From Desulfoplanes formicivorans (GTDB lineage Bacteria; Desulfobacterota; Desulfovibrionia; Desulfovibrionales; Desulfomicrobiaceae): a DNA stretch of 64,000 nt. The notes beneath the pieces were generated by a model that made no database searches, had not been told where the DNA came from, and worked only from the letters and a program-made list of their open reading frames with translations. Position numbers and translations under genes: made by a program. The stretch covers positions 186,001 to 250,000 of the forward strand of contig NZ_BDFE01000008.1 in assembly GCF_001748225.1 (NCBI RefSeq). Direction: 5' to 3'. Positions 1 through 64,000 of the stretch are shown one piece after another. Within the stretch, counting starts at the first letter, position 1; the number at the start of each line of letters is the position of its first letter.

Positions 1-706
1 TGCACAGGTCAAGGTATTTGCGGGTCTGATCCGGGGAATGCAGGGAATAGTAGGCCTCGATGCCTTCGACGCCCAGATTGCAGAGGCGCTGGATTTCGGC
101 AGCTTCGGCCTCGCCAGCAAGCTTCAATGAATAAGGGTGCGCCAGAACAATGGTTGCCTGTTCCTTTTTCAGGGCGGCAATGGCTTCCTGGGGCGTCAGT
201 TTGTCCTTGGGGATGTACGCGGCTCCGGTTGACCCAAGGTACAGGTCAAAGGCCTGCTTGATGGAGGAAACAACCCCTTTTTGCATGAGCACCCGGGCAA
301 AATGGGGACGGCCCATGGTTCCGTTGCCCGCCATGTCCAGAACGTCCTGAAATGTGATGTCAATGCCCAATTGGTTCAGTTTGGCGACAATCCGCTTGTT
401 ACGCGTGGCCCGCTTGTCCCGAAGGCCTTTGAGAACCCTGTTGAGATGCGGAGCATCCGGTGGGACCCACAGCCCTACGATGTGCATGAACCCGGGTTGG
501 AAGGTCACGCTTAATTCGCATCCGGGAATGACTTCGACCCCGTATTTTCTGCCCGCTTCCATGGCCTCGTGCAGGCCGTTGGTGGTGTCGTGATCAGTCA
601 GGGCAATGGCTTGCAACCCCAGATCATGGGCATGCTTGATAAGTTCCGATGGCGTCAGTGTGCCGTCCGAGGCCGTGGAGTGTGCGTGAAGATCAATCGC
701 TGCCAT
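1..706 (-). CDS. PHP-domain phosphoesterase, 3'-end beyond window edge
   Basis: Partial gene running off the left edge. The protein opens MAAIDLHAHSTASDGTLTP and continues with ALTDHDTTNG, the two N-terminal metal-binding motifs (HxH and DHD) of the PHP family. Later it has PGCELS (metal Glu) and VLAHPYSL (metal His). Family members in this arrangement are usually 3',5'-nucleotide bisphosphate phosphatases (RNase AM/YciV type), a cytoplasmic clean-up activity; that exact activity is inferred. I chose the ATG at 706 because AAGGA lies 4 bases upstream and the HxH motif then sits at residues 6-8. An in-frame ATG at 793 would add 29 residues that look unrelated to the family. About 235 residues are visible. 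Confidence 0.85.
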   Translation of the reverse strand, partial: MAAIDLHAHSTASDGTLTPSELIKHAHDLGLQAIALTDHDTTNGLHEAMEAGRKYGVEVIPGCELSVTFQPGFMHIVGLWVPPDAPHLNRVLKGLRDKRATRNKRIVAKLNQLGIDITFQDVLDMAGNGTMGRPHFARVLMQKGVVSSIKQAFDLYLGSTGAAYIPKDKLTPQEAIAALKKEQATIVLAHPYSLKLAGEAEAAEIQRLCNLGVEGIEAYYSLHSPDQTRKYLDLC

Positions 707-830
707 GATGTCCTTGGGCTGGCTGACCAGTCCCGGGGGTTCGTGACCAAAAAGACCGAACCCGTTGCAGAGCAAAAAAGGATAGCCCTGCATGGTGACT
801 ATCCTCTGAAAAAAAGATCAAATGACGTGT

Positions 831-1049
831 CTACTTGAATCGGTAGGTGATTCTGCCGCGGGTCAGGTCGTAGGGGGAAAGTTCCACCTTGACCCGGTCG
901 CCAGGGAGGATACGTATATAGTATTTGCGCATTTTACCGGAAATATGTCCCAAAATGGTGTGTCCACTGTCCAGTTTCACCTGGAACATGGCATTGGGGA
1001 GTGCTTCTTCGACAACGCCTTCAACTTCGATTGCTTCTTCTTTGGCCAT
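831..1049 (-). CDS. infA: Translation initiation factor IF-1
   Basis: A 72-residue single OB-fold protein, exactly the family's usual length. It has the signature blocks [34 protein letters not shown] and the terminal [11 protein letters not shown]-1 binds the ribosomal A site with IF-2 and IF-3 during initiation. It is read in the same direction as the PHP gene, 124 bases upstream of it, and divergently from the Cys-cluster gene at 1278. No strong Shine-Dalgarno sequence is visible before the ATG. Confidence 0.97.
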
Positions 1050-1277
1050 GGATGGTACCCGTGTTTGCTGTTGTGATGGTCATGCATCCATTCAAAATGG
1101 ATACTTGCTCTTTGATAAAAGTAAATGCATAGCCGCGGCAACAAGCAAAGTCAACATGTCCATCAGGTTTCCGGACGATCCGGGATACGCTGGTGGCGTC
1201 AGGGTGAAAACGGGTCTTGCAGGAAGTTTCTGGCGGACCGTTGGTGCAAACAAGCTAGCTTCTCAAGGAGAAAAGGG

Positions 1278-1937
1278 GTGCCTGTAACCAGAAAGGAGTG
1301 TATCAGATGTGGCACGTGCTGTCATAAGGGAGGCCCGGGGCTGCATGTGGAGGATAAACAACTTATTGAATCCAGGGTCCTTGAGCCGGGTGATCTGGTT
1401 TGTTTCCGCAAGGGCGAATTCGCCTTTGATCAGCTTGGTCAGCGGGTGGCTCCCCTTGAGCGGGAATTGATCAAGATTCGGGGCAAGGGGGGCAGCTGGG
1501 AGTGTTGTCTGTACGATCCCCAGGCAAAGGGATGTCGGATCTACCAGAATCGTCCTCTGGAGTGCCGTACGCTCATGTGCTGGGATACCGGTCCCATGGA
1601 GGAACTCATGCAACGGGACGATCGGCTGACACGGGCCCATCTTGTTGCCGAGGATTCGGCCATGGCCCAATTGATCCATCTTCACGAGGAACAATGCGGT
1701 CTGGACCGGGTAGCCGCTCTCATACGGGAAGGGGACATGCAGAGTGCTGCCACGCGTCAGGAACTCATTGATCTTTGCCTGTATGATCTCAGCTTCCGGG
1801 AAGTTGTTGTGGAGCAGGCCGGATTGCAGGAGAATATTGTGGAGTGTTTTTTGGGTCGTCCCCTTTTCAGGGCGGTTTTGGGATATGATCCCTGGTTGGG
1901 TTCGCAGGATTTTTTGGGGCATTTTGCAAACAGGTAG
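1278..1937 (+). CDS. YkgJ-family Cys-cluster (zinc/iron-chelating) protein
   Basis: A 219-residue protein beginning VPVTRKECIRCGTCCHKGG. The CxxCGxCC cluster near the N terminus, followed by CCLYDPQAKGC and RPLECRTLMCW, is the pattern of the UPF0153/YkgJ family, thought to bind Zn or an Fe-S centre; its substrate is unknown. The GTG at 1278 is preferred because AAGGAG ends 7 bases before it. The longer reading frame back to 1125 adds a basic, low-complexity-looking leader without a ribosome site. The C-terminal half (about residues 120-219) carries no motif I recognise. It stands alone, divergent from infA. Confidence 0.8.
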   Translation: MPVTRKECIRCGTCCHKGGPGLHVEDKQLIESRVLEPGDLVCFRKGEFAFDQLGQRVAPLERELIKIRGKGGSWECCLYDPQAKGCRIYQNRPLECRTLMCWDTGPMEELMQRDDRLTRAHLVAEDSAMAQLIHLHEEQCGLDRVAALIREGDMQSAATRQELIDLCLYDLSFREVVVEQAGLQENIVECFLGRPLFRAVLGYDPWLGSQDFLGHFANR

Positions 1938-2295
1938 CTCGCGATTTTGCAGCATGTCGCTATGCGGTGATCTTACTTCTCTGGTCATCAAGGCCGGTAC
2001 AAAGGCGTAACTTGTCTGGCTTCAGGCCTGACAGGGGGTGAGGGCGTTCTCGCTGCAAGGAAGACATGCCCGGGCCCGCAAGAGGGCAAGGGAATGGAAT
2101 CCGAATCAATAATATCTCCGTCAGAATCTTGACTATGAGTGCAAGGTTCTTACCTTACAAAGGGTTATCAAGGATCGGCAACACGAGCCGTGCGCCCGGT
2201 CCCCTGAAGGTCCTGCGAGGATTGCTGTCCTGGACGCAGGATTCAGGGCCATGCCGGAACACGGGCACACGGGGAACAACAAGGAGAAGCCTGCT
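1938..2295 (+). promoter_or_regulatory. Intergenic control region ahead of the cbpA-like/clpB operon
   Basis: 358 bases without a convincing gene. It holds a possible -35 TTGACT (2129-2134) with TACCTT 16 bases later (2151-2156). Overlapping the -10 is a dyad GCAAGGT-TCTT-ACCTTAC (2141-2158; 6 of 7 arm positions pair). A MerR-like protein is encoded in the operon, so this dyad could be its operator, but that is inference. No CIRCE and no good sigma-32 element were seen here. Confidence 0.35.
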
Positions 2296-3291
2296 ATGGG
2301 TGTTGAATATAAAGACTACTACAAGCTGCTCGGGGTTTCCAAGACAGCGTCCAAGGAAGAGATTTCCAGGGCTTTCAAGAAACTGGCCCGGAAATACCAT
2401 CCCGACCTGAACCCCAATGATCCTGATGCGGAAAAGAAATTCAAGGAAATCAACGAAGCCCATGATGTTCTCAAGGACCCGGAAAAAAGGAAACTCTACG
2501 ATTCCCTGGGGCCCAACTGGAAGGACGGGCAGAATTTTCAGCCGCCTCCGGGGTTTGAGAACATCCATTTTGGTGGCGGCCAGGGATTTGGTGATTCGGG
2601 TTTTAGTGATTTTTTCGAGACCATTTTTGGCGGCGGCTTTGGTGGATTTTCCAGCCAGGGCGGCCGGTTTTCAGGTCAGGGACCTGGAGGCGGTTTTTCG
2701 GGGAGTCCCTTTGGCTCCGGGGCGGGCATGCCCCGCAAGGGGCGCGACGCCGAGGTCGAGATTACGCTGAGTCTTGAAGAGGCCTATCACGGGGGTAAAA
2801 AGTCCATTTCCCTGCAGGAGCAGGTTCCCACCTCAAGCGGTATGCCCCGGATGCGGACCAAGACCCTGGAAGTGCATATCCCCCAGGGAGTCAAAAACGG
2901 TTCCAAAATCCGTTTGTCGGGTCAGGGCAATCCCGGCGTGGGCGGAGGACCGGCCGGAGATCTTTACCTGAAGATTCGCATTGCCGATCATCCCCATTTC
3001 AAGGTTGACGGGAAGACTGTCATCCATGAGCTGTTTCTGGCCCCCTGGGAGGCCGTGCTCGGCACCAAGCTTCGGGTGCCCACCCTGGATGGTGCCGTGA
3101 ACATGAACATCCCGGCAGGCATCAGCAGTGGCCAGAAAATGCGCATCAAGGGCAAGGGCCTTGGCAGCGGTTCCACCAAGGGCGATCAGATGGTTCAGGT
3201 TGTCATCAAGACTCCCAAACATCTTTCCGACCAGGAACGAGCCCTTTGGGAGAAGATCGCCCAGACATCGCATTTTGATCCCCGAGGATGA
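2296..3291 (+). CDS. cbpA: CbpA-type DnaJ co-chaperone (no zinc finger)
   Basis: 331 residues. The J-domain occupies about residues 5-70 with the essential HPD (RKYHPDLNPNDPDA). A Gly/Phe-rich stretch follows (about 90-155: FGGGQGFGDSG, FGGGFGGFSSQ), then the two beta-sandwich substrate-binding domains with the usual RIADHPHFKVDG. The CxxCxGxG zinc-finger repeats of true DnaJ are absent, which makes this the CbpA class: it stimulates DnaK ATPase and presents clients. The start at 2296 has AAGGAG 9 bases upstream; the frame is open further back, but the J-domain begins here. First gene of an operon with a CbpM/MerR-like gene and clpB. Confidence 0.93.
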   Translation: MGVEYKDYYKLLGVSKTASKEEISRAFKKLARKYHPDLNPNDPDAEKKFKEINEAHDVLKDPEKRKLYDSLGPNWKDGQNFQPPPGFENIHFGGGQGFGDSGFSDFFETIFGGGFGGFSSQGGRFSGQGPGGGFSGSPFGSGAGMPRKGRDAEVEITLSLEEAYHGGKKSISLQEQVPTSSGMPRMRTKTLEVHIPQGVKNGSKIRLSGQGNPGVGGGPAGDLYLKIRIADHPHFKVDGKTVIHELFLAPWEAVLGTKLRVPTLDGAVNMNIPAGISSGQKMRIKGKGLGSGSTKGDQMVQVVIKTPKHLSDQERALWEKIAQTSHFDPRG

Positions 3292-3367
3292 TCCTCGAGT
3301 TTGCACGTGAATGCTCTTCCCTGCTGTTTGTCGATCTTTCCCAAAGGAACCGGAGGTTATTGTCATC

Positions 3368-3691
3368 ATGAATGAGAAAACCATAACACCTCGACCAGGG
3401 TCCACGGTCCCGGCGCAATCGTCCAGGGTTTGCTGGAAGGAGTTCGTGGAAGCAACCAGGATTCGTCCCGAATTGTTGCAGGAATTTGTGGAAAGCGATT
3501 GGGTCTGTGTTGAGAGGACCGCCCAGAATGAGGTTTTGTTCCAGACAAAGGATATCCCCCGCATCCGCAAGGCGGCCCGGTTGTACAGGGATTTTGACCT
3601 GACTGCGGTAGGAGTGACCATTATTGTTGATCTGTTGCAGCGGGTCGAATTTCTGGAAAAGGAGCTCCAACGGATCAGGGGAACACGCTAA
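3368..3691 (+). CDS. cbpM: MerR-like/CbpM chaperone-modulator protein
   Basis: 107 residues. The core SRVCWKEFVEATRIRPELLQ...IRKAARLYRDFDLTAVGV has the shape of a MerR-type helix-turn-helix followed by a short coiled helix (LLQRVEFLEKELQRI). In E. coli CbpM, which has the same fold, it binds and inhibits CbpA, and an HspR-like DNA-binding role is known in other phyla; which applies here cannot be read from sequence. Start at 3368 rests on GGAGG at 3352-3356. The N-terminal 20 residues are Pro/Thr-rich and probably disordered. It sits 76 bases after the cbpA-like gene and 66 before clpB. Confidence 0.75.
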   Translation: MNEKTITPRPGSTVPAQSSRVCWKEFVEATRIRPELLQEFVESDWVCVERTAQNEVLFQTKDIPRIRKAARLYRDFDLTAVGVTIIVDLLQRVEFLEKELQRIRGTR

Positions 3692-3757
3692 AAGGCGGCA
3701 TGCACGGGCATGGCGCATTCAGCGCCATCAGTGCATCCAGCAAGCGAGGTATTTATC

Positions 3758-6376
3758 ATGGATTTAAACAAATTTACCCAGAAATCACAGGAAGCCATTT
3801 CCCAGGCACAAAACGTTGCCATTCGCTTTGGCCATCAGGAAGTGGATGTGGAGCATTTGCTCCTTGCCCTTATCACCCAGGAACAGGGCCTTGTGGGCGT
3901 GCTTTTGGAAAAGGCCGGATACGATCCTGCGGCCTATGCCAAGGCCGTGGAACAGGAGCTGGGCCGTCGCCCCAAGGTCAGCACCCCAACCGGGGCCCCG
4001 GGAAATATCTACGTGAGCCAGCGGGTCAACTCCGCCCTTTTAAAGGCCCTGGATCTGGCCGGCAAGATGAAGGACGAGTATGTCAGCGTGGAGCATATTT
4101 TTCTTGCCCTGCTGGATGAGGGACCTTCCACACCCATTGGCAAGGTCAATGCACAATTCAAGATGGACAAGGACAAAATTCTCCAGACCATGACCGAGGT
4201 ACGGGGAAACCAGCGGGTGACCTCGGCCAATCCCGAGGAAACCTATGACGCCCTGAAGAAATACGGTCGGGATCTTGTGGAAGAGGCCCGGCAGGGCAAG
4301 CTTGATCCTGTCATTGGTCGGGATGGAGAAATTCGGCGATGTATCCGCATTCTTTCTCGCCGGACCAAGAACAATCCCGTGCTCATTGGTGAAGCCGGTG
4401 TGGGTAAGACCGCCATTGTCGAGGGGCTGGCCCAGCGCATTCTCAAACAGGATGTACCCGAAGGGCTCAAGGACAAGACCCTGTTTGCCCTGGATATGGG
4501 ATCGCTCATTGCCGGTGCCAAGTATCGGGGAGAGTTCGAGGAACGTCTCAAAGCCGTGCTCAAGGAGGTGCAGAAATCCGAAGGACGGATCATCCTGTTC
4601 ATCGACGAAATCCACACCATTGTGGGCGCGGGCAAGGCCGAAGGAGCCATGGACGCGGGCAACCTGCTCAAGCCCATGCTCGCCCGTGGTGAACTGCACT
4701 GCATCGGTGCAACCACCATAGATGAGTACCGCAAGTATATTGAGAAGGATCCGGCCCTGGAAAGACGTTTTCAGCCGGTCATGGTTGATGAGCCGTCGGT
4801 GGAGGACGCTGTTTCCATTCTGCGCGGTCTCAAGGAACGCTTTGAGGTGCATCACGGGGTGCGCATCAGTGACAGCGCCCTGGTCAACGCAGCCACCCTG
4901 TCCAGCCGATACATCACCGACCGCCAGCTTCCCGACAAGGCCATTGATCTGGTGGATGAGGCCGCAGCCATGATCCGTACGGAGATCGACTCCCTGCCCA
5001 CAGAGCTGGACGAGGTCAACCGGAAGATGATGCAGTTGGAGATTGAGCGCGAAGCCCTGCGCAAGGAGACGGATGCGGCTTCCAAGGAACGCCTGGAACG
5101 GTTGGAAAAGGAGCTTGCCGAAATCCGTGAACGCCAAAGCGTGCTCATGGCCCAGTGGGAAAAGGAGAAACAAAGCATCAACGGGCTCAAGAATTTGAAA
5201 AAAGAGATCGAACAAACCCGGCTGGCCATTGATGAGGCCAAGCGCAACTACGATCTCAATCGGGCCGCCGAACTGGAGTACGGCCGTCTGGCCCAGCTGA
5301 CCCGGCAGCTCCAGGCCAGTGAGGACGCCGTCGTGCAGGACGGCGAGGGCACGCGTCTGCTCAAGGAAGAGGTCGGACCCGACGATATTGCTCAGATCGT
5401 GGCCAAGTGGACGCACATTCCCGTGGACAAGCTGGTGGAGGGAGAGCGGGAAAAGCTGCTCAAGCTCGGGGGTATTTTGCACCAGCGGGTCATTGGTCAG
5501 GACGAGGCCGTGGACGCGGTGGCAGACGCGGTCCTTCGGGCCCGGGCAGGACTCAAGGATCCCAATCGTCCCATTGGCTCGTTCATGTTTCTCGGGCCCA
5601 CGGGCGTGGGCAAGACCGAGTTGTCCAAGACGTTGGCCCGGACCCTGTTTGACACCGTAGAGAACATGGTTCGGCTGGACATGTCCGAATATATGGAAAA
5701 ACACACCGTGGCCCGGCTTATCGGCGCTCCTCCGGGATACGTGGGATATGACGAGGGCGGCCAGCTCACTGAAGCGGTTCGGCGCAAGCCCTATAGCGTG
5801 GTTCTGTTCGACGAGATTGAAAAGGCCCATCCCGATGTGTTCAATGTCCTGCTCCAGATCCTGGACGACGGACGGTTGACCGACAGCCACGGCAGAACCG
5901 TGGATTTCAAGAACACGATCATCATCATGACCTCGAATATGGGGTCAACCATTCTGCTTGAGGGGATTACCCCGGAAGGCGAGTTGGCCGAAGGGGTCAG
6001 GGAACAGGTTCTGCAAACCCTGCGCGGGCATTTTCGACCGGAATTCCTGAACCGTGTGGATGAGATCGTCCTGTTCAAGCCGCTTCTCAAGGATGAGATC
6101 AAGAAGATCATTGATCTGCTGCTGATGGGTCTGCAGGAGCGGCTTGAAGAGCGCAAAATCGGCCTGACGCTCACGGATCGTGCCAGGGATTTCATTGCCA
6201 CCGAGGCCTATGATCCGGTTTATGGTGCCAGACCTCTGCACCGGTATCTCCAGGCGCATATTGAAACACCTCTGGCCAAGGAGATCATTGGAGGGCACCT
6301 GCTTGAAAGAAGCCAGGTGGTCATAGACAGCGATGAAAACGGGTTGGTGGTCAGAAGTGAGCAGCGCGACGCCTGA
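3758..6376 (+). CDS. clpB: ATP-dependent disaggregase ClpB
   Basis: 872 residues, normal for ClpB. The N-terminal Clp repeat domain is followed by AAA module 1 (Walker A GEAGVGKT at about 211-218, Walker [10 protein letters not shown]). Next comes the long coiled-coil middle domain (about 410-530, e.g. [15 protein letters not shown]), which separates ClpB from ClpA/ClpC. AAA module 2 follows (GPTGVGKTE at about 613) with the pore loop GYVGYDEGG. ClpB threads aggregated proteins through its hexamer and hands them to DnaK/DnaJ. The ATG at 3758 is chosen because [13 protein letters not shown] matches the family N terminus. Last gene of the operon; a strong terminator follows. Confidence 0.97.
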
Positions 6377-6451
6377 TTCAGAACAATGATCCCGGTTTGC
6401 ATCCGGCAGAATCTGTTTGTTGTGCCGGTTGATGCCCTGATGGCATTGGAG

Positions 6452-6489
6452 AAAACGCCCCGTGACGGTTAGCCGTCACGGGGCGTTTT
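6452..6489. terminator. Bidirectional rho-independent terminator
   Basis: Perfect 17-bp stem (AAAACGCCCCGTGACGG with its complement) and a TTAG loop. U-runs are formed on either strand by the stem's own A/T ends. It separates clpB from the convergent response-regulator gene. Confidence 0.9.
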
Positions 6490-6536
6490 AGGAAGATGGG
6501 GGTCGGGTAAAGTCCGGGCCTGAGGTGGAAAAAGGG

Positions 6537-7931
6537 TTACTTGAACTGGGGGGCATGTATGTTCAGGCGTTTGAGGATTTTTTGCAGCGCCACCCGGGAA
6601 AGCCCGCTTTGCCGGGCGGCCTCGGAAATATTCCCATGTGCCATGACGAGCAGTTCCTCGGTATACGCTCGGGTAAAGTCGTCCACCACCTTTTCCTTGG
6701 CTTCCTTGTAGGGCGAGAGTTCCCGGGAGGTTTCCCCGGGCGTGCCATCCAGCCCTTCGACCAGACGGATGTGGGCCATGTCGATGATTTCTGACGATGA
6801 AAAAACAGCCAGTCTGCGAATGAAATTCTGTAGTTCTCGGACATTGCCGGGCCATGGTTGGGTGGTCAGATAGGCGACAGCCTCGGGGGAAAGCTTTTTG
6901 GGTTCTGCATGCATCTCCTTGCATGCGGTCTGCAGAAAGTGGTGAGCCAGCAGGGCAATATCCCCCTTGCGCTCCCGCAATGAGGGAACGTTCAGGTTGA
7001 GCACATTGAGCCGGTAGTAGAGGTCTTCGCGAAAACTATTGCCCTTGATCTTGTCCTCCAGGGGCTGGTTGGTGGAGGCCAGGATGCGAACATTCACGGA
7101 AATGGGCGTGCTTGAGCCCACGGGTCGGATCTCTCCATCCTGGAGGGCACGAAGGAGTTTTGTTTGTATGCCCGGTGAGATGTCGCCGATTTCATCCAGC
7201 AGGAGGGTGCCGCCGTCTGCAGTAACAAAAATGCCCTTGCGGTCGCGGTCGGCTCCGGTAAAGGCCCCCTTGACATGGCCGAACAATTCGCTTTCGAGCA
7301 ATTGGTCGGGAATGGCCGGACAGTTCACCGTGAGCATGGGGCGATTCTTGCGACTGCTCAATTTGTGGATGGTCCGGGCCACCAACTCCTTGCCGGTACC
7401 TGATTCCCCGCGGATGAGCACGGTGTAATCGGACAGGGCTACGGCAGCCAGTGTTTCCTTGAGCCGCACAATGGCCTTGCTTTCTCCGACCAGTTCATGG
7501 GTGCCGCATTGCTGGGCAATGACTTCCTGCAACCGGGCGTTTTCCACCAGAAGACGGCTCCGTTCCAGCCCGCGTTCAACCACCTGGAAGAGTTTGGCAG
7601 GTTCAACCGGTTTGGTCAGAAAGTCGTAGGCGCCGATTTTAAGAGCATCCACGGCTGTCTCCACGGTACCGTAGGCCGTGAGCATGACCACACTGAGATC
7701 GGGAAATTCCTCCTTGGCCTCCCTGAGTAGGGTCACGCCGTCCTTGCCGGGCATATTCAGGTCCGTCAGCATGAGCCCGAATCCGCCGTTACGCAGAAAA
7801 TCAAGTGCTTCATGTCCGGATAGGGCGGCAACGATTCGTTCATCCGGATATTCGCGTCCAAGCAGACGGGCAAGGCCGACAGCGAAATCCTTTTCATCGT
7901 CTACTATCAGGATACCAACGGGATTCTTCAA
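6537..7931 (-). CDS. NtrC-family sigma-54-dependent response regulator
   Basis: 464 residues. The receiver domain (1-120) has phospho-acceptor Asp57 in LMLTDLNMPG and the Lys of FLTKPVEP. The sigma-54 AAA+ domain has Walker A GESGTGKE (175-182), the sigma-54-contacting GAFTGA loop (222-227) and GGTLLLDEIGD. A Fis-type helix-turn-helix ends the protein (NISEAARQSGLSRVALQKILKR). All residues for activated sigma-54 transcription are present. Its start overlaps the stop of the upstream histidine kinase by 4 bases, so the two form one operon. The likely target is the divergent YeiH-transporter operon, which carries a sigma-54 promoter and a palindromic site. Confidence 0.93.
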   Translation of the reverse strand: MKNPVGILIVDDEKDFAVGLARLLGREYPDERIVAALSGHEALDFLRNGGFGLMLTDLNMPGKDGVTLLREAKEEFPDLSVVMLTAYGTVETAVDALKIGAYDFLTKPVEPAKLFQVVERGLERSRLLVENARLQEVIAQQCGTHELVGESKAIVRLKETLAAVALSDYTVLIRGESGTGKELVARTIHKLSSRKNRPMLTVNCPAIPDQLLESELFGHVKGAFTGADRDRKGIFVTADGGTLLLDEIGDISPGIQTKLLRALQDGEIRPVGSSTPISVNVRILASTNQPLEDKIKGNSFREDLYYRLNVLNLNVPSLRERKGDIALLAHHFLQTACKEMHAEPKKLSPEAVAYLTTQPWPGNVRELQNFIRRLAVFSSSEIIDMAHIRLVEGLDGTPGETSRELSPYKEAKEKVVDDFTRAYTEELLVMAHGNISEAARQSGLSRVALQKILKRLNIHAPQFK

Positions 7932-10354
7932 GCATTACCTCCATCGTGGTCACCTTTGGTGACGGGCAGGACAATGATGAACATGGCCCCGCCGTTGTTT
8001 TTGATTGTAATGGTTCCGCCCATTTCCTGGACAAGGCCGTAGACCACGGCCAATCCGAGCCCTGTACCCATGCCCACTTCCTTGGTGGAAAAAAAGGGAT
8101 CGAACAATTTTTTACTATGTTCTTTTGCAATGCCGGGGCCATTGTCGGCCACACAAATGCGGATGCTGCTGCTGTCCGGATCAAAACTCGCAGAAGCGGT
8201 TATTCGTCCCTTGTCCTGGGGCACGGCATCCAGGGCGTTTTTGAGCAGGTTGGCAAAAATCTGCTCCACGGCCTGCTCGTTGGCCAGAATGGCGGGAAGG
8301 GCATCATCAATAACCGATTCCAGTTTGATATTCTTTTTTTCCGCCTGAACGCGGAATACGCTCAGGGCATTTTTCAGGGCCTTGCCGATATCAAGCATGA
8401 CAGGCTCGGCCTTTTTGGGCCGCGCAAAGTTGAGCAGATCCTGCAACACGTTTTCAGCCTGTGCTGCATGCTTGATGATCACCTCCACATCACGCATCTG
8501 GTCATCGCCCGAGGCATTGCCCTTGAGGAGTTCGGCATAGCATCTGATCACGCCGAGGGGATTGTTGATTTCATGGGCCAGGCCTGCAGCCAGCTGACCG
8601 ACAGTGGCCAGCTTTTCGCTTTGCTGCATGGAAGCAAGCATTTGTTTTTCCTGGGTCACATCCCGAACATAGACAACGGCACGTCCCTCCCCGGGCGTCC
8701 CTTCGGACACGGGAAACACGTTGACGGAAAAGAACCTGCCATCTTCGGTTTGCACCTCGCGGTTCATGGACGTTCCCGACTCCAGTGCCACCTGAAGCGG
8801 GCAGTCTGCAAACAGCCCCTTTTGCCTGAACAAGGCGGCACATCCTTCATCGGTAATGTGGCCGCCAAATGATCGGGAAAGGTTCCGGGCCGCTTCATTG
8901 GCCAGGACCACATTGCCGGAACTGTCCATGAGCAGCAGGGGATCGCCAATGCCCTCGACAACGGCTTGCAGCATGTCCTTTTGCCAGAGCAGATTATGCA
9001 GGGCATTCAGATTTTCCATGGCAATGCCCAATTGCTGGCCCAGGGCCCGCAGGATATCGCGGTCCTGGGCGGATATCCGGGAACCTTCATCCCAGGTGAG
9101 ACAGAGAATGCCTTCGGAAGATGTCCTGGAAGCGCCAACCGGAATAAATACCTTGCCCGGTTCGAAATAGGGATTGAATTCGGTGAGAATTTCCTTCCAG
9201 TTGTCAGGGAGCCGGGGCTTGGGAGTATTCTCGGGCCAGGTGTAGTAGGATTGAGAGGCAAGCATGCAGATGAAACTGCCGTTTCTGGCCCTGAACCGTC
9301 TGACAATGATCGGCAGAGAGTAGCGCCACATCTCCCGCCGGGTGTTGCTCTTGTTGAGACCATCAAGCAATTGGACAAACAGGGCCACGTCGGTGCGTCG
9401 CTCCTCGGCTTCGATTTTCAATTCACTGGTGCGGGCTTCCACCATGTATTCCAGATTTTCAGAGTGCTGACGCAACTGGTTGTGTATTTCATGAATATGA
9501 TCGCCAAGTTCCTCAAGGCCTTGGACCATCTCTTCAATTTCGTCCACGTTGTCGAGCTTCTCAAGGGTCCCCAGTTCCGCATCTTTCTGAAAAAGCGTTC
9601 GAAATTTGTTGGATAGCCTCTGCAGGTTGGTTGCGATCAGTCGATTGAAGAATACCTGGACCAGACCAAAGAAGAACAATACGCCCAGGCCGTACAAGGC
9701 GGCATAGCCCTTGGTGGCGTTGCGGATTTTGGCCATGGCCCCATCAACAGGAACCCCGACGACCACCAGCCCGGCCACGTGATCCCTGGTGTGCCCAAAT
9801 CCCCGTTGGGTCCCGTAGCGTTCCAGCAGGACAGGAGGGGAATCTTCGGGGTTGCCATGACAGGTCAGACAGGATTCCTTGAACACGACGGGTCTGGCCT
9901 TGACAAAGTATTCCTTGCCTTCCACCTGACGAAATCCCTGCCAGTATTTCTGTCCGGGATGCTTGCGAAAGTAGGTGAGCAGTTCCTTTTCATCCGCATT
10001 GATCTCGAACAGGGGATTGCGCGCGTTCTCGGCCACTCGACGATAATGGTATTCGGAGTGGGGCATGTTCAGCTGGTCCATAATGGCCCGGGATATGTAG
10101 GATGAAGACATGGCCTCGATGATGAAATCACCTTCCGGCAATTCCTGGTAGAGGGTGGGGCGCAATGTCTCACGCACATATTGCTGAACGCTTGAAACCT
10201 GGCGAAAGACAAGATCGGCCTTGTCCCTGACCTGGCTTTCCAGGAGTGAACTGAGATGAAAATAAAGGCTCGAGGCGAAAAACATCCCCAAGAGCAGGAC
10301 AATGAGGCCGAGCCCCAGGAAGAATTTTGCCTGTAAATTTTTTGGACCAAACAC
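7928..10354 (-). CDS. Membrane histidine kinase with haem-c DUF3365 sensor domain
   Basis: 808 residues. A transmembrane helix (about 10-35) leads into an extracytoplasmic DUF3365/Tll0287-like domain holding a c-type haem motif, ESCLTCHGNP (C162, C165, H166). A second membrane helix follows (LYGLGVLFFFGLVQVFF), then a HAMP-like/coiled stretch, a GAF-like region, a PAS domain and a HisKA box (AAGLAHEINNPLG). The HATPase domain has ADNGPGI and GTGLGLAVV. Known DUF3365 proteins bind haem and are proposed redox or gas sensors. I place the start at the GTG of 10354 (GGAG 8 bases upstream); a TTG at 10372 would add 6 residues. Co-operonic with the sigma-54 regulator downstream. Confidence 0.9.
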   Translation of the reverse strand: MFGPKNLQAKFFLGLGLIVLLLGMFFASSLYFHLSSLLESQVRDKADLVFRQVSSVQQYVRETLRPTLYQELPEGDFIIEAMSSSYISRAIMDQLNMPHSEYHYRRVAENARNPLFEINADEKELLTYFRKHPGQKYWQGFRQVEGKEYFVKARPVVFKESCLTCHGNPEDSPPVLLERYGTQRGFGHTRDHVAGLVVVGVPVDGAMAKIRNATKGYAALYGLGVLFFFGLVQVFFNRLIATNLQRLSNKFRTLFQKDAELGTLEKLDNVDEIEEMVQGLEELGDHIHEIHNQLRQHSENLEYMVEARTSELKIEAEERRTDVALFVQLLDGLNKSNTRREMWRYSLPIIVRRFRARNGSFICMLASQSYYTWPENTPKPRLPDNWKEILTEFNPYFEPGKVFIPVGASRTSSEGILCLTWDEGSRISAQDRDILRALGQQLGIAMENLNALHNLLWQKDMLQAVVEGIGDPLLLMDSSGNVVLANEAARNLSRSFGGHITDEGCAALFRQKGLFADCPLQVALESGTSMNREVQTEDGRFFSVNVFPVSEGTPGEGRAVVYVRDVTQEKQMLASMQQSEKLATVGQLAAGLAHEINNPLGVIRCYAELLKGNASGDDQMRDVEVIIKHAAQAENVLQDLLNFARPKKAEPVMLDIGKALKNALSVFRVQAEKKNIKLESVIDDALPAILANEQAVEQIFANLLKNALDAVPQDKGRITASASFDPDSSSIRICVADNGPGIAKEHSKKLFDPFFSTKEVGMGTGLGLAVVYGLVQEMGGTITIKNNGGAMFIIVLPVTKGDHDGGNA

Positions 10355-10495
10355 GGTAGGTTCTCCGGGCAAGTGCCCTTTGGGTATATGCCTTCAACAT
10401 CCATGGCGGGCTGCAGAAGACCGTGGGTAACGTATTTTTACCTTTTTATCCAACCATTGGGTCGAGAGGGGGAAACGCCAACCCGGGATTGCAAA

Positions 10496-10515
10496 CTGCT
10501 AATTCGAGTTAGCAG
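10496..10515. promoter_or_regulatory. 20-bp palindrome, probable activator (UAS) site
   Basis: CTGCTAATTCGAGTTAGCAG is symmetric at 18 of 20 positions. It lies 65 bases upstream of the -24 element of the YeiH operon, a typical distance for a bacterial enhancer-binding protein. The NtrC-type regulator encoded next door is the obvious candidate ligand (inference). Confidence 0.6.
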
Positions 10516-10578
10516 GACCAGGGTTACGGAAAAATGAAAATTTGTTTTATATCAAATAGATATCGTGTATGACAACTC

Positions 10579-10594
10579 TTGGTATACGCCTTGC
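10579..10594 (+). promoter_or_regulatory. Sigma-54 promoter of the YeiH operon
   Basis: TTGG-TATACGCC-TTGC: the invariant GG (10581-10582) and GC (10593-10594) are separated by exactly 10 bases. The predicted transcript starts near 10606, about 40 bases before the transporter ATG. Confidence 0.8.
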
Positions 10595-10647
10595 TGTATT
10601 TGGGTTCGACAACACCCATGTTAACCCAAATAAGGAGAGGTTGAGTC

Positions 10648-12288
10648 ATGTCAAATGTTAGTGTCGGACGTCCCGACAACACCCCCACCTGGATCATGAG
10701 TGGAATACTGTTGTGCTTCGGACTGCTTGTATCTTCCGGAGTACTTACTGGTCTGCTGACCACGTTCAAGGTTCACAAAGCCATCGATCTGATGGAGAGC
10801 CTTGCGTTTATTGGCGGCGGTCTTGGTGTGATCACGGCTATTTTGCGTCAGTCACGTATGGACAAACCACTGGGAAAATTTGATGTCTTCGTGTTGGAGA
10901 CCATTCCGGGCGTATTGTTCATTCTGTCACTGGCCATGGGTATCCGTTGGTTTGCCGAGCCCTTGGTCATCATGATGAGTTCTTCTTTGGTTCCGGTACT
11001 CGGATTCAAGATCCACAAGGTTTTGAACCTGAACTACGTCGTCCTGGGTATTATTGTTGGTATCATCATCACCAACAGCTGGGGCATCCCCAAGTTTGCC
11101 GCTTCCGGTGTTAAAACCGCCCGTTTTGTGCTCAAGATGGGAGTCATTCTGCTCGGTGCACGGTACTCCTTTGCTGAATTGGCCAAGCTGGGTATGGTTT
11201 CCATCTGGATGATCGGCTTTTTTGTTCTGGGTACTGTGTTTTTCGTCCTGTTTCTGGGCAAGGTTTTCAAGCAGCCCAAGTCCATGACCGGTGTTCTTTC
11301 TGCGGGCATGGGCGTGTGCGGTGTTTCGGCAACGGTTGCCTGTGCTCCGGTTGTCAAGGCCAAGTGTTCCGAAATGGCCTACACCATTGGTACCATCCTC
11401 GGTTTTGGTATCCTGTGCATGTTTGCCTTCCCGACCATTGGTAAGCTCGCGGGCATGAACGCGACCCAGTTCGGTGCCTGGGCCGGTACCGGCATCCTGA
11501 ATTCCGCTCAGGTTGCAGCCGCCTGCTTGGCATTCAACGCCGTGGATATCAAGACCCTGAAGGTCGGTGAAATTTTCAACATCACCCGTGTTCTGTTCCT
11601 GCCGGTCATCGTTCTGCTGCTGGCCACCTGGTTTGGCAAGCAGTCCGGCCAGAAACTGTCCTTCAAGGAAGTTGTCATCGACAAGTTTCCCATTTTTATT
11701 CTCGGGTTCCTGTTGCTTTTCTTCATGTCCTCTTTGGGTGTCTTCTCGCCTGCGGACCACTACAAGGGCAAGTACCTCGATTTCAGCTACAACCAGCGTA
11801 CAGAGGTCACTCCCGAGGAATTGACTGTACTCCAGAATGCCCAGCTTGCCGGCATCCCCGGTCTGAATGCCGAAGAACAGGCTGCCTTTGATGATCTTGT
11901 CAAACAGCATCAGATTGCTGGTAACTTTGAAGATCGCGACAACAAAAAGGTCTTTGACGAGACCGCCCGTGAGCGCATGCGCGGCCTGGAATCCATCCTT
12001 GCCCGGGTCAAGGGTGGTGAATTGACCCTGTCCGCAGAGGTTACCTCTGCCATCAAGCATGCGGTCAAGCAGGTTCAGAAGAAGTCCAAAACCGTTGTCA
12101 CCCTGACCGATTGCATGATCTGGTTCTTTGCGTACGGCCTTATTGGACTGGGTATGCAGATCACCCGTAAGTCCCTGGCCCAGGCAGGTGGATGGCCGCT
12201 GGTCATGGGTGGCATTTCCGGCATGGCCAAGGCCACTTTGTCCTTCATTGTCGTTATGTACTTTGTCAAAGACGTTGTCCTTCACTAA
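10648..12288 (+). CDS. YeiH/UPF0324-family transporter (putative sulfate exporter family)
   Basis: 546 residues, well above the roughly 340 of YeiH. Ten or more hydrophobic helices are visible. The central blocks GVKTARFVLKMGVILLGARYSF, GVCGVSATVACAPVVKAK and AGTGILNSAQVAAACLAF belong to the YeiH family, whose substrate is not proven though databases label it a sulfate exporter. The extra length is a leading helix set (1-100) and a hydrophilic, charged insert of about 100 residues (about 370-475) before the last two helices. Strong start: AAGGAGAGG lies upstream. Codon choice (many GGT, GTT, CGT) resembles groEL, suggesting high expression. First gene of a sigma-54-driven operon. Confidence 0.85.
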   Translation: MSNVSVGRPDNTPTWIMSGILLCFGLLVSSGVLTGLLTTFKVHKAIDLMESLAFIGGGLGVITAILRQSRMDKPLGKFDVFVLETIPGVLFILSLAMGIRWFAEPLVIMMSSSLVPVLGFKIHKVLNLNYVVLGIIVGIIITNSWGIPKFAASGVKTARFVLKMGVILLGARYSFAELAKLGMVSIWMIGFFVLGTVFFVLFLGKVFKQPKSMTGVLSAGMGVCGVSATVACAPVVKAKCSEMAYTIGTILGFGILCMFAFPTIGKLAGMNATQFGAWAGTGILNSAQVAAACLAFNAVDIKTLKVGEIFNITRVLFLPVIVLLLATWFGKQSGQKLSFKEVVIDKFPIFILGFLLLFFMSSLGVFSPADHYKGKYLDFSYNQRTEVTPEELTVLQNAQLAGIPGLNAEEQAAFDDLVKQHQIAGNFEDRDNKKVFDETARERMRGLESILARVKGGELTLSAEVTSAIKHAVKQVQKKSKTVVTLTDCMIWFFAYGLIGLGMQITRKSLAQAGGWPLVMGGISGMAKATLSFIVVMYFVKDVVLH

Positions 12289-12300
12289 AGGAGAAAGATC

Positions 12301-12468
12301 ATGGCACAATCCGATATCAAGTGCGAAGTCAAGAATTCCGATCAGGAACAAAACGAAGAGCGTGCCCTGTCCGTGTTCGCTTCCGAGAAAAACGAGGACC
12401 TCACCGCCCTTGGTCTGGTTCTTGTGGTAACCTTCCTGGTTCTGCTGTTCACCAAGTGGATGGTTTAA
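12301..12468 (+). CDS. Small single-pass membrane protein
   Basis: A 55-residue protein starting MAQSDIKCEVKNSDQEQ and ending in one transmembrane helix (TALGLVLVVTFLVLLF) followed by TKWMV. The N-terminal 35 residues are acidic and cytoplasmic by the positive-inside rule (inference). Its ATG lies 12 bases after the transporter stop with AAAGGAG in between, so it is co-translated. The position suggests an accessory subunit or regulator of the transporter; I recognise no family. Confidence 0.75.
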   Translation: MAQSDIKCEVKNSDQEQNEERALSVFASEKNEDLTALGLVLVVTFLVLLFTKWMV

Positions 12469-12488
12469 TTAAACCCTATCAATGAAAA

Positions 12489-12523
12489 CGTTTGCGGTGG
12501 GGGCTTGGCCCCCGCCGCAAACG
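12489..12523 (+). other. Strong intra-operon hairpin
   Basis: 16-bp stem (CGTTTGCGGTGGGGGC with its complement, one G-U pair) and a 3-base TTG loop, very G+C rich. It is not followed by a U-run, so it is unlikely to be a simple terminator. It more likely stabilises the upstream transporter mRNA or trims downstream expression. Confidence 0.75.
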
Positions 12524-12546
12524 GATACCAAAGAAGACTTCCCGTA

Positions 12547-12990
12547 ATGAAGCATATTCTACTCACCACACACGGAACGCCCGGTGCCCGCAAGGCAGAA
12601 GCCCTTGCCCTTGAATGGGCCCATCGCTACGGCGCAAAGGTCACCATCCTGTCCATTATCAACGAGGCCTGGGGTGACATGACCTGCGACGACTGGCTGA
12701 ATACCTCCACCACACGCAACACCTTCGGGGCCTATGTTGCTGGCGAAATATCCAAGGAGATCGGTCAGCTCTGGGATCGACTGCGCGATGAATTCCAGGG
12801 TGTTGAAATCGATTTTTTGAGCAAGGCAGGCAAGCTCGAAGATGTGCTTGCCGAGGCAGCCAGAGAGGTGGATGCCGATGTGGTGATCATGGGCGCCTGG
12901 CAGCAGGAACAGGCTCCCGGCTTCAAGGACCGTTTTGAAAACAAGCGTCTGCATCCGCAGATGCCATGCCCTTTGGTGGTGGCGCCATGA
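12547..12990 (+). CDS. Universal stress protein (UspA fold)
   Basis: 147 residues. The opening MKHILLTTHGTPGARKAEALAL and the strand VTILSIINEAW followed by DADVVIMGAW are typical of the Usp alpha/beta fold. The ATP-binding signature GxxGx9G(S/T) is not visible after MGAW, so it belongs to the non-nucleotide UspA-like class or has lost binding. The C terminus CPLVVAP is the usual final strand. It lies in the YeiH operon after a strong hairpin and overlaps the next gene by 4 bases (ATGA). Confidence 0.82.
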   Translation: MKHILLTTHGTPGARKAEALALEWAHRYGAKVTILSIINEAWGDMTCDDWLNTSTTRNTFGAYVAGEISKEIGQLWDRLRDEFQGVEIDFLSKAGKLEDVLAEAAREVDADVVIMGAWQQEQAPGFKDRFENKRLHPQMPCPLVVAP

Positions 12991-13592
12991 CCTATGCAGC
13001 TGAGACTATAGATCGTCGGGAGCGGGCCCATGCGCCCGTGAGTGAACTCCCCCGGGCCAATGTCTGGATGGAAACCAACCTGCCTTGGAATGCGTCTTTT
13101 TGGGAACAACTCCAGAGCAAAACCCTCATGCGGCTGAACCCGCATTGGCACATTGACAAGAACAAGGGGACAGGTTTTCCCGTGGAAGACGTGCTTGTGG
13201 AGACAGACTTCAGGACCACGCCCCAGATCATCGCGGGTCAAGGAACGTTCAGGGCTGTTTTCCCGGAGATCGGCCTGACCCTGGCCGCCCGTTCATGCGA
13301 GAATGGACAGAATACCTGTTTGTCTTTTAGCGTGGAAGAAAAGAACGGTTCGTTTTCAGGGGAAGATGCTGCCAGGACCATGCAATACTGGCTGCCCAGC
13401 CTGCGTGAATACTATCGGTTGTATGAAACCAACGGCTTGAAGCATCGCGTGTGGCGTTTTTTCATGAACAAGGTGATGTTGACCATGAATCCGACCCAGC
13501 GCAGGATCTGCGGATTCATGTTCAAGCTGACCGTGCTCGAATGCCTGCTCATCATTATTCTTGGGGTTGGCTGGTTTTATTACGGCGCTTAG
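12987..13592 (+). CDS. Unknown C-terminally membrane-anchored protein
   Basis: 201 residues with no recognised family. Most is soluble (about 1-165), with aromatic-rich strands and a long late helix (MQYWLPSLREYYRLYE) reminiscent of SRPBCC/START-like folds; that is a guess. A single transmembrane helix closes the protein (LECLLIIILGVGWFYY). An ATG overlapping the USP stop (ATGA) supports this start and translational coupling. Conserved position in the operon with the transporter suggests a role at the membrane alongside it. Confidence 0.7.
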   Translation: MTYAAETIDRRERAHAPVSELPRANVWMETNLPWNASFWEQLQSKTLMRLNPHWHIDKNKGTGFPVEDVLVETDFRTTPQIIAGQGTFRAVFPEIGLTLAARSCENGQNTCLSFSVEEKNGSFSGEDAARTMQYWLPSLREYYRLYETNGLKHRVWRFFMNKVMLTMNPTQRRICGFMFKLTVLECLLIIILGVGWFYYGA

Positions 13593-13603
13593 GAGATTGA
13601 GAG

Positions 13604-13912
13604 ATGCATACCAAACGACTCAAGAACATGTTCCGCCATTTTATCGTGGGGCTGGGGGCCATGACCTACCTTACATGGGGGTTTACGCTGCTCTACCAAT
13701 ACCTCGGAGTGGTCAACGACTGGCCTGGTGTGTTTCTGACCGTGGTGCATGAACCTTCTGGTGACTGGTGGCTGGATGTGGATTGGACCTCTCCGGTCCT
13801 TGTGGGTACCTTTGTGTGCACAACCCTGGCGGCCTTGGTGTACGCTGTTGTGCGACGCGACGATTATCTTGGCTATCGGGAATCCGAAATTCAGAGCCAA
13901 TCAGGATTCTAG
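13604..13912 (+). CDS. Unknown small two-helix membrane protein
   Basis: 102 residues with two hydrophobic segments (about 13-34 and 67-83: LVGTFVCTTLAALVYAVV) separated by a Trp-rich loop (EPSGDWWLDVDWTSP). The protein ends in a charged tail. It starts 11 bases after the preceding gene with GGAGATTGAG upstream. Not recognised; its order after the 201-residue anchored protein suggests both act together in the membrane. Confidence 0.7.
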   Translation: MHTKRLKNMFRHFIVGLGAMTYLTWGFTLLYQYLGVVNDWPGVFLTVVHEPSGDWWLDVDWTSPVLVGTFVCTTLAALVYAVVRRDDYLGYRESEIQSQSGF

Positions 13913-14073
13913 CCCTCCTTCAGGAGTCTCCTTTGACTCCATGCTTTTTCCCTCCGCATTGTCTTGGGCGTTGGCAGCCCGGGTGAGTTGTGCTACTTAT
14001 GCTGTGCACTACCCGTTTTGTCTGTCCAGACTGAGCTCTCGCCCATACCCGGTTCGGGATGATCGGAGGAAGC

Positions 14074-15351
14074 ATGTGGAGCGCCCTGGAAAATATCGCC
14101 TTTCGAGAGAGTCTTCCGATGCCGTTGTGTGCGGGAGATTCCATCTGCGGAGTTCTTGTCTCCGGCCAGATCAATCGAGGGCGCTTCAACCTGCAGTATC
14201 TCGGCCGAAGGCGCTGCAAACCCTATCTGCTCAAGCAATTCTACTGCCTGAATACCAACGCCTTTCTGCGTTGGCAAAACGAGGCGCGTTTCATCGAACT
14301 CCCTCAAATAGACGGATACATCTGGCCATGTGACGAATGGCGGGGCGGGGTGATCGCTCCCTGGCCCGAAGGTGTTCCCCTGTATGCATGGCTTCGGGCC
14401 AAACCCAGGAACCTGCCGGCCCGGATCGGCGTGGGCCTTGGTCTGGCCAGATGCATGGCCCGTCTGCATGATGCGGGCATCATCCACAGAAACCTTTCTT
14501 CATCCTGTGTCTGGATAAGCGAAAAAAACATTCAGATCAGCGACTTTGGCGCTGCCTGCCATGAACGGTGGGATGATTTCTGGAACGACTCCATGCCACC
14601 CTGCGGGTCCCCGGCTTATGCCTCGCCTGAAGCCTTGCACGGGAAAAAATCCGGTCCTGCAAAGGATATGTATGCCCTGGGAGGGCTTCTCTACCTTCTT
14701 CTGGCTGACAGACCGCCGTTTAACAGGCTGAAATTATTGATCAGAAAGCGTATCCCGTGGGATATTCTCCCTGATACCCTGCCACCTGTCCGGGAAGTTC
14801 CGCCCTCATTGTATGACGGCATCACGGCCTGTATGGCCGGAAATCCTGCCAATCGTCCCACCGCCCATGAGGTTGCCAGCATTCTGGCCGAGTATGGTGA
14901 ATGGGACGACCAGGACACACAGATCGTGTTGCCCCCGCTTCGTTTCAACAATCGTCATCGGCAGCGCATCATGGTCTTCATCAAGGGAGACGAGCGAGCA
15001 GCCTCCTTGTTTGATGCCGCCATAGAGCAGGCTTTGGCAGAACCCTCCCTTTTTCTGTTTGTGGGTCTGGTTCCCGGGAACCTGCCAAGCGGTCATCTGG
15101 AGCGTTTCAAGGGCAGTCTCTACCGCAAGCTGGCCCAGGGGCTGATACGGTGCCGCAGGCATCATCTTATATGGAGTCTGCGCCTTTTGGAAACGATTGT
15201 TCCGGAATACACGGCCCTGAAACTGATCAGACAATATCGTCCCATGCAGGTCTTTCTCGGGAAGGCGACATCCAGGCCTGGCAGCGTGTTTTGTCGGTGT
15301 CTTAAGCGCCAGACAGCCCGTGAGAATATCGGTATCACCCATATTATTTGA
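14074..15351 (+). CDS. Pseudokinase with USP-like C-terminal domain
   Basis: 425 residues. Residues about 25-290 form a Ser/Thr kinase-like domain. It has a possible ATP Lys in PYLLKQF, the catalytic-loop remnant IIHRNLSSSC (residues 136-145), an intact DFG (157-159) and GSPAYASPEAL as activation-segment end. The HRD Asp is Asn, the following Lys is Ser and the loop Asn is Cys, so phosphotransfer is unlikely: a pseudokinase. From about residue 300 the sequence (RQRIMVFIKGDERAASLF...LFLFVGLVPGNL) looks like a universal-stress-protein fold; this is less certain. The start at 14074 follows GGAGGAAGC. It is 161 bases after the 102-residue protein and may be the last gene of the operon. Confidence 0.75.
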   Translation: MWSALENIAFRESLPMPLCAGDSICGVLVSGQINRGRFNLQYLGRRRCKPYLLKQFYCLNTNAFLRWQNEARFIELPQIDGYIWPCDEWRGGVIAPWPEGVPLYAWLRAKPRNLPARIGVGLGLARCMARLHDAGIIHRNLSSSCVWISEKNIQISDFGAACHERWDDFWNDSMPPCGSPAYASPEALHGKKSGPAKDMYALGGLLYLLLADRPPFNRLKLLIRKRIPWDILPDTLPPVREVPPSLYDGITACMAGNPANRPTAHEVASILAEYGEWDDQDTQIVLPPLRFNNRHRQRIMVFIKGDERAASLFDAAIEQALAEPSLFLFVGLVPGNLPSGHLERFKGSLYRKLAQGLIRCRRHHLIWSLRLLETIVPEYTALKLIRQYRPMQVFLGKATSRPGSVFCRCLKRQTARENIGITHII

Positions 15352-15484
15352 TGCCTGCCTCGGATGGCCCTGAGATCCGTTCTGATCTGATTCCTGGTCG
15401 GGACAACTCCTCGGAGATGTCCTTCATCTCACCCTGAAACGTTGGGAACGGCCATCAGCCTGGACAGTCAATGCCGGGGTTCTG

Positions 15485-16198
15485 TTATGGCGTCATCATG
15501 AATCCGGCCATACCCAGAACAAATCCCAAAACAGCGCCCATGGGAGGGGCCCAGTATGTTTCGAGTTTTGCCTGTGGGGCAATATCCTGAAATATGGAAT
15601 AGAGAATGCCGCCGGATGCAAAAAGCATGATGGCGGCAACAATGGCGGGATTATCCTGCAACCACAGGTACCCGGACACACCCACCAGGGGGCCGAGTAG
15701 GGCCATCACGGCAAAGATGAGTACGATTGTTCGTGAACTGTATGAAGAAGACGCTTTGAGTTCACAATAGGCATTGAACCCCTCCGGAAGATTTTGCAAG
15801 GCTATCAAACCGGCAAGTACAAACACACTGCTTTTGCCTGTGGCGAACGCAGCGCCCAGGGCAATTGACTCGGGTATAAAATCGGAAAGCATGGCAGTCA
15901 GTTGACTTGCAGCGGTATCTATTTTTTTGAGGATGATATCAACGAACATAAAGCTCAGTCCGCCAGCTATAAAGAAGAGGGAAGCGGACCAGGGTTTAAA
16001 ACGGGTGATTCCCTCGGGCACCAGAACAAGGGCAACTGCAGACAGAAGCGCACCCCCTCCAAAGGCCATGACGCCATGACGGAACTCTTTTTCAAGCCAT
16101 TCCGGTTTGAATTGTTCACGCGAGGCAAAGGCCGCGCCTATCGGCATGGCCAGACCAGCCAGGAGGGTTGATGCAATGACCAAAAACAGCGGATGCAT
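15485..16198 (-). CDS. ZIP-family divalent metal transporter, atypical metal motifs
   Basis: 237 residues, about eight membrane helices. It has the ZIP-type blocks FGGGALLSAVALVLVPEG, DFIPESIALGAAF and LQNLPEGFNAY. In ordinary ZIP proteins helix 4 carries H-(S/N)-x-x-(D/E)-G and helix 5 H-E-x-P-E-G. Here the corresponding His residues appear as Asp (DFIPES) and Gln-Asn (QNLPEG), so selectivity may differ. Start at 16198 is supported by CGGAGG; the longer frame to 16294 has no ribosome site. It lies downstream of the chemoreceptor gene but a terminator separates them. Confidence 0.8.
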   Translation of the reverse strand: MHPLFLVIASTLLAGLAMPIGAAFASREQFKPEWLEKEFRHGVMAFGGGALLSAVALVLVPEGITRFKPWSASLFFIAGGLSFMFVDIILKKIDTAASQLTAMLSDFIPESIALGAAFATGKSSVFVLAGLIALQNLPEGFNAYCELKASSSYSSRTIVLIFAVMALLGPLVGVSGYLWLQDNPAIVAAIMLFASGGILYSIFQDIAPQAKLETYWAPPMGAVLGFVLGMAGFMMTP

Positions 16199-16384
16199 GG
16201 TTTCCTCCGGGGAAATAGTTGTTTGTATGACAACAATCAGGTTGACGTCTGGAAACCTTATGCCTGCCTGGTTGTCGGTGCTGGCATACCCCATTTTAAG
16301 TGGTTTGGACAGACGCGGTTGGGGGTTGATGGCGTCTGATTCTTGTGATGACAGGCATCTCTTGGGTTGATGATCAGCTTAATG

Positions 16385-16428
16385 AAAAAAACGGGACGGC
16401 ACAGGATGCCGCCCCGTTTTCTTTTTTA
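16385..16428 (-). terminator. Rho-independent terminator of the chemoreceptor gene
   Basis: AAACGGG-A-CGGCA / TGCCG-C-CCCGTTT stem with one mismatch and a CAGGA loop. A T-run follows on the minus strand and another on the plus strand. It lies 15 bases after the stop of the minus-strand methyl-accepting protein. Confidence 0.8.
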
Positions 16429-16442
16429 TACAGGAATATGGA

Positions 16443-18866
16443 TCAGGGGGCTGTGGCCTGGTCTTTAAGACGACGGGCCAGTTGGGTGAGTTCTTCAAGG
16501 GTTTCTGAAGATTCCTCAATGGCTTGAGCCGTGGAGTTGGCCACCTCATTGACTTCTGCAATGGCCCGGCTGATTTGTTCACTGGTGGCTGACTGCTGTT
16601 CCGCGGCTGTGGCAATGGCCTGAACCTGATCATTGGTGGAGATCACAATGCCCACGATTTCTTCCAGCGCGCTTCCGGACTGGGAGGCAAGGTTTGTGGC
16701 GTTTTCCACGGAATGTACCGCATTGTCCACGTCAGTCACGTTGTTTTCCGTGCCCGCCTGAATGGTCCGAATGGCCTCGCCAACTTCCCGGGTGGCTTCC
16801 ATGGTTTTTTCGGCCAGTTTGCGGACTTCGTCGGCAACCACGGCAAAGCCTCTTCCAGCTTCACCTGCCCGGGCAGCTTCAATGGCTGCATTAAGGGCCA
16901 GCAGATTGGTCTGATCTGCAATATCGTTGATAACGTTCATGACCTTGCCAATGCCAGCTGCCTGTTCGCCCAGCTTGGACATATTGCGTTTCATGACCAG
17001 GGCCTTGTCCTGGACTTCGGTTATAGCGGAGATGGCCTGTTTTACAATTTCTGATCCTGCCATGGCCTTTTGGCGGGCAGCGTCGGCCTGTTCTGCGGCA
17101 CTGGAGGCTCCCCGGGCAACTTCCAATACGGTGGCGTTCATTTCTTCCATGGCCGTGGCTGTTTCAGCCACGCGGTTGCGCTGGATTTCAGACCCCTGGC
17201 TCATGTTCCGGAAGTTGATTGTAAACTGGTCTGCAGATTCGGCAATATGTCCTGCAGCCGCTTCAATGCCCTGGTTGATGTCTTCCAGCCGGTGCATGTT
17301 TTGGCTGAGCTCGTGTTCCTTGCGTACCAGGTCGGTGACCTCGCGTGCCACCTCCACATACCCGATGTGCTGGCCGTTTTTGTCCCGGATCACGTCAGCC
17401 AAGGGCTGAATGTAGATTGGTTTGTCAGGGGTGCCTATGGCGAGAATTTCCGATTGCACAAGGCTCTGGCTCTTTTTGGCCTGGGTGATGGGGCAATTGG
17501 GGGTCTCGCAGACCTCTGTGCGGAAAGTATCGGCGCAGCGGGCACCAAGCAACTGGTCTACCTTTTTGCCAAGCATTTTTTCCGTGGCCTGGTTGGCCAT
17601 GAGGATGCGGAAGTCGTCATCTACGGCAAAAATGGGATCCGGCACGGCATTGAGCATGTTCATGTAGCCCTGGGCTTCGGTGAGCAAGGTCGCGATTTTT
17701 TTCATGAGCGCGTTGAAGGATTCTGCCAACTCGCCAATTTCGTCGTGTTGATGGGCATTGATACGGTCGGAAAGGTTGGCGCGGTCGTGGCGGATGTCTT
17801 CAATCTTGGCGATGATTGTCTTTACCGGGCGGATGACCGAGCGGGTCAGCAAAAGGGTAATGAGCAGCAAGGGCAGGACCAGCAGGGCGAGCAAAATACC
17901 ACTGAAGCGGGTGCCTGCGGCCTGGATGATGGCGTTGTCCGAGGAGATGTTCAGGGCGTAGACCATGACACCGATCTGGTCGCCCTTGTAATCGCGGATG
18001 GGAAAGGCGGAAAGGGCCTCTTCTCCCTTTTCCTCGACAACGAGGCCCTGCTTGCCTTGAAGCAGCAGGTCCTCGGTAATCAGGCCGTCCAAAGCGGGAT
18101 TATCTGCTCCGGTAACGAGCACGAAATGGTTGCCCACCCGGGGATTTTTTTGAGGGTCCTGAAGGCGGGTGGTGATGTCCAGGTATTCGGCGTTCATGTA
18201 CAGGCGCATACTGCTTCTGTCGCTTGATCCGGCGGCTTCCATGATGGGATTGAAGTCGATGAGCACTTCCACGGAGCCGAGATGGCTACCGTGATCATCC
18301 TTCACCGGTGAAAGACCGCGGATGGCAAAGCCGCCGCGACCAAGCTCAATGCCCTGCATGGGTTGGTATTGGCGATTCACGTCCAGCACGGTCTGGCGAA
18401 ATGACGAGAGATCGTCCGAGATGTCCATCCATGTGCCGTTTACCTTGGTTTGCTGCTTGCGCCACATGCGAACCAGGCTGCGACCGTTGGGTAAGTGGAA
18501 ATGAAGACGTAGCGGTTTGCCTGTCACTGATTGGAATCCGGCCATGATCGGGGCCAGTTCGCGACGCAGCATGTCCCGAGCCTTTTGGCTCTGGGGGGAT
18601 GCTGCGTCGTCCATGTTCCCGGATCCGGCGACATGATAGGCCTCCACCACTTGGGGGAGTGTGCTGAACATGGCCGCTTGGTTGCGTGCCTGCAATGAAG
18701 CGGCATTAATGGCATTGACCACTTCGTGCGCCTTTTGTTCCATGGTGTGGGTCAGTCCCTGACGATGCAGGTGATCAAGTTCCCGTCCAACAAGCCAGTA
18801 TGCCACCAGGCCGAGCAGGACCACAGCACCACCAAGAACCAAAGCAATTTTCAACCGGATACTCAT
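16443..18866 (-). CDS. Methyl-accepting chemotaxis protein with Cache-like, HAMP and PAS domains
   Basis: 807 residues. An N-terminal membrane helix ([18 protein letters not shown]) precedes a large periplasmic sensor of the double-Cache/sensory type (about 35-320) with [17 protein letters not shown] second helix follows ([20 protein letters not shown]), then HAMP, a PAS domain containing a Cys pair ([15 protein letters not shown]), and the signalling domain. The tip is [20 protein letters not shown] with [18 protein letters not shown]. The PAS Cys residues might sense redox or hold a metal (inference). Start at 18866 is preferred over the upstream ATG because GGAGGGTGG precedes it. Confidence 0.92.
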
Positions 18867-19439
18867 TCCACCCTCCCTCATGATCGTGTAACGCACTTAA
18901 TGGAAAAAAGAGATCATGGTCCAAACGCGAACCATGGGACGTGCACAAGCACTTTTTTATGGCTTGAGCGATCATGCACAATCGATGGCCAGTTATAGAA
19001 TGATGCAAGGGCTGTACAATGCTGCCAACGCATGTGCCGATAAGAACATGCGTAAAAAGGGACAAACCAGGCATGTTTTTAGAAAAAAGAAAAGTTTGCC
19101 TGGTTATTGTTTTGATTTCATATAGATATGGACGATTTTGGGATTGCCCGAAAAAGTGTTGGTATTATGGACGCAAGTTATAAAATTCACAATATTGATT
19201 GTTTCTTGTGCCATACCAACGCGGAGGACGCGAATCATTCGCCCGGATGATCACAATCAACTGACAGGCCATGATGACGAGACAGCTTCATGCAGCCTGC
19301 ATGCCTCTGACCTCTTGTGTTGCCAACGCTCCTCAGGGGCCTTGGCACAGGGCAGTGGACAATCTGTATGTCTTGTCAGCACGGGAGGTGGGAAAAACAG
19401 GGGGGCCAAGCTTTCAAACGGGTACAAGGTACTTAAAGA
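18867..19439. other. 573-bp gene-free stretch between chemoreceptor and tRNAs
   Basis: No open frame here has family-like content or a ribosome site. The part nearest the chemoreceptor presumably holds its promoter; I found neither a clean sigma-28 nor a sigma-54 match (one near match has 11 bases between GG and GC). The rest appears structureless. Confidence 0.4.
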
Positions 19440-19471
19440 AAAAGGCCTTACGCATCTGCGTAAGGCCTTTC
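19439..19471 (-). terminator. Terminator of the tRNA unit
   Basis: AAAGGCCTTACGCA-TC-TGCGTAAGGCCTTT: a 14-bp perfect stem with a 2-base loop. On the minus strand it is followed by TTTTTC, placing it directly after tRNA-Glu. Confidence 0.9.
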
Positions 19472-19477
19472 ATTATC

Positions 19478-19553
19478 TGGCGTCCCCAGCGGGGTTTGAA
19501 CCCGCGTTACCGGCGTGAGAGGCCGGCGTCCTAGGCCACTAGACGATGGGGAC
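19478..19553 (-). tRNA. tRNA-Glu (CTC)
   Basis: 76 bases including encoded CCA. The acceptor stem is GTCCCCA/TGGGGAC, the anticodon loop CTCTCAC gives anticodon CTC (reads GAG), and the T-arm CGGGTTCAAACCCCG is regular. It lies 7 bases downstream of tRNA-Lys on the same strand and ahead of a terminator. Confidence 0.96.
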
Positions 19554-19560
19554 ATTGAGG

Positions 19561-19636
19561 TGGTGGGCCGTGCAAGGCTCGAACTTGCGACTCTCTGCTT
19601 AAAAGGCAGATACTCTACCAACTGAGTTAACGGCCC
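19561..19636 (-). tRNA. tRNA-Lys (TTT)
   Basis: 76 bases with encoded CCA. The acceptor stem is GGGCCGT/ACGGCCC, the D-loop AGTTGGTAGAG is typical, and the anticodon loop CTTTTAA gives TTT. First of a two-tRNA transcript. Confidence 0.96.
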
Positions 19637-19654
19637 GTGCTGCGAGAAACAGCT

Positions 19655-19681
19655 TCTATAGATTCGAGCAGTGCCTGTCAA
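19655..19681 (-). promoter_or_regulatory. Sigma-70 promoter of the tRNA unit
   Basis: Read on the minus strand: TTGACA (19676-19681), 15-base spacer, TATAGA (19655-19660). The perfect -35 and placement 19 bases ahead of tRNA-Lys make it likely despite the short spacer. Confidence 0.65.
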
Positions 19682-19733
19682 GGCGAAACCTGCGGGAAAA
19701 TGAAAATTATACGTCTTGGCAGGGATGCGCTGT

Positions 19734-21617
19734 CTAGTCTCCGATGAATCCTATGCCGGCTGCGCCCGGACCTGCGTGGCTTACCAAGGTGTAAGAGGCC
19801 TCGACAACCGGAATATCGTCCGTGTCAAAGGTTTTCCGGATGTTCTGGACAAACCATGCCGCCAATTGGGGATTATTGGCATGGGCTACAACGAATTGCA
19901 GGTTCTTTTTTCCCATGGCTGCTTTGCGGGCCTTGGCCCAGGTTTTTTTACGCACGCCGTGTCTGGAAAATCCAACGCCGTCGAGTTTGACCGTACCATC
20001 TTCCTTGAAGGTAATAATCGGGCGAAGTTGCAGAATGGAAGCAAGTTTGCCTGCTGAATTGCTTAATCTGCCCCCCCGGAGATGGTATTTGAGGGTGTCG
20101 AAGCAGAAAAAGGCCCTGGCCTTGCTAGCGGCCTTCTCGGCCACCTGCACGACTTCCTGCTGACTCATACCCTGGGCGGCTGCCTTAGCGGCTTCCAGAA
20201 CGACCAGACCCATGGCCATGGAATTGCAGGTACTGTCGACAATACTGACCTTGTCATTGTATCCCGAGGCTATTCGGCGAGCTCCGTGAATGGTGCCGCT
20301 ATGGGCCGGTGGCAGATGGATGGAGACGCATGCATCATAGTATTTGAGCAAAAAGGAATACATGCGCTTGAACTGGGAAGGCGTGGGCTGAGAGGTCTTT
20401 ATGGGGGTTTTGAAATCGCACAGCCTGGCATAGAAATCGTCCCGGTGGATTCCCTGTTTGTCCAGATAGGTCTCGTTATCGCCGAACACGAGACTGTGAT
20501 GGATGAAATGGATGTTGTATTTTTCGCACAAGTCCTGGGGAATATCGCATCCCGTGTCCGTAACAATGGCGACGCGGGCCTTGTCCGAACGATGGGCGTC
20601 ATGGTTTTGCTGTTCCATGTCGTCGATTTTCTGTTCGCGAAATTCCCCTTCCCGGGCCACGATTTTGAAGATATCGGCCGGGTGGTTGGTATGGATGTGC
20701 ACTTTGGCCTTGGTGGAAGAACCTGCGACAATAAGGGAATCACCAAGGCCTTCGAGGTCTGTTCTCAGTTTGCGGATATCAATGCCTTGCCCTACAACAA
20801 GACATTCGGTGCAGTATCTGAATGGTGAATTTTCATGGTCGTCAAAAAAGTCTTCGCCAATGAGCGGGAGGTTTGCTGAGGCCTGTTTCTGGGCGTTCTG
20901 CCGGGAGGCCGCCAAATCACCCTTTTCCATGAACGTGACAATGCCTTCAAGCATGTACACAAATCCCTGAGCTCCTGCATCCACGACACCGGCCTTTTTC
21001 AGTGATGCCAGCTGTTCAGGAGTGCGATCCAGTGCCTTCTGGGCCCAGTCCAGGGAGTCCCGAAGCAGTTCGTCAAAATCCGTTGTTTTCTTGCAATTTT
21101 CCCGGACCCTGTCTGACCATTCCCGGATCACGGTCAGGATGGTTCCTTCCTTGGGTGATGAAATGGCTTCCTGGGCCCTTTGAGCGGCCACGTGGACGGC
21201 TTGCCCGAATCGTTCGGTGGTTACCTTGCGGTGATCCTTGAGTCCTTCGGCAAGGCCTTGGAAAAACTGGGCGAGAATGGCTCCGGAATTGCCTTTGGCA
21301 CCCATGAGGGCGGAATCGGCAAGGGCATTGCTGACCCGATTCAGAGACTTGTCGATATTTTCTTTGGCTCGTTCGGCAATGCTTTTCATGGTCGCGGCCA
21401 TGTTGCTTCCCGTGTCTCCGTCGGGAACAGGGAAGACATTGATGGCATCAAGATGCTTCTGCATGGCCACGACCCAGTCAGCTCCAGCCACAATGGCTCG
21501 TTGAAGCCTGACTCCGTTCAGATACTTGATCTTTCCGAGGGCGGCTTCCATCTTTGCCGACGTGGTTTCGTCGTTTTCAGAGGAATGAGGCGTGTTGGGA
21601 GTTTCGTTGTCTGCCAA
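19734..21617 (-). CDS. DAK2 (FakA-like) - DegV (FakB-like) fusion, putative fatty-acid kinase
   Basis: 627 residues from the chosen TTG. The N-terminal half has the DhaL/DAK2 nucleotide-binding signature INVFPVPDGDTGSNM (about 59-73) and MGAKGNSGAILAQ. It also has the FakA middle domain (RYCTECLVVG...KVHIHTNHPADI). The C-terminal half is a DegV lipid-binding domain (AIVTDTGCDIPQDL, KTSQPTPSQFKRMY). In Firmicutes, FakA (kinase) and FakB (acyl carrier) are separate proteins that phosphorylate fatty acids; here both are in one chain. The TTG at 21617 is 4 bases after the serS stop with AGGA before it; the longer frame into serS lacks a ribosome site. ATG 21551 is an alternative. Confidence 0.82.
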   Translation of the reverse strand: MADNETPNTPHSSENDETTSAKMEAALGKIKYLNGVRLQRAIVAGADWVVAMQKHLDAINVFPVPDGDTGSNMAATMKSIAERAKENIDKSLNRVSNALADSALMGAKGNSGAILAQFFQGLAEGLKDHRKVTTERFGQAVHVAAQRAQEAISSPKEGTILTVIREWSDRVRENCKKTTDFDELLRDSLDWAQKALDRTPEQLASLKKAGVVDAGAQGFVYMLEGIVTFMEKGDLAASRQNAQKQASANLPLIGEDFFDDHENSPFRYCTECLVVGQGIDIRKLRTDLEGLGDSLIVAGSSTKAKVHIHTNHPADIFKIVAREGEFREQKIDDMEQQNHDAHRSDKARVAIVTDTGCDIPQDLCEKYNIHFIHHSLVFGDNETYLDKQGIHRDDFYARLCDFKTPIKTSQPTPSQFKRMYSFLLKYYDACVSIHLPPAHSGTIHGARRIASGYNDKVSIVDSTCNSMAMGLVVLEAAKAAAQGMSQQEVVQVAEKAASKARAFFCFDTLKYHLRGGRLSNSAGKLASILQLRPIITFKEDGTVKLDGVGFSRHGVRKKTWAKARKAAMGKKNLQFVVAHANNPQLAAWFVQNIRKTFDTDDIPVVEASYTLVSHAGPGAAGIGFIGD

Positions 21618-21621
21618 TGTA

Positions 21622-22899
21622 CTATCCTGGGTAGATGATATCGGTTCCCCCCATGTAGGGGCGAAGGATGTCCGGGATGACGACGGAACCGTCTTCCCGT
21701 TGATAATTTTCGAGAATGGCGACCATGGTTCGGCCAACGGCCAGTCCCGATCCGTTCAACGTATGGACCAGGCGGTTTTTGGAACTGCCTTTGGGCCTGA
21801 ACCGGATGTTGGCCCGTCTGGCCTGAAAGTCTTCGCAATTGGAACAGGAGGATATCTCCCGGTATTTGTTTTGTCCAGGAAGCCACACTTCTATATCATA
21901 GGTTTTGGCCGCGGAAAACCCCAGGTCGCCCGTGCACAGGGTCACCACCCTGTAATGGAGTCCGAGTTTCTGCAGAATGGCTTCGGCATGGCCAAGGAGA
22001 AGTTCGAGATCTTCATAGGAGTGATCCGGATGGGCGATCCTGACCATTTCCACCTTGTCGAACTGGTGCTGCCGGATGATGCCTTTGGTATCCTTGCCGT
22101 ATGACCCGGCTTCGGATCTGAAACAGGGAGTGAACGCGGTCAGCGCCGTGGGCAGATCATCCTCTTCGAGGATTTCATCCCGAAAGAGGTTGGTCAGGGG
22201 TACTTCGGCCGTGGGAATGAGATAGTAATCGCTCTGTTCCAGTTTGAACAGGTCATCGGCAAATTTGGGCAGCTGACCCGTGCCGAGAAGGGATGTCTTG
22301 TTGATGATGGCTGGAGGCATGACCTCGGTGTACCCGTGTTCCAGGGTGTGCACATCAATCATGAAGCTGGTCAGGGCCCGTTCCATGCGCGCGGCCCAAT
22401 CCTTGAGCACCACGAATCGACTGCCCGTGAGTTTGGCCGCCCTGGGGAAATCAAGGCCTCCAAGAGCGGTGCCGATTTCCCAATGTTCCTTGGGAGTGAA
22501 TGCAAACTCCGGCTTGTTCCCCCAGACCTTTTCCTCCCGGTTGTCGTTCTCGTCCCGGCCCACGGGAACGTCTGCGTGGGGCATGTTGGGGATGGTCAGC
22601 AAAAAGGCCTTGGTTGTCGCATCAACGGCCTTGAGCTCCTCATCCAGCTGTTTGATGCGAGCGGATACCCCGGAGAGTTCCTTGAGCAGTTCCGAGGCGT
22701 CTTCCTTGTTGCGTTTTTTTTGGGCAACCTCGGCAGATGCCTTGTTCCGGAGGCTTTTGAGATCTTCCACCTCGGCCAAAAGTTTTCTTCGTCTGGAATC
22801 CGTCTCCAGAAAGGATTCGATGTCAATGGAAGCGTTCCTTGTTTTCAAGGCTGCGGCAACCTGGTCGACATGACCACGTACAAATTTGAGATCGAGCAT
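21622..22899 (-). CDS. serS: Seryl-tRNA synthetase
   Basis: 425 residues. The tRNA-binding coiled-coil arm (about 30-105) is followed by a class II catalytic core with motif 2 ([28 protein letters not shown]) and motif 3 ([15 protein letters not shown]). It charges tRNA-Ser. The ATG at 22899 (MLDLKFVRG) has AGGAG 9 bases upstream. The next gene (FakA-FakB fusion) starts 4 bases after its stop, so the two are co-translated. Confidence 0.96.
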
Positions 22900-23261
22900 G
22901 AACGTCAACTCCTGGCGGGTAAGGCATGAGATCGGAGGAAAGGTGGGGTTCCATCATTCACTAAAAAATCATGATTGCACAAACAAGCAGGTGGCCTACC
23001 ATGGGAAACGTGGAAAAGGCCACCCGCAACACGGCCATTTTGTTTGCCCAAATATGGCGGTTTTGTCAAAAAAAATGTCGTTGAGGCAGGTGTCGATTTT
23101 TTGAAAAAAAGAAGAAAATGAAGGTTCGTTGAGTTTTTTGGCGAAATGATTAGTAATTATTGGCCTGGAGCTGGAAACAGGACACGACAGGTTGAAAAAA
23201 ATGTTTGTTTTTTGAAAATAGCCCTTGAAATTTCCTTTGTGATGCTTACAATCCGTTTCTG
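22900..23261 (+). promoter_or_regulatory. serS-groES divergent control region with groESL sigma-70 promoter
   Basis: The groESL promoter reads TTGAAA (23225-23230), 16-base spacer, TACAAT (23247-23252), so transcription would start a few bases before the CIRCE. A weak stem-loop (GGTGGCCT at 22990-22997 with AGGCCACC at 23017-23024) sits in the serS leader. The middle is A/T-rich and gene-free. Confidence 0.75.
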
Positions 23262-23288
23262 TTAGCACTTGAGTTAATCGAGTGCTAA
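23262..23288. promoter_or_regulatory. CIRCE element (HrcA operator)
   Basis: TTAGCACTT-N9-GAGTGCTAA. It matches the CIRCE consensus in 17 of 18 arm bases (T instead of C at the end of the left arm) with the exact 9-base spacer. It lies 10 bases after the groESL -10, so HrcA binding would block transcription; hrcA is not in this window. Confidence 0.96.
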
Positions 23289-23330
23289 CAATCTTCGTTA
23301 TCAATCAACCTTATTTTGGAGGAACAAACA

Positions 23331-23621
23331 ATGAAACTCAGACCGCTTCATGATCGCATCCTGGTAAAACGGGTAGAGGAAGAGGAAGTAACCAAGGGGG
23401 GCATCATCATCCCTGACAGTGCCAAGGAAAAACCCATCAAGGGCAAGGTCCAGGCTGCCGGTCCCGGCAAAACCGCTGATGATGGCAAGCTCATCCCCAT
23501 GGGCGTGAAGGAAGGCGACGAGGTTATTTTCAACAAGTACGCCGGTACCGAGGTCAAGATCGATGGCGAGGAACTCTTGATCATGCGCGAAGATGACATT
23601 CTGGCTGTTATCGAGGCATAG
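23331..23621 (+). CDS. groES: Co-chaperonin GroES
   Basis: 96 residues. [19 protein letters not shown], the mobile loop [15 protein letters not shown] and the roof region are all standard. It caps GroEL during folding. The start at 23331 has TTGGAGGAAC upstream. First gene of groESL. Confidence 0.98.
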
Positions 23622-23656
23622 CACTAAGAAGGAACTTCTGAAAATGAAAGGTCGGC

Positions 23657-25377
<1,721 letters not shown>

Positions 25378-25403
25378 GCCTGTTTGACCGTTTCTCGCTG
25401 ATG

Positions 25404-25450
25404 CAATGCAAAAAAGCCGGTCCCTGCAAGGGGCCGGCTTTTTTGCATTG
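25404..25450 (+). terminator. groESL terminator
   Basis: Long stem with core AAAAAAGCCGG/CCGGCTTTTTT extended by CAATGC/GCATTG, followed within the stem by the T-run. Lies 27 bases after the groEL stop. Confidence 0.92.
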
Positions 25451-25592
25451 GTTATGAGAACTCTTGGTACAAACAGTGATCAGACTTGTTGCATGGCCGG
25501 GGCTGTACCTCATGGCCCTTCCTGCTTGATATCTCCTGTATGGTCTGAATCCCTCTCCAGGAGAAAACACCTGCAAGAGAAAGTGATTGTGA

Positions 25593-26699
25593 TCAGGATG
25601 CCGTGGACACAAGTTCCGGGGCACGCTTGAGGGCCTCGGCAAACTCGCGCTTCAAACTTTCGAACAGCTCATGCACGGAAACAATCCCCTTGACCCGGGG
25701 GGCATTGGAGCCGGCAAAGGCAAAACCGTGCTTGAGATGTCCCTTTTTGGCATTCACCAGGGCCTTGGCGATGCAATACGGACTCTTGGTGTGATCACAG
25801 GTTCGTATGCAGTGGAAGGGACATTTGAAGGGTTTGCGCATGCCGTTTTTCACATCTTCCAGAAAGGTATTTCTGATGGCCCGTCCGGGCATGCCCACCG
25901 GACTCTGAATGATCTCCAGGTCTTCTTCCTTTGCATCGACCATGGCCTGTTTGAAGGCCAGATCAGCATCACATTCATGGGTGGCCACGAATCTCGTTCC
26001 CATCTGTACGCCCGAAGCCCCGAGCTTGAGGAATTTGAGGATGTCTTCGCCGTCGTACACGCCGCCAGCCGCAATGACCGGTATCTGTTTTTCCTGTGTA
26101 CGAAAGGGTGCCACTGCCCGGATAACATCCGGAAGCGTCTTTTCCAGGCAGTAGGCCGGGTCATCGATTTCTTCGGGTTTGTATCCCAGATGTCCACCGG
26201 CCTTGGGACCTTCGACAACGAACCCGTCGGGCAGATATTTGAAACGGGAAAGCCATTTTTTGCAAATGATCTTGGCCGCCCGTCCCGAGGACACAATGGG
26301 CACCAGCTTGGTTTTGGTATCTGCGGAAAGGTATTTGGGCAGATCCAGGGGCAGTCCTGCTCCGGAAAAAATGACGTCCGCCTTTTCCTTGATCGCAGTG
26401 GTTACCATGTCGCTGAAATTGTTCAGGGCGACCATGATGTTGACCCCGATAATGCCCGAGGTCTTTTCTCGAGCCTTGCGGATTTCTCTGGTCAGTGCGC
26501 GGATGTTGGCCTGGCGGTAATGGGAACCGATATCCTTCTCGCACATGCCGATCATGGCAGCAGCAATGACCCCTATGCCGCCTTCCCTGGCAACGGCCGA
26601 GGCCAGGCCGGACAGGGAAATGCCTACGCCCATGCCGCCTTGAATAATCGGTATTTTGGCGATCACATCGCCGATCTTGAGTTCTGGAAGTAGTGTCAT
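25593..26699 (-). CDS. Nitronate monooxygenase/FabK-like flavoprotein
   Basis: 368 residues, FMN TIM-barrel. It has PIIQGGMGVGIS at the N terminus, VEGPKAGGHLG (the His position of nitronate monooxygenases), AAGGVYDGEDILKFL for phosphate binding, and VQMGTRFVATHECDA. The C-terminal segment carries CPFHCIRTCDHTKSPYC, a Cys-rich stretch of the type seen in anaerobes' members and possibly metal-binding (inference). It might oxidise nitronates or act as an enoyl-ACP reductase (FabK); sequence alone does not decide. AGGAG precedes the ATG at 26699. Single gene with an unusual pair of operator-like repeats upstream. Confidence 0.85.
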   Translation of the reverse strand: MTLLPELKIGDVIAKIPIIQGGMGVGISLSGLASAVAREGGIGVIAAAMIGMCEKDIGSHYRQANIRALTREIRKAREKTSGIIGVNIMVALNNFSDMVTTAIKEKADVIFSGAGLPLDLPKYLSADTKTKLVPIVSSGRAAKIICKKWLSRFKYLPDGFVVEGPKAGGHLGYKPEEIDDPAYCLEKTLPDVIRAVAPFRTQEKQIPVIAAGGVYDGEDILKFLKLGASGVQMGTRFVATHECDADLAFKQAMVDAKEEDLEIIQSPVGMPGRAIRNTFLEDVKNGMRKPFKCPFHCIRTCDHTKSPYCIAKALVNAKKGHLKHGFAFAGSNAPRVKGIVSVHELFESLKREFAEALKRAPELVSTAS

Positions 26700-26752
26700 G
26701 GTTGCGACTCCTTTGCCGGAAGTGGGGGCCGGCACGTTGTTCTGATTGAGCG

Positions 26753-26818
26753 TTCACTTAACTTGTTTGCCATGCTGTATCTGATATCAAGAATAGTCAA
26801 GCAGACAAATTAAGTGAA
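26753..26818. promoter_or_regulatory. Inverted repeat pair bracketing a promoter
   Basis: TTCACTTAACTTGTTTGC (26753-26770) is repeated inverted, with two changes, at 26801-26818. The 30-base gap between them holds a minus-strand TTGACT and GATACA pair. A repressor binding both arms would cover the promoter of the FabK-like gene. The remaining 240 bases to cheV show nothing more than a short A/T-rich stretch. Confidence 0.55.
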
Positions 26819-27058
26819 TATTTAATATATCTGTTTTTATATACCTGAAAACGAAAAGCGGGTCAAGCGGTTGGTCAAAAAACAGGGGAAACTGGGCGTG
26901 GGGAAATAACAGGCACAAGGCCTGGGTTTCCAGACCTTGGGTTGGCGGCAATGGATCCGGACAAAAGGAGGATCACGCACTCATGGCGGCGGGTTGCAAA
27001 AAGGGAAGGCATTATCACGTTCATGCCGGCCCTGGTCCGGATGGGCCAGGGGACGGTA

Positions 27059-28015
27059 TCAGCGCTGAAGATACTTGATGATGAGTTGTTCAGCGCGCAT
27101 GGCCAATTCCTGGATTTCGGGTTTGGAGACCTGGTCGTCGGCACCCACGGCCTCGCCCTTGTGCCGGAGGCGGTCCGTGATCAGAGAAGAGAACAGGATC
27201 ACCGGAAGATGCTTGAGCGTGGGGTCGGATTTGATCCTTTTGGTCAGGTTCAGTCCATCGATTGTGGGCATTTCAATGTCAGAGACAACAACCTGGACCA
27301 GGTCGATGGGTCGGATGTCATGGGCTTGTGCCTGTTGCTTGATCTGCATGAGCCTGTCCCAGGCCTGTTGACCGTTGTTGAGGGTCTCGACATCGAAGCG
27401 GGCGCGTTCCAGATACATTTTGAGCATGTTTCTGATCATGGGTGAATCATCGGCAACCAGGGCTCGGTAGCGGTTGGTCCGTTCGAGTTTGGGCAGGGGC
27501 TTGTTGCCGATATTCATGTCCGGATTAAGCTCGGCAATGATTTGTTCCAGATCGAGGAGAAAAATGATCTTGTTGTCGATGCGTACCACGCCTGTGATGG
27601 TATTGCTGGAAAATCCTTCCAGGTATTTGCTGGGGGGGGCCACCTCATCCCATCCGATCCTGTGAATTCGATTGACTCCGGAAACGAGAAAGGCGTTCAC
27701 GACATTGTTGAATTCCGTGACAATGGCCTTGGGGCTTGCGTTGTCGTGTTGCTTCTTGCGCAGCCATTTGTGCAGATCAATCAGCGGGATGATCTTTGAA
27801 CGCAGATTGAAGGCTCCTTTGATGGCTATATGGTCGCTTTCGGGGAGCTCGATGATCCTGCTGGGAGCCTTGATGATCTCCAGAACCTTGGCCACATTGA
27901 CACCGTAGTATCCCCGGTATGGTGCATCCTGGCCCGGGATGGTCTCATCAAGATAGAATTCTACGATTTCGAGTTCATTAGTGCCCGATTCGAGAAGAAT
28001 ACGTGATCGGTTCAT
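27059..28015 (-). CDS. cheV: Chemotaxis coupling protein CheV
   Basis: 318 residues. A CheW-like domain (about 1-165) has YYGVNVAKVLEII and RSKIIPLIDLHKWL. A receiver domain follows (YRALVADDSPMIRNMLKMYL) with phospho-acceptor Asp in VVVSDIEMPTIDG. CheV links chemoreceptors to CheA and adapts through phosphorylation. Start at 28015 has AAGG 7 bases upstream; the frame extends further without a ribosome site. No other che genes are nearby; the chemoreceptor lies about 8 kb away. Confidence 0.93.
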   Translation of the reverse strand: MNRSRILLESGTNELEIVEFYLDETIPGQDAPYRGYYGVNVAKVLEIIKAPSRIIELPESDHIAIKGAFNLRSKIIPLIDLHKWLRKKQHDNASPKAIVTEFNNVVNAFLVSGVNRIHRIGWDEVAPPSKYLEGFSSNTITGVVRIDNKIIFLLDLEQIIAELNPDMNIGNKPLPKLERTNRYRALVADDSPMIRNMLKMYLERARFDVETLNNGQQAWDRLMQIKQQAQAHDIRPIDLVQVVVSDIEMPTIDGLNLTKRIKSDPTLKHLPVILFSSLITDRLRHKGEAVGADDQVSKPEIQELAMRAEQLIIKYLQR

Positions 28016-28516
28016 AGGGGTGCCTTGTGGTCGACAGAGAGAACATGTCGGTTGGGAGTTCAAAAAACTCAAGAAGATTTCGTGTGCTTGTCAACTGCCT
28101 GAAATTGGGACGTTGATCAATACGCATGAACACCAGGTTTTTGTGCGTACAAGGTGGTGTTCATGCGTATTACAGACCAGAGATTGACAAGGGATGGGCG
28201 TACGGTCTGTGCTGTTAGGAAAACCTCCTGGCGCTGTGAAAACGGTGGTGCATCGGTTGTGAGTGGGGGGGAAGAAGCGGGAGGGTTTTGCATACACGCT
28301 ATGGTCCGGCATCGGCGGTGATTGCATGTCTGTCAAGACATATATCAATAAACCCCGGAAGCTTAGCTTTGAAAGCCCTTTACAATTGGTTTTTATAGGA
28401 TGATACATGATGAGAATATCTTAAATCTGATGATGTGTATTGCGAAAGGGCAGGGCATCATCCAAAGTATAGACAATGCCCATGCCGATTATGGGATGAA
28501 GAGAAAGGAGCAGACC
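28016..28516. other. Intergenic region between cheV and aor
   Basis: 501 bases, divergent promoters expected. It contains the 17-bp inverted repeat listed separately and a second smaller dyad ATGTCT-GTCA-AGACAT (28326-28341) about 175 bases before aor, a possible regulator site. No reading frame here looks like a gene. Confidence 0.5.
28119..28171. repeat. Perfect 17-bp inverted repeat
   Basis: AATACGCATGAACACCA at 28119-28135 and its exact complement at 28155-28171, separated by 19 bases. There is no U-run and it is not at a gene end, so it is not a standard terminator. It may be an operator, a leader hairpin or a remnant of a mobile repeat; no second copy was noticed in this window. Confidence 0.85.
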
Positions 28517-30250
28517 ATGGCACGAATACTTAGAATCAATACGCGGGAAAGGACGTATGAGTACCAGGATCTTGGCGAGTATGCCGGACTTGGCGGAAGA
28601 GCCCTGACTTCCAGGATGATTCTCAACGAGATTCCACCGACTTGCAACCCCATTGGACCGGATAACAAGTTGATTATTGCCACTGGTCTGCTTGCAGGAA
28701 CCCTGGCAGCCAATTCCGGGAGAATTTCAGTGGGCGCCAAGTCTCCCCTGACGGGTGGCATCAAGGAATCCAATTCCGGCGGCATGGTTGCCCTCAAGAT
28801 GGCCAAACTTGATCTGCTGGCCGTTGTCCTCGAGGACAAACCGACCAGGGATGCGCCCCTGTGCACCATCAAGATCACCAAGGACGGCGTCAGCTTTGAA
28901 GATGCTTCGGATCTTGAAGGGGTCGGCACCTATGCGGCTTCGGAAAAACTTCTTGAAGCCCATGGCCAGAAAACCGGGGTCATGCTCATCGGTCCTGCCG
29001 GCGAAACCTGTCGTTTGGCGGCTTCCATTCAGTTTACCGATCCCAGGAAACGTCCTGCCCGGGCTGCAGGCCGTGGCGGACTGGGCGCTGTGATGGGGTC
29101 CAAGCGGGTCAAGGCCCTTGTGTTTGATGATGCCGGCGGATTGGGTTCTGAATATGCCGACAAGGCTGCCTTCAAGGAAGCGGCCAAGAGATGGGCCCAG
29201 ATTCTTCGGGACCATCCGGTTACCGGCCAGGGGCTGCCTGCCTTTGGTACCTCGATCCTGGTCAATATCCTCAACGAGGCTGGCGCCCTGCCCACCAAGA
29301 ATTTTCGTGAAGGCCGGTTCGACAAGGTTGCCGGGATTACGGGTGAGAAGATGGTTGAATACATGGAAGCCCGTGGTGGCAGGGTCAAGGAAGGGTGTCA
29401 TCCCGGATGCATGATCCAGTGTTCCCAGGCCTATCATGACAAGGACGGGAACTATCTGACCTCCGGGTTCGAATATGAGACCGTGTGGGCGTTTGGAGCC
29501 AACAGCCTCATTGATGATCTTGATGCCATCGCCCAGATGGACCGTTTGTGCGATGATCTCGGTCTGGATACCATTGATGTTGGTAACGCCGTGGTTATGG
29601 CCATGGACGGAGGGGTTATCCCTTGGGGAGATGGTCAGGCGGCCATTAACCTGCTGAAAAGAGTCTACGATAAAAACGATTCCCTGGGCCAGATCATAGG
29701 CAATGGTACGGCCTTTGCCGGAGAGGCCTTTGGCGTGGAACGCATTCCCGTTGTCAAACGCCAGGCCCTGCCCGCCTATGATCCCCGTTCGGTCAAGGGT
29801 GTTGGCGTGACCTATGCCACGACCCCCATGGGAGCTGATCACACTGCCGGATACGCTGTCTGTCAGAATATTCTCAAGGTGGGTGGAGATATCGATCCCT
29901 TGAAGAGCACGAGCGACAATATCGAGGTTTCCAAAAATCTGCAGATTGCCACAGCCGCTGTGGACGCTACCGGTCTGTGTCTGTTTGTGGCCTTTGCGGT
30001 CCTGGATACCGAGGACTCGTTGGATGTCATTGCCAAGATGATCAGTGCCAAGTATGGGATTGACTTCAAGGCCTCGGATGTGGCTCCTGTGGGCATAGGC
30101 GTTCTCAAGGATGAATACGCCTTTAACGAGGCTGCTGGCTTCACCAAGGCCCACGACCAGCTGCCCGAATTCTTCAGCAAGGAAACCCTGCCTCCGCACA
30201 ACACCCGGTGGGAATACTCCATTGAGGATCTGCAGAAGGCCAAGGCGTAG
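28517..30250 (+). CDS. aor: Aldehyde:ferredoxin oxidoreductase, tungsten-type
   Basis: 577 residues. The N-terminal domain has the family blocks LGGRALTSRMI and KSPLTGGIKESNSGG, which contact the bis-pterin cofactor. The 4Fe-4S ligands appear as C294, C298 and C302 (CHPGCMIQC) plus C488 (TGLCLF). The enzyme oxidises aldehydes to acids with ferredoxin, using tungstopterin. The first Cys spacing is x3 where the Pyrococcus enzyme has x2. Start at 28517 follows AAAGGAG. The next two genes (moaD-like, thiF-like) belong to cofactor supply, which supports the W/Mo-pterin assignment. Confidence 0.93.
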   Translation: MARILRINTRERTYEYQDLGEYAGLGGRALTSRMILNEIPPTCNPIGPDNKLIIATGLLAGTLAANSGRISVGAKSPLTGGIKESNSGGMVALKMAKLDLLAVVLEDKPTRDAPLCTIKITKDGVSFEDASDLEGVGTYAASEKLLEAHGQKTGVMLIGPAGETCRLAASIQFTDPRKRPARAAGRGGLGAVMGSKRVKALVFDDAGGLGSEYADKAAFKEAAKRWAQILRDHPVTGQGLPAFGTSILVNILNEAGALPTKNFREGRFDKVAGITGEKMVEYMEARGGRVKEGCHPGCMIQCSQAYHDKDGNYLTSGFEYETVWAFGANSLIDDLDAIAQMDRLCDDLGLDTIDVGNAVVMAMDGGVIPWGDGQAAINLLKRVYDKNDSLGQIIGNGTAFAGEAFGVERIPVVKRQALPAYDPRSVKGVGVTYATTPMGADHTAGYAVCQNILKVGGDIDPLKSTSDNIEVSKNLQIATAAVDATGLCLFVAFAVLDTEDSLDVIAKMISAKYGIDFKASDVAPVGIGVLKDEYAFNEAAGFTKAHDQLPEFFSKETLPPHNTRWEYSIEDLQKAKA

Positions 30251-30280
30251 TTTCCGGCTAAACAGACCAAGTATGATTAC

Positions 30281-30307
30281 AAAAAGGCGGCCTTGGGCCG
30301 TCTTTTT
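30281..30307 (+). terminator. Terminator or attenuator between aor and moaD-like gene
   Basis: AAAAAGGCGGCC-TTG-GGCCGTCTTTTT: 12-bp stem (one G-U) ending in a T-run, 31 bases after aor. The moaD-like ribosome site begins 6 bases later, so it could partially limit read-through rather than end the operon. Confidence 0.75.
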
Positions 30308-30327
30308 AGTGCAGGAGGGATGTGCCC

Positions 30328-30555
30328 ATGCGCATAGAGGTGCAATGTTTTGCCACCTTGGCTTCCCACACTCCCCAGGGAGGGAGCATGGACGTTGTCG
30401 AGGGGACCACAATCGAAAAGCTTATCGAAATGTTGAACATTGACAAAAACGAGGTCCGGTTGGTGTTTGTCAACGGGAAGAATCAGGCTGACTGGTCCTT
30501 CCGGATACACCCTGGGGACCGCATTGGCATTTTTCCACCCGTGGGGGGGGGATGA
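30328..30555 (+). CDS. MoaD/ThiS-like sulfur-carrier protein
   Basis: 75 residues, beta-grasp (ubiquitin-like) fold. It contains VEGTTIEKLIEML, LVFVNGKNQ and PGDRIGIFPPVGGG, with the essential C-terminal Gly-Gly. Such proteins are adenylated and thiocarboxylated to give the dithiolene sulfur of molybdo-/tungstopterin. ATG at 30328 has AGGAGG 9 bases upstream; a GTG at 30322 is too close. It overlaps the thiF-like gene by 4 bases (ATGA). Placement after aor suggests a dedicated carrier for tungstopterin. Confidence 0.88.
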   Translation: MRIEVQCFATLASHTPQGGSMDVVEGTTIEKLIEMLNIDKNEVRLVFVNGKNQADWSFRIHPGDRIGIFPPVGGG

Positions 30556-31259
30556 TGCCAACCATGCCGTGGTCACCACTTCTTGATCGATATGCCAGGA
30601 ACCGGACATCTCTGGAGGCCGTTGACCAGGAGCGGTTGCGCCAGTCCCATGTCCTTGTGGCTGGAGCCGGAGGTCTGGGCGGATATGTTGTAGAGCTGCT
30701 GGCACGGATCGGTGTCGGACGACTGACCATTGTGGACGGTGACCGGTTCGAACCGTCCAATCTCAACCGGCAGTTGCTGTGTCTGGAGGATAATCTCGGA
30801 TCCCCCAAGGCCGAGGCGGCCAAGGCGCGAGTGGCGCGGATCGACAAGAGTGTTGTCTGCGATATTGTGCCCGCATTTCTGGACATCAAGGGGTTTGCCC
30901 AGCGCATGGCCGGTGTGTCCATGGTTGTTGATGCCCTGGGTGGGATATCTGCTCACAGAAACGTGTGTACCGCGTGCAAGGAGCAGGATATTCCGCTGGC
31001 CACGGGAGCTGTGGCCGGATGGACGGGGTTGGCGGCCACGGTCCTGCCCGGAGGACCAGATCCGGATGTCCTGTGGCAGGCAGACGATGCCAGGGATGCT
31101 GAACGTACCTTGGGCAGCCTGGCTCCTGCGGCCGCGTGCATCGCTTCAGTTCAATGCGCCGAAACCGTGGCCTGGTTGACGGGAAAAGAGCCTTTTCTGG
31201 CGGGCAAGATGATCATTGTTGATCTGCGCAATGGCCTGTTTGAGCGGCTGGATTTGTGA
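30552..31259 (+). CDS. ThiF/MoeB/HesA-family E1-like adenylyltransferase
   Basis: 235 residues. The ATP-binding VLVAGAGGLGGYVVELLARIGVG (split by eye into two motifs), VDGDRFEPSNLNRQLL and SPKAEAAKARVARI are the E1/ThiF signatures. It activates the C-terminal Gly of the MoaD-like protein encoded just before it, with which it overlaps by 4 bases. Length is typical of the short HesA/MoeB group without a rhodanese domain. Two possible zinc Cys pairs are not clearly present, only CTAC. Confidence 0.9.
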   Translation: MMPTMPWSPLLDRYARNRTSLEAVDQERLRQSHVLVAGAGGLGGYVVELLARIGVGRLTIVDGDRFEPSNLNRQLLCLEDNLGSPKAEAAKARVARIDKSVVCDIVPAFLDIKGFAQRMAGVSMVVDALGGISAHRNVCTACKEQDIPLATGAVAGWTGLAATVLPGGPDPDVLWQADDARDAERTLGSLAPAAACIASVQCAETVAWLTGKEPFLAGKMIIVDLRNGLFERLDL

Positions 31260-31372
31260 TGAGGCCACAGGGGTGGCAGCATCCAATCGCTGGGTTCGCC
31301 ATGGCAGTCCTGTTTGCAAGGATGGCAAAACAAGGCCTGCCAAACCATCTTTGATGGGTGTTTGGCTTGACG

Positions 31373-31412
31373 CAAAGAAGGAGTTTTCCGAATTCGGGAA
31401 ACTCCTTCTTTG
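31373..31412. terminator. Bidirectional terminator
   Basis: CAAAGAAGGAGTTT and its complement form a 14-bp stem with a 12-base loop. It lies between the convergent thiF-like and AIM24-family genes. Confidence 0.85.
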
Positions 31413-31432
31413 TATTGGGACGTGACCATGGA

Positions 31433-32221
31433 TCAGTCGTTATCTCCGTCAAACAATCCGCCCAGAACGGAACCTTCGCCTTTGCGCTTGCCTCCGGCCC
31501 TGGGGGCCTGGGCAATGATGCGGTCGGCCAGGCGGGAAAAGGGCAGGCTTTGCAGGTAGACGGTTCCTGTTCCCTGAAGGGTTGCCAGAAACAGTCCTTC
31601 ACCTCCGAAGAACATGGATTTCAGGGATCCGGCCCGCTGGATGTCATAGGTTATTCCCTGGGTGAAGGCCACCAGACAGCCGGTGTCCACCCGCAGGGTT
31701 GTTCCATGGAGTTCCTTTTTGACCACGGTGCCACCGGCATGCACAAAGGCCATGCCGTCTCCCTGCAATTTCTGAAGAATAAATCCCTCCCCGCCGAAAA
31801 AACCGGCGCCAAGACGTTTATTAAAGGCAATGTCGATTCTGGTCCCCAGAGCCGCGCACAAAAAAGCATCCTTTTGGCAGAAGAGTTCACCCCCCTGAAG
31901 CGTGGCCAGATCAATGGGCAGAACGTGGCCGGGATAGGGGGCAGCAAAGGCGACATGGTTTTTGCCGGATCCCTGATTGGTGAAATGGGTCATGAATACG
32001 GACTCGCCGGTGATGGCGCGCTTGCCCGCACCAAGGATCTTGCCCAGCAAACCGCCTTCAGCTTCTGATCCATCTCCCATTCTGGCTTCAAAGGCGATAT
32101 CCTCGTCCATCCAGTTCATGGCACCGGCCTCGGCAATGACCGTTTCCCCGGGATCAAGTTCCACCTCCACAATCTGCATGTCGTGTCCGATGATCTCATA
32201 ATCCAGTTCATGGCTTTTCAT
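31433..32221 (-). CDS. AIM24/TIGR00266-family protein
   Basis: 262 residues rich in beta strands. It has the pattern [59 protein letters not shown] and [15 protein letters not shown] that marks the AIM24 (DUF124) family of soluble double-beta-jelly-roll proteins. Function is poorly known; mitochondrial AIM24 affects inner-membrane organisation. ATG at 32221 has AGGAG 7 bases upstream. The longer frame to 32365 is probably not translated. Confidence 0.85.
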
Positions 32222-32433
32222 GTGCCGTCTCCTGTGGGTTTGCGTAAGGTCATGTATGAGCCGGTGGGCTTTGGGATGGCGTCCACAATCGGGGCCATTT
32301 GGCGGGCATGCCCGGGCGGGTCGTTGTTGGAGTTTTCTGTTTGCATCGACGCCATGCCATCCCATCCTGCAGGGGGGCTACCCTGTATTCCTGTAGGACA
32401 AAAGGACCTGTCGGGCAACTGCATGTCAGGCAG

Positions 32434-33831
32434 CTACAGGGAAAAGGATTCGGTGATGATTTGCTTGGGCGTAAATTTCAGGGCGGCGAGGGAGCGAAGC
32501 GTGGATCGGGTCATGCCTGGTGGCCCGCAGACAAAGACCAGGGCATCGGTCCATTCTTCCAGCAGGGAGCGCAATCGCTGGGTATTCATACGACAGGTGC
32601 ACCCCTGGTAGCTGGCATCTCTGGTTATGAAATAATGAAGCTGCAGCCCTTTGATGGATTTGCAAAAGGTGGCGAGGTCTTGGGCCACCAAAAGATCCCG
32701 TCCGGTTTTGACGCTCCATGCGAGCAGTATGGAAGGAGGGTTTGGGTCCTGGGACAAGGTTTCGAGCATGGCCAAAAACGGGGTGATGCCGATGCCACCA
32801 GCGATGAAGACCATGGGTTTTCGCGGGGTGACCCGATTGTGGAAAAAGGGGGAAAAGACGCCAAAGGGACCATCCACAAGAACACTGGTTCCTGGCCGAA
32901 GTTGGGACAATCGTGCCGTGAAATCACCACATTGCCTGATTACAAACCGCATGTGCCCCGGAGAGGACGGCCCCGAGGCAATGGTGAAGGGATGGGCTTC
33001 ACGGGGAATATGGGGGTCAAGAAAGGTCAAAAAGGCGAATTGTCCGGCATGGTATGACCAGGGGTCCGATGTTCCGGAAGCAATGTGCAGGTCAACAACA
33101 TCGGGGCAGGGGTGGCTGACGGATTGGATGGTCCACACCTGTTTATGGGTCAGAAGTGGTCGAAGGATCATGCTCCATACAAGGGTGCCCAGGATGATTC
33201 CCTGGATGGTGAGCATGAACAAACGAGCCGGCCAGGAACCAAGCCCATAGCCTACCGTGACTATGTGCAGGAAGATCACGACCGTGGCAATGATCATGAC
33301 CGGGCCGTGAAGAGTGGACCACAGGTGGTAGGGGATGGCCAGAGCCTTTCTGAAAAAGGCGACACCGGCACCGCAGGCAAGCATAATGACTGCAACCGCT
33401 CCGACAAGTTTGGGGAGGCCGGTGGTTGTGAAGATGCTTGCGGTGAAGGAACCGGAAGCCATGATGAGCAGGGGATGACCCATTGCCAATGCCACAATGA
33501 TTCCGGCCAGAATCCGATGGGCGCGTAACAGTCCGTGAAGGCCGAAAAGCGAGCAGAGCACGGGAATGCGGGCTGCGAGTATGATCTGGGTGGTGATCAG
33601 AACCACCACAAGGATGCCCAGCATCCTGGCTGCGCTGACCATTTTCCAGGAAAAATCACTGGGAAAGGCACGTGCCTGCCAGGGAAAATATCCCAGCACC
33701 GCATGGATGCCTGCCAGGCTGATGCCAGCAATGAGCATGACAAGCAAAAGCAGAGCCGGACGGCGGTAGGCAAACAGATCCACGACATAATGCCCTTTGC
33801 GGGAGCGTGATGGGTGGTCTTGCGGGCGCAT
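32434..33831 (-). CDS. Ferric-reductase-like flavocytochrome
   Basis: 465 residues. Six or so membrane helices (about 25-225) carry His residues for haem b (HRILAG, GHPLLIM, LWSTLHGPVMI, FLHIVTVGYG). The C-terminal half is a ferredoxin-NADP reductase module with the FAD motif HPFTIASGP, the NAD(P) motif GGIGITPFLAM and the terminal FVCGPPGMTRS. The architecture is that of the NADPH-oxidase/ferric-reductase family, moving electrons from NAD(P)H across the membrane. Its start overlaps the stop of the small cytochrome c gene by one base, so that cytochrome may be its periplasmic partner. Confidence 0.88.
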   Translation of the reverse strand: MRPQDHPSRSRKGHYVVDLFAYRRPALLLLVMLIAGISLAGIHAVLGYFPWQARAFPSDFSWKMVSAARMLGILVVVLITTQIILAARIPVLCSLFGLHGLLRAHRILAGIIVALAMGHPLLIMASGSFTASIFTTTGLPKLVGAVAVIMLACGAGVAFFRKALAIPYHLWSTLHGPVMIIATVVIFLHIVTVGYGLGSWPARLFMLTIQGIILGTLVWSMILRPLLTHKQVWTIQSVSHPCPDVVDLHIASGTSDPWSYHAGQFAFLTFLDPHIPREAHPFTIASGPSSPGHMRFVIRQCGDFTARLSQLRPGTSVLVDGPFGVFSPFFHNRVTPRKPMVFIAGGIGITPFLAMLETLSQDPNPPSILLAWSVKTGRDLLVAQDLATFCKSIKGLQLHYFITRDASYQGCTCRMNTQRLRSLLEEWTDALVFVCGPPGMTRSTLRSLAALKFTPKQIITESFSL

Positions 33832-34148
33832 TACCGGCAGAAATCAGCCTTCAGGGCCGTGGTGGTAGCCAGAAACTCTGCCAGGGCAATGTTTTGCTGC
33901 GTACTCAAACCAGAATCCTTGGCCTGCATCCTGTTCAGAGTGGATTGCCACTCCTGTGTGTTGCTGCCGAGTTTGGCACATACCCGTTTCAGGGAGTGAC
34001 ATCGGGTACACGAGGTGGTGACCATTGTGCCCTGATCCATGGCGACCTGATTCATGGCCGGGGGGGCAGCCAGGAGAAGCGCCCCGGGCAATAGAAACGC
34101 GAGGATCATGGCCAGGGCCGTTTTGAGGAGAGCATTCTTCCTGATCAT
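33831..34148 (-). CDS. Small periplasmic mono-haem cytochrome c
   Basis: 105 residues. Sec signal peptide (KNALLKTALAMILAFLLPG... cleaved near LLAA), then a single CTRCH haem site (C47, C50, H51). A Met in the later helix (MQAKDSG) could be the axial ligand, but no other haem motif exists. Mature size would be about 75 residues. Translationally coupled (1-base overlap) to the flavocytochrome gene, suggesting it passes or receives electrons on the periplasmic side. Confidence 0.85.
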   Translation of the reverse strand: MIRKNALLKTALAMILAFLLPGALLLAAPPAMNQVAMDQGTMVTTSCTRCHSLKRVCAKLGSNTQEWQSTLNRMQAKDSGLSTQQNIALAEFLATTTALKADFCR

Positions 34149-34760
34149 AGGTTGTCTCCTTGAGGGAAGTGGGCTTGGGAATACCTGTCTGAATAGGGTC
34201 GACCCTACACGAGGAATGTCCTCGGAACAAGTGTAATGAGGAAAACCCCAGGGCGTTTTGGGGGGGCGGAGGTATTCCTGCAGTTTGCAAGACTGTGATA
34301 CAAACGTCGTGGCGTCAAAAATGTCGCTGTTAGAGAGGGGTTTTCAAGGGGTGATCAGGGATAAACGGTCTTTTATATATTTGTTGAATATCTTTGTCTT
34401 GATCGTATTCAAAAAAGTATTGGTAGTGATATTATCTGAAACATTATAACAGATATGAGCTTATTGAAAATTTTTTTATAATGTATATTTATCAAAAAAT
34501 GCGATTTTTTTTTAATGTTACAATATTTTTGAAATAAGCAAGTTAATCAAAAAATGCATTTCATTGTCAGATTTATTGTTAATCAATAGAAAAAATGCGC
34601 ATTTGACATTGAAATTATTTATGTTATTTTCTCTTGATAATCGAAAAGGGAAGTATTTTTTATCATGAAAAACATGGAGCATATACGATTACCAAAGATG
34701 GGTATTCTTTTTTGTATTGTTTTATGATTTTTTTATTTTTCAATAAGTTAGAAGGTGATG
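34149..34760 (+). promoter_or_regulatory. AT-rich control region of proVWX
   Basis: 612 bases, becoming very A+T rich from about 34340. Three copies of a motif AAAAAATGC followed by T-rich sequence lie at 34491-34509, 34546-34561 and 34586-34604. The last contains the perfect palindrome AAATGCGCATTT and abuts a -35 TTGACA (34603-34608) with TATTTT 16 bases on (34625-34630). This looks like an osmotic or nucleoid-protein-controlled promoter (inference). No gene is seen. Confidence 0.55.
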
Positions 34761-35954
34761 ATGCCAAAAATACGTGTTGAAAATCTTACCAAGATTTTCG
34801 GGTCCAATCCAGGCAGGGCCTTGGAACTTTTGCACAAAGGCAAATCCAAGGATGACATTTTCAAAAAGACCCGCCAAAGCGTGGGCATTGCCGATGTATC
34901 CTTTGACGTGGAAGAGGGAGAAATCCTGGTGGTCATGGGGCTTTCCGGAAGCGGCAAGTCAACCCTGGTGCGGTGTATCAACCGGCTGATCGAGCCCACG
35001 GCAGGGAAGGTGATTCTTGACGGTCAAAATCTGGGTGACTTGTCTGACAAGGAGCTTTGTGAGGTCCGGCTGAAAAAACTGGGCATGGTCTTTCAGCATT
35101 TTGCCCTGTTCCCCCACCGTGATGTCCTGAACAATGCCGCGTACGGCCTTGAAATTCAGGGGGTCCCGGCTGGTATCAGAAAGGAAAAGGCCATGGCCAG
35201 TCTTCAGCGGGTCGGTCTCGAGGGCTGGGAGAACGCCTATCCCCAGCAGTTGTCCGGCGGGATGCAACAGCGTGTGGGCCTGGCCCGTGCCTTGGCTCTT
35301 GACCCGGATATCCTGCTCATGGACGAGGCCTTTAGTGCCCTTGATCCTCTGATCCGTCGGGATATGCAGGACGAGCTCATCGCCCTGCAGGATGAGATGC
35401 AAAAGACCATCGTGTTCATCAGCCATGATCTGGACGAGGCATTGAAGCTCGGCGACCGGATCGTGCTCATGAAGGACGGCAGGGTTGTGCAGATAGGCTC
35501 GCCCGAGGATATCCTGACCAACCCCGCCAACGAGTATGTGGAACGGTTTGTCGAGGATGTGGATATTTCCAAGGTGCTCACGGCTGAATCGGTGATGAAG
35601 AAATCCGAGGCCGTGGCCCATCTCAAGGCCGATGGTCCCCATGCGGCCCTGCGCAAGATGAAGTCCAACGCCATTTCTTCCCTTTTTGTCGTGGACCGGG
35701 AACGGCGATTGATCGGGGTTGTTTCTGCCGAGGACACGGCCGAGCTTGTGAAGCAGGGCAGCAAAGATCTCACACCCATCATCAACAGGGACATAACCAC
35801 CGTGGAACTGGATACGCCAGCCATCGACCTCTTTGAGCTGCTTAAGGATATTCCGTATCCTCTGGCTGTTGTGGATGACAGGCAAAGGCTCAAGGGCGTG
35901 ATTATCAGAGGACTTCTTTTGGCCGCCATTGCCGAACGAGGAGGTCAGGCGTGA
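34761..35954 (+). CDS. proV: Glycine betaine/proline ABC importer ATPase
   Basis: 397 residues. ABC domain: Walker A GLSGSGKST, Q-loop VFQHFALFPHR, signature LSGGMQQRVGLARAL, Walker B ILLMDEAFSALDP and H-loop ISHDLDEA. Two C-terminal CBS domains (about 280-395) are the ionic-strength sensors of OpuA/ProV-type importers. An N-terminal extension LHKGKSKDDIFKKT is typical of ProV. Three consecutive possible starts (GTG, ATG, ATG) exist; the last fits the AAGG spacing best. Its stop overlaps the proW start (TGATG). Confidence 0.95.
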   Translation: MPKIRVENLTKIFGSNPGRALELLHKGKSKDDIFKKTRQSVGIADVSFDVEEGEILVVMGLSGSGKSTLVRCINRLIEPTAGKVILDGQNLGDLSDKELCEVRLKKLGMVFQHFALFPHRDVLNNAAYGLEIQGVPAGIRKEKAMASLQRVGLEGWENAYPQQLSGGMQQRVGLARALALDPDILLMDEAFSALDPLIRRDMQDELIALQDEMQKTIVFISHDLDEALKLGDRIVLMKDGRVVQIGSPEDILTNPANEYVERFVEDVDISKVLTAESVMKKSEAVAHLKADGPHAALRKMKSNAISSLFVVDRERRLIGVVSAEDTAELVKQGSKDLTPIINRDITTVELDTPAIDLFELLKDIPYPLAVVDDRQRLKGVIIRGLLLAAIAERGGQA

Positions 35955-36796
35955 TGCATATACCGCGCATACCCCTGGGAGACGGGATCGAATCCATACT
36001 GGATTTTCTGGTCGAGCATTTTTCTTTTGCCACCAAATCCTTTTCCGTGGTCACGGAAAAGGGGCTTTCCTGGCTTGAAAGCGGCATGAAATTTTTGCCC
36101 CCCTGGCTGTTCATTGTGCTGGTCGCCGGCCTGGTCTGGTACCTGAGCAAGCGCAACAGGGGATTGACCATCTTTACCATTGCCGGATTGCTGCTCATCT
36201 GGAATCTCGGTCTGTGGTCAGCAACCGTGAGTACCATCGCCCTGGTGGTTGTGGCCACGTGCATCGCCATTCTCATTGGCGTGCCCCTTGGCATTGGTGC
36301 GGCTTTGAGCCATGTCATGTACCGGATCACCATGCCCATCCTTGATTTCATGCAAACCATGCCCGCTTTTGTCTATCTGATTCCGGCCATCCCTTTTTTC
36401 GGCTTGGGCAAGGTATCGGCCATTTTTTCCACGGTCATTTTTTCCATGCCACCTGCCATTCGTTTGACCTGTCTGGGCATCAAGCAGGTCCCCATGGAGC
36501 TGAACGAATGCGCCGAGGCCTTTGGATCAAGCCGGTGGCAAAAACTGGTCAAGCTGCAGCTGCCCTTGGCCACCCCAACGATCATGGCCGGGATCAACCA
36601 GACGGTCATGCTTGCCCTGTCCATGGTGGTCATTGCTTCCATGATCGGGGCCAAGGGCCTTGGTGGCGAGGTGTGGAAGGCCATCCAACGCTTGCAGCCC
36701 GGGCGGGGATTTGAGGCCGGTTTGGGTATCGTCATCGTGGCCATTATCCTTGATCGGGTCCTCCAGAAAATCGGGGGCTCGTCCACTTCCTCGTGA
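35954..36796 (+). CDS. proW: Glycine betaine/proline ABC importer permease
   Basis: 280 residues with six or seven helices. The permease EAA-loop reads ECAEAFGSSRWQKLVKLQLPLATPTIM, and QTVMLALSMVVIASMIGAKGLGG is the usual ProW block. The N-terminal 60 residues are an amphipathic extension as in E. coli ProW. Coupled by overlap to proV. Confidence 0.95.
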   Translation: MHIPRIPLGDGIESILDFLVEHFSFATKSFSVVTEKGLSWLESGMKFLPPWLFIVLVAGLVWYLSKRNRGLTIFTIAGLLLIWNLGLWSATVSTIALVVVATCIAILIGVPLGIGAALSHVMYRITMPILDFMQTMPAFVYLIPAIPFFGLGKVSAIFSTVIFSMPPAIRLTCLGIKQVPMELNECAEAFGSSRWQKLVKLQLPLATPTIMAGINQTVMLALSMVVIASMIGAKGLGGEVWKAIQRLQPGRGFEAGLGIVIVAIILDRVLQKIGGSSTSS

Positions 36797-36955
36797 GGTG
36801 TTTGCAAGGATCGTTTCGGTCCATTGAGACGATGGTTCATGCCTGAAAACCGAAAATCGGTCTGGCTCTGATATGGTGCAGATCTTTATCCCTGTTTTCG
36901 CATCAACGTTCCCGTACCCCTTTGGTTTCGGGGACCGTAACAACTGGAGGCAATA

Positions 36956-37813
36956 ATGAGAGGACGTACGCTATGGGTGATTTGTCTGATGACGCTGTTT
37001 GTGAGCGTTTCCCTGGGAACCGCTTTTGCCGGAAGCAAAGGCAAGGTCCGTTTGGCCTATGTTGAGTGGGATTGTGCCACGGCCACGACCAATGTGGCTC
37101 GTGCCGTGCTGGAGGAAAGACTGGGCTATGACGTGGAGACCCTGCCGGTTGCTGCCGCAGCCATGTGGGCGGCAACAGCCAGTGGTGACGTGGACGGCAT
37201 GCTGGCCGGGTGGCTGCCCGTGACCCATGCGAGCTATTTCAAACGGTTCAAGAAGGATGTCGAGGATCTTGGGCCTCTTGTTACCGGTGCCAAGATCGGG
37301 CTGGTCGTGCCCACCTATGTGACCATCAATTCCATTGCCGAACTGGGAGCCCATGCTGACGCATTTTCCGGGCGAATCATTGGCATTGATCCTGGTGCCG
37401 GCATCATGGCCAAGACCGAAGACGCCATTGACGCGTATGACATCCGGGGTATGGAGCTCATGGAGGGAAGCGGTGCCACCATGACCGCGGCCCTGGCTGA
37501 CGCCATCAAGCACAAGAAGTGGGTCGTTGTCACCGGCTGGGCTCCTCATTGGAAGTTCGGTCGGTGGGATCTCAAGTTTCTCGAGGATCCCCAGGGTATT
37601 TTTGGTGCATCCGAAGACATTCACACCATCGTTCGCAAGGGACTGCATAAGGATAAACCCGAGGTGTACCGCTTTCTGGACAATTTTAAGTGGACCAGAA
37701 AGCAGATGGAAACGGTCATGGCATGGGACCAGGAGCCGGGTGCTGACCGTTATGCAAATGCCAAACGTTTCGTGAAGGAGAATCCCGATCTGGTTGATTC
37801 TTGGTTGCAATAG
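36956..37813 (+). CDS. proX: Glycine betaine-binding periplasmic protein
   Basis: 285 residues. Signal peptide (ending near GTAFA) followed by an OpuAC-type domain: VRLAYVEWDCATATTNVARAVLEE, MWAATASGDVDGMLAGWLPVTHASY and VVVTGWAPHWKFGRWDLKFLEDP. The Trp residues would form the aromatic box for the quaternary amine. It delivers betaine or proline betaine to ProVW. GGAGG lies just before the ATG. It is 159 bases after proW, in the same orientation and before a terminator. Confidence 0.95.
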   Translation: MRGRTLWVICLMTLFVSVSLGTAFAGSKGKVRLAYVEWDCATATTNVARAVLEERLGYDVETLPVAAAAMWAATASGDVDGMLAGWLPVTHASYFKRFKKDVEDLGPLVTGAKIGLVVPTYVTINSIAELGAHADAFSGRIIGIDPGAGIMAKTEDAIDAYDIRGMELMEGSGATMTAALADAIKHKKWVVVTGWAPHWKFGRWDLKFLEDPQGIFGASEDIHTIVRKGLHKDKPEVYRFLDNFKWTRKQMETVMAWDQEPGADRYANAKRFVKENPDLVDSWLQ

Positions 37814-37846
37814 TGACAAGCGATCCGGGCGTATCTCGGAAAAAGC

Positions 37847-37887
37847 AAAAACCCCCTGCGAAGATTCACTTCGCAGGGGGTTTTTTT
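37847..37887. terminator. Bidirectional terminator after proVWX
   Basis: AAAAACCCCCTGCGAA and its complement: 16-bp perfect stem, 7-base loop, T7 run on the plus strand. Separates proX from the convergent flaG gene. Confidence 0.93.
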
Positions 37888-37903
37888 ATGAGGGACATGA
37901 CGA

Positions 37904-38293
37904 TTACGTGTTTTTGTCAACGAAGATCCCGACAGATTCCCTGATGGATGCCGCCATATGGAGGATTTCGTCTGTGGGAATTTTTTTGATGACTTTATTG
38001 GTGCTGGGATCAATAACTTCCACCTGAATGATATCAGTCTCCTTGTCCACTTTGAATATCAAGCTAACGCCCATGGCCTTCCAGAATTGTTCAAGGGCGT
38101 TACTCACTTTGTCGATTTCTGTTTCTTGAACATTACGGGAGGGAAAGGATTGTCCCTCGTGGGGCGCATCACCCGAGTCAACGGCATGTTCCTGCTGCAA
38201 AGGGGCTGCAGGATATTCCGTTGGCGCCGGAGGAGTGACAGCCTCAGGACCATCAAATTCCGATTCTTGGGGGTCAAGGGGTTCCAGTCGCAT
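37904..38293 (-). CDS. flaG: FlaG-family flagellar protein
   Basis: 129 residues. The C-terminal half (NALEQFWKAMGVSLIFKVDKETDIIQVEVIDPSTNKVIKKIPTDEIL, given as motif LIFKVD...VIKKIP) is the FlaG domain. The N-terminal half is Pro/Glu-rich and probably disordered. FlaG proteins modulate filament length in other bacteria. ATG at 38293 follows AGGAG by 7 bases. It is divergent from the flagellin gene, 330 bases apart. Confidence 0.87.
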   Translation of the reverse strand: MRLEPLDPQESEFDGPEAVTPPAPTEYPAAPLQQEHAVDSGDAPHEGQSFPSRNVQETEIDKVSNALEQFWKAMGVSLIFKVDKETDIIQVEVIDPSTNKVIKKIPTDEILHMAASIRESVGIFVDKNT

Positions 38294-38623
38294 GGGGGGA
38301 CTCCTCCTCGATGGCGTCTCATGGCTCACGATCAATCCCTTCTGAACCTTCTGAATAATCAATCGTCCAAAAAAAGGATTTCTTTAATGGCTTGTGCCAG
38401 CAAGCAGTTAGTTGTTGGATAATTGCAATATCGACTTATGCGAAAATTTTGACATTACCGGTTTTTTCAATGGGCTGTAAAATTGACGATTGTCTGGTTG
38501 GTTGGGGAAAAAAATGCCGCCAGCTTCCTGTAAGCTACTTGAATTAAAATGTTATTTGTTGATGGCATCTAGGTTGCTTGGTAGGACGAAAATGTACACA
38601 AGCCTATCAAGGAGGTTTTTCGT
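38294..38623 (+). promoter_or_regulatory. flaG-flagellin intergenic region with sigma-54 promoter
   Basis: A sigma-54 element TGGCATCTAGGTTGC has its GG at 38564-38565 and GC at 38576-38577, spacing exactly 10; transcription would start near 38589, 35 bases before the flagellin ATG. AAGGAGG precedes that ATG. On the flaG side only an incomplete -24-like CTGGCAC is present. Confidence 0.8.
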
Positions 38624-39517
38624 ATGTCTTTGGTCATCAATCACAATCTTATGTCAATGAATGCTGCCAGGAATCTGAACGAGTCGTATAACAGCCTGTC
38701 AACATCTACCAACAGACTTTCTTCGGGATTGCGTATCAATAGCGCTGCCGATGATGCAGCCGGTCTGGCTATTCGCGAGCTGATGCGTTCGGACATTTCG
38801 ACCATCAATCAGGGGACCAGAAATGCCAACGATGCCATTTCCCTGATTCAGACGGCAGATGGAGCCCTCGGGGTGATCGATGAGAAGTTGATCCGGATGA
38901 AAGAGCTTGCCGAACAGGCAGCCACAGGCACATATACTTCGGCCCAGCGTCTGATCATTGATTCCGAATATCAGGCCATGGCCTCGGAAATTTCCCGTAT
39001 TGCCAATGCCACGGATTTCAACGGGATTTATCTTTTGAACGGTAACCTCTCGGGGGAGCAGCATGATGGCCAGGGTCTCAATGCAACGGGTGCGTTGCGC
39101 ATTCATTTTGGCACGGGGAATGACAGCAAGGAAGATTATTATGATATCCAAATCGGAGAGGCAACCGCTTCGGCATTGGGCTTGGGTCTGAATGCCGGGC
39201 CTTCGGCCCGTGGAAAATCCATTTCCACCCAGTCTCTGGCTCAGAATGCCCTGGACGCCCTCAATGAAGCCATCATATCCAAGGACAATATCCGGGCCAA
39301 TCTCGGAGCCCTGCAGAATCGCCTCGAAGCCACCGTGTCCAACCTGAACATTCAGGCGGAAAATCTCCAGGCTGCTGAATCTCGTGTTTCCGACGTGGAC
39401 GTTGCCACGGAAATGACGGAGTTTACCCGGCAGCAGATCAAGACCCAGTCGGCTGTCGCCATGCTGGCCCAGGCCAATTCCCTCCCGGAGATGGCCATGC
39501 AGCTCATCCAGGGATAA
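38624..39517 (+). CDS. fliC: Flagellin
   Basis: 297 residues, a short flagellin. The N-terminal D0/D1 block (MSLVINHNLMSMNAARNLN, then LSSGLRINSAADDAAGLAI) and C-terminal block (LQNRLEATVSNLNIQAENL, SRVSDVDVATEM, MLAQANSLPEMAMQLIQG) are well conserved. The variable centre is only about 100 residues, so the outer D2/D3 domains are minimal. Exported by the flagellar type III apparatus and polymerised into the filament. A sigma-54 promoter drives it. Only this flagellin is present here. Confidence 0.96.
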   Translation: MSLVINHNLMSMNAARNLNESYNSLSTSTNRLSSGLRINSAADDAAGLAIRELMRSDISTINQGTRNANDAISLIQTADGALGVIDEKLIRMKELAEQAATGTYTSAQRLIIDSEYQAMASEISRIANATDFNGIYLLNGNLSGEQHDGQGLNATGALRIHFGTGNDSKEDYYDIQIGEATASALGLGLNAGPSARGKSISTQSLAQNALDALNEAIISKDNIRANLGALQNRLEATVSNLNIQAENLQAAESRVSDVDVATEMTEFTRQQIKTQSAVAMLAQANSLPEMAMQLIQG

Positions 39518-39568
39518 TAATCACGCCTGTATCAGGCGTTCTGGCTTTTCGTGTGGTGATGACCAAGG

Positions 39569-39609
39569 TGTTCTTCCGGGGAGATCCCGCTCCGGAAGAA
39601 CATTTTTTT
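39569..39609 (+). terminator. Flagellin-side terminator
   Basis: TGTTCTTCCGG pairs with CCGGAAGAACA around a 20-base loop and is followed by T7. A smaller hairpin (ACGCCTG-TAT-CAGGCGT) lies just before it, so read-through protection is doubled. Confidence 0.8.
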
Positions 39610-39662
39610 GCGTTGTTTTTGGACGCGTTGCTGGCACCCCGTTTTGCTGGGATCCTATCGTT

Positions 39663-40370
39663 TCATTCCATGCCCAAGTGTTGCAACGCTTTGTGGGCAG
39701 CTTGCTGCTCTGCCTTCTTGAGGCTGGTGTCCCTGGCCTCCAGAGATTCTCCCGAGGGCAATGTCACCTGAACCACATAGATTTTGGCGTGTTCCGGTCC
39801 TTCACTTGCCACAAGTTGATAGGTCGGTCGTGCCTTGTCATATTTTTGGGTTATTTCCTGGAGCCTGCTTTTGTAATCCTTGGGCCGGGGTTTTTCGGGA
39901 TATTCCGGCCAGAAGGGTGCAAACAGCTTGGCAATGCACTGCTGAACCGCTTCGAAACCTCCATCCAGATAGATGGCGCCCAGGATCGCCTCCAATGCAT
40001 CGCTCAAAACGGAGTCTCTTTCTCGTCCACCTTGAGCAGCCTCACCCTTCCCCAGCAAGAGAAAATTTCCCAGCGCAATGGTGCGGGCCACTCGAGCCAG
40101 CCCCGGCTCACTGACCAGTTTGGCCCGCAAGCGTGTCAACTCTCCTTCGTGGATGTCAGGGAATCTGTTGTACAATTCCGTTGAAATACAGATCTCCACA
40201 ACGGCATCACCCAGAAATTCCATCCGTTCGTTGCTTTGCGTGTCATGCTCGTTGGCAAAGGAGCTGTGTGTCAGTGCCATGACTAAAAGCTTGACTTGGG
40301 AGAATTCATAATGAATAGCCCGTTGCAAGCTTTCCAATCCCTTTACATTGTCTTCCACTCTTTGCTCCAT
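39663..40370 (-). CDS. rnc: Ribonuclease III
   Basis: 235 residues. The catalytic signature NERMEFLGDAVVE and second acidic site DALEAILGAIYLDGG are intact, and the C-terminal dsRNA-binding domain (DYKSRLQEITQK...KKAEQQAAHKAL) is present. It processes rRNA and structured mRNAs. The ATG at 40370 has no clear Shine-Dalgarno; a GTG at 40358 has GGAG 6 bases upstream and may be the true start (231 aa). The gene starts only 11 bases from the divergent acetyl-CoA synthetase-like gene. Confidence 0.95.
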   Translation of the reverse strand: MEQRVEDNVKGLESLQRAIHYEFSQVKLLVMALTHSSFANEHDTQSNERMEFLGDAVVEICISTELYNRFPDIHEGELTRLRAKLVSEPGLARVARTIALGNFLLLGKGEAAQGGRERDSVLSDALEAILGAIYLDGGFEAVQQCIAKLFAPFWPEYPEKPRPKDYKSRLQEITQKYDKARPTYQLVASEGPEHAKIYVVQVTLPSGESLEARDTSLKKAEQQAAHKALQHLGME

Positions 40371-40381
40371 AGGTTTTTTTC

Positions 40382-42481
40382 ATGCGAGTGACTTCTCTCG
40401 ATCCCCTTTTTCTGCCACGCTCCATTGCCGTGATTGGCGAATCCGGTCGTGAAGGTGGGCTGGTATGGTCCGTTGTGACGCGGATGGTCACTTCCGGGTA
40501 CAGGGGGCGTGTCATGCCTGTGGTACCTGGAGGTGAAGACGTTTACGGTCTTCAGGCATGTGACGGTGTCGAGAATCTGCCCAAGGGCGTCGAATTGGCC
40601 ATCATGTGCTTGAAACTGGCTGACCTGATCCCGGTTCTGGATGAACTGGGCAGGGGGGGCGTCAAATGCGTCATATGCCTGGCTTCGGGCGAAACCGAAA
40701 CACGGGCCGATGAGTTCGGCCTTGAACAGCGTGTTAACGCCCTTGTGCGAAAATGGGGGATGACCCTTGTCGGTCCCAAGAGTCTGGGTCTAATCAACAC
40801 GGTGCAGGGAGTCAACGCAAGCGTGTGTCTGCCCTCCGTTTCCCCGGGAAACATTGCCTTTTTTTCCCAGTCGGATGCATTGACCCTGAGCATCCTGGAT
40901 CTGGCCCGGGATGAACTCGGGTTTTCCAAATGCATGAGCCTTGGCAACCGTTCCCGGATCAGTGAAACGGATCTGCTCGCTTTTCTGGTGAACGATCCGG
41001 ATACGGCCGTTATTGCCGGGTACATGGAGGCGGTCGGGGATGCTCCCCGATTTTTGCGCACGGCCCAGGATGTGACCAAAAAGAAGCCGGTGGTCGTTGT
41101 CAGACCCGGCACCACCCCCAAGGGACAAACAGCCGCCCTGTTCCACCGGGATGCCATGTTCGGGTTTGCCAAAACCTATGCCACGGTTTTCAAACAGACC
41201 GGCATCATTGCCACGCCGGATATTCCCTCGTTTCTCGCCCTGCTCAAGGGTTTTTCCAAACAGCCCCTGCCTGAAGGCAACAATGTTGCTGTTGTGACCA
41301 ATTCCGGGAGCTTCGGGGTTTTGGCTGCAGATGCTGCCGCCACCTGTGGCTTTGATCTTCCGTGTTTTTCCCGGGAAACCATGCAAGGACTTGGGGAGAT
41401 GCTACCGGGCCATGGTGGTGTGTACAACCCCGTTGTCATGGAACCGACACTTTCCTTCCGGGTTTGGAAACGGATTATCGGTAAGCTGGAAGATGACCCG
41501 TTGGTGCATATTGTGGTGGTGGTTGTTGTTCCCCGTTACGGGATGGATATCGAGGAGCTGGCCACCTCCCTGGTGAGCAGTCTTGTGGCCGTCAGGAAAA
41601 CCGTGTGCGTGTGCGTGCCTGGCGGGCCCGCAGCCCTGGAGGCCCGTCGCATCTTCGAATCCACCTCCCTTCCCTGTTATGACAATCTTGAACAGGCCCT
41701 GTACACGGTTCGGTCCATGCGTGAGTATCGCCAATGGCAGCGCAAGCCATATCCTGTTGAAGTCTGCTATCGCAGGGACAGCCCCAAGATCCGGAAAATC
41801 ATTGACGATGCCCGCGATGCCGGGATGTACGAGCTGCAGGGGATCGAGGCCCAGCCCCTGCTTATGGCCTATGAACTGACCTTTTGGGAAATGAAATTGG
41901 CTCGTACGGCCAAGAGTGCGGCCAAAATGGCCCGCAAGATGGGTTTTCCCGTGGCCCTCAAATTGGCGTCCCCCCAAGCGGACATGGTTGGGAGGGAACA
42001 GGTTGTCGATGTGGATGACAACAAGTCGGTGTATGAGGCCTTTTGGGAAATAACAGAGGGGGTTCGCCGTGTCTGGCCGGAAATCTTCATCTCCGGGTGT
42101 CTGGTGCAAAAAACAGCTCCGCCCACGGCCAGGCGTGTATGCATCCGATTGATGCGTGATCCGCAATTCGGTCCGCTGATATCCTTTGCACTCGACGGCG
42201 GCTGTGACAATGATCAGGCCGGGATTGCTCATCGTTTGGCCCCCTTGAGCCTGCAAGATGCCCACGACATCATCCGTGAGCCCTGGGCCTTTCCGGTGCT
42301 TCGGGGCAGTCGGGGTGAGCCGGGGGCCCATCTTCGTTCCCTGGAAGATGTCCTGCTCACGGTCTCCCAATTGGCCATGGACTGTCCGGAAATTCTCGAA
42401 CTCGAATTGAGTCCTGTTTTTGTGGATGATCAGCAAACGGTTATCGGGAATGCCAGGGTTGTCCTGAGCCCTCGGGCTTGA
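40382..42481 (+). CDS. NDP-forming acyl-CoA synthetase-like protein, degenerate ATP-grasp
   Basis: 699 residues, alpha and beta parts in one chain. The CoA-binding Rossmann start (LFLPRSIAVIGESG) and succinyl-CoA-ligase-like domains are clear. His255 (ALFHRDAMFG) sits where the phospho-His of archaeal ADP-forming acetyl-CoA synthetase lies. The C-terminal ATP-grasp part (about 470-699) is recognisable (MARKMGFPVALKLASP) but the usual HK(T/S)(D/E) that follows is replaced by QADMVGREQ. The enzyme would interconvert acyl-CoA and acid with NTP, or be a regulatory relative. It is paired with the Pta-N/DRTGG gene, pointing to acetate metabolism. Confidence 0.82.
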   Translation: MRVTSLDPLFLPRSIAVIGESGREGGLVWSVVTRMVTSGYRGRVMPVVPGGEDVYGLQACDGVENLPKGVELAIMCLKLADLIPVLDELGRGGVKCVICLASGETETRADEFGLEQRVNALVRKWGMTLVGPKSLGLINTVQGVNASVCLPSVSPGNIAFFSQSDALTLSILDLARDELGFSKCMSLGNRSRISETDLLAFLVNDPDTAVIAGYMEAVGDAPRFLRTAQDVTKKKPVVVVRPGTTPKGQTAALFHRDAMFGFAKTYATVFKQTGIIATPDIPSFLALLKGFSKQPLPEGNNVAVVTNSGSFGVLAADAAATCGFDLPCFSRETMQGLGEMLPGHGGVYNPVVMEPTLSFRVWKRIIGKLEDDPLVHIVVVVVVPRYGMDIEELATSLVSSLVAVRKTVCVCVPGGPAALEARRIFESTSLPCYDNLEQALYTVRSMREYRQWQRKPYPVEVCYRRDSPKIRKIIDDARDAGMYELQGIEAQPLLMAYELTFWEMKLARTAKSAAKMARKMGFPVALKLASPQADMVGREQVVDVDDNKSVYEAFWEITEGVRRVWPEIFISGCLVQKTAPPTARRVCIRLMRDPQFGPLISFALDGGCDNDQAGIAHRLAPLSLQDAHDIIREPWAFPVLRGSRGEPGAHLRSLEDVLLTVSQLAMDCPEILELELSPVFVDDQQTVIGNARVVLSPRA

Positions 42482-42592
42482 ACGGGTTTTCGGGGGTGTT
42501 GACCGGGTGACGATTTTTTACTGTTTCATACATCAACTTGCGGCTTGCCACCGGCCAGCCGTCTTTTCATTTCATTCCCCACCGGAGGCATT

Positions 42593-43657
42593 ATGCATGG
42601 AATCTATGTAGGAGCCACCTCGGCCTATGCAGGCAAGAACCTGATTGCCCTTGGGCTTGGGCTCAAGCTTCAGAAGGACGGATATCGCGTCGGATACATG
42701 AAGCCCATCGGGGCCCTGCCTTTCAAGAAAGATGGCAAGCCAGGCGATGAGGACGCCTTTTTCATCCAGGAAATTTTGGGCCTCGAAGGTGATCCCGAGG
42801 ATGTTACCCCGGTGGTTGTTGACCAGGATTTCATGGTCAAGGCCTTTTCCGGACGAACCGAGGATCTGATGCCCAAAATCGAGCAGGCATATGAACGGCT
42901 TTCCCGCGACACGGACGTCATGATCGTTTCCGGTTCCGGGAGCATGTTTTCCGGAAAATACTGCAATCTGGACGGGGTAAGCATTGTCAAACGTTTCGGA
43001 CTGCAGGCCCTTGTGATTGATCGTTTCGACAAGGAACTCAAATACGATTATCTGGCGGTCATGAAGGAAACCCTGGGAGAGCATCTGCTTGGCGCGGTGC
43101 TCAATGATATTCCTGCTTCCTTTATGAGCGAACTGACGACCATGCTCATCCCGTTTTTCGAACAGCAGGGTATCCGTATCCTGGGGACCATTCCCAGTGA
43201 TCCCCTCATGGGAGCCATCCGGGTGGAAGATCTGTGCGAGCGGCTTGGGGGCAAGCTGATCACTGCGCAGGAGAGGAAGGACCGGGTGGTGGAGAACTTT
43301 CTCATCGGCACCATGCAGGTGGAAAATTTCATGACCCATTTCAAGAAAAGTCGTCGGTCAGCGGTTATTGTCGGCGGTGATCGCTCCGATGTGCATCTCG
43401 TGGCCCTGGAAGGCCAGTGTGAATGCCTGATCATGACCGGCAATATCTATCCCAACGATATCATCATGACCCGGGCCGAAGTGCTTGGCATCCCCCTCAT
43501 CGTTGTCAGGGACGATACCTACACGGTGGCCAGGAAGATGGAGGCCATTCTTTCCCGAAGCAAGCTGCGTGATGCCATCAAGATCCGCCATGGGGCCGAT
43601 CTCGTGGCCTCGTTGCTGGACTTCTCGTACATGGAGGAAAAACTCGGATTGGCGTAA
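42593..43657 (+). CDS. Phosphotransacetylase N-terminal-like protein with DRTGG domain
   Basis: 354 residues. The N-terminal BioD-like P-loop domain (IYVGATSAYAGKNLIALGLGLKL, with the P-loop seen as ATSAYAGKN) resembles the regulatory N terminus of long Pta enzymes. The DRTGG domain (about 205-310) with VIVGGDRSDVHLVAL follows. The catalytic phosphotransacetylase domain is absent, so this is probably a sensor or regulator of acetyl-CoA metabolism (inference). GGAGG lies 4 bases before the ATG at 42593. It is 111 bases downstream of the acyl-CoA synthetase-like gene, and a terminator follows. Confidence 0.85.
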   Translation: MHGIYVGATSAYAGKNLIALGLGLKLQKDGYRVGYMKPIGALPFKKDGKPGDEDAFFIQEILGLEGDPEDVTPVVVDQDFMVKAFSGRTEDLMPKIEQAYERLSRDTDVMIVSGSGSMFSGKYCNLDGVSIVKRFGLQALVIDRFDKELKYDYLAVMKETLGEHLLGAVLNDIPASFMSELTTMLIPFFEQQGIRILGTIPSDPLMGAIRVEDLCERLGGKLITAQERKDRVVENFLIGTMQVENFMTHFKKSRRSAVIVGGDRSDVHLVALEGQCECLIMTGNIYPNDIIMTRAEVLGIPLIVVRDDTYTVARKMEAILSRSKLRDAIKIRHGADLVASLLDFSYMEEKLGLA

Positions 43658-43686
43658 ACAGCAGGGCAGGACGGGTTCATACTGCA

Positions 43687-43719
43687 GGCAAAGGGTCATA
43701 CAGATCCTTTGCCTTTTTT
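43687..43719 (+). terminator. Terminator after the Pta-N/DRTGG gene
   Basis: GGCAAAGG and CCTTTGCC form an 8-bp stem with an 11-base loop, followed by TTTTTT. Confidence 0.9.
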
Positions 43720-43760
43720 ATGCTTCGGATAAGGACTACGACCAAAGAAATGGTGCTTTC

Positions 43761-44170
43761 ATGGATTTTTCACAAGATATCCCGGGTTGGTTGACCGCGT
43801 CCATGCTTGATACCTGACTGATGTTTATCGCGATTTTTTGGAACTTAATACCGCTGCCAAGCGGTGGAAGATTGCCGTCAAGGCCATATTGTTCCTGAAA
43901 TGGCTGGTGATTTTTCTTTGCCTGTATGTCCTATCGGTTTTGCCATGCAGGATACCATCGGCAGTCTCATTTTCGGTCTGCTCATTCAGATCGAGAAGTC
44001 TTTTGCATAGGCGACTGAATTGCCGCCACCCATGAGGGTAAGGTGATGGAGACCAGCTGGCGGTATATCAAGACCGTGAGCAGAGATTATATACTCATCC
44101 CGAACAACAGCATATCCAGGGACACCCTGGTCAATTACAACCGGCCCATTCCCTATCCTCGACAGAAAGG
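43761..44170 (+). pseudogene. Decayed MscS-type mechanosensitive channel gene
   Basis: Three adjacent frames carry consecutive pieces of one MscS-like protein. They are a membrane-helix stretch (AILFLKWLVIFLCLYV, frame of 43838), the pore and beta start (PIGFAMQDTIGSLIFGLLIQ, frame of 43930), and the beta domain (HEGKVMETSWRYIKTVSRDY, ILIPNNSISRDTLVNYNRP, frame of 44010). Breaks are a stop at 43815-43817, frameshifts near 43930 and 44007, and TGA at 44016-44018 where Trp of GDWIAA is expected. The C-terminal third is missing. MscS channels release osmolytes on hypo-osmotic shock. Confidence 0.8.
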
Positions 44171-44295
44171 CTGCAGGGAGCAGTCTCTTGGACAGATTTC
44201 GTCAGATTTTCATGGAATGAACCCCTGTTTTCTCAGCATGTTGCTGGTTCGGGCCTTTTGAGCGTTTGCCCGTGAACCGCAATGCCGATTGCCAT

Positions 44296-44334
44296 AAGCC
44301 CCCGTGCATGTCTGTTTAGCATGCACGGGGGCTT
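44296..44334 (+). terminator. Hairpin downstream of the pseudogene
   Basis: AAGCCCCCGTGCATG and its complement: 15-bp perfect stem, 9-base loop, only a weak T-run. Probably the old terminator of the MscS gene. Confidence 0.7.
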
Positions 44335-44838
44335 TGCGTTGGGAACAATGTACAGGAAAGAGGGTAACTATCTGAGTGATCATGGTTTTTATTTGGTGCA
44401 CAAGGTGTGATTTTTCTTGTGTCATCTCTGTACCTTGTCTTGGTTTTGTCGTATGGGCAAAAATGGTATGGTCATTCTATGGAAAGCACTTTTGTTCCCA
44501 TAATGTATTACGAATTTGATACGTCATGGGTGTATGAATTGTGTTCGCAATGATGCCAAAAGATGTTGCTTGTAGTCGCAAGCAGGGACTCTTTAACCTC
44601 CTTCCATCGACATGGCTGCTATTGCATGGTAAAGGAAGCGTTCCTTCACTCATCGGCATTTTCGGATGAAACGGCATCCAAACAAGGGCATTGTTGATGC
44701 CATGGTTGTTGGCTGGTTTCTTGCAAATTTAGGTGGAATGGGACCCACTATCCAGCTCCAGAAGAATGGTGCCCAACCTGTCCCACGATTTTTCCCGGTT
44801 GCACAACCCTTATACCGCAGAGCAAGCAGGCAGTACTC
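44335..44838 (+). promoter_or_regulatory. Sigma-54 promoter region of the T2SS cluster
   Basis: 504 bases without a gene. TTGGCTGGTTTCTTGCA has GG at 44711-44712 and GC at 44723-44724, spacing 10, a close match to the sigma-54 consensus; start expected near 44736. A dyad AAGGAA-GCG-TTCCTT (44632-44646) lies about 65 bases upstream of the -24 and could bind an activator. The rest shows nothing specific. Confidence 0.65.
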
Positions 44839-45732
44839 ATGAACGAATCCCCTTGTATAATCCGGTCGGCCATGTGGCTCGGCTGCGCCTTGGTCGTTTG
44901 GATACTGGTCACCGGGTGTGCAGCCGTCAACAAGAAGGAAACCGTTGTGTCCGCCCGGCCTGATGCAGAATTTCACCATGCATTGCGGCTCATGCAGGAA
45001 AATGATGTTCCCGGGGCCATCGACATGCTGGACAGGGTGATCGTGGCCAACCCTGATGACAGCGTGGCCTTGTACAATCGGGGGTATTGTTTCCAACAGA
45101 CCGAAGCGTATTTGAACGCTGTGGCGGATTATACTGCGGCCCTGGAAATCGATCCGGATATGGTCCAGGCGGCCTGCAACCGTGGCTCCGCGCTGTTTGC
45201 CCATGGACAAAAGGACGAGGCCCGCAAGCAGTGGGAATCTCTTGCCAGGAGGCATCCCGAGTATGCACCGACGTTTTACAATCTCGGCCTGTATTATCTG
45301 GAGAAAAAGCAGTTCGACCGGGCGGTGAAGGAATTTTCAAGGGCCATCAACAGGGATCCCTCCATGACCGCGGCTTTTGTCAACCGTGCCAACGGGTATG
45401 TGGCCCTGGGCAGACTCGAGGAGGCTGCCCAGGACTACACCCGTGCCATTGCCCTCAAGCGAACCGATGCCCAGATCTATTTCAACCGTGCCGTGGCCTG
45501 GGATGAAATGGCTGATTATGATCAGGCCATTTCCGATTATTCCAGGGCCGTTGCGTTTGATCCGGATTTTGCGGCCGCCTACTACAATCGGGGTATCCTG
45601 TACATGCGCCTTGGCGGCAAGCGTCTCGGGTGCGCGGATATGAGCCAGGCGTGCAGTCTGGGATTGTGTGACCGGTACCGGCAGTTGCAAAAGCTGGGGG
45701 ATTGTCCACTGGATGTTGATGAGCACGAATAA
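44839..45732 (+). CDS. TPR-repeat lipoprotein leading the T2SS cluster
   Basis: 297 residues. A lipoprotein signal peptide ends ILVTGC (lipid Cys near residue 27). About six tetratricopeptide repeats follow (e.g. YNRGYCFQQTEAYLNAVADY, YNLGLYYLEKKQFDRAVKEF, YYNRGILYMRLGGK). Such outer-membrane-anchored TPR proteins often act as pilotins or assembly factors for secretins; here that role for GspD is an inference from position. It overlaps the start of the gspC-like gene by 14 bases. Confidence 0.88.
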   Translation: MNESPCIIRSAMWLGCALVVWILVTGCAAVNKKETVVSARPDAEFHHALRLMQENDVPGAIDMLDRVIVANPDDSVALYNRGYCFQQTEAYLNAVADYTAALEIDPDMVQAACNRGSALFAHGQKDEARKQWESLARRHPEYAPTFYNLGLYYLEKKQFDRAVKEFSRAINRDPSMTAAFVNRANGYVALGRLEEAAQDYTRAIALKRTDAQIYFNRAVAWDEMADYDQAISDYSRAVAFDPDFAAAYYNRGILYMRLGGKRLGCADMSQACSLGLCDRYRQLQKLGDCPLDVDEHE

Positions 45733-46582
45733 CAGGCCGCACGCAACATACGGGTTTTCCATGCTGGGATTGACAAAGGGGCTTGAAGGTTTGGGGGCAA
45801 TGCTTCGCGGTTTCAGGACCGGCCTGACTCCATTGGTGCAGATGATCAATGCGACCGTGTTGACCACGGTGATCAATGTGCTGGTTATTGTCCTTGTCGT
45901 GTACATGCTTGTGGCAGCCGGTCTGAAACGGGACAGGGTAGCCCTGGAAAACAGGGCTATTGTGAACAGTCATCGCGAGACGGTTCGCCAGCCCCGGGCA
46001 AAGCCGCTAGCAGGTCCCAGGTTGAGGCGTCTTGAAGAGTATCGCTCCATTGCTGCCCGTGATCTTTTCGGAACCGGGAAACAGGCTGTCAAACCAGGGG
46101 ACGACAAGGAAGAGGTCAGGATCGAGAACATGCCATTGGCCTCGTTGCAGCTCAGACTCATGGGCACTGTGGTCGCCAGCGATCCGGCCATGCGAAAGGC
46201 CATCATTGCCGAGGCCAACGGGCGCAATGAGCGCATGTACCGTGAAGGGGACCGGGTCAAAGGCGCCACCATCAAGAAAATTCTCCGGTATGCGGTTGTG
46301 CTGAACACAGGCAAGAGGGACGAGGTGCTGAAAATGGAGATCCCCCGCAAAGACAAACCGAATCCGCCATCGGGCCGGTTGGACAGGCGCGTTCCGGTTC
46401 AGGCCGTTACCCATAGTCGGGGAGAGGCCCAACAGTCCCTTGCGACGAGTTCCTTGCTATTTGAGACAACCGCGTTTGAAGGCCACTGGTCTGGCGGGAT
46501 CAGCGATCAGACTCAAGAGCATGGGACAGGCAGCGTTTTATTCACGCCGGGACTATGGATCAATGATATTCTCTCGGGGTGA
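45719..46582 (+). CDS. gspC: Type II secretion inner-membrane protein GspC
   Basis: 287 residues. A transmembrane helix (TVINVLVIVLVVYMLVAAGL, near residues 45-65) precedes the HR domain: RDLFGTG, then LASLQLRLMGTVVASDPAMR and YREGDRVKGATIKKILRYAV. The HR domain binds the N domains of the secretin. After about residue 220 the sequence is Pro/Ser-rich with no PDZ domain. The ATG at 45719 is preferred, overlapping the TPR gene; ATG 45761 is an alternative. Confidence 0.85.
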   Translation: MSTNNRPHATYGFSMLGLTKGLEGLGAMLRGFRTGLTPLVQMINATVLTTVINVLVIVLVVYMLVAAGLKRDRVALENRAIVNSHRETVRQPRAKPLAGPRLRRLEEYRSIAARDLFGTGKQAVKPGDDKEEVRIENMPLASLQLRLMGTVVASDPAMRKAIIAEANGRNERMYREGDRVKGATIKKILRYAVVLNTGKRDEVLKMEIPRKDKPNPPSGRLDRRVPVQAVTHSRGEAQQSLATSSLLFETTAFEGHWSGGISDQTQEHGTGSVLFTPGLWINDILSG

Positions 46583-46755
46583 AGGCCCATCCCCTGTCCA
46601 GTCTGAAGCAGGCCGGCGCTCTGCATGATGCGCTGGTGCGGATCGGGAAGGTTTTTGTGAACATCAGGCGGTTCGGGCGTGAGCAGGACATTGCCCTGTG
46701 TATGCACTCATGGGTGGCAAAACGTTTCAATCAAGCATGCAAAGCGAGATGGTCT

Positions 46756-48708
46756 ATGCATTTTTCAGATAAACGAACCGGTTGCGTTCTGGTGGGATTG
46801 TTCATGGCCCTGATGGTTGTCTGTACTTCCGGGGCAGAGGCCCAGCAGGCCCGGGAATCCAAGTACATTACCATGGATTTTGACCAGGTGGATATCCATA
46901 TATTCATCAAGTTCATCAGTGAGATAACCGGAAGAAATTTTGTGGTCGACGACAAGGTCAAGGGCAAGGTCACGGTGCTCTCGCCTTCCCGGATCAATGT
47001 GGACGAGGCCTACAAGGTGTTTGAGTCGGTTCTCGAGGTCAACGGACTGACCGCGGTTCCTGCGGGCGGGGTGACCAAGATTGTGCCTTCGATTCTGGCT
47101 CGGCAGAAGAATATCGAGACCCGTATCAAACCCTTTCGTTCGTCCCGTCCCGATGACACCTTCGTGACCCAGATCATCCCTTTGCAGCATGCATCAGCCG
47201 ATGATTTGCGCAAGATCATGATGCCCATGGTCTCCAAGGAAGGTATTCTCATTGCCTATGCGCCCACGGAAACACTCATCCTGACCGATTATTTTTCCAA
47301 TATCCAGCGGTTGCTCCGTATCGTGGGCGAGCTGGACATCGCCCTTGAGGACGCGAGGATCACGGTCATCCGGCTCAAGTATGCCGAGGCGGCTGATGCG
47401 GTCGGCCAGATAGCCAAGCTCGTGCAGCCCCAGAAAACAGGTGGAAAGACCCCGGCCGTGGTCAAGATAGTGGCGGATGAGCGGCTCAATGCGGTCATTG
47501 TGTTGGCCGAGAACAAGGAAATGGCTCAGATCGTCCGTCTGCTGAATGATCTGGATCATCCCACTCCCAAGGGGAAGAACTCCATTCATGTGGTTCATCT
47601 GGACAATGCCGATGCCGAGGAATTGAGCAAGGTCCTCACCGGTCTGGCAGGTCAGCAGACCAACAAGGGCAAGGAACCTGTCATTTCCAAGGATGTCAAA
47701 ATCGTGGCCGACAAGGCCACCAACAGTCTGGTGGTCACGGCCAAACCCGACGAGTTCGAAGCGCTGCAAGCGGTTTTAAGGGAACTCGATCAGCCCAGAA
47801 AACAGGTTTATGTGGAGGCGGCGATCATCGAAGTGACCGCGGGGGATTCTCTTGATCTGGGGGTTGCCTGGCAAGGGGGAGGCGAGTCCGGAGATACCGT
47901 GGTCATAGGTACGGCCAATACCTCGACGGTGCAGGGTAACAGCTCGGGCGGGATTCCCACTGCAAGTATCAACGGCATTGCAACCAGTGCGGCCCAAACC
48001 TTTTCCTTTGGTCTTCTGTCCATGCCCTTTACCTTCAACGGGTACCAGTATTTCAGCCTGGGTGCTTTTCTCCAGGCCGCCCAGACGGACAGTAGTGTGA
48101 ATATCATTTCCACCCCCCAGCTCATGACCCTGGAGAACGAGGAAGCCAAGGTGGTCATTGCCGAGAATCGGCCTTACCAGACAAGCACCAACACCTCGGA
48201 CGCAGACATTGATTACGCCAACTACGAGTACAAGGACGTTGGCGTGACTCTGAAGGTCACTCCCCAGATCAATGAACGGGGATCGGTGAAAATGAAGATC
48301 TATCAGGAAACCAGCCGGGTTGATTCTCAGGCGACCCTGGCCACCGGGGGAACCCTGACACCCATTACGCGCAAGAGACAGGCCGAAACCACGGTTGAAG
48401 TGGCTGACGGCAAGACCGTGGTCATTGCCGGTCTTATTGAGGACAGCTCGACCAATTCCAAAACCAAGGTTCCCGGTCTCGGGGATATCCCCCTTTTGGG
48501 CTGGCTGTTCAAAACGGATTCCACATCCACTGCCAAGACCAACATGTTTGTGTTTCTCACTCCTCATGTGGTTGAAAGCCCCGAGGATTCCCGCAAGGTT
48601 TTTCTGGACAAGATGAAACTCATCGAATCCGTGCGGTTCAACTCCCGGGGACGCATCGAACCCATGAACAAGCCCTTGTTCATGGCCGGTCCCCTGGTGA
48701 TCAGATGA
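46756..48708 (+). CDS. gspD: Type II secretion secretin GspD
   Basis: 650 residues. Signal peptide (VLVGLFMALMVVCTSGAEA), N0 domain (DFDQVDIHIFIKFISEITG), three N1-N3 repeats (e.g. RIVGELDIALEDARI, VHLDNADAEELSKVL) and the secretin barrel. The barrel has VEAAIIEVTAGDSLDLGVAW, VGVTLKVTPQINERGSVKM and VPGLGDIPLLGWLFKTDS. It forms the outer-membrane gate. The open frame reaches back to a GTG at 46579 overlapping gspC, but that would put 59 residues in front of the signal peptide. Confidence 0.93.
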   Translation: MHFSDKRTGCVLVGLFMALMVVCTSGAEAQQARESKYITMDFDQVDIHIFIKFISEITGRNFVVDDKVKGKVTVLSPSRINVDEAYKVFESVLEVNGLTAVPAGGVTKIVPSILARQKNIETRIKPFRSSRPDDTFVTQIIPLQHASADDLRKIMMPMVSKEGILIAYAPTETLILTDYFSNIQRLLRIVGELDIALEDARITVIRLKYAEAADAVGQIAKLVQPQKTGGKTPAVVKIVADERLNAVIVLAENKEMAQIVRLLNDLDHPTPKGKNSIHVVHLDNADAEELSKVLTGLAGQQTNKGKEPVISKDVKIVADKATNSLVVTAKPDEFEALQAVLRELDQPRKQVYVEAAIIEVTAGDSLDLGVAWQGGGESGDTVVIGTANTSTVQGNSSGGIPTASINGIATSAAQTFSFGLLSMPFTFNGYQYFSLGAFLQAAQTDSSVNIISTPQLMTLENEEAKVVIAENRPYQTSTNTSDADIDYANYEYKDVGVTLKVTPQINERGSVKMKIYQETSRVDSQATLATGGTLTPITRKRQAETTVEVADGKTVVIAGLIEDSSTNSKTKVPGLGDIPLLGWLFKTDSTSTAKTNMFVFLTPHVVESPEDSRKVFLDKMKLIESVRFNSRGRIEPMNKPLFMAGPLVIR

Positions 48709-50414
48709 TGAAGTCCATGACGCCCGAGGAATACTTTGTTCACAAGGGGCGAATCACGCCCGAGGACGTGGACGAAACCCGTGCCATCCTCGAGGAGAGG
48801 GGCGGTGAAGCATCACGTATTCTTCTGGAACAGAACAAGATTTCCGAACGTGAGTTTCTTGATTTCTGGTCCCGGACACTGGGTATGGATATTGTGGAGG
48901 ATCTTGGTTCCAGGGAACTGGATTATGCATTGGTCAATACCTTGCCCATCCAGTACGCCAAGAAACATCTGGTTTTGCCATATGGCCGCACACAACATGA
49001 AGTTCTGGTCGTGATTCACGATCCCCTGACCAGTGATGATGTGCTGGGTGATCTGCATGTCATGTTCGCTCCTCTTGCCGTGACCGCAGCATTGGCTCCG
49101 GCCAGGGAGATTCTTTCGGCCATCAATCGGGTGTATGGGCAGGCGGAAGACGACGGAGCCAGTGAGATCATCCAGGATTTGGACCGGGGAGAGGACGAAG
49201 ACCTGCTCACGGGCATCGAGGACGAGGTCGGAGCCGACCTGTTGGACGAGACCAGCGAGGCCCCCATCATCAAGCTGGTCAACCATATTCTGGCCCAGGC
49301 CGTAAAGGGCCGGGCCAGCGACATCCATATCGAACCCTACCAGCACGAACTCAATGTCCGATTCCGTCTTGACGGGGTGTTGTACAGCAAGCTGTCCCTG
49401 TCCAGGAAAATCCATTCCGCAGTGGTCTCGCGCATCAAGATCATGGCCAAGCTGGACATTGCGGAAAAACGCCTCCCCCAGGACGGCCGCATCGAGATCC
49501 GCATCGGGGACCGGCAGGTGGATCTTCGTGTTTCCACCATTCCCACGGCATTTGGCGAACGGGTGGTTATGCGGCTTTTGGAAAAGGGGCTCAGGCTGCT
49601 GACTCTGGAAGAGATAGGCCTGCCTGAGCCGTTGCTCCAGGATATGTACCGGCTGATCACCCTCTCCCACGGGATTGTTCTGGTGACAGGGCCCACGGGT
49701 AGCGGGAAGACCACAACCCTGTATGCGGCCCTGAACCATATCAATGCTCCGGACAAGAACATCCTGACCATTGAGGATCCCGTTGAATATCAGCTCGACG
49801 GGATCGGTCAGATGCAGGTTGCCTCCAAGATTGATCTGACATTTGCCCGGGGGCTGCGGGCCATGGTTAGGCAGGATCCCGACGTCATTCTGGTGGGGGA
49901 AATCCGTGATCTGGAAACCGCGGAAATCGCCATTCAGGCCGCGTTGACCGGCCATCTGGTTTTTTCCACTCTGCACACCAATGACGCGGCTTCGGCCGTG
50001 ACCCGGCTGATCGATATGGGCATTGAACCCTTTCTGGTTTCGTCTTCGGTCCGGGCGATCATTGCCCAGCGGCTGGTTCGCAAACTTTGCACCGCATGTC
50101 GCAGACCCTACAAGTCCACAAAGGCCCAGCTTGACGAATGGGGGCTGGGTTTTCTTTCTCCCGGGACAACCCTGTACAAGGCCAGCGGATGTCCCGCGTG
50201 CCTGGAAACCGGGTACAAGGGAAGGACCGGTATTTACGAATTTCTACACCTGGATGAGGAACTTGCCTCCCTGATTCTTCAGACCTCGGACGCCAACCAG
50301 ATCCGCGCGGCCGCCGTGGCCAAGGGCATGAGCAGTTTGCGTCAGGCCGGCATGGACCTGGTTGCCAGGGGAGAGACTACGGTGAGTGAGATTTTGCGGG
50401 TGACGCAGGTATAG
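48705..50414 (+). CDS. gspE: Type II secretion ATPase GspE
   Basis: 569 residues. An N-terminal GspE-N/GspL-binding domain (about 1-150) is followed by a linker and the RecA-type ATPase. The ATPase has Walker A GPTGSGKTTT (about 328), Asp box LTIEDPVEYQL, Walker B DPDVILVGEIRD and His box TGHLVFSTLHTNDA. A zinc Cys set follows (CTACRRPY, CPACLETG). It powers pseudopilus extension. Overlaps gspD by 4 bases (ATGA). Confidence 0.95.
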   Translation: MMKSMTPEEYFVHKGRITPEDVDETRAILEERGGEASRILLEQNKISEREFLDFWSRTLGMDIVEDLGSRELDYALVNTLPIQYAKKHLVLPYGRTQHEVLVVIHDPLTSDDVLGDLHVMFAPLAVTAALAPAREILSAINRVYGQAEDDGASEIIQDLDRGEDEDLLTGIEDEVGADLLDETSEAPIIKLVNHILAQAVKGRASDIHIEPYQHELNVRFRLDGVLYSKLSLSRKIHSAVVSRIKIMAKLDIAEKRLPQDGRIEIRIGDRQVDLRVSTIPTAFGERVVMRLLEKGLRLLTLEEIGLPEPLLQDMYRLITLSHGIVLVTGPTGSGKTTTLYAALNHINAPDKNILTIEDPVEYQLDGIGQMQVASKIDLTFARGLRAMVRQDPDVILVGEIRDLETAEIAIQAALTGHLVFSTLHTNDAASAVTRLIDMGIEPFLVSSSVRAIIAQRLVRKLCTACRRPYKSTKAQLDEWGLGFLSPGTTLYKASGCPACLETGYKGRTGIYEFLHLDEELASLILQTSDANQIRAAAVAKGMSSLRQAGMDLVARGETTVSEILRVTQV

Positions 50415-50502
50415 CCGTGTGCAGAAGCAGGCGCCGTGTACGCAGGCTGATCTTGGGGCGTCCTGATGACAAATGCGTTTGGTGGTATCCAATCGGGGTG
50501 TT

Positions 50503-51729
50503 ATGGCGGTTTTTGAATACAAGGCCATTGATGGCAGGGGACGGTCCTCCAGGGGAATAGTGGACGCGGACAGTGTTCGTCTGGCCGGGCAGAAATTGCG
50601 TGGTCAGGGATTGTACCCTTCTGTCATCAAACAGGTAAAGAGTTCACCGCGTCAAGGGCGTGGTGACGTTCGGGGACGTCGCTTTTCCCTGTCCAGGATT
50701 TCCCGGTCCCAGCTTGCCTCGTCCATTCGGCAACTCTCCACCCTCCTGGGGGCAGGGCTTCCCCTGGTTACCTCCATCAACGGCGTGGTCAAGCAGATGA
50801 AACCCGGTCCCCTGCGTCTGGTCCTGACCCAGATCAAGGAGCGGGTCAATGAGGGAAGCAGTCTGTCCGATGCCCTGGAAGAACATGGTTCGGTCTTTCC
50901 GCCGACCTTTTCCGCTCTGGTCCGTGCCGGTGAGACCTCGGGAACACTGGAGCTGGTCATGGAGCAATTGGCTGATTTTGAGGAACGAAAACTGGCCCTG
51001 ATCAGAAAGATCCAGACCAGTCTGGCCTATCCCGTGCTCATGCTTGTTACCGGCCTTGCCGTGGTGTTTTTTCTCCTGACCTATGTCATCCCCAAGGTGA
51101 CCCAGATATTTCTGGATTACGGCCAAATCCTGCCGCGCCCCACGATCATTCTCATCGCCATCAGCTCGTTTTTGCAACAGTACTGGCCGATTCTTTTCGG
51201 GGGGGGGCTGGTCTTCGTCCTTTTGGTCAGGTTCTATGTGCGGACCACAACCGGCAGGGTCAGGTTTCACGCGTTCATTCTCAGGGTGCCGGTGGTCGGG
51301 CCCATTTTGCACCATGCGGCCATCTCCCGGTTTGCCAGAACCTTTGCCACCCTGCTCAAGAACGATGTTTCCCTGCTGACGGCGTTAAACGTGGTGCGTA
51401 ACGTGGTGGACAATGAAGTCATGGCTACTGCCATTGATGCCAGTCGCAAGGAGATCAGTGAGGGAGAAAGCATTGCCGCGCCCCTGTCGCGCAAGGGGAT
51501 CTTCCCTGAAACCGTTATTCAAATGATCGCGGCCGGGGAACAGAGTGGCCATCTGGACGCCATGCTTTTCAAGGTTGCGGAGACCTCGGAAATGGAGGTC
51601 TCCACCCGTCTGGGCGTAGCCACCTCCCTGCTCGAGCCGATAATGATCCTGGGACTCGGGATGATTGTCGGATTTGTTGTCCTTGCCGTGCTTTTGCCCA
51701 TTTTCGAGATGAGTCATCTCATACGATAG
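50503..51729 (+). CDS. gspF: Type II secretion inner-membrane platform protein GspF
   Basis: 408 residues. MAVFEYKAIDGRGRSSRGIVDA is the standard start. Two homologous cytoplasmic helical domains (IRQLSTLLGAGLPLVTSI and RTFATLLKNDVSLLTALN) and three membrane helices (e.g. YPVLMLVTGLAVVFFLLTYVI) are present. It couples the GspE motor to the pseudopilus. ATG at 50503 has a weak GGGGTG ribosome site. Confidence 0.94.
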   Translation: MAVFEYKAIDGRGRSSRGIVDADSVRLAGQKLRGQGLYPSVIKQVKSSPRQGRGDVRGRRFSLSRISRSQLASSIRQLSTLLGAGLPLVTSINGVVKQMKPGPLRLVLTQIKERVNEGSSLSDALEEHGSVFPPTFSALVRAGETSGTLELVMEQLADFEERKLALIRKIQTSLAYPVLMLVTGLAVVFFLLTYVIPKVTQIFLDYGQILPRPTIILIAISSFLQQYWPILFGGGLVFVLLVRFYVRTTTGRVRFHAFILRVPVVGPILHHAAISRFARTFATLLKNDVSLLTALNVVRNVVDNEVMATAIDASRKEISEGESIAAPLSRKGIFPETVIQMIAAGEQSGHLDAMLFKVAETSEMEVSTRLGVATSLLEPIMILGLGMIVGFVVLAVLLPIFEMSHLIR

Positions 51730-51891
51730 GGGAGTACGCAGTGCGCAGGTGCTGCGGGTAAAAAATGTAGTGTTTGAGCTGTGGTCGGTTCATGGAACAT
51801 GTTACAAACACAATGAGTTTTCGGAGAAAACCGGCGGTTTGCAATCGGGGAAACAGCGTATTGCGCATATTCCTCTCCTGCCTTTGACATT

Positions 51892-53379
51892 ATGTATGTT
51901 TCCTACTTCGGGCTCAAGCAGAGCCCTTTCAGAACCGCGCCAGATCCGGATTATTTTTTCGGATCCGGGCTGCATCTCAGGGCCGTGGATCGGGTCGTCC
52001 ACGCCATTCGGGAACGGGCCGGACTGATTCTTGTCATGGGCGAGATCGGTCAGGGCAAGACAACGGTCTGTCGGTACATCCAGACCCGGTACCGCGACGA
52101 GTTTGTGATGGGGTATCTGGGCAATCCGTTTCTGGATGTCCGGGAGTTTGGCCGTCAGATCCTTCTGGAGTTCGGACTTGCCGGGGATGTTGCGGGAACG
52201 GGAGATATTATTCGTGTACTGGCAACGTTCCTGAAGGATCAGGACAGGCAGGGCAAGGTGGTTGTACTCTTTTTGGACGAGGCCCATCTGCTCAGTCCCG
52301 ACGTGCTCGAGTTCCTGCTCATCGTGACCAATATTCAGCACCGGGGTCGCCATCTCTTGCAGATGGTTTTGGCCGGTCAGAACGAGTTCCAGGAAACCCT
52401 GCGTCAGCCGAGATTTGCTTCTTTGAATCAACGCCTCGGGAATCGGATCATGGTTACCGACCTGACCAAGAAGGAGGTTGCCGAGTATATCCGTTTTCGT
52501 CTGGATCAGGCAGGCTGGTCGGGCAAGACCCTGTTCACGTCTGGGGCCGTGTCCAGAATCTGGAAGGTAACCCGGGGGAATCCGCGGCTGATCAATCAGG
52601 TTTGCGAACGTCTTCTTGAAGGGGCCTATGAGGGACGAGTCCATCGAATCGTTCCCAGAGACGTGGAACAGGTGTGCACCGATCCGGTCTGTGTGCCTCT
52701 TCTTTTTCCGAACAGGAAACATGGGGAGCAGTACGTGTGGGGACCCGTGCTGGTGGGAACGTTTCTGGCCCTCGGCCTTGTGGGCTTTTCTAGCCCCCTC
52801 CATCCGCCCGGGCCTTCCGGCAACCTGGCTGTTTCTGCGCTTGTTCCATCCCGGGAGAAGCCAGTTAACGTTACATCAGGCAGCCTTGAAATGTCTGAAC
52901 ACAAGGCTCCTGGAACTCCTGGTTCGGTGGCCGCAGTTGACGGGGACAATGGAACACAAACAGGGGTGGAAGCAAAATTGGAAAAGATACTCGAACTGCT
53001 GGCCCAAAGAAAAGGGGCCGATATCGCCCGACCCGGGACGACCAATCCCGGGCGCAGGTCCCAAACAGGTGCTTCCAGTTCAGACTCTGTACTTCCTGCC
53101 AGGTCTTCGGGGCAGGAGAAACCGGCGCGCGCATCAAGGAATCATCTGTCCGAAATCCGGGAACCGGTGTTGCCCTCGTCCCCGGAGATCGTAGTGGCCG
53201 CCATTGTCTGGGACCCGCTTCCCCGGTCCCGATTGGCCGTTGTGAACGAACGTATTGTCAAACAGGGAGATGTTGTGGGCCGGGGGTATACGGTCGAGGC
53301 CATCCGCAAGGACAGTATACGCCTGGTGAAAGCCGGGAGAATGTTTGAAAATCGTGTTCACGGAAAGGGAAAGAAGTAG
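51892..53379 (+). CDS. GspA-GspB fusion: AAA ATPase with periplasmic T2SSB domain
   Basis: 495 residues. The cytoplasmic ATPase of the ExeA/GspA group (about 1-270) starts [19 protein letters not shown] and has Walker [10 protein letters not shown] (50-58) and Walker [14 protein letters not shown] membrane helix follows ([18 protein letters not shown], about 283-300), then a long low-complexity linker. The C-terminal domain (about 430-490: [38 protein letters not shown]) looks like ExeB/GspB. In Aeromonas, ExeA and ExeB are separate and help place the secretin through peptidoglycan. Fusing them is compact and unusual. Confidence 0.85.
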
Positions 53380-53467
53380 CACAAAAGAAAACATGCTGGA
53401 TCAAAAAGACACGATGACGGGATGCTGCCCACTGGTGGCGGTCCCCGATTATCAGGGAGTCATGCAT

Positions 53468-53929
53468 ATGCGTACGAGGTATCATGGAACAACCGGACAG
53501 GGCTCGCGCCTTCAGCGGGGTTTCACCCTCATTGAAATCATGGTGGTCATTGTCATCCTGGGTATTCTGGCCGGGCTCATTGTGCCCAGACTCATGGACG
53601 AACCGGACAAGGCCCGAGTGGTCAAGGCCAAAATGCAGATCGAAAGTCTGCTCACTGCGGTCAAGAAATACAAACTTGATACCGGGGAGTATCCGAGCAC
53701 TGAGCAGGGGCTTATCGCCCTGGTGGAAAAACCCACAGTGGGCAAGGTGCCCGCCAATTATCCGGAAAAGGGATACATTTCCAAGGTCCCTCTTGATCCC
53801 TGGAACAACAATTATGTGTATATCTCTCCGGGTGAGCACGACGATGTGGAAATCATTTCCTACGGTGCCGATGGCGAGGAAGGCGGTGAAGGTGCCAATG
53901 CCGATATCAGGAGCTGGGAACTCGAATAG
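53468..53929 (+). CDS. gspG: Major pseudopilin GspG
   Basis: 153 residues. Class III leader ending RLQRG before [24 protein letters not shown], cut by prepilin peptidase. The Ca-binding region [20 protein letters not shown] and [16 protein letters not shown] are typical of GspG. ATG at 53468 has GGGAG 8 bases upstream; ATG 53462 is too close. Overlaps gspH by 32 bases. Confidence 0.94.
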
Positions 53930-54425
53930 GGGGTTCACCCTCATCGAGCTGACCATGGTCCTGTTCATTGTCGGCTTGACGCTGGGATTGGTTCTTCCCG
54001 GTATGGACAGGATTTTGGGTGGCGATTCCCTGCGCATGACCGTGAACCGGGTTTTGAGCGGGGCTGATCAGGCCAGAAATCAGGCCATGCTCGACAGGAA
54101 AACCTGGACCCTTGTTCTTGATGTCTCCTCGTCTCTCAAATGGGTTGATGACGCCTTGCTGGACAAGGACAAGCAGACCCTTGTCCTCAGGCCCGAGAGG
54201 GGGACCCGCTTCCGGGATGTTGTCCTGATCCGCACCGGCGAGGTCATCAAAGAAAAAAGGGCGGCCCTGGCCTTTTTGCCGAACGGTCTGGCCGAGCCAG
54301 CCCTGATCCACTGCCTGGCCGAGGACGGACGCATCCAAACCATCTATCTCAAGCCTTTCAACCCTCGGCCGGTGGTTGTTGCCGGTGACAAGGGATTTGA
54401 GGATTTCTTCAAGGATCAAGGTTAA
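53898..54425 (+). CDS. gspH: Minor pseudopilin GspH
   Basis: 175 residues. Very short leader [12 protein letters not shown] before [24 protein letters not shown]. The rest ([20 protein letters not shown]) fits GspH. It is read in a different frame and starts inside the end of gspG. Confidence 0.85.
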
Positions 54426-54428
54426 CGG

Positions 54429-54854
54429 ATGAAGCCTCTTTCAACTGCCCCGGTTGCCAATGGTTCCCTGGCGTCAAGATCCAGGGGTCTGTCCTCTCCC
54501 TGTGGTCTGACCCTCATGGAGGTTTTGGTCGCCCTGATCATTCTTGCGGTGGGTCTTTTGGCGGTTCTCAAGGGAAGTGGCGACAATCAGAAAGCCTTGA
54601 TCGCTTCCCGGGAGATGACCGAGGTCGGTATGCTCGGACAGAATCTCCTGGAAGAAATCGGAGCCGCGGGCCTGGACAAATGGGAGGTATGGCAGGGGAC
54701 CTTTGATCCCCCGTATGATGGATACGCCTGGGAAATGGAGACTGTTGCCACGGACGTAACAGCCATGGAAAAGGGGGTGTTGACCATCCGTCTCGCCCGG
54801 GACCAGAGCCGTGTCCTGGTGCTTGAAGAGCTTTTCTTGACGGGAGAACAATGA
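54429..54854 (+). CDS. gspI: Minor pseudopilin GspI
   Basis: 141 residues. Leader of about 26 residues, then CG before LTLMEVLVALIILAVGLLAVL and MLGQNLLEEI. The Gly of the processing site and Glu5 are kept. Follows gspH by 3 bases. Confidence 0.87.
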   Translation: MKPLSTAPVANGSLASRSRGLSSPCGLTLMEVLVALIILAVGLLAVLKGSGDNQKALIASREMTEVGMLGQNLLEEIGAAGLDKWEVWQGTFDPPYDGYAWEMETVATDVTAMEKGVLTIRLARDQSRVLVLEELFLTGEQ

Positions 54855-54855
54855 G

Positions 54856-55638
54856 ATGGATCGTGTTCCAGGTGTTGCAGATCAAGGATTTACCCTGCTT
54901 GAGATCCTTATCGCCCTGACCATGACTGCCACGGTCATGAGCGTGCTGTTCGGGGTCTATGCCTCCTGCCTGGACGTGGCCAGGGACCTGGAATCGTCTT
55001 CCAGGGCGGATCGGATGATGCGCATGGTTGTTTCCCGGATAACCAATGATCTCAGATCTTATGCCCCCATGGTTGCCGCGGATCTTAGTGCCTTTCGTGG
55101 CGGGGATGTCTATCTTGAAGACAATGCGACTCAGGAGACCAACAGGACCAGTGACAAGGGAACCGAAGTCGAGGTGCCTCTGTTTTGGGGGAACGAGATG
55201 GATACCCCTCCGCAGGATGAGGAAGGGATCGTGGTCATGGCTTTCCCCTCCCGGGCCTCGTTGGGGTTTGCAGATAATGACGAAGTGCAACGGATCAATC
55301 TGGTCTCCTATGTGCTCGTGCCCGAGAACGAAAATGATGAGAACGGCAGGTATGTTCTGCTTCGTCGGGAGCTTCCCTTTGCCGGTTTGTATCCGGAACA
55401 GAAGATTGAGATGATTGAGCTGGCCGACGGCCTTGTGTGGACCGACAGGGCAGGGCCGATCTATCTGGATGAAACAGGGGAGCGGTTTACGACATGGGAC
55501 GGTACAGCACGCAAAAGGGCCAGAAAACCTGTTGTCCCCAGACTGATCAGCTGGACCTTGCGTGTGGACCGGGACGGTCAGCAGGTTGTCTACCCCATGA
55601 CTGTCCATCCCCAGGTTCTCGCGGCGGGCGGATCATGA
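54856..55638 (+). CDS. gspJ: Minor pseudopilin GspJ
   Basis: 260 residues, long for the family (usually near 200). Leader MDRVPGVADQG before FTLLEILIALTMTATVMSVL. It would cap the pseudopilus tip with GspI and GspK. Coupled to gspK by an ATGA overlap. Confidence 0.85.
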   Translation: MDRVPGVADQGFTLLEILIALTMTATVMSVLFGVYASCLDVARDLESSSRADRMMRMVVSRITNDLRSYAPMVAADLSAFRGGDVYLEDNATQETNRTSDKGTEVEVPLFWGNEMDTPPQDEEGIVVMAFPSRASLGFADNDEVQRINLVSYVLVPENENDENGRYVLLRRELPFAGLYPEQKIEMIELADGLVWTDRAGPIYLDETGERFTTWDGTARKRARKPVVPRLISWTLRVDRDGQQVVYPMTVHPQVLAAGGS

Positions 55639-56714
55639 ATCATAAATTTTTTCCTGCCCAACAGGGCTCTGTGCTTTTTCTGACCCTGATCGTTCTTTCC
55701 GTGCTGACTGTTGTGGTCATCCATGGAATGCGCACCATGCAGGTGACCACGGCCGGGGCAACCATGTTTCGCAACGGGATTCAGGCCGAGCGGCTGGCCC
55801 TGTCCGGGATACGTCTGGCCCAGGTTCTTTTGTATCAGGACATGGTGGCGGACAGGGACAATGATCAGGCCGTGGATACCCTTCTCGAAGATTGGGCCAG
55901 GTTCCCTGATACCCAGAATTTCGTGATCCCTGAAATCACAATCGGGGAGATCGAGCTTGAGATCGTTGACGAGCAGGGCAAGTTTCCGATCAATCGTCTC
56001 GTTGATGTTCAAGGGGACGAAGATGATGTTGCCAGAACCCTGGTGACCCTGGTCTCGACCATGCTTCGGGCAACTGACCTTGGTCAGGAGGAAGCCAGAA
56101 ACCTTGCCAGCTATGTGGTCTGGGGACTCAAGGACTGGATGGACAGGGATGGGCAAATGTCTCTCCCCGCGGAGCTTCAGGACGGACAACGGGTTGATGT
56201 GGAAGAGCTCGAAGAATGCCGCAATGCCCCTCTCAGTGATGTGACCGAGATCCGATTGGTGCTCGAACTATTGGGGATTGCCGTCGATCTGGTCGATTTC
56301 TTGTATAATGGTGACAGGAACACAACACCCGGACTTAAGGATCTGGTTTCGGTCGTGCATACGGACGGGGTGAACATCAACACCGCCCATCCCCTGATCC
56401 TCCAGGCCCTTGCCCGGGATGTGGAAGAAGATGTGGTCCTGCCTTTGGCCATGGCCATGGACGTGTACCGGCGGGATGCCTGGAACAGGGATCAGCTGAC
56501 CCGTTCTGACTGGTACAGGGCATTGGCGACAGAAGGATCCGCTTTTGTCACCTTTCCCGACACCGTGACCACAAGCGCCTGGTTTGCGGTTCGAGCCACG
56601 GGTACGGTTGGTGCGATATCCCGAACCGGCTGGGCGATTCTGCACCGGAACGAACAACCCGCCCTGTCACAATTCATCCCCAAGAGTGTAAGCGTGGCAC
56701 AGGTACAGTTTTGA
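55635..56714 (+). CDS. gspK: Pseudopilus tip protein GspK
   Basis: 359 residues. It starts MNHKFFPAQQGSVLFLTLIVL and, as usual for GspK, lacks Glu5. A large globular domain follows with DEQGKFPINRLVD, LKDWMDRDGQMSLPAELQDG and a helix-hairpin-helix-like VHTDGVNINTAHPLILQAL. It completes the tip complex. Confidence 0.88.
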   Translation: MNHKFFPAQQGSVLFLTLIVLSVLTVVVIHGMRTMQVTTAGATMFRNGIQAERLALSGIRLAQVLLYQDMVADRDNDQAVDTLLEDWARFPDTQNFVIPEITIGEIELEIVDEQGKFPINRLVDVQGDEDDVARTLVTLVSTMLRATDLGQEEARNLASYVVWGLKDWMDRDGQMSLPAELQDGQRVDVEELEECRNAPLSDVTEIRLVLELLGIAVDLVDFLYNGDRNTTPGLKDLVSVVHTDGVNINTAHPLILQALARDVEEDVVLPLAMAMDVYRRDAWNRDQLTRSDWYRALATEGSAFVTFPDTVTTSAWFAVRATGTVGAISRTGWAILHRNEQPALSQFIPKSVSVAQVQF

Positions 56715-56845
56715 AGCGGGGTCCCGAATCCGAGGCGGTTGGCGTTTCCTCCCGGCCATCGAATGCGGTGGCGTGACCGAGGTCGTCCGTTTCAGTGAGT
56801 CCCCAACCATTGTTTTGCAATCACCACCAAGAGGGCGCCAATCAT

Positions 56846-58411
56846 ATGGCTGAAACAATTCTCGGTATTGATGCGGGTTCTTCCCTGATCAAGATGGTTC
56901 GCATCGAGCGGTCCATGCAGGGTTCCGTGATCACGGGCACCGCGATCCTGCAACGGGATCCTGATGTTGACCCGGCAGGAGATGCCCAAGCCGGTGCACA
57001 CGGTTCAGGGCAGGCTGATGCCCATGATCGTTTGGCCCGGGTCATCGCACAGGCCGTGGCAGACAAGGACCTTGCAAGCGACAGGATTATTCTGGGGCTG
57101 TCGTCCCGTCAGGTCTTTGTCCGTCACCTTACTTTTCCTTTCACCAGTTTCTCCAAGATTTCCCAGGTTCTTGATTTCGAATTGGAAGGCATGCTTCCCT
57201 TACCCATTGGAGATCTGGTTTCCGTGTTCACCAAACAGGGAAAGACCCGGTCCGGAGAGCAGAGGGTCCTGACAGGTTCCATGAGCCGGGAGGAACTGCA
57301 TTCCCTTATCCGGGCCTTCAGAAAGGAACAACTGCATATCGAGGTGATCGATCTTGCCTGGCACGGCATGTTGGCACTTCTTGATCAGGAGTACGGCCCG
57401 GTCCCCGATCCCCTTGTTGTGGTTGATGCCGGATGGTCCGGGACCGAGGTGTTTCTGGTCAGTCAGGGGCAGATCATGGAACACCGTTTCGTGGCCACGG
57501 GAATCTCCTCGTTTTCCAGCGGGCACCAGCAGACAGATGCCGCAATCATTGAGCTTGCCGAGGGAGATCTTGCCACGTGGTCAGCCAGGATTGGTTCCCT
57601 GATAGATCTCTGCATGATCGGCTGGGCAAACACGGCCGGGACCTTGGCCGATACCCGGCCCGAGCAGATCGTTTTGTGTGGCGGGGGGTGTCTGGTGCAG
57701 GGACTTGGATCGTCCCTGGAATGTGCCGTGCAAATTCCCGCGCAAACCATGGGTGAACTCAGAAAGGATTTTTTTCAGAATATCACGGAACATCAGGCAC
57801 AAGCGTCGCTTTTGCACCATGCAAGCGGTCTGGCCTTGAGGGCCAGGAAACAGGACGCCGGCTTCAATTTTCGCATCAAGGAATTCGCCCCCCTGACAAC
57901 CTTCAGGGATCGGCGCCAGCGATTGGTGCATCTGGGTGTGTGTGCGGTGTTGCTCCTTGGGGTGTACCTGTTCACCCTGGCAAGAGCGGTGCACCACCAG
58001 AACCAGCAACTGGACATGCTTGAAGGGCAGATTCGTACCCGGATTTCGGAAATTCTACCCGATGTTCGCAAGGGCATGCTGCCTTCCCAGTATGTCAGTA
58101 TTCTCAAAGACAGACTGGCTGTTTTTGATGCCGAGAATCTTGATAATGAAGGCCCAGGGGGATCGGCCATCGAGATCCTGCAGGCGATCAGTACGCTGGT
58201 GAATTCGTCCTTCAAGGTCAATCTGGACATGCTTACCCTTGATGGTGCCAAGGTCAGGATTTCAGGCTCGGCCGATGGATTTGCCACCGTGGAAGCCATG
58301 AAACAGCGGCTGCAGTCTTCCCCGTTTTTTGCCCAGGTCGTCATCAAGGGCGCCAAAAGTGTGGCCAGGGATGGAACGGTCCAGTTCACCCTGGAGCTGG
58401 ACAGGGAATGA
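56846..58411 (+). CDS. gspL: GspL-type inner-membrane protein (PilM-like plus PilN-like)
   Basis: 521 residues. The N-terminal actin-like domain (AETILGIDAGSSLIKMVRIE, VVDAGWSGTEVFLV, IVLCGGGCLVQGLG) resembles PilM/GspL cytoplasmic domains that dock GspE. One helix (LGVCAVLLLGVYLFTLARAV, about 370-390) leads into a periplasmic ferredoxin-like PilN/GspL domain. It combines the roles of PilM and PilN in one chain, which is the GspL arrangement. ATG at 56846 follows AGAGGG. Confidence 0.85.
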   Translation: MAETILGIDAGSSLIKMVRIERSMQGSVITGTAILQRDPDVDPAGDAQAGAHGSGQADAHDRLARVIAQAVADKDLASDRIILGLSSRQVFVRHLTFPFTSFSKISQVLDFELEGMLPLPIGDLVSVFTKQGKTRSGEQRVLTGSMSREELHSLIRAFRKEQLHIEVIDLAWHGMLALLDQEYGPVPDPLVVVDAGWSGTEVFLVSQGQIMEHRFVATGISSFSSGHQQTDAAIIELAEGDLATWSARIGSLIDLCMIGWANTAGTLADTRPEQIVLCGGGCLVQGLGSSLECAVQIPAQTMGELRKDFFQNITEHQAQASLLHHASGLALRARKQDAGFNFRIKEFAPLTTFRDRRQRLVHLGVCAVLLLGVYLFTLARAVHHQNQQLDMLEGQIRTRISEILPDVRKGMLPSQYVSILKDRLAVFDAENLDNEGPGGSAIEILQAISTLVNSSFKVNLDMLTLDGAKVRISGSADGFATVEAMKQRLQSSPFFAQVVIKGAKSVARDGTVQFTLELDRE

Positions 58412-58460
58412 AATAGGGGGCCGCATTCAGTTTTTACACGTATGTTTTGCGAGGCGATTC

Positions 58461-58985
58461 ATGTTCGAAAATCTGAATCCGAAAACCAGGAAGATATTGC
58501 TGTTCATTGTCCTGATTGCTGTGGGGGGAATGGCCGTTTCCCAGTGGGGAATCGTGCCGTTGAGGGAGAAAAGAGATGGTCTTGAGGTCAAGATCCGACG
58601 ATCCCGGCAATATCTCCGGGAAATCATGACCTTGGGGGATCAATATGCCCGGCAGAATACGGCTCTGGAACGGATGGGCAAGGCAGCGCTCAAGCGTCCG
58701 GCTGAGTTTACCCTGTTTTCGTTTGTGGAATCACTGGCCGCCAGGGACGGGCTTCGCAAGCACATTGTGTTCATGCGTCCAGCCCAGAAGAGGATTTCCC
58801 CGGAACGCACCGAGGAATTGGTGGAAATGCGCCTTACAGGGGTGAATCTGGAGATTTTGGTGCCCTATCTCTTTCACATAGAAACGGCTTCCGAACAGGT
58901 TCGGGTGAAACGGTTGACCATCAGGTCCAGACAGCGGGATCAGAAACTTCTGGACGTTGACCTGGTCCTCTCGGCGTTGTCGTGA
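58461..58985 (+). CDS. gspM: GspM-like/PilO-like inner-membrane protein
   Basis: 174 residues. One membrane helix near the N terminus (ILLFIVLIAVGGMAVSQWGI), a coiled-coil stalk and a ferredoxin-like end (VEMRLTGVNLEILVPYLFHI), the pattern of GspM. It partners GspL. GAGG precedes the ATG. Last gene of the T2SS cluster; no gspN or prepilin peptidase gene follows. Confidence 0.8.
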   Translation: MFENLNPKTRKILLFIVLIAVGGMAVSQWGIVPLREKRDGLEVKIRRSRQYLREIMTLGDQYARQNTALERMGKAALKRPAEFTLFSFVESLAARDGLRKHIVFMRPAQKRISPERTEELVEMRLTGVNLEILVPYLFHIETASEQVRVKRLTIRSRQRDQKLLDVDLVLSALS

Positions 58986-59100
58986 AGGAGGCTGCCGTTT
59001 CCGGGAAGGTGGCGTGGAAGGTGATCGTGTCAGGGGATATTACGGACCTTGGCAGCCGGGGAGGATGGGCAAAGGGACGTAAACGTTGACCGCCACAGGT

Positions 59101-59583
59101 CTACCCCTCATAGCCCGTGTCCACCGGCAATTGTGTTCCTGAAGCCGCTTCCTTGGCCAGTTCGTCGCACCGTTCGTTTTCCGGATGTCCGTTGTGGCCC
59201 TTGACCCAGTGGAAATGGACCTCGTGTCGGTTGATCAGGGGGACCAGCCGGGTCCACAGGTCCTGATTCTTGACCGGTTTTTTGGCCGATGTCTTCCAGC
59301 CGTTTCGCATCCACCCTTTGATCCAGTTTTTATTGATGGCATCGCACAGGTATTTGGAATCCGTGTACAGATCCACGCTTGCCGTCCGGTTCAGGGCCTC
59401 CAGGGCCTTGATGGCCGCAAGGATTTCCATGCGATTGTTGGTGGTTCGGGCAAACCCTCCGGAAAGTTCTTTGATTTTACCCTTGTGCTCAAGAATCGTT
59501 CCCCATCCTCCGGGCCCGGGATTGCCCAATGCCGAACCGTCCGTATAGGCGTTCACATGGGGACGTTCAGTTGGTGTGTTCAT
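59101..59583 (-). CDS. rnhA: Ribonuclease HI
   Basis: 160 residues. The acidic active-site residues appear in [16 protein letters not shown] (Asp), [13 protein letters not shown] (Glu) and [10 protein letters not shown] (Asp), with [12 protein letters not shown] as last. The [11 protein letters not shown] block is typical. It removes RNA from RNA-DNA hybrids. The ATG at 59583 overlaps the upstream gene by 17 bases; a TTG at 59613 would add 10 residues. Confidence 0.95.
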
Positions 59584-60085
59584 GGTCGTCCAGTTTTTCG
59601 AGTTGTTCTCCAATAAGGGCCAAAGCCGATCCCAACCCCTGATGCCATTGTCCGTCCTGCCAATAGGGGGTGAAGTGTTCTCGGTTCAGATAGTCCTCGA
59701 ACCGGGTTCCCAAAGCCGATCGCATCAGGGGGGGGAAGATGACCGTGACTTCCTGTCTGTCCGGACAGATACCGATGAACATTGTTTTGGCATTAAGGGC
59801 AGGGACCACCACGTGTTCCCTGGTAATCTTGAGCTTGAGATTCATGCCGTAGCGTGATTTGAGCATCCTGGAGAAAGACTGGATGGCCCGTTTCTGATCT
59901 GTGGTCAGGGTTTTGGTCTGGTCCCAGACGGACTGTTTGGTCATGATCTGGTCCAGGGAATGTTCGTAATAATGCCAGTAGAGCACGCTCACGAGGATAA
60001 AGACGGCCACAACGCCCATTAACCGCAATATGCGGGTCAACGGGGTTTCGCCGGCCCGGCCCCGGGAGATTTTGGAGAGGAACAC
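59567..60085 (-). CDS. Unknown membrane-anchored protein, possibly TPM-like
   Basis: 172 residues. One N-terminal membrane helix ([19 protein letters not shown]), then a soluble domain with [20 protein letters not shown] and [20 protein letters not shown]. The last part faintly recalls TPM domains (YgcG family), but the match is weak and I do not assign a function. It starts 12 bases after the phosphohexomutase stop and overlaps rnhA, so all three form one operon. Confidence 0.7.
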
Positions 60086-60097
60086 GTCAGACAGCTC

Positions 60098-61471
60098 CTA
60101 TGGGTTGGAAAGTTCCTTGATCCATGTCTGCAAGGGAGTTTCGATAATTTTCCTGATTTCGGCCAAACGTTGTTGGGATTCGGCTTCAAAGCGCAGGACC
60201 AGTACCGGCTGGGTGTTGGAGGCGCGGAGCAGTGCCCAACCGTCCTTGAATGTCAGGCGCACTCCGTCCACATCGTTCATGTCGAATCCCTGCCTGAAAT
60301 ACGTCTGGGCCTTGCGGATAACCTCGAATTTGATTCCTTCGGGGCATTCCATTCTGATTTCCGGAGTGTTGTAGGTGACAGGCCAGTCCGCGAGCAAGGT
60401 GCTCAAGGCGGATTGTTCCTTGTTGCCCAGGATTTCGACCAGCCGTTGGGCTGCATACAGGGCATCATCGAATCCGTAAAACCGATCGGCAAAAAACATG
60501 TGTCCGCTCATCTCGCCGGCCAGAAGGGCCCCGGTCTCCCGCATTTTTGCCTTGATCAGGGAATGGCCGGTTTTCCACATCAGGGGTTTTCCCCCGTGCT
60601 TGGCAATGTCTTCAAACAGGAGGTGGGAACATTTGACCTCGCCGATAACGGTGGCTCCTGGATGGTTGTGCAGCATGTCCCGGGCATATATGGCCAGCAG
60701 CTTGTCCCCATAGACAATTTCACCCTTTTCATCGATCACGCCGATACGGTCACCGTCGCCGTCCAGCCCGATGCCCAGTGCAGCCCCGTGTTCAAGAACG
60801 GCTTTACGGAGATCGCGGACATTTTCCGGCACGGTGGGGTCGGGGTGATGGTTGGGAAAGGATCCGTCGGGTTCACAGTACAGGGGGATGACCGTGGCCC
60901 CGATGCGTTCCAGCAGCTGGGCGCAAACAAGGCCTGCGCTTCCGTTGCCTCCGTCCACAACAACCTTGATGGGCCGGTTCAGGGTTGTCTGGGAAGCAAG
61001 CTCATCAAGATAGGCGGGTTCGATATCCATCTCTGTGGCCATGCCGTCTCCCTGGATGAAATCTCCTTGAGCCATGATGGAGTAGATGGCCTGGATGTCA
61101 TGGGTATGTACGGTGCTTTTGCCTTCCCAGACCTTGAATCCGTTGAATTCCTTCGGGTTATGGCTGGCGGTGATCATTACCCCGGCATGAAAACCCAGTT
61201 TCTTGACCGCATAATAGAAAAGGGGCGTGGCAACCATGTTGATAAAGGTTACATGGATGCCGGTATCCAGGAGCCCCTGGACCATGCGGGCCTGGTAGCG
61301 CGAGGAAGAGTGCCGGCAGTCATGGCCGACAACAGCGCGTTGGTGTCCCTTGTTGCGGAAAAAGGTTCCGCAGGCGCGGCCCAGGGTTTCGACCCATTCT
61401 TCGTCAAAATCCTTGTCCACGATGCCCCGGATGTCATAAGCTCTGAAAATTGATTGATTGATCGGTTTCAT
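60098..61471 (-). CDS. Phosphomannomutase/phosphoglucomutase
   Basis: 457 residues. It starts MKPINQSIFRAYDIRGIVDK. Phospho-Ser loop MITASHNPKEF, metal loop GLDGDGDRIGV, sugar loop LAGEMSGHMFF and C-terminal phosphate loop LLRASNTQPVLVLRFEAES are all intact. Family members (AlgC-type) convert mannose-6-P or glucose-6-P to the 1-phosphates for lipopolysaccharide or exopolysaccharide. ATG at 61471 has AGGA upstream. Confidence 0.93.
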   Translation of the reverse strand: MKPINQSIFRAYDIRGIVDKDFDEEWVETLGRACGTFFRNKGHQRAVVGHDCRHSSSRYQARMVQGLLDTGIHVTFINMVATPLFYYAVKKLGFHAGVMITASHNPKEFNGFKVWEGKSTVHTHDIQAIYSIMAQGDFIQGDGMATEMDIEPAYLDELASQTTLNRPIKVVVDGGNGSAGLVCAQLLERIGATVIPLYCEPDGSFPNHHPDPTVPENVRDLRKAVLEHGAALGIGLDGDGDRIGVIDEKGEIVYGDKLLAIYARDMLHNHPGATVIGEVKCSHLLFEDIAKHGGKPLMWKTGHSLIKAKMRETGALLAGEMSGHMFFADRFYGFDDALYAAQRLVEILGNKEQSALSTLLADWPVTYNTPEIRMECPEGIKFEVIRKAQTYFRQGFDMNDVDGVRLTFKDGWALLRASNTQPVLVLRFEAESQQRLAEIRKIIETPLQTWIKELSNP

Positions 61472-61865
61472 TAGGGTATCCTGTTGGTACTGTTTGGCTG
61501 ATTGTTTCTCTTGACGGATCCTTGGCGTCCACGTTTCCCGGCACGCTGCGTGTTGGCAACAAGCATGAATTGTGCCCGACTGTCGCAATGGCCTTTGTGC
61601 GAAGCGCGTGTCTGGTTACTGACAGAAACAGGTCGATCGACATTTTGGACAAATAAACATCCCTCAAGTAAAAGTCAAAAAAAGACGAAGAAGCTGAAGG
61701 GGTTGTCAGTAGGCGATTTGATGTCTATCTGTCGGGGTTCCTGTCGCAGGATTCGCTTTGGTACATCTTGGAGAGTACGGCACGGGAAGTGGTTGCCGTG
61801 CTGTTGCGAGGCTTGCCGTACGGTATAACCACCATCAGGGCACACACTTTTATGTGGAGATATCT
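61472..61865. other. Intergenic region between phosphohexomutase and hflK
   Basis: 394 bases; divergent promoters are expected. The frames here show no family-like content. I saw no clear sigma-70 or sigma-54 match; one TTGGCAAC lacks the second element. Confidence 0.4.
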
Positions 61866-62969
61866 ATGAGTTGGGATTGGGAGAAATTGCAGGAGCAGAA
61901 GCAGAGGAACCAGCCTGGAAGGACGCCGGATCTGGGAAATCTGGAAGACAAGATCAAACAGATCTGGCAGATGAAGTTTCCCGGGATGAAATTTGTCGTT
62001 GCCATTGTGGTCCTTCTTTGGCTGGCCAGTGGCATTTACATTGTCGAGCCGGACGAAGTCGGGGTGGTCCAGCGTTTCGGGGCCTATGCCAGGACAACTC
62101 CGCCCGGGCCCCATTATCATCTGCCCGTGCCTTTGGAGTCCGTTCAGACCCCCAAGGTCACTCAGGTCCGGCGTATCGAGATAGGATTTCGTTCCGGAGG
62201 CGGGCAGCGGGGCTATGTAGCGGGCCAGAATCGATCCTTTCCTGAAGAGGCTCTCATGCTCACCGGCGATGAGAATATCGTCAATGTGCAATTCATTGTT
62301 CAGTATCAGATCAAGAATGCCCAGGATTATCTGTTTAATATCAGCCAGCCCCAGAAAACCGTCAAGGATGCTGCCGAGGCGGCCATGCGCAAGGTTATTG
62401 GGCACAACAAAATCGACAATGCTCTGACAACCGGCAAATTTGCCATCCAAAATGATACCAAGCAACTTTTGCAGACCATCCTTGATCATTACACCAGTGG
62501 GATCAATATCGTGGCGGTTCAGCTCCAGGATGTTCATCCGCCCAAGGAGGTCAGTGACGCCTTCAAGGATGTGGCCAGTGCCAAGGAAGACAAGAGCCGG
62601 TTCATCAACGAGGCCGAGGCCTATCGTAATGACCTCATTCCCAAAACCCGAGGTGAAGTTGCCAGTATTGTGAACCAGGCCGAGGCGTATAAGCAAACCG
62701 TGATCAACAAGGCCGAGGGTGATAGTTCCCGGTTTTTGGCTGTGTTGCGTGAGTACAAAAAGGCCAAGGATATTACCAAGAAACGATTGTATCTGGAAAC
62801 CATGGAATCCATTTTGTCCCAGCCCAGTGTCCAGAAGGTCATTCTTTCCAGTGAGGCCCTGGGCAAGGCGGTTCCCTATCTTCCTCTGGATCGGCTTGGA
62901 GAGCCGGCCCCAACGGGCAGGATGCAGGGGGCCAGCAATGCCGCAACCGGGAACAAGGGAGGTAACTAG
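61866..62969 (+). CDS. hflK: FtsH-modulator HflK (SPFH protein)
   Basis: 367 residues. Short cytoplasmic N terminus, one membrane helix (FVVAIVVLLWLASGIYIV), then the SPFH domain beginning EPDEVGVVQRFGAY. A long coiled coil follows (AKEDKSRFINEAEAYRNDLIP). With HflC it forms the periplasmic cage around FtsH. GGAG precedes the ATG at 61866. Next gene is hflC, 3 bases after the stop. Confidence 0.95.
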   Translation: MSWDWEKLQEQKQRNQPGRTPDLGNLEDKIKQIWQMKFPGMKFVVAIVVLLWLASGIYIVEPDEVGVVQRFGAYARTTPPGPHYHLPVPLESVQTPKVTQVRRIEIGFRSGGGQRGYVAGQNRSFPEEALMLTGDENIVNVQFIVQYQIKNAQDYLFNISQPQKTVKDAAEAAMRKVIGHNKIDNALTTGKFAIQNDTKQLLQTILDHYTSGINIVAVQLQDVHPPKEVSDAFKDVASAKEDKSRFINEAEAYRNDLIPKTRGEVASIVNQAEAYKQTVINKAEGDSSRFLAVLREYKKAKDITKKRLYLETMESILSQPSVQKVILSSEALGKAVPYLPLDRLGEPAPTGRMQGASNAATGNKGGN

Positions 62970-62972
62970 GCC

Positions 62973-63839
62973 ATGACTGAGAAGAAAATACCCACCATTA
63001 TCATCATTGTTGTCGTGGCCCTGGCCCTTGGTCTGTTTCAGTCCGTATACACCGTGGACCAGACCCAGCGGGCCATTGTCCTGCAACTTGGAAAGCCCGT
63101 TGGAGACAGCAAAGGACCCGGGTTGCATTTCAAGATTCCCTTTGTCCAGAACGTGATTTTTTTCGATAACCGCATTCTGGAATACGATGCCCCACCAGCC
63201 GAAATCCTGACCAAGGACAAGAAAAATCTGGTGGTGGACAATTACTCCAGATGGCGTATCAGCGACCCCTTGCTGTTCTATCGGACCGTGCACAATATCG
63301 AGGGCGGTCGTTCCCGACTTGATGATATCATCTACGCCGAACTCAGGGTCTCTTTGGGCCGGTTTACCCTGACGGAAATCGTCTCCAGTGACCGGGCCGA
63401 GATCATGAGCCAGGTCACCGAAAAGGCCAATTCGCTGCTCAAGGATTACGGTATTCTGGTCCTGGATGTGCGTATCAAACGGACCGATCTTCCCCCTGAA
63501 AACCAGAAGGCCATTTATGGCCGTATGCGGGCTGAGCGTGAACGGCAGGCCAAGCAGTACCGTTCCGAGGGTCGTGAACTCGGGGTGAAGATCAGTACGG
63601 GCGCTGACAGGGAACGGGCCATCATGCTTGCCAAGGCACGCAAGCAGGCCGAGGTGCTCAAGGGTGAGGGGGACGCCATGGCCACGGAAATCTATGCCAA
63701 ATCCCTGGGTCAGGATCCGGAATTCTACAGGTTCGTCAAGAGTCTTGAGGCGTATAAGCAGGGCCTCTCCAGGAACACGCGGCTGATCATGACCCCGGAG
63801 AATGATTTCCTCAAGTTTCTTGAAGGGTACGAGAAATAG
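62973..63839 (+). CDS. hflC: FtsH-modulator HflC (SPFH protein)
   Basis: 288 residues. Membrane helix (IIIIVVVALALGLFQSVYTV), SPFH domain with VDQTQRAIVLQLGKP, and the HflC-specific DVRIKRTDLPPENQ followed by RMRAERERQAKQYRSEG. Partner of HflK in regulating FtsH proteolysis. A strong terminator follows. Confidence 0.95.
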   Translation: MTEKKIPTIIIIVVVALALGLFQSVYTVDQTQRAIVLQLGKPVGDSKGPGLHFKIPFVQNVIFFDNRILEYDAPPAEILTKDKKNLVVDNYSRWRISDPLLFYRTVHNIEGGRSRLDDIIYAELRVSLGRFTLTEIVSSDRAEIMSQVTEKANSLLKDYGILVLDVRIKRTDLPPENQKAIYGRMRAERERQAKQYRSEGRELGVKISTGADRERAIMLAKARKQAEVLKGEGDAMATEIYAKSLGQDPEFYRFVKSLEAYKQGLSRNTRLIMTPENDFLKFLEGYEK

Positions 63840-63904
63840 AAGGACCAAGAAGATAAAGAGCCGGTTGAGCCGGCTTGGCACGGGACCATGAATGTGAACC
63901 CATG

Positions 63905-63945
63905 AAAAAGCCCCCTGGAAGCAAATCGCTTCCAGGGGGCTTTTT
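63905..63945. terminator. Bidirectional terminator after hflKC
   Basis: AAAAAGCCCCCTGGAAGC and its complement: 18-bp perfect stem with a 5-base loop and T-runs on both strands. It separates hflC from a convergent gene entering from the right edge. Confidence 0.93.
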
Positions 63946-63966
63946 ATCTTGTTGAGATGATGCCGT

Positions 63967-64000
63967 TTATTGCAGGCTCTGAGCTGCCTTTTCCACATTC
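63967..64000 (-). CDS. C-terminal end of an unidentified gene
   Basis: On the minus strand the last 10 codons read NVEKAAQSLQ followed by TAA. The bidirectional terminator 22 bases beyond the stop supports a real gene end here. Too little is visible to name it. Confidence 0.5.
   Translation of the reverse strand, partial: NVEKAAQSLQ

Follow-up and report, generated by a model that had tools for sequence, protein, structure and literature searches.

A universal-stress-protein-fused pseudokinase in a PSE-type transporter cassette of sulfate-reducing bacteria

Introduction

Pseudokinases, defined by the loss of at least one of the β3 lysine, the HRD aspartate and the DFG aspartate, have functions in bacteria that a 2025 review described as unknown and largely unexplored (PMC12599244). 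The Hanks-type families it covers, ActPs1-3, GLW, CP1, DYD and DLHK, resemble the protein described here: they are bacterial, have the Ser/Thr kinase fold and have lost catalytic motifs. ActPs2 even shares the change of HRD to HRN, but it has arginine for the β3 lysine, has usually lost DFG, carries large insertions and transmembrane segments and is actinobacterial (PMC12599244), whereas our protein keeps K54 and DFG and has loops of canonical length. CP1 differs in being linked to COG3899 (PMC12599244). The review makes no mention of universal stress proteins (USPs), Desulfo- organisms or transporters.

Proteins with both kinase and USP domains are known. STYK-USPA fusions were noted in Mesorhizobium, Bradyrhizobium and Nitrosomonas in 2005 (PMC1262709), and plants have USP-kinases. 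These are reported as kinases with a recognised USPA domain (N-terminal in Nitrosomonas ABC1), whereas our protein combines a dead kinase with a C-terminal USP domain that has diverged too far for Pfam to recognise.

The surrounding genes also have described counterparts. The Desulfovibrio vulgaris clusters DVU0539-0545 and DVU3298-3305 similarly combine a histidine kinase and response regulator, a transporter of the putative sulfate exporter (PSE) type or a putative anion transporter, USPs and a small membrane protein, but descriptions of them include neither a protein kinase nor a pseudokinase. Molybdate and chlorate phenotypes have been measured for the D. vulgaris PSE/USP/two-component clusters (PMC10102598), and two PSE transporters of that species are co-regulated with lactate genes (PMC4641369). 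In Salmonella, resistance to sulfite is driven by YeiH (PMC12880088); the transporter of our cassette falls below the YeiH subfamily cut-off.

USPs acting on transporters have precedents in Rv2623-Rv1747 of M. tuberculosis, TeaD-TeaABC of Halomonas and UspC-KdpD (PMC5549992). The first two tie a USP to a transporter, as our cassette may, and in Rv2623-Rv1747 the tie goes through Thr phosphorylation (PMC5549992). Neither has a USP-pseudokinase fusion; a distinct, active kinase does the phosphorylating, and the transporters are unrelated to ours.

The window analysed here is a 64,000-nucleotide stretch of the Desulfoplanes formicivorans genome. It encodes a 425-residue protein (Table 1) that we identify with high confidence as a pseudokinase-USP fusion, with a kinase fold at residues 22-276 and a USP fold at residues 297-425. 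In the literature searched we found no description of this combination, of its conservation in an exporter cassette or of a series from intact to dead members; the parts are of known kinds. The motif states, the cassette linkage and the selection are shown, and so are the folds, as predicted models. A preliminary description of this DNA is supported in part, the transporter and two-component cassette and the intact relatives having been absent from it.

Table 1. Features of the cassette and of the fusion protein, with positions in the window.
Feature	Position	Strand	Evidence
Sigma54-dependent response regulator, contains GAFTGA	6537..7931	-	Sigma54_activat E 8e-67, Response_reg E 8e-26
Sensor histidine kinase, Tll0287-like domain, CxxCH haem-c motif	7928..10372	-	PF11845 E 2.9e-35, HisKA, HATPase
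Sigma54-type -24/-12 site, CTTGGTATACGCCTTGCTG	10578..10596	+	like site 5' of transporter in 14/18 other cassettes
YeiH / putative sulfate exporter (PSE) family transporter	10648..12288	+	PF03601 E 1.3e-47
Free-standing USP, MKHILL start	12547..12990	+	PF00582 E 4.9e-8
Cassette protein, about 200 aa, C-terminal hydrophobic segment	12987..13592	+	no Pfam/NCBIfam family; conserved in cassettes
102-aa protein, two hydrophobic segments	13604..13912	+	27/348 genomes
Pseudokinase-USP fusion protein, 425 aa	14074..15351	+	ORF, Pfam, model; 22 full-length homologues
Pseudokinase domain, residues 22-276	14137..14901	+	Pfam Pkinase; AlphaFold model pLDDT 88.5; VIA-align
Lys54, β3 ATP-binding lysine, kept	14233..14235	+	11/11 in window clade
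Glu70, αC glutamate, kept, within family motif FLxWQxExR	14281..14283	+	alignment, tree rows
Catalytic loop, HRNLSSSCVW; N140 in place of the HRD Asp, S142 of Lys, C145 of Asn	14485..14514	+	alignment
DFG, D157-F158-G159, kept	14542..14550	+	alignment
WDDFW of activation segment, Asp168 and Trp170 invariant	14569..14583	+	22/22 aligned members, dead or intact
USP fold, residues 297-425, degenerate ATP motif	14962..15348	+	AlphaFold2 model, Foldseek, VIA-align

Results

A kinase domain without its catalytic residues

The ATG of the fusion gene is preceded directly by GGAGGA, and the MW start is common to nearly all homologues in the alignment. Pfam PF00069 (Pkinase) matches with E 1.2e-19 (71.1 bits against a cut-off of 31.7; best stretch residues 124-268) and the model of the kinase part aligns with solved kinases over residues 22-276 at a VIA-align Z of 23.8 (251 residues at 2.5 Å), together giving a two-lobe kinase-like fold. 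The β3 lysine, αC glutamate and DFG aspartate of an active Hanks-type Ser/Thr kinase are present (K54, E70, D157), while the HRD aspartate, loop lysine and loop asparagine are replaced (N140, S142, C145). The preliminary description had read the motifs in the same way: HRN for HRD (H138-R139-N140), Ser and Cys for the loop lysine and asparagine, and a DFG (residues 157-159) and APE-like segment (ASPE, residues 183-186) both kept. Having lost the HRD aspartate, the protein falls within the sequence definition of a pseudokinase. The claim of the preliminary description that the kinase is catalytically dead is also well supported, judged by sequence, with all three catalytic residues replaced.

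A defence reading was rejected: the PADLOC and NCBIfam matches (MAD6, PD-T4-6) span the generic kinase part alone, those of NCBIfam far below cut-off. The same genome has another Hanks kinase, at the L107:3789-5189 (-) / L107:6014-6955 (-) locus, which is catalytically intact (HRDIKPFN and DFG) and lies near a tandem USP, from which a metallophosphoesterase-like gene separates it; it serves as a neighbour-independent control.

Graded loss across the family

We built a tree of 22 members, rooted on L073 and L075, an assumption resting on their separate family. These two keep the β3 lysine, αC glutamate, HHDLKPEN and DFG and sit in the same cassette as the dead members. As the full catalytic set matches that of ordinary kinases, we infer that it is the ancestral state. 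The clade holding the window protein (11 rows, support 100/100; the window clade) has kept the β3 lysine and αC glutamate in 11/11 members and the DFG aspartate in 9/11. Its HRD aspartate is gone from 10/11, replaced by N, G, S or C, its loop lysine is Ser or Thr in all 11 and its loop asparagine is gone from 10. One member of this dead clade, L065:5474-6739, has HRD (HRDLSLNTI), with the lysine and asparagine still lost; its HRD reflects either a reversion or a separate history of loss. In a third clade arginine replaces the β3 lysine, mostly glutamine replaces the glutamate and the DFG aspartate is absent.

The kinase cleft of the window protein may still bind nucleotide, as Lys54, Glu70 and, in most of the clade, the DFG aspartate are kept. 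Pseudokinases of the HRN type, HER3 among them, bind ATP and retain a trace of activity. The protein might thus be a weak or unconventional kinase, in which the retained lysine, glutamate and DFG bind Mg-ATP, another residue acts as base and the changes tune phosphotransfer, and the HRD of L065 is in keeping with this. We think it rather unlikely, as the HRD aspartate, loop lysine and loop asparagine have been lost together in most of the clade, the drift of the HRD position between N, G, S and C amounts to no specific substitution, and the sister clade lacks the lysine and DFG as well.

SelO shows the same broad pattern, keeping nucleotide-binding residues while losing the catalytic base, and the fold could have been repurposed for another nucleotide transfer, AMPylation or glutamylation, as in SelO or SidJ. 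This we regard as very unlikely: the loop residues vary, with no conserved new polar residue to mark a replacement active site, and the fold persists in the related clade, where Lys and DFG are lost, so that a role shared by the clades would be independent of those residues. The wider suggestion of the preliminary description, a scaffold rather than a phosphorylating enzyme, fits the loss of catalytic residues clade-wide under purifying selection.

The C-terminal domain

Sequence searches gave no proof of a USP in the C-terminal part. PF00582 (Usp) had no Pfam match in the window protein and only one below cut-off in the homologue L070 (E 0.015, over most of the model); profile-profile comparison with the free-standing USP of the cassette by hhalign was not significant (probability 3.8%), and a PDB sequence-profile search with this part returned no USPs among its matches. 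Structure prediction settled the question. Built from 20 sequences, the AlphaFold2 model of residues 291-425 has a pLDDT of 90.5, and USPs head its Foldseek list (best E 3e-6). By VIA-align its best USP is that of L. plantarum (Z 15.9, 128 residues, 2.4 Å), followed by MJ0577 (15.0), TeaD (14.3) and the KdpD USP domain (13.8), against a Z of about 11 or less for unrelated α/β folds. The assignment of a USP α/β fold is thus well supported by the model, and the Usp-like fold that had been proposed for the last 125 residues is upheld. A 2021 survey of Desulfovibrionaceae USPs was based on pfam00582 (PMC8401546); that model is blind to this domain.

Only the first glycine of the ATP motif G-2x-G-9x-G-(S/T) is retained in the USP part of the window protein, in an alignment that left out rows L100, L102 and L103, which places it outside the ATP-binding subfamily and makes nucleotide binding by this domain doubtful. 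The free-standing USP also lacks the motif in the alignment. The nucleotide sensing proposed earlier therefore stands only in part, being compatible with the residues kept in the kinase cleft and at odds with the reduced USP motif.

The cassette and its regulators

Among the 23 carriers of the fusion gene, 19 share one gene order: the response regulator and histidine kinase lie together on one strand, and the opposite strand carries the transporter, USP, a gene for a protein of about 200 residues, one for a protein of about 100 residues and, last, the pseudokinase-USP gene. One of the 19, L075, has the histidine kinase downstream rather than divergent, and the domains of the response regulator were confirmed for the window alone. 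The fusion had been described as downstream of a free-standing USP, and so it is, with two small genes between them, in what proves to be a conserved cassette. The MTYAAET start of the first of these small genes overlaps the stop of the USP gene. In the window 162 bases separate the fusion gene from the gene before it, a stretch that includes a weak terminator-like hairpin (13923-13940), and co-transcription is putative.

The transporter is predicted to be of the PSE type and outside the YeiH subfamily model, since PF03601 is well above its cut-off and TIGR00698 scores 91 bits, short of its 232.6. The two small proteins, at 12987-13592 and 13604-13912, matched no Pfam or NCBIfam family at threshold; strongly conserved beside the PSE transporter and USP, they are possible unrecognised exporter subunits. 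The histidine kinase (7928-10372), with its CxxCH motif and divergent from the exporter operon, is a probable haem-c redox sensor.

Of the 27 genomes with the 102-aa gene, 22 carry the fusion. In the remaining five cassettes (G098, G260, G271, G278, G297) the fusion gene is missing and a search for remnants found none, so it is dispensable to the core cassette. Conversely, the fusion gene is unlinked to the cassette in G281, G289 and G314, and in G276 is present without the 102-aa gene. These exceptions, and the position of the cassette under a two-component system, would suit an adaptor for another target, the histidine kinase, the response regulator or something outside the cassette, with the operon reflecting co-expression only; E. 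coli UspC, for example, scaffolds KdpD/KdpE (cited in PMC5549992). We consider such a target unlikely. The core cassette is present elsewhere in the genome of three of the four unlinked carriers, which points to a tie with the cassette as a whole.

Distribution and transfer

A search for the same fusion elsewhere, as had been proposed, found a family of full-length members in 23 of 348 genomes of the order, that of the window included. Two carriers belong to one other family and the rest, the window apart, to a third family and mostly to one genus, Pseudodesulfovibrio. Searched on its own, the C-terminal domain had no match in a sample of 296 other genomes of the phylum. Generic kinases or kinase domains were all that came from the phylum profile search, the plasmid search (none covering 80% of the query) and the viral structure library. 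A scan of named-genome contigs with the single sequence found no relative, and an alignment-based scan found four.

In a tree of the cassette with the kinase left out the window nests in a mostly Pseudodesulfovibrio group (15 rows, support 100/100), and its kinase falls likewise inside a mostly Pseudodesulfovibrio group in the kinase tree. Neither the 102-aa gene nor the kinase was found in any of 21 sampled genomes of the window's own family. Given both observations, the window's genome is likely to have gained the whole cassette horizontally, the alternative being loss in all the other sampled relatives.

Selection on the dead members

The dead kinase domains are under purifying selection, with a dN/dS of 0.11-0.17 in four of the pairs compared and 0.33 in the remaining one, the window protein itself standing outside these pairs because dS is saturated between it and L055. 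These values show that the dead members are not pseudogenes, and they contradict the reading of the gene as a relic of a kinase, functionless and in decay. Decay might produce both the stepwise disappearance of catalytic residues and the absence of the gene from several cassettes. Set against them, besides the dN/dS of 0.11-0.33, are a frame that is open in nearly all homologues, 46 kinase-domain columns, structural residues among them, that are invariant throughout the window clade, and a well-conserved USP domain, and we hold decay to be highly improbable.

Conservation is unevenly spread. In every pair within the two dead clades conservation is higher in the N-lobe than in the C-lobe (55/55 pairs, 0.67 against 0.43; 15/15 pairs, 0.58 against 0.35), and in 68 of the 70 the USP domain, too, exceeds the C-lobe; the single intact pair is reversed (N-lobe 0.40, C-lobe 0.52). 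The pairs are not independent and there is one intact pair only. As controls, 24 other kinases of the order have no overall lobe bias (0.35 against 0.35), but their closest band (13 pairs) leans to the N-lobe in the same way, more weakly (0.70 against 0.59). Our reading is that in the dead clades constraint may have left the catalytic C-lobe for interaction surfaces. The αC motif FLxWQ...R is nearly invariant, and D168 and W170 invariant, in dead and intact members alike, which suggests a binding surface shared by both.

Discussion

We favour, at about a 50% probability, the reading that the fusion is a non-phosphorylating and perhaps nucleotide-binding adaptor on the exporter cassette, its partner and effect both being inferred. 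The ancestor would have been an active kinase acting on a component of the cassette. Descendants of the window type would have lost phosphotransfer and would use the N-lobe and USP domain to go on binding the partner of that ancestor, and the adaptor, together with the free USP, would tune the YeiH/PSE exporter post-translationally. In the eukaryotic pseudokinases HER3 and KSR nucleotide occupancy sets the shape of the protein, and the retained Lys54-Glu70-DFG set may allow the same here.

The adaptor reading draws on the motif loss, the intact relatives in the cassette, the dN/dS values, the constraint shift, the USP fold, the linkage in 19 of 23 carriers, with a core cassette elsewhere in the genome of three of the others, and the precedents of USPs acting on transporters. 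Counted against it are the five kinase-less cassettes, the HRD of L065, the 162-base gap and hairpin and the missing USP ATP motif, together with the single intact pair, the non-independence of the pairs and the N-lobe lean of the closest controls.

A broader proposal, which we hold tentatively and at less than even odds, is that one operon's kinase gene has passed from intact, through phosphotransfer-dead with the nucleotide site kept, as in the window, to fully degenerate, while selection shifted towards the N-lobe and USP domain, and that the result may be a switch for an oxyanion exporter, fused to a USP and working independently of phosphorylation. Here a pseudokinase comes with an operon, likely partners (USP, PSE transporter and two small membrane proteins), a regulator and relatives from active to dead, and this natural series in sulfate reducers makes the role of a non-phosphorylating kinase directly testable. 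It may also explain how PSE/YeiH exporters are controlled, transporters recently tied to sulfite resistance in Salmonella (PMC12880088) and, in Desulfovibrio, to molybdate stress (PMC10102598).

The neighbouring gene at 15485-16294 (-) encodes a 269-aa membrane protein that has no Pfam match above cut-off and, by eye, the look of a ZIP-type metal transporter.
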